Both the position numbers and the translations under genes were made by a program. Shown here one piece after another: positions 1-13,216 of a stretch of DNA of 13,216 bases. The first letter of the stretch is position 1; each line of letters starts with the position of its first letter. Source of the stretch: Nitrososphaerota archaeon. Lineage in GTDB: Archaea; Thermoproteota; Nitrososphaeria; Nitrososphaerales; Nitrosopumilaceae. The DNA lies in NCBI GenBank assembly GCA_002730325.1, contig PBZV01000032.1, positions 4,811 to 18,026 on the forward strand, read 5' to 3'. The notes below the pieces were generated by a model. It had not been told where the DNA came from and did no database searches. It saw only the letters and a program-made list of their open reading frames with translations.

Positions 1-512
1 TGTATGTTGAAAATGATCAACACGTAAGACTATTTATCGAAAACCATGGTAACGAGCCATTATACTTCCACATCGTTGGAGAAATCTTGGATAGAGTTAC
101 ACAAGGTAACAGAACACAATCTGGTGCCACAGAAACATGGTTACTCGGTGGATCACAAAACATGATTGTAGATTTGGTATTTGACGAACCAGGAGCATAT
201 GCTCTTGTAAACCACGACTATGCAGCAATTTACACTGGCGGTATTGGTCTGTTTGTTGCAGGTGATCCATTCAACTTGAACCCAGTTTTAGTTGAGAAAG
301 GAGTCCTACCAGCACCAGTCCCATCTTATGCATACGCATTAGGTAACCCAAGTGATGCTGTCCCACCAATGGGAGCAAACAGTATTGCACATCCAGCAGT
401 AAACATACATGGTCTATACTCTGATGATGTCGTTTCTGAATTGAAAGCTGACGGCCTAATTCCACTTTGGGAAGTAATTCCTGTAGTGGCTGAAATGGTC
501 TTAGCTGAATAA
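1..512 (+). CDS. nirK: NirK-like multicopper oxidase, C-terminal part (5' end outside window)
   Basis: The reading frame is open from base 3 to the TAA at 510-512, with the beginning cut off by the window edge. The visible ~169 residues match the second cupredoxin domain of copper nitrite reductases: a YFHIVG segment (His codon 69-71), a TETWLLGGSQN stretch, then PGAYALVNHDY (His codon 213-215) and GLFVAGDP. In NirK the two His at these places are the His255- and His306-type ligands of the type 2 copper at the subunit interface. A tail of about 75 residues follows the domain. Thaumarchaeal ammonia oxidisers carry abundant exported NirK-type enzymes thought to handle NO/nitrite. Whether this copy is the conserved NirK or a related two-domain oxidase cannot be settled without the N-terminal type 1 and type 2 ligands. 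An oligo-T stretch follows the stop. Confidence 0.8.
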   Translation, partial: YVENDQHVRLFIENHGNEPLYFHIVGEILDRVTQGNRTQSGATETWLLGGSQNMIVDLVFDEPGAYALVNHDYAAIYTGGIGLFVAGDPFNLNPVLVEKGVLPAPVPSYAYALGNPSDAVPPMGANSIAHPAVNIHGLYSDDVVSELKADGLIPLWEVIPVVAEMVLAE

Positions 513-520
513 AAAATTCA

Positions 521-544
521 CTATTTTTCATTTTTTTGTTATTT
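521..544 (+). terminator. Oligo-T terminator after the multicopper oxidase
   Basis: Eight bases past the stop codon there is a T5 run (524-528) and a T7 run (531-537) without a clear stem. Archaeal RNA polymerase terminates on such T-rich tracts. Another T7 run (566-572) follows. Confidence 0.5.
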
Positions 545-552
545 TAATGAAT

Positions 553-558
553 TATATT
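553..558 (+). promoter_or_regulatory. TATA-like box for serA
   Basis: TATATT lies about 25 nt before the serA ATG at 581. No Shine-Dalgarno sequence is present in the gap, so transcription would start at or very near the start codon, giving a leaderless mRNA. This is inferred from spacing only. Confidence 0.45.
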
Positions 559-580
559 CTGTGCATTTTTTTATCAATAC

Positions 581-1513
581 ATGAGTTTTGAAGATTCTGT
601 TTTAATTTGTGATGAAGTAGATCCAATTTTAAATAAAATTTTAGAAGATAATGGTTTGAAAGTTTCTTATGAACCAACAATTTCTCCTGAAGAAATTTTA
701 GAAAAAATTTCCACTTTCAATATAGTAATTGTTAGAAGTAGAACTACCATTACTAAAGAAATAATTGAAAAGGCAGACAATTGTAAAATTATTGCACGTG
801 TTGGAGTTGGACTAGATAATGTTGATCAAGAAGCAGCAAAGGCCAAAAATATCCGTGTCATTAATGCTGTAGAAGGTGCAATGAATGCTGTTGCTGAATT
901 AGTTTTAGGTTTGATGTTATCCTTAGCAAGACAAACTGCAAGAGGTGATAGAGCAATAAGAAATGAACAATGGCTCAAAAAAGAACTAAAGGGAACTGAA
1001 CTACGAGGAAAGTATCTTGGAATTATTGGATTAGGAAATATCGGAAAAAGATTAGGAAGACTTGCTCATGCACTTAACATGAATATTATTGGATATGATG
1101 TGGTTCCTATTGACGAAGAATTTTCTAAAGAAGTAGGATTGATGAAAGCAGATTTGAATACTCTTTTACAAAGTTCTGATTATATCTCAATTCACGTTCC
1201 ATTATTGGATTCCACATACCATCTATTAGATGCACAAAAGATGTCCACGATGAAAAAAACTGCAAAAATTATCAATACTTCCAGAGGTGGTGTTGTTGAT
1301 GAAGATGCATTGTATGACGCAATTAAAGGCGGAACATTGGGTGGTGCAGCTTTGGATGTATTTGAAAAAGAGCCTGCAATTGGAACCAAACTGGCAGAAC
1401 TAGATAATGTGATTTTGACCCCTCATATTGGCGCTCAAACAAAAGAAGCTCAATCTTTGGCTGCAAATGTAATAGCTGAAAAGATTGTCCAGATACTTCG
1501 CGGTGTCATCTAA
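581..1513 (+). CDS. serA: D-3-phosphoglycerate dehydrogenase, short form without ACT domain
   Basis: A 310-residue member of the D-isomer-specific 2-hydroxyacid dehydrogenases. The NAD-binding GLGNIG motif is at residues 150-155, with the acidic residue of the Rossmann fold in IIGYD (169-173). The catalytic triad is visible: Arg235 in NTSRGGVVDE, Glu264 in FEKEP and His282 in TPHIGAQ. RVGVGLDNVD (73-82) is the usual substrate-side loop. The probable reaction is oxidation of 3-phosphoglycerate to 3-phosphohydroxypyruvate, the first step of serine synthesis, in the cytoplasm. The protein ends shortly after the substrate/NAD fold and lacks the C-terminal ACT regulatory domain of longer SerA enzymes, so feedback by serine through ACT is not expected. 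Related reductases (glyoxylate or hydroxypyruvate reductase) share these motifs, so the exact substrate is inferred. The start is ATG preceded by a TATA-like box at -25. Confidence 0.85.
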   Translation: MSFEDSVLICDEVDPILNKILEDNGLKVSYEPTISPEEILEKISTFNIVIVRSRTTITKEIIEKADNCKIIARVGVGLDNVDQEAAKAKNIRVINAVEGAMNAVAELVLGLMLSLARQTARGDRAIRNEQWLKKELKGTELRGKYLGIIGLGNIGKRLGRLAHALNMNIIGYDVVPIDEEFSKEVGLMKADLNTLLQSSDYISIHVPLLDSTYHLLDAQKMSTMKKTAKIINTSRGGVVDEDALYDAIKGGTLGGAALDVFEKEPAIGTKLAELDNVILTPHIGAQTKEAQSLAANVIAEKIVQILRGVI

Positions 1514-1522
1514 ATTTAGTAT

Positions 1523-1545
1523 TATTTTTCCAGAATTTTTAATTT
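1523..1545 (+). terminator. T-rich terminator after serA
   Basis: Two T5 runs (1525-1529 and 1536-1540) begin 12 bases after the serA stop. No strong stem is seen, as is usual for archaeal termination. Confidence 0.4.
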
Positions 1546-1585
1546 AAGTAAAAAAATTGACAAATTCGTGATTTATTGTCGTCTC

Positions 1586-1596
1586 TTTATTTTTAA
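1586..1596 (+). promoter_or_regulatory. TATA-like box before the Cys-repeat membrane protein
   Basis: TTTATTTTTAA is centred about 29 nt before the ATG at 1620. A GGAG (1606-1609) lies 10 nt before the ATG. The two signals do not fit easily together: a start site 25 nt after this box would leave GGAG outside the transcript. One of them is therefore probably coincidental. Confidence 0.35.
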
Positions 1597-1619
1597 CACT
1601 TTCTTGGAGAAAATTTGAT

Positions 1620-2012
1620 ATGTCAAATCAATCTGATGTTCCACAAATTGAACGATTGAGTAATTTGCCAAATGTTAATACTTTGTTGAAACTCTCTTTA
1701 GGATTAATTTTCTTTACAATTATTTCAACTACTTTGATTTATGCTGAAATTCCTTCTGCAGATGACATTCAAACTGAATGCGGTCCTGGAACTGTTCTTA
1801 AAAATAATGTTTGTGAGTTGGATAATGGATGTGGCCCTGGAACTGTTCTTCTCAATGGGGAATGTGTTGTTGAATCTATCTCTGAATCATCATCTTTCTC
1901 TAAAGTAACAGGTAAGGAATTGATCAAAGGAATAGTATGTGCATTTGTAATTTCTGGAATTATTGGAATACTTTTAGGAATTTTGGCAAAGGCAAGTAAG
2001 AGAAGTCATTAA
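1620..2012 (+). CDS. Small membrane protein with two Cys-bounded CGPGTVL repeats, function unknown
   Basis: I do not recognise a named family. The 130-residue protein has a hydrophilic N-terminus, a membrane segment at about residues 22-42, a loop of about 60 residues, a second membrane segment at about 104-124, and a short basic tail (KASKRSH). The loop holds two tandem copies of a 14-residue unit, CGPGTVLKNNVCEL and CGPGTVLLNGECVV, each with Cys at both ends. The basic tail and topology place the loop outside the membrane, where each Cys pair could form a disulphide. Related Cys-Gly-x-Gly-Thr units occur in surface proteins of this lineage as far as I recall; that is memory, not a search. 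A binding or anchoring role is only a guess. The stop codon overlaps that of the opposing gene by 3 bases. Confidence 0.7.
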   Translation: MSNQSDVPQIERLSNLPNVNTLLKLSLGLIFFTIISTTLIYAEIPSADDIQTECGPGTVLKNNVCELDNGCGPGTVLLNGECVVESISESSSFSKVTGKELIKGIVCAFVISGIIGILLGILAKASKRSH

Positions 2013-2524
2013 TTACAAGACAAGTTTTCGGCATTCATTATTTTGTCAAATTCAAATCCTGACATTTGAGTAGTTGTTGAATATGGGACAATTCCAAGAA
2101 TGGGTGTATCTGCACTTATTGTAACGATGAATTCATTAGGATCTAATCTAATGTTGCCACCATTAAATTCAAAATCAAATGTCATGAAAATGTGTTGAGC
2201 TGCCTGTCTTTCTTCTGATGCAAAAATCCCCTCTTCTATTACTGAAGAATAGGGATTGATTGTTAATGGTTGAACTGAAAATGATCCCAAATGATCTGAT
2301 TGGTAAAATGCTGATATTTCAAATCTTTCAAAACCTACCCAAAATGGATTTGCATTACAAAATTCAACTTCGCCACCATTTAACATTCCAAAAAATGAAA
2401 ACTCACCTGGATTATCCCATCTGTATTCTAATTGTTGAACTCCTACAATACTTGATGCAGAATATGCAAAAGGAATTACAATTACGATGATTGCAATTGA
2501 TGTAATGATTGTATGTTTGTTCAT
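2009..2524 (-). CDS. Exported beta-rich protein, function unknown
   Basis: A 171-residue protein with a clear signal peptide (about 1-23: MNKHTI, a hydrophobic core, then AYSASS). The mature part is rich in predicted strands and aromatic residues, with two Cys (56 and 170) that could form a disulphide outside the cell. The pattern of strands with Gly/Asn turns resembles beta-sandwich proteins such as the LEA14/WHy fold, but I see no defining motif and do not assign it. Its ATG sits inside the stop of the upstream gene (ATGA, 2521-2524), so both are almost certainly made from one mRNA. I have an impression that this family recurs in marine ammonia-oxidising archaea, which I cannot verify here. 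The 3' end runs 4 bases into the end of the convergent gene. Confidence 0.7.
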   Translation of the reverse strand: MNKHTIITSIAIIVIVIPFAYSASSIVGVQQLEYRWDNPGEFSFFGMLNGGEVEFCNANPFWVGFERFEISAFYQSDHLGSFSVQPLTINPYSSVIEEGIFASEERQAAQHIFMTFDFEFNGGNIRLDPNEFIVTISADTPILGIVPYSTTTQMSGFEFDKIMNAENLSCN

Positions 2525-3177
2525 ATACCGCTCATCTTTTTTATGTCAGGGTATATTATTTTTTCATCAATTAAATAATTCATTACTTGAGCAAAGTCTT
2601 TGTCTGAAATTCCACCTTGAATCCACCAGTATGCCACATTTTTTACCCAATCTGGAATGTCAATCTCATGAATATTTTCTTCGTTAATTTCAAAAGGTAT
2701 GCTGATCAATTTTGGATCTATATATTTTTGAAATGCATCCATTAGATACCCATCTGATATATTTTCATAAAGCCATTCAATCAAAAATTGTGATATTGTT
2801 GTTGGAATGCAAATATTATCTGAATCAACTAATTCAAATTCTGTTGTATCTTTTGAATCTGCATATTCAACATCTATGAAATATTTACCTAATGGAAACA
2901 TTTCTTTTTCAAATGCAATGAGTGATGGAACTGGAGTCTGTAAGTTAGTTATTTCAATTGGAATTGCACTGCTTCCTTTACCTGATTCGTCTCTGATGTG
3001 AATTGTTGCAGATTCTCCTGTAATCTCTGAAACTTCAATAATGTAGAATAATCTCTCACAATAACTGTAACTTGTTTTTTCCATAATGATAGTTACTGAT
3101 GACTCTGCACTTGCAGGTGGAAAAAATGTAAAACTTGAAATCACAATAATAGCTAAAATGACGGTTCTTAATTTCAT
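2521..3177 (-). CDS. Exported protein with Ig-like domain and duplicated WxxxxISD C-terminal module
   Basis: I start it at the ATG (3177-3175), giving 218 residues that open with a good signal peptide (MKLRTVI, hydrophobic core, PASA cleavage region near 24). A TTG five codons upstream (3192) would only add a weak extension. Residues 26-118 look like the extracellular Ig-like/beta domain common in thaumarchaeal surface proteins. The C-terminal module is WVKNVAYWWIQGGISDKDF... at 177-208, a helix-turn motif often found at the ends of exported proteins in this lineage. A degenerate copy appears just before it: WLYENISDGYLMDAF at 135-149 matches WWIQGGISDKDFAQVM at 184-199. No catalytic motif is visible. 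It is the first gene of a two-gene unit with the 171-residue exported protein. Function is unknown; cell-surface binding is a guess. Confidence 0.7.
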   Translation of the reverse strand: MKLRTVILAIIVISSFTFFPPASAESSVTIIMEKTSYSYCERLFYIIEVSEITGESATIHIRDESGKGSSAIPIEITNLQTPVPSLIAFEKEMFPLGKYFIDVEYADSKDTTEFELVDSDNICIPTTISQFLIEWLYENISDGYLMDAFQKYIDPKLISIPFEINEENIHEIDIPDWVKNVAYWWIQGGISDKDFAQVMNYLIDEKIIYPDIKKMSGI

Positions 3178-3272
3178 GTAATTTTTTGACAAAAATACTC
3201 AATAAAAATCTCATATTATTACTGAGAAATCCTTTTTACTCACTTGGTTGTAATTTGTTCATAGCGTTTTCT

Positions 3273-3319
3273 GCGGATTTAATCCGCTTTGAGTGTGTGG
3301 TGTGAAAACCCACCTCAAA
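3273..3319 (+). ncRNA. Candidate structured RNA: two adjacent hairpins before rpl15e
   Basis: This is a GC-rich island in AT-rich intergenic DNA. Hairpin 1 pairs GCGGAT (3273-3278) with ATCCGC (3282-3287), loop TTA. Hairpin 2 pairs TTTGAG (3288-3293) with CTCAAA (3314-3319), then, after a 3-nt bulge, GTGG (3297-3300) with CCAC (3310-3313), loop of 9 nt. Both helices are fully Watson-Crick and directly adjacent. The element ends 68 nt before the rpl15e start and 96 nt before the start of the divergent exported-protein gene, so it could be a leader element of either or an independent small RNA. It is not a tRNA (no T-arm sequence) and I do not recognise an Rfam family. Confidence 0.4.
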
Positions 3320-3375
3320 GAAATTCTTATTATTAATTGATAATTAGGCGTATTTTTTGATTTACAGTTATTAAA

Positions 3376-3393
3376 GGGCATTTTGTTATGCCC
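3376..3393 (+). promoter_or_regulatory. Hairpin enclosing the rpl15e start codon
   Basis: GGGCAT (3376-3381) pairs perfectly with ATGCCC (3388-3393) over a 6-nt loop TTTGTT, so the ATG at 3388 lies inside the stem. A second in-frame ATG (3397) lies just outside it. If the upstream half is transcribed, the structure could limit initiation at the first ATG. No Shine-Dalgarno sequence is evident. Confidence 0.35.
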
Positions 3394-3852
3394 GATATGC
3401 CTAGTCATCAAGACAAAGTGTGGATCAGACTTTGGAACGAAAATTCCTCTGATATACGTGAACGTGTAGTTGGATGGCGTAAACAAAATGCAATTACTCG
3501 AATTGACAAACCAAGTAGATTACAAAGGGCTAGAAGATTAGGTTACAAAGCTAAACAAGGTATTATTGTTGTTAGAATGCGAGTGGGAACTGGTGGTATG
3601 AGAAAACAAAGACCTACTGGTGGTAGAAGACCAAAACACCTGGGCGTTACTCGAATTAAAGCAGATGATTCTATGAAAACTGTTGCAAACAGAAGAGTTC
3701 TTGAAAGATATCCAAACATGAAATTTTTAGGTTCTTACTTTATCTATAAAGATGGAAAACATTATTGGTTTGAAGTTATTTTGGCAGATCCTGAACATCC
3801 ACGAATTGCTCAGGATCCAGAATTAAATAGACGCATATCTCAAACTGCATAA
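3388..3852 (+). CDS. rpl15e: 50S ribosomal protein L15e
   Basis: A 154-residue basic protein matching archaeal/eukaryotic L15e. Diagnostic segments are IDKPSRLQRARRLGYKAKQG (about residues 40-59), a Gly/Arg-rich stretch GGMRKQRPTGGRRPKHLG, RVLERYPNMKFLGSYFIYKDG and WFEVILADPEHPRIAQDP. L15e binds 23S rRNA in the large subunit near the tunnel/L44e region. The usual L15e N-terminus contains a W-R-E helix; here it is KVWIRLWNENSS. The start could be ATG 3388 or ATG 3397 (three residues shorter). I keep 3388, without strong preference. The gene is followed after one base by the exported CFI-box gene, an unusual partner for a ribosomal protein. Confidence 0.95.
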   Translation: MPDMPSHQDKVWIRLWNENSSDIRERVVGWRKQNAITRIDKPSRLQRARRLGYKAKQGIIVVRMRVGTGGMRKQRPTGGRRPKHLGVTRIKADDSMKTVANRRVLERYPNMKFLGSYFIYKDGKHYWFEVILADPEHPRIAQDPELNRRISQTA

Positions 3853-3853
3853 G

Positions 3854-4639
3854 TTGAAATTTCTTTTACTTGTTCCGTTACTTTTACTCTTAATTGTAAA
3901 TCCTGCTTTTGCTTTTTTATCTGAAGATGGAACAGGACTTATCGAACGTTTTGATGTGAATGTTGATGGTCACATCTTTGAAGTAATTACAACATCTAAC
4001 TATGATATAGAAGAACATGAGTTTAACAAAGATGAAAAACGATTAACGTTTTTTGTTAATAGTAGTCTGGAAAATAATTTGGGTGAAATGGTATTGCCCA
4101 ATGAATTACTTGGTGATAATTTAACATTTTATGTAAATGATGTTAAATCAATTCAAAATGTAAAGTCCAGTGAAAAGATTTCATTTATCACTTTGAATTT
4201 CACTGGAATTGGAAATAACAAAATCGATATAATTGGAACTGAAATTGCTGAGACTTTTGATTCTCAAGGAGGTGGTTGTCTAATTGCTACTGCTACTTTT
4301 GATAGTGAAATGTCTGAGCAGGTACAGCAATTACGTGAACTTCGAGATAATTCATTATTACAAACCGAGTATGGAACTGCTTTTGTAAAATCATTTAATC
4401 AATTCTATTATTCATTTAGTCCATTCATTGCTGATTATGAGCGTGAGAACGTATTATTCAAAGAAGCAATAAAAATTACAATCACTCCTATGCTTCTTTC
4501 ACTTTCCGTTCTAAATTATGTTGATATTGATTCTGAACAATCAGTTTTGGGTTATGGGATTGGAATAATTTCTCTTAATGCAATGATGTATCTTGGTTTA
4601 CCGATTCTTGGAATTGTTTCATTAAGAAGGCTTTTTTAG
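3854..4639 (+). CDS. Exported membrane protein with CFI-box C-terminal domain
   Basis: A 261-residue protein starting at TTG one base after the rpl15e stop. The TTG is supported by the signal peptide it creates (MKFLLLVPLLLLL...PAFA, about 1-20). Residues 21-135 are a beta-rich extracellular region with no recognised catalytic motif. Residues about 139-215 match the CFI-box-CTERM type domain: GGGCLIATATF (139-149, Cys142), QVQQLRELRDN, a FNQFYYSFSP segment and IADYERENV. One hydrophobic stretch follows directly and another lies at about 232-256, ending in a basic RRLF tail. In other prokaryotes this domain sits at the C-terminus of secreted proteins after a Gly-rich linker, and it is suspected to act in surface attachment or sorting. 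Here Cys-Leu-Ile replaces the usual Cys-Phe-Ile. Cotranscription with rpl15e is likely from the 1-base gap. Confidence 0.75.
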   Translation: MKFLLLVPLLLLLIVNPAFAFLSEDGTGLIERFDVNVDGHIFEVITTSNYDIEEHEFNKDEKRLTFFVNSSLENNLGEMVLPNELLGDNLTFYVNDVKSIQNVKSSEKISFITLNFTGIGNNKIDIIGTEIAETFDSQGGGCLIATATFDSEMSEQVQQLRELRDNSLLQTEYGTAFVKSFNQFYYSFSPFIADYERENVLFKEAIKITITPMLLSLSVLNYVDIDSEQSVLGYGIGIISLNAMMYLGLPILGIVSLRRLF

Positions 4640-4652
4640 AAATTAGACAAAC

Positions 4653-4733
4653 ATGGATAACTCAAAAATTGCTTTAATTGGTGGGTTTGGTGTTGTAATT
4701 GTTTTGTCTTTAGTATTGGTTTTGATAAATTGA
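4653..4733 (+). CDS. Possible 26-residue single-span membrane peptide
   Basis: An ATG 13 bases after the CFI-box gene opens a 26-codon frame: a short polar start (MDNSK), then an uninterrupted hydrophobic segment of about 20 residues rich in Val, Leu and Ile with a GGFG, ending in Asn. It fits one transmembrane helix and fills the gap to the convergent gene, whose stop begins at 4735. The hydrophobic content could also arise by chance in T-rich DNA. No strong ribosome binding site is seen. Function is unknown. Confidence 0.4.
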   Translation: MDNSKIALIGGFGVVIVLSLVLVLIN

Positions 4734-4734
4734 T

Positions 4735-5400
4735 TTAATCTTCATTAAGTAATTTTTGAATCATTGAATCAATATGGTTTGATTGTCCAAATGACACATC
4801 TCTGAGAATTCCTTTTCTATCCACTAGAATCATTGATGGTGTTCCTTGTAAAGAAAATTTTTCAAAAGTTTCAGCAGAATATTCTTTTGAATTCATGTAG
4901 CTTTTCACTCTTTGAATAATCTGATTTCTATAATCTTCTGGTTGTGAATCAAATTCTGGAATCTGTGGATAGATAAATTGCATGATCTTATCTTGACTTA
5001 TCTCTCCTGAGTTTTTTGTTATGTTGTCCATTCCTAAAGGAAACGGAATCTTGTATGGTAACTTGTTTCCTTCTTGTAATTGTCCATTCATTGAAAATGC
5101 CCCTCTGGTTTCACCAATCACTTCTCCTGTTTCTGCAAGCATTTTCAAATTATCTAATGTATTTTTATCAAAATCTTCAAAAGCTGTTGCAAGTCCCATT
5201 ACTCTTACCCCCTCATCTTTGTATTTGTTGTAAATGTTAATTGCTTCAGGAATTGCATGCATAAAACAACCTGGACAATTAACTTGGAATACTTCAAGTA
5301 AAACGATGTGATCTTTTTCTTGGTCAAAATTGGTAGGAGCCCCTTGAACCCACTCTGATACTCCAAAATTTGGTACTTTCTCACCAATTACTGCACTCAT
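4735..5400 (-). CDS. Thioredoxin-fold (TlpA/AhpC-like) redoxin with CPGC motif
   Basis: A 221-residue protein without a signal peptide, so probably cytoplasmic. The N-terminus (GEKVPNFG, residues 6-13) is typical of peroxiredoxin/TlpA-like proteins. The redox motif is NCPGC with Cys42 and Cys45 following a hydrophobic strand (IVLLEVFQV). The cis-proline loop is GTPSMILVDRKG, with Pro188, followed by the last strand and helix. The gap from Cys45 to Pro188 is about 143 residues, roughly twice that of plain thioredoxin, so there is an insert at about 95-175. A role as thiol-disulphide oxidoreductase or thiol peroxidase is inferred. CPGC has the two Cys of a disulphide reductase rather than the single peroxidatic Cys of Prx. 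The gene is transcribed alone from its own TATA box. Confidence 0.75.
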   Translation of the reverse strand: MSAVIGEKVPNFGVSEWVQGAPTNFDQEKDHIVLLEVFQVNCPGCFMHAIPEAINIYNKYKDEGVRVMGLATAFEDFDKNTLDNLKMLAETGEVIGETRGAFSMNGQLQEGNKLPYKIPFPLGMDNITKNSGEISQDKIMQFIYPQIPEFDSQPEDYRNQIIQRVKSYMNSKEYSAETFEKFSLQGTPSMILVDRKGILRDVSFGQSNHIDSMIQKLLNED

Positions 5401-5422
5401 AATTTTTTATCTGATTTTTTCC

Positions 5423-5430
5423 ATTAAATA
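5423..5430 (-). promoter_or_regulatory. TATA box for the redoxin gene
   Basis: On the minus strand TATTTAAT is centred 26 nt before the ATG at 5400. This is the distance from TATA box to transcription start in archaea, so the mRNA is probably leaderless. Confidence 0.55.
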
Positions 5431-5466
5431 CATATCTTAACTGATTTTTGATGAAATCCTTTAACC

Positions 5467-5473
5467 TAATATA
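5467..5473 (+). promoter_or_regulatory. TATA-like box for the HEAT-repeat/cupredoxin operon
   Basis: TAATATA is centred about 28 nt before the TTG at 5498, and an in-frame stop at 5462 excludes earlier starts. The spacing supports the TTG as a leaderless start. Confidence 0.45.
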
Positions 5474-5497
5474 GGACTCAACAAGTTTCAAAGCAAA

Positions 5498-5986
5498 TTG
5501 CAGGCTGTAACTGAAGAAAGATTGGCACTATTTGCTGAAATGGAATTAAAATATGAACAAAAGGACACTGATTATTTTGTATCTCTTTTAGAACATCCTG
5601 ATTATGTTGTAAGAACAAGAGTTGCTTGTATTTTGGTAGATTTTGGTGGTGAAGATAAAGTACAGTATATTGCTAAAGTTTTAAAAAATGATGAAAATGA
5701 ACTAGTTCGACATGAAGCAGCTTTTGCGTTAGGTCAGATGAATTATTCTAGTGCAATTCCACCTCTAAATGATGCAACTCTTCATGATCCAAGTATGTTT
5801 GTAAGACATGAAGCTGCAATTGCTTTGGGTGTAGTTGGTAGTAAAGAGGCAAAAGATACTCTAGAAAGTGCATTAAATGATCCTGATAAGCCTGTTGTGG
5901 AATCTGCAATTGTTGCATTATCTAATATTGAGTTTATGGAAAAGTTAAGTAAGAACAAACAATTTGCAAAATTAACAGGTGGATGA
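5498..5986 (+). CDS. HEAT-repeat protein resembling one half of deoxyhypusine hydroxylase (DOHH)
   Basis: A 162-residue, all-helical HEAT/PBS-lyase-like repeat protein. The first copies lie at about 26-60; two carry His-Glu pairs: LVRHEAAFALGQM (His72-Glu73) and FVRHEAAIALGVVG (His104-Glu105), 32 residues apart. From memory, each lobe of eukaryotic DOHH has the same order: RFRALFTLR repeat, HE-x2-Y-x-LGQM, VRHEA-x2-ALGAIG, then a repeat with DP...VVxES/VAET. There the HE pairs from two lobes bind the diiron centre that hydroxylates deoxyhypusine on eIF5A. This protein matches a single lobe (human DOHH has two, about 300 residues), so activity would need a dimer. HE-bearing HEAT repeats also occur in unrelated scaffold proteins, so this is a hypothesis. 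TTG is the only plausible long start. The stop overlaps the cupredoxin start (ATGA). Confidence 0.7.
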   Translation: MQAVTEERLALFAEMELKYEQKDTDYFVSLLEHPDYVVRTRVACILVDFGGEDKVQYIAKVLKNDENELVRHEAAFALGQMNYSSAIPPLNDATLHDPSMFVRHEAAIALGVVGSKEAKDTLESALNDPDKPVVESAIVALSNIEFMEKLSKNKQFAKLTGG

Positions 5987-6429
5987 GTTTGAATTTTTCA
6001 TATGGAATTATAGCAATTGTTGGTGTTTTAGTTGCAATATCTATTGGATTTATTGCAGTTTCTCCTGATTATGTTCCAGAACCTCGAGTAGTTGGAGAAT
6101 CTGTAAAATCAACTGCTCCTGTATTGCCTATGTCTCTAATCGTTTCACTCCCAACAGGTTCTGGGGTTCCTGGATGTGATGAAACAAACGAATGTTTCTT
6201 GCCTTATGATGGTGCTGTAGCAAAAGGTGCGACTGTTACTTGGAACAATGATGATTCTGCAGCTCATACTGTAACTAGTGGAACTCCTTCAGATGGTCAT
6301 GATGGACTATTTGATTCTGGACTTTTTATGTCAGGTTCTGACTATGAATTTACTTTTGAGGATGCAGGAACTTATGATTATTTCTGTATGGTTCATCCTT
6401 GGATGGTTGGAATCATCGATGTTAACTAA
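5983..6429 (+). CDS. Membrane-anchored plastocyanin-like blue copper protein
   Basis: A 148-residue protein with an N-terminal membrane segment (about 7-26), a Pro/Ser linker (27-60), and a cupredoxin domain (about 70-148). All four type 1 copper ligands are visible: His95 in DSAAHTVTSG, then Cys135, His138 and Met141 in YFCMVHPWMVG. A Cys65/Cys71 pair (GCDETNEC) before the domain probably forms a disulphide. The uncleaved-looking anchor would tether it to the outer face of the cytoplasmic membrane. Thaumarchaeal ammonia oxidisers have many such proteins, thought to carry electrons between ammonia oxidation, NirK and the respiratory chain. Its individual partner cannot be told from sequence. 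It is translationally coupled to the HEAT-repeat gene, and its stop overlaps that of the opposing rad50 by 3-4 bases. Confidence 0.88.
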   Translation: MSLNFSYGIIAIVGVLVAISIGFIAVSPDYVPEPRVVGESVKSTAPVLPMSLIVSLPTGSGVPGCDETNECFLPYDGAVAKGATVTWNNDDSAAHTVTSGTPSDGHDGLFDSGLFMSGSDYEFTFEDAGTYDYFCMVHPWMVGIIDVN

Positions 6430-8504
6430 ATAGCAAGTACTTTACTTCCTTGCTCTGATGATTCAAATTTGTAAATTTGTTCTACTGTGGAGTCATCAAA
6501 GATTTCAGCATCATGTGTAATTATTAGAAATTGCATGGGTGTATCTGAATTTGAAATATTTGATAATTGGGATAACACTCCTACAAGTGATTTTTTTCTT
6601 TCTGCATCTAGATGTGTTGTTGGCTCATCCAGTATCATCAAGTTAAGATTTGATGCTCCTAAAAGACTTGCCATTCCTAATCTTAATGCTAAGGCCACGC
6701 TAACTTTTTCACCTCCACTAAGAGACTCTAATTCTAAAACTTCTGTTTTAGAATTACAAATTATAGAAATGTCTCTGGCTTTTTCTGTTAGTTGGATTCT
6801 CAGAATTTTTGTATTCAGTAGTGAAAGATATTCTGATGCTTTAGCCGAGATTGCATTGAGTGCCCATGATCTTAAACTTGTGGCAACAGGACCATCTCTA
6901 CTAAAAATATTATTTTGAATCTCATCAAGATTTGTAACATATTCTTTAACAACTCGTAATTCTGAAATTGCATTTTCAATTATTTTGATTTGTTCACTGC
7001 CTTTGGATATTTTTTCTAAAATAGCTCCTATCTGCTGATCAATACTTGAAAGTTCCATCTGCTTTTCGTTAACTGATTTTTTTAGATTTAAAAATTCTTG
7101 TTCATCAAACCCTTTAGTTTCAGATTCTAGTTTTGAAATATTTTCAAAAATCGTTTTTGCATGAGAATCTATCTGTGATATTTCAACAAGATTTGTATTG
7201 CTAATTCCTGGAATTTTTTGAATACTCTGTTTTTTTGTTTCAACATCTTCTTGAATTTTAACTAATTCTTCTTTTGAATTAATCGAATGTGCCCTAAGTG
7301 TGGCTTCTGCATCTCTTGAAGATTGTAACTTTTCAGAAAACTCTTTTCTTTTTTGATTATACATCTGGTGTTCTTTTTCTTTTGATGCAATTTGTTTATG
7401 TAATGATTCTAACTCTTGCTTTAGGTGCTCTTCTTGGAATAATGGATTTAGTTTTTCTACCCTTGAATCACAAACTGGACATTTGTTATCTTTTAGATGG
7501 AGTTTTGATGCAAGCAGTTGTTTCTCATTTAGAGATGCTGTCTGACTCTTCATCTCCTGGATTGTGTTTAATGTTTCATCTACTGCTTGCTCCACTTTTT
7601 GAATTTTAGATTCAAAATCTTCTTTTAGACTTGCAGGCTCAAAACATCCTTCACAATCACGTATTTTTCGCTCATTTTCACTGATTTCACGCTGAATTTC
7701 ACGAATTGCTTCTTTTGCATATTCTATGAGTTCTTTTTTTCTTGATTCTAATTGATTAATTTTATCAATTTTTGGAGCCTCTGTTTCGACTTTTTTCCTT
7801 AACTCTACAACCTCACTTTGTAACTTTTTTTGTTTTGTTTGTAACTGGTTTTTTTGAGGTGTGAATTCGTTAATCTCTTTTTGATATTTTTCTAAATCCC
7901 TTGTTAGAATTTCAATATGTGTATCATCATATCCAATTTTCCCTCTTATGTTTTCACGAAATTCCTTATTCACAATTTTCATTGATTCTGAAGCAACATC
8001 CAGCATGTCTATTCCTATTATTGCATTAAGCAATTCTTTGAATTCTTTTGGTTTTGCATTAATGATTGCATTTAATTCCCCTTGTTGTACAATTGATGCA
8101 ACTTTTAATTTTTCAAAATCAAGACCTATTTTTTTCTCAACTTCTTGGGTCATTGATTCTCCAAATTGTTTTCTTTCACCTGCAGCTATTTCCACTATTC
8201 CGTTGCCTGTTATTTCTGAGAATTTTGCTGAAAGAGTTCCTTTACTATCTATTTTTCTTACTGCCTCATATTTTTTTTCATTTACTGAAAAATTTACTTT
8301 TGCGTATCCTTGATTTGATCCACGTTTGATAAGTCCTTTGTTTGATTTTCTTGTATGATGTCCAAACAATGCAAATGTGATTGCATCAATAATACTTGAT
8401 TTTCCAGCACCATTATGTCCTACAAAAACTGTAACTCCATTATCAAAATCTAGTTTTGTATCTGAATGTGCTAAAAAATCTCCTAATTCAATTGATGTGA
8501 TCAT
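6426..8504 (-). CDS. rad50: DNA double-strand break repair ATPase Rad50, short form
   Basis: A 692-residue SMC-like ATPase. Walker A is GHNGAGKS (29-36), the Q-loop region is SIVQQGEL, the zinc hook is CPVC (342-345) almost exactly mid-protein, the ABC signature is LSGGEK (595-600), and Walker B is LMILDEP with Asp626-Glu627, followed by a D-loop THLD (630-633). Lys/Glu-rich coiled coil fills about 180-560. Rad50 dimers with Mre11 hold and process DNA ends; ATP binding and hydrolysis switch the complex. The protein is well short of the roughly 880 residues I recall for Pyrococcus Rad50, so the coil is shorter. A second CxxC, DCEGC (Cys284, Cys287), lies in the ascending coil. The start at 8504 is chosen because AAGGAG lies 7 nt upstream and the conserved N-terminus MITSIELGDF begins there; an ATG at 8540 adds only unrelated residues. 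It overlaps mre11 by 17 bases. Confidence 0.95.
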   Translation of the reverse strand: MITSIELGDFLAHSDTKLDFDNGVTVFVGHNGAGKSSIIDAITFALFGHHTRKSNKGLIKRGSNQGYAKVNFSVNEKKYEAVRKIDSKGTLSAKFSEITGNGIVEIAAGERKQFGESMTQEVEKKIGLDFEKLKVASIVQQGELNAIINAKPKEFKELLNAIIGIDMLDVASESMKIVNKEFRENIRGKIGYDDTHIEILTRDLEKYQKEINEFTPQKNQLQTKQKKLQSEVVELRKKVETEAPKIDKINQLESRKKELIEYAKEAIREIQREISENERKIRDCEGCFEPASLKEDFESKIQKVEQAVDETLNTIQEMKSQTASLNEKQLLASKLHLKDNKCPVCDSRVEKLNPLFQEEHLKQELESLHKQIASKEKEHQMYNQKRKEFSEKLQSSRDAEATLRAHSINSKEELVKIQEDVETKKQSIQKIPGISNTNLVEISQIDSHAKTIFENISKLESETKGFDEQEFLNLKKSVNEKQMELSSIDQQIGAILEKISKGSEQIKIIENAISELRVVKEYVTNLDEIQNNIFSRDGPVATSLRSWALNAISAKASEYLSLLNTKILRIQLTEKARDISIICNSKTEVLELESLSGGEKVSVALALRLGMASLLGASNLNLMILDEPTTHLDAERKKSLVGVLSQLSNISNSDTPMQFLIITHDAEIFDDSTVEQIYKFESSEQGSKVLAI

Positions 8505-9642
8505 TATTTTTCTCCTTTTTAAATTTCTCAAAATTTTCAATTATTATTTCAGAGGCTTCTTTGATTTCTCCTGATGCTAATACTGGGAGTAATTCTTTGA
8601 TTGCAAAGCTCGCAGCTTGCTCTGATCCTAATGCCTCTATTGACAACCTAAACATCTCATCATCGATGATGTTTGGTCTATCTAAGAATACTGATGAATC
8701 TGAGACTTTTTTTGTACTGATCCTCCAAAAACATCTTAACACCAGTGAATTAAGCCTAGCAATCTGTGCCTGAATTTGGTCTGTTTCTATATTTTCACCT
8801 TGGATGTTTATCTCTATCATTGGTTTTTTTGCTAATCCTGTAATTTTTTCAGAAATCTCATCTACTGTTTTTGATAATTCTTCATATTTTGTCTTAAATG
8901 AAAATTGAGGTCTTGTATCAAGCTCTATCCATTTTGGTTTTGCCTCTTTACCTGAAATATCTACTTCAAAGAACCCTTTCTTTGTTTCTTTAATCCCTTC
9001 GCTAGTTGTTAATTCGATTGAACCTGGATATACAATTGGTCCATTCAGATGATTGAATTGTTTAACATCTGTATCATGAAGATGTCCCATTGCATAGTAT
9101 GTGAAATTTTTTGGAAGATCTGTTGATTGAATCTCTCCTGCAAATTTATTGAATTCAGTTATTCCTTGATGTAGTACTAAAATTTTATGTCCTGAAAATT
9201 TTTCTGCAACTATATCTATTTCTGCAAATTTTTTTTCATATTGTGGAATTTCTGCTTTTCTTATTTTGTCAAATCCTGTAAGAAGTATTCCCTTGTATTC
9301 AATTGGCTTTCCTTGGCCGATATATTTTGAAAATTCTAAATTATGATATACATATGGGATTGGTGTTGTTCTAATCCTACTAATGTCGTGCTCTCCTAAA
9401 ATAAAAAATGAATCAATATTATTTTGTTTTAATCTTTTTAACCCATTTGCCATTTGAATTATTGCAGTACCTTTAGGGTTTGGTACATGAAAAATATCTC
9501 CTGCAAAAATAACAAAATCTACTTTATCTGTAATTGATGTGTCTATTGCTTGATTGAAAACATCATAGACATCTTGTTCACGTTCCTCTGAACCATACTG
9601 TACTAATCCCAAATGCATGTCTGAAATATGTGAAAATAACAT
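8488..9642 (-). CDS. mre11: DNA double-strand break repair nuclease Mre11, with Glu in motif III
   Basis: A 384-residue calcineurin-like phosphoesterase. Metal-binding motifs in order: SDMHLG (Asp8, His10), FAGDIFH (Asp49), LGEHDIS (residues 82-88, His85), LVLHQGI (His158), MGHLHD (His187, His189). Mre11 is the Mn-dependent 3'-5' exonuclease/endonuclease paired with Rad50 in break-end processing. The capping/C-terminal part (from about 230) ends in helices that would bind the base of the Rad50 coil. The notable feature is motif III: the family has Gly-Asn-His-Asp, and the Asn (Asn84 in Pyrococcus as I recall) is a metal ligand; here Glu84 takes its place, while His85 is kept. Its ATG overlaps the herA stop (TAATG) and its 3' end overlaps rad50, in line with a stoichiometric complex. 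Confidence 0.93.
   Translation of the reverse strand: MLFSHISDMHLGLVQYGSEEREQDVYDVFNQAIDTSITDKVDFVIFAGDIFHVPNPKGTAIIQMANGLKRLKQNNIDSFFILGEHDISRIRTTPIPYVYHNLEFSKYIGQGKPIEYKGILLTGFDKIRKAEIPQYEKKFAEIDIVAEKFSGHKILVLHQGITEFNKFAGEIQSTDLPKNFTYYAMGHLHDTDVKQFNHLNGPIVYPGSIELTTSEGIKETKKGFFEVDISGKEAKPKWIELDTRPQFSFKTKYEELSKTVDEISEKITGLAKKPMIEINIQGENIETDQIQAQIARLNSLVLRCFWRISTKKVSDSSVFLDRPNIIDDEMFRLSIEALGSEQAASFAIKELLPVLASGEIKEASEIIIENFEKFKKEKNNDHIN
8512..8517 (-). promoter_or_regulatory. Shine-Dalgarno site of rad50
   Basis: On the minus strand AAGGAG stands 7 nt before the ATG at 8504 and inside the end of mre11. It decides the rad50 start in favour of 8504 over the upstream ATG at 8540. Confidence 0.7.
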
Positions 9643-11174
9643 TAGTCTAATAACAAATCTTTCTGTACCAATCCTTGTGTTGATTCTATTGCAATTCCTT
9701 TCATTTTATCTGCCTTGGCCCAAGCATTAATTGCACTTTGATCTGCTCCCATTATCTTTTCTTTGACCTCTTCAACGTGAACTAGTGATGGTAGATTGCT
9801 CCATTGTCCCACAAGTACGGCATCCCCGACGTTTAGAGATGTCAATTGAGAGATTAATTCACGACTAGTTGATTCTGTAGCTGAGGCAATTTGTCTTTGA
9901 TCATCTTCTTGAATAATTTTCATAATTGCAAATGAGCCCATTTGACTTAATACATTCAGGTCTACACTGCGTGGTCTTTGTGATACAATTCCTAGACCCA
10001 AACCAAACTTTCTTCCTTCTCTGGCAATTTTTGCAGCCCAATATTTTGCACTAGTGTCGTGATCTTTTGGAATAAAGACATGAGCTTCTTCAATAATGAC
10101 AAATACTGGTGAATTAAATTTGAAATTTCTCTTTCTCTTTGTTTTTCCATGTTGTGCAATGCTTGCATCTTTTCTATCTTTGAGTAGCTGTTGTAAGTAA
10201 AATGCCAAAGCTACGTTTGCTTGTTTTTCAGATAACTCTGAAATGTTTAGTACATTTGCACATCCTTCTTTGATAAAGCTAATTGGGTCTCCCATATCCG
10301 GATCTAGAATATCTTCAAATCTTCTTTGAGCATCTTCTACTATGTCTTGAACTCTGTATGCTGAAGATCTAATCTCCTTGAGTTTATTGTCATCTGAATT
10401 AATAATAGAATCCACTTCATTCTCTAACCTCTTCCAAAATTCACTTGATTTTTTTACATTTTCTGTAAATGCCATTCTTAATACTCTTTGTTGAACAGTT
10501 GCGCTTTCTCTAATCTCTAATACATCTGAGAGTTGTTCAGAATCTAACAATCTTGGATTTATTTTTGCGTCAATTACATTAATTCGTGGAATGTTTAGAC
10601 TGGTGTAATCATTATGATAATCAAAAATTATTACAGTACCTTTTAATTTTGAAATTTGTTTTGTAACTAACGACACTAGATTACTTTTCCCCATTCCTGT
10701 CATTGCTAAAATTCCTAAATGTCTAGAAACTATTTTATCTAAATTCACTTTGGCATCAATTGATTTATTTCGTAATAGATTTCCGATGCTAACCCATCCT
10801 TCTTTTTTAGGACTGAAAATTTCCTCCAAGTCTTGCTTACTAGGTAAAGTGATTTCTGTGCCTGGAATTGGTGGTATTGCGGGTATTATTGATTGCCCTT
10901 TTCTTAGATTTTCTAAGAATCCCAAAATTCCAATATGTGCCGTAAAAGTTTTGTCTCTTTTATTTAATTCTGCAATTTCTGTACTTTCAGATGCTTCATC
11001 AAAATTCTTTACATCTGTAAATGCTGCACTTGACACTGCAGATCTTTCTACCAATCCCAGAATTTCCCCTTCATCTGAACTGATTTTGATATACTCTCCT
11101 ACTGATAATGCTCTTGAAGTAATTGCGGTAACAAATGTTGGTTTTGACTCTCCAATAACAAACCCTAAACTCAT
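9642..11174 (-). CDS. herA: HerA DNA translocase
   Basis: A 510-residue HerA/FtsK-type hexameric ATPase. An N-terminal beta-barrel HAS domain spans about 1-100. Walker A is MTGMGKSN (158-165, Lys163), the following strand ends in IIFDYHNDY, Walker B is VFVIIEEAH (357-365, Glu362-Glu363), and the arginine-rich AREGRKFGLG (384-393) supplies trans-acting arginines. SQRP (398-401) is the sensor motif typical of HerA. HerA pumps DNA into the NurA nuclease, and together with Mre11-Rad50 makes the 3' single strand for recombination. The start is ATG 11174, overlapping the nurA stop as ATGA and preceded at 7 nt by GAGAGG. Length and motif order are normal; I see no defect. Confidence 0.95.
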   Translation of the reverse strand: MSLGFVIGESKPTFVTAITSRALSVGEYIKISSDEGEILGLVERSAVSSAAFTDVKNFDEASESTEIAELNKRDKTFTAHIGILGFLENLRKGQSIIPAIPPIPGTEITLPSKQDLEEIFSPKKEGWVSIGNLLRNKSIDAKVNLDKIVSRHLGILAMTGMGKSNLVSLVTKQISKLKGTVIIFDYHNDYTSLNIPRINVIDAKINPRLLDSEQLSDVLEIRESATVQQRVLRMAFTENVKKSSEFWKRLENEVDSIINSDDNKLKEIRSSAYRVQDIVEDAQRRFEDILDPDMGDPISFIKEGCANVLNISELSEKQANVALAFYLQQLLKDRKDASIAQHGKTKRKRNFKFNSPVFVIIEEAHVFIPKDHDTSAKYWAAKIAREGRKFGLGLGIVSQRPRSVDLNVLSQMGSFAIMKIIQEDDQRQIASATESTSRELISQLTSLNVGDAVLVGQWSNLPSLVHVEEVKEKIMGADQSAINAWAKADKMKGIAIESTQGLVQKDLLLD

Positions 11175-12007
11175 CCTAGAACCTCTCGTGAACCTATTTC
11201 ATTACTCAACCCTAACAAGCTTACCATCTTTGCAAGTTCTTTATCAGATATTTTACAGTTATTATGTGCCAACTTTAATGCATATGGATATCCTCCAACA
11301 CTGGTTTTGTATAATTTATTCATGATTGATTTAATTTCAGATTCATCATGATGTTCTCCTAAAAATTCTAATTTAATAATTGGTGTGGAGTCACTTAATC
11401 TCACAAATGTAGATGAGATGATTTTATCTGAACCATATTTTTTTTCTACAAAAATTTTACTAAATCCTGGATTGTTTGTTACATGATTATAATAGAAAAT
11501 ATCTCCTGCAAGGGATCCTAATTTTTCAAATTGTTTTTTTGTATTTGATGTCTTGGCAATGAAAACCACGTTATCTTTCTTTTTCATTATTCTAACAATT
11601 GTTGATCCTAGATTTGCTTGTCTAGTCATTAATTGAGAATGTAGTGAACCATCCATCAAAACCATGTCTACTTCATCTATTGTTTTTTCACAAGCTTCAA
11701 TCTCCATTTTACTGGCAACACTTGATATGTCATCTGCAGAACCTAATCCTGATTTATGAAGATCAACTAAAATTTCCCCGTTGGATTTGATTGAGACTGC
11801 AGTTGTAGCCCATAATTCAATTCCTTGAAATTTTGTATTGTTAAAACTTGAATCAATCCCTGCAGTAACCACTTCTTCTTTTGTAGGCGTGAACTCTACC
11901 CAATTGTTACGTGCTTTTTGTAGAATCTGCTCAAATTTTGGACCTTTGAGAATTGATAACATTTTGTCTCGATTAATTATAGCATCTTTGTAGACTGTAT
12001 TGAGCAC
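11171..12007 (-). CDS. nurA: NurA 5'-3' nuclease, partner of HerA
   Basis: A 278-residue RNase H-like nuclease. Motif I is AGIDSSFN with Asp52; the second acidic site is in VDMVLMDGSL with Asp119; Glu102/Glu104 in SKMEIEACE may be the intermediate acidic residue. The C-terminal motif GGYPYALKLAH (238-248) ends in His248, matching the tyrosine/histidine region of NurA active sites. NurA forms a ring-like dimer on HerA and degrades the 5' strand during resection. It is the first gene of the nurA-herA-mre11-rad50 operon. The start is GTG at 12007, supported by a TATA-like box 24 nt upstream; the first ATG (11962) is internal and would remove 15 residues. The stop overlaps herA. Confidence 0.9.
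   Translation of the reverse strand: MLNTVYKDAIINRDKMLSILKGPKFEQILQKARNNWVEFTPTKEEVVTAGIDSSFNNTKFQGIELWATTAVSIKSNGEILVDLHKSGLGSADDISSVASKMEIEACEKTIDEVDMVLMDGSLHSQLMTRQANLGSTIVRIMKKKDNVVFIAKTSNTKKQFEKLGSLAGDIFYYNHVTNNPGFSKIFVEKKYGSDKIISSTFVRLSDSTPIIKLEFLGEHHDESEIKSIMNKLYKTSVGGYPYALKLAHNNCKISDKELAKMVSLLGLSNEIGSREVLG
11182..11187 (-). promoter_or_regulatory. Shine-Dalgarno site of herA
   Basis: GAGAGG on the minus strand lies 7 nt before the herA ATG and within the last codons of nurA. It supports internal initiation in the polycistronic mRNA. Confidence 0.55.
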
Positions 12008-12027
12008 AACAATACTTTGTAGATTTG

Positions 12028-12036
12028 AATAAAATC
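12028..12036 (-). promoter_or_regulatory. TATA-like box for the nurA-herA-mre11-rad50 operon
   Basis: GATTTTATT on the minus strand is centred about 24 nt before the nurA GTG. The distance suggests a leaderless message and supports GTG as the start. Confidence 0.45.
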
Positions 12037-12173
12037 TTTAGGTTATACTGAACATTGACTAAACTGATCCATTCTATCATTATTTTCTAAAATTATTCTA
12101 TTTCATGATTTTCAAATTAATCATCTGCGGTAATTTTCATTTAATATTCAAAAATTACTTAATTTGAGACTAG
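12037..12173. other. Intergenic part of the divergent nurA / nadX control region
   Basis: This AT-rich DNA separates two divergent promoters. I see no tRNA, no strong hairpin and no credible gene. A 20-codon ATG frame (12105-12167) is too short and unsupported. A GC-containing hexamer CTGCGG (12125-12130) stands out only locally. Confidence 0.4.
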
Positions 12174-12183
12174 AATTAATTAA
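12174..12183 (+). promoter_or_regulatory. TATA-like box for nadX
   Basis: AATTAATTAA is centred about 28 nt before the TTG at 12207. An in-frame stop at 12177-12179 rules out starts further upstream. The match to an archaeal TATA box is loose. Confidence 0.35.
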
Positions 12184-12206
12184 CCAAGTTTTGTTATGAT
12201 TATTAC

Positions 12207-13025
12207 TTGAAACAAATAGGCTTACTTGGATGTGGTGCAATTGGAACTCAAATTGCATTGGCAATTGACACAGGAAAAATTCCTGCAATTCTTACACACA
12301 TCTATGATGATTCAAAAGAAAAATCATCTTCTCTAGTAGAAAAATTACAAAACAAACCAGAAATCGTTGAAAATGCTCATCTCTTATCTTCAAATTCTGT
12401 TGATATTGTAGTTGAAGCTGCATCTCAAGATGCAGTCAAAGATTCAGCATTGAGTATTTTACAAAACAAGAAAGATTTGATGATAATGAGTGTTGGTGCA
12501 CTACTTGATGAATCAATTTATGATATTTTGTCTGACGCTTGCAAGGATTTCAAAAAAACAATTTATCTTCCATCTGGTGCAATTGCAGGATTAGATGGAA
12601 TAAAATCAATTAAGGATGAATTGGATACTGTTTCTATCACTACGACAAAACATCCTCGTTCTCTTAAGAGTGCCAAATTCTTTGAAAACTCAAAAATTAA
12701 TTTAGATGATATTGAATCTGCCACAAGTATTTTTGAAGGAACTGCAAAAGAAGCAGTATCATTATTCCCTGCAAACATTAACGTTGCCGCACTTTTATCT
12801 CTCACTGGAATTGGTAGTGAAAAAACTCGTGTTAAAATAATTGCAGATCCTGATACTAACAAAAATACTCATCAAATAGAAGCTGCAGGAACATTTGGTA
12901 AAATGACATTTATCATTGAGAATTTTCCTGATGTGAATAATCCCAAAACAAGTAGATTGGCAATATTATCTGCAATTGAAACTTTGAAAAAATATTGCTC
13001 TAACGATATCCAGATTGGAACATAA
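12207..13025 (+). CDS. nadX: L-aspartate dehydrogenase
   Basis: A 272-residue NAD(P)-dependent dehydrogenase. The N-terminal Rossmann motif is GLLGCGAIG (5-13, GxGxxG at 8-13). Further family segments are VVEAAS (68-73), MSVGAL (94-99), LPSGAIAGLDGI (121-132) and FPANINVAALLSLTGIG (187-203), the latter bearing the conserved N-V-A of the active site. It oxidises L-aspartate to iminoaspartate, which quinolinate synthase (NadA) condenses with dihydroxyacetone phosphate in NAD synthesis; NadX replaces the oxidase NadB. No nadA or nadC is visible in the window. The start is TTG: no ATG exists between the upstream in-frame stop and the first conserved residues, and this start gives the standard N-terminus. 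It is divergent from the repair operon. Confidence 0.88.
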   Translation: MKQIGLLGCGAIGTQIALAIDTGKIPAILTHIYDDSKEKSSSLVEKLQNKPEIVENAHLLSSNSVDIVVEAASQDAVKDSALSILQNKKDLMIMSVGALLDESIYDILSDACKDFKKTIYLPSGAIAGLDGIKSIKDELDTVSITTTKHPRSLKSAKFFENSKINLDDIESATSIFEGTAKEAVSLFPANINVAALLSLTGIGSEKTRVKIIADPDTNKNTHQIEAAGTFGKMTFIIENFPDVNNPKTSRLAILSAIETLKKYCSNDIQIGT

Positions 13026-13216
13026 TCTGATATTGATTGTAAGATGAATGACTCAATTAGAATAAAACTAAATTTTTAAATCTATTAACAACACTTTTTC
13101 ATAATTAAAAAAATTTGATAGTAATCAAAACCACTTTGTCATCCCTTGACAACAAATCATTACATTTACATCTTCAATTATGTAATGTTTGGAATTACTT
13201 GATTGCTATCTATTGT
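13026..13216. other. Intergenic region at the right edge
   Basis: No gene can be supported here. All frames on the minus strand meet stops quickly. A TTG at 13199-13201 opens a plus-strand frame (TTG Ile Ala Ile Tyr Cys) that runs off the window, in a context like that of the nadX start (TTACTTG). It could be the next gene's start, but six codons prove nothing. Short T-runs near 13073 and 13101 may end the nadX transcript. Confidence 0.3.

Follow-up and report, generated by a model that had tools for sequence, protein, structure and literature searches.

In eukaryotes, a factor of protein synthesis bears a modification that is both rare and vital, and deoxyhypusine hydroxylase (DOHH, EC 1.14.99.29; human structure 4d4z, yeast Lia1) carries out its last step. 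The enzyme is defined by two four-repeat HEAT lobes in one chain and by four His-Glu pairs. According to the accessible parts of the sources, the iron ligands of human DOHH are His56, His89 and Glu90 with their second-lobe equivalents (PMC9117371, PMC3306375), H56 and H207 being iron-ligand histidines and E57 and E208 substrate-binding glutamates (PMC9117371). The substrate-binding glycine is printed as G65 in the accessible text of PMC9117371; we read it as G63, since human position 63 is Gly and position 65 is Met. In 2022, DOHH was treated as an oxidase risen from a non-enzyme HEAT module (available part of PMC9040561). For archaea, the available portions of five papers published from 2012 to 2021 report that no DOHH homolog was known and that several archaea carry hypusine (PMC3306375, PMC5178350, PMC6105217, PMC7773846, PMC8153317), which bears out the statement of an earlier note on this DNA that archaea were considered to lack DOHH. 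Within the excerpts available, reports on archaeal hypusine conflict: some anaerobic archaea stop at deoxyhypusine according to PMC9599864, whereas PMC5178350 lists Pyrodictium and Thermoproteus as hypusine-containing and reports little in Thermoplasmales and halobacteria. In the open literature, we found neither, among the titles listed, one describing an archaeal DOHH nor work on deoxyhypusine hydroxylase in Thaumarchaeota or Asgard archaea or on hypusine in Nitrosopumilus; an earlier description is possible in subscription papers or preprints, which lay outside this scope.

The window, i.e. the whole stretch of 13,216 nucleotides analysed here, belongs to contig C32 of a 1.13 Mb assembly that is 93% complete, and encodes a single-lobe HEAT-repeat protein (Table 1). 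The TTG start of its gene is supported by the ortholog L007, which has a Met aligned with it. The product matches Pfam HEAT_2 at 89.4 bits and its AF2 monomer model (pLDDT 93.7) has a HEAT fold. The most likely reading, and one that we consider probable from sequence comparison, is that this protein is a homodimeric diiron deoxyhypusine hydroxylase of aIF5A. It shares with DOHH the iron-ligand positions, the substrate-binding Glu and Gly positions and a closeness to DOHH profiles above that of other HEAT proteins. However, since its chain comprises a single lobe (162 aa) where DOHH has two, and carries two His-Glu pairs where DOHH has four, a number that would be reached only in a dimer, it is a DOHH-like single lobe and not a DOHH in the strict sense.

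Table 1. Coordinates of the features discussed (window positions unless a contig or locus is given).
Feature	Position	Strand	Remarks
Single-lobe DOHH-like HEAT-repeat protein	5498..5986	+	ORF, 162 aa, TTG start
His72-Glu73	5711-5716	+	aligned with human H56-E57 / H207-E208; context VRHEAAFALGQM
His104-Glu105	5807-5812	+	aligned with human H89-E90 / H240-E241; context VRHEAAIALGVVG
LGQM motif, residues 78-81	5729..5740	+	Gly79 aligned with human Gly63/Gly214
C-terminal tail TGG	5975..5983	+	conserved across orthologs
Plastocyanin-like copper protein	5983..6429	+	PF00127, 31 bits; start codon ATG overlapping the HEAT stop codon
Redoxin-like protein	4735-5400	-	flanks the HEAT gene
DHS-family gene, window genome	C13:24610-25503
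DHS-family gene, window genome	C30:1847-2695
Agmatinase-family gene, window genome	C13:20793-21563
3' half of ortholog, genome G046	L046:3229-3513	-	carries the second His-Glu pair
Second single-lobe HEAT family, Nitrosopumilaceae	L172:586-1080	+
Second single-lobe HEAT family, Nitrosopumilaceae	L173:546-1058	+
Second single-lobe HEAT family, Nitrosopumilaceae	L174:789-1286	-
Second single-lobe HEAT family, Nitrosopumilaceae	L175:682-1212	-

Local alignment of the protein to the N lobe of human DOHH gives 39 identical residues out of 108 (36%, score 153) and alignment to the C lobe 37 out of 106 (35%, score 130). Since 200 shuffles of the N lobe score 27.7 +/- 4.5 with a maximum of 43, this likeness is beyond chance. 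The four-repeat order and the location of His-Glu in repeats 2 and 3 are those of eukaryotic DOHH. RTRxxxILxxxGGE (repeat 1), RHEAAFALGQM (repeat 2), RHEAAIALGVVG (repeat 3) and then repeat 4 align with a human lobe repeat for repeat, as the earlier note had proposed for one lobe of the eukaryotic enzyme. The ORF also agrees with its placing of the pairs at residues 72-73 and 104-105 in two HEAT repeats. They are separated by 32 residues versus 33 in DOHH, and LGQ and the equivalents of Glu57 and Gly63 are common to both proteins. The archaeal family differs from human DOHH by a conserved N-terminal helical segment, by TGG or PRP/PHP tails and by the position of human Met86, a residue that we take to be important for eIF5A binding, which is Phe or Ile in 358 of 364 orthologs.

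These orthologs were pooled from 240 listed archaeal proteins (the best 120 of 6705 matches and the best 120 of 2849) and 166 locus ORFs scoring above 180 bits, giving 364 distinct strings, in which some genes are probably present twice with different N termini. Membership was set by the overall profile score, independently of the His-Glu pairs. All 364 strings have both pairs exactly 32 residues apart and LGQ, and 362 have the full second His-Glu motif. The ortholog cores form 10 clusters at 70% identity and go down to 35% identity between representatives. The lobe-level iron-ligand positions His72, His104 and Glu105, as well as Glu73 and Gly79, which align with the substrate-binding residues of DOHH, are invariant in the whole pool. 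At least 99% conservation is reached by R71, H72, E73, L78, G79, Q80, D97, V102, R103, H104, E105, G111 and G114. The 240 listed relatives, whose candidates were limited by length, have 154-222 aa. The last three residues are TGG in 259 strings, PRP in 82 and PHP in 17; so few tail types are seldom seen at a C terminus and hint at a tail with a function.

A joint DOHH lobe profile was built from 30 N and 30 C lobes taken from 110 DOHH sequences, which, as in the trees, are vertebrate where named, some being unnamed. With it, 124 archaeal orthologs score 50.8-79.9 bits, a second HEAT family carrying His-Glu pairs (see below) 26.6-43.9 bits and other archaeal HEAT proteins 26.5 bits at most, one partial ortholog reaching 23.7. 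The window protein scores 68.5 bits, and 52.8 bits with the HE pairs masked, a masking that covered both pairs only where A, C or V follows HE and removed one pair from some rows. Furthermore, human DOHH is the best natural (non-designed) match in a PDB sequence search (E 1.2e-24) and its structure 4d4z is matched by fold (TMq 0.75). However, designed alphaRep HEAT proteins outrank DOHH in both sequence and fold searches, which counts against the hydroxylase reading; a PDB search with the alignment profile again placed alphaReps and the designed 6veh ahead of DOHH, and the searches by fold fail to tell DOHH from designed HEAT proteins. Pfam labels on the protein are HEAT-type and Cnd1, and none of the NCBIfam models reaches its cut-off (NblB, 42 bits versus 300). 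The profile comparison asked for by the earlier note sets the orthologs apart by their DOHH lobe scores and leaves PBS-lyase-type NCBIfam matches far under cut-off. Its claim of kinship to a DOHH lobe instead of a generic scaffold is upheld by alignment, profile and conservation, and is left without help from the fold searches and from a weak branch (65/19) in the tree. Overall, kinship of the HEAT protein to a DOHH lobe is well supported by sequence comparison.

As a background, HEAT_2 was searched in 35 genomes chosen for the absence of a full ortholog. Sixteen of them had a match, at 30 loci, giving 18 non-redundant proteins and 38 repeat motifs. HE was found in one of these motifs, which comes from a partial ortholog (L195, genome G046), and in none of the remaining 37 once it was dropped. 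In this genome, the ortholog is represented by its 3' half alone (Table 1); a search of the 6 kb locus did not reveal the first half. The 18 proteins together with L047, L171 and L002, overlaps being merged, gave 19 other archaeal HEAT proteins, none of which has two HE 31-34 residues apart. The sample is small, and narrow in that it includes many long HExxH-containing proteins, M1-aminopeptidase-like by eye. The PBS-lyase-type HEAT proteins (NblB, CpcE, YibA) and the alphaRep designs share the HEAT fold and the repeat consensus with the window protein, which differs from the former by its NCBIfam scores and by its His-Glu pairs, the latter contrast being drawn from the archaeal sample only. 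In the window genome, two HEAT_2 proteins were found: the window protein, which alone has paired HE, and L002, whose sole HE lies close to the C terminus.

A second single-lobe HEAT family is present in Nitrosopumilaceae (L172-L175, Table 1). Like the window protein, its members have a single lobe and both pairs 32 residues apart. Unlike it, the four members examined are without LGQ, score lower on the DOHH lobe profile and form a separate branch (100/99). They are possibly another HEAT diiron enzyme, judging from their sequences. The existence of this family means that HE pairs alone are not specific to DOHH, which counts against the hydroxylase reading. It was not found in the window genome (93% complete), and genome G030 carries two of its members together with an ortholog of the window protein. 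A heterodimer with this family is disfavoured as a general mechanism, the only other HEAT_2 protein found in the window genome having no such paired motifs. Outside Nitrosopumilaceae, in order and phylum searches, the matches other than orthologs and short fragments are ORFs longer than this family.

A match of at least 100 bits is present in 43 of the 61 genomes examined (own and relatives), i.e. 33 of 37 from the genus and 10 of 24 others from the order. When 250 genomes were drawn evenly from the phylum, 45 proved to have an ortholog of at least 190 bits; the next score among the matches listed is at most 65.4 bits. Orthologs occur in ammonia oxidisers, other Nitrososphaerota and Caldarchaeum-like archaea. 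The best 80 of 306 relatives in the genome scan carry names such as Nitrosopumilus, Nitrosarchaeum, Nitrosotenuis, Thaumarchaeota and the like, and the closest named proteins to outlying orthologs, among the best 120 of 2849 matches, come from Candidatus Caldarchaeum, Caldiarchaeum subterraneum and archaeon HR01, whose protein is identical to locus L165 over the tree columns. The automated label "deoxyhypusine monooxygenase" is already on some relatives, as the JGI name of 6 of the best 120 of 6705 matches and of 7 of the best 120 of 2849. NCBI names, among the matches listed, are HEAT repeat or hypothetical protein. No relatives were found in phage records or viral contigs.

Haem-copper oxidase (PF00115), taken as a sign of aerobic life, was looked for in 39 of the 61 genomes. 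Among genomes of the order that lie outside the genus, the ortholog is present in 10 of 17 oxidase-positive and in none of 7 oxidase-negative genomes. Within the genus, 13 of the 14 ortholog genomes given are oxidase-positive, G011 being the exception. In the phylum draw, oxidase is found in 44 of 45 ortholog genomes versus 51 of 205 others; counted by genus, the ortholog is present in 15 of 43 oxidase-positive and 0 of 68 oxidase-negative genera. Fisher tests give 1.1e-7 by genus and 0.001 when the family of the window is left out; these values are descriptive because PF00115 is a proxy and the rows are not phylogenetically independent. Two observations go against the hydroxylase reading: the genomes G011 (96% complete) and G276 (81%) have an ortholog but no oxidase match, and some oxidase-positive relatives have no ortholog.

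The window genome encodes an aIF5A with the PGKHG-loop lysine and two genes of the DHS family, one DHS-like and one canonical-looking with SKHH and TAQEF.GS.SGA, a pattern that we take to be catalytic. Archaea reported with hypusine include anaerobes (Pyrodictium, Thermoproteus), which counts against an O2-dependent hydroxylase. So do the lack of any HEAT_2 match in Sulfolobus acidocaldarius, reported as hypusinated, and the absence from the window genome of matches to spermidine synthase (PF01564) and AdoMet decarboxylase (PF02675). The single-lobe family cannot explain hypusine in Sulfolobus. Among 22 ortholog-bearing genomes searched, PF01564 is matched in 10, in several of them weakly and inside proteins of 550-600 aa, and agmatinase-family genes are present in 21. 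An agmatine route to deoxyhypusine is therefore possible, as described for Haloferax in the accessible part of PMC6105217, and it would still need a hydroxylase for hypusine. The agmatinase-family gene of the window genome lies about 3 kb from the DHS-like gene. Among 24 loci compared, no linkage of the HEAT gene to aIF5A or DHS was seen, which also speaks against the hydroxylase reading.

Trees included 25 orthologs, four proteins of the second family, both lobes of seven DOHH proteins and 11 other HEAT proteins, and are limited by long branches and vertebrate-heavy DOHH sampling. The N and C lobes of DOHH fall into a single group (100/98), within which N (96/93) and C (96/95) are separate. 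The lobes also stay apart from the orthologs in two reruns, one without all other HEAT rows (99/97) and one without the second family and six other HEAT rows (98/100). Support is weak (65/19) for the branch that sets most other HEAT proteins apart. The grouping of DOHH lobes apart from the archaeal family fits a lobe duplication that occurred after the split from this family, and in this respect the trees suit the proposal of the earlier note that the protein resembles an ancestral single-lobe form before gene duplication.

For the dimer, the iron, the substrate and the reaction, we infer the following scheme from these comparisons. Two single-lobe chains would most likely pair face to face, as both lobes of eukaryotic DOHH do, each providing His72, His104 and Glu105 as ligands to one iron of the diiron centre. 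The substrate side chain would be gripped by Glu73 and Gly79 of each chain; supplied with O2 and an electron donor, the dimer would hydroxylate deoxyhypusine on aIF5A. A lobe of this kind, once duplicated and fused, would have given rise to eukaryotic DOHH. As a tentative proposal, which we rate somewhat short of probable, ammonia oxidisers and Caldarchaeum-like archaea would form true hypusine on aIF5A with a homodimeric, single-lobe diiron hydroxylase that also represents the pre-duplication form of eukaryotic DOHH.

Some of the same data may be viewed otherwise. A generic scaffold of the PBS-lyase type with coincidental His-Glu pairs would account for the Pfam labels, the sub-threshold NCBIfam models, the higher scores of alphaRep proteins in PDB searches and the weak branch of the tree. 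However, the repeats of such a scaffold are without fixed His-Glu, whereas here the pairs are fixed in 364/364 orthologs versus 0/19 proteins and 0/37 motifs in the sample of other archaeal HEAT proteins; together with the gap on the DOHH profile (50.8-79.9 versus at most 26.5 bits), this disfavours a scaffold of this kind and makes it very improbable. Metal binding without catalysis, for instance by a scaffold for aIF5A or DHS in which the pairs hold zinc or iron structurally, agrees with a C-terminal tail conserved like a binding motif. This is improbable, in view of the retention of every lobe-level DOHH ligand position while cores drift to 35% identity and of an occurrence that is nearly always with terminal-oxidase genes.

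The protein could also be a diiron HEAT oxygenase of the DOHH lineage acting on another protein or on a small molecule, which we regard as unlikely, less so than the two preceding explanations. The second family found in the same archaea suggests that the scaffold has diversified; moreover, the missing spermidine-synthase and AdoMet-decarboxylase matches in the window genome, the presence of PF01564 in 10 of 22 ortholog-bearing genomes and the absence of linkage to aIF5A or DHS in 24 loci are in favour of another substrate. Nevertheless, the residues aligned with the substrate-binding Glu and Gly of DOHH are invariant, the window genome has aIF5A and DHS, and agmatinase-family genes in 21 of 22 genomes allow a route like that of Haloferax (PMC6105217, accessible part).

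The single-lobe family is a concrete DOHH candidate for at least one archaeal branch. As a conserved single-lobe relative, it is a plausible intermediate in the origin of DOHH from a non-enzyme HEAT module, as considered in the available part of PMC9040561. Both the archaeal candidate and the ideas on DOHH origin become testable in cultured ammonia oxidisers. If the proposal of a homodimeric hydroxylase of pre-duplication form is true, the eukaryotic hypusine pathway, O2 step included, has an archaeal counterpart.

The four-base overlap between the HEAT gene and the copper-protein gene suggests that both are possibly co-transcribed in the window genome. A plastocyanin-like ORF lies downstream on the same strand in 4 of the 24 loci (the window, L048, L049 and L050). 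The redoxin-like and plastocyanin-like flankers are both potential electron carriers, an arrangement seen only in part of the family of the window. Other window genes encode ribosomal protein L15e, a phosphoglycerate-dehydrogenase-like protein and aspartate dehydrogenase; Rad50-, HerA- and NurA-like genes are all under NCBIfam cut-offs, and an Rfam scan of the window gave nothing at gathering thresholds. Neighbours are poorly conserved among the 24 loci and common mainly within the family of the window. A Rad50-like ORF is also located 4 kb away in one locus outside this family (L037), and a small neighbouring ORF is common to L036, L037, L038 and L178. Three loci of family f30 have genes for molybdenum-hydroxylase subunits and Sua5 as neighbours.
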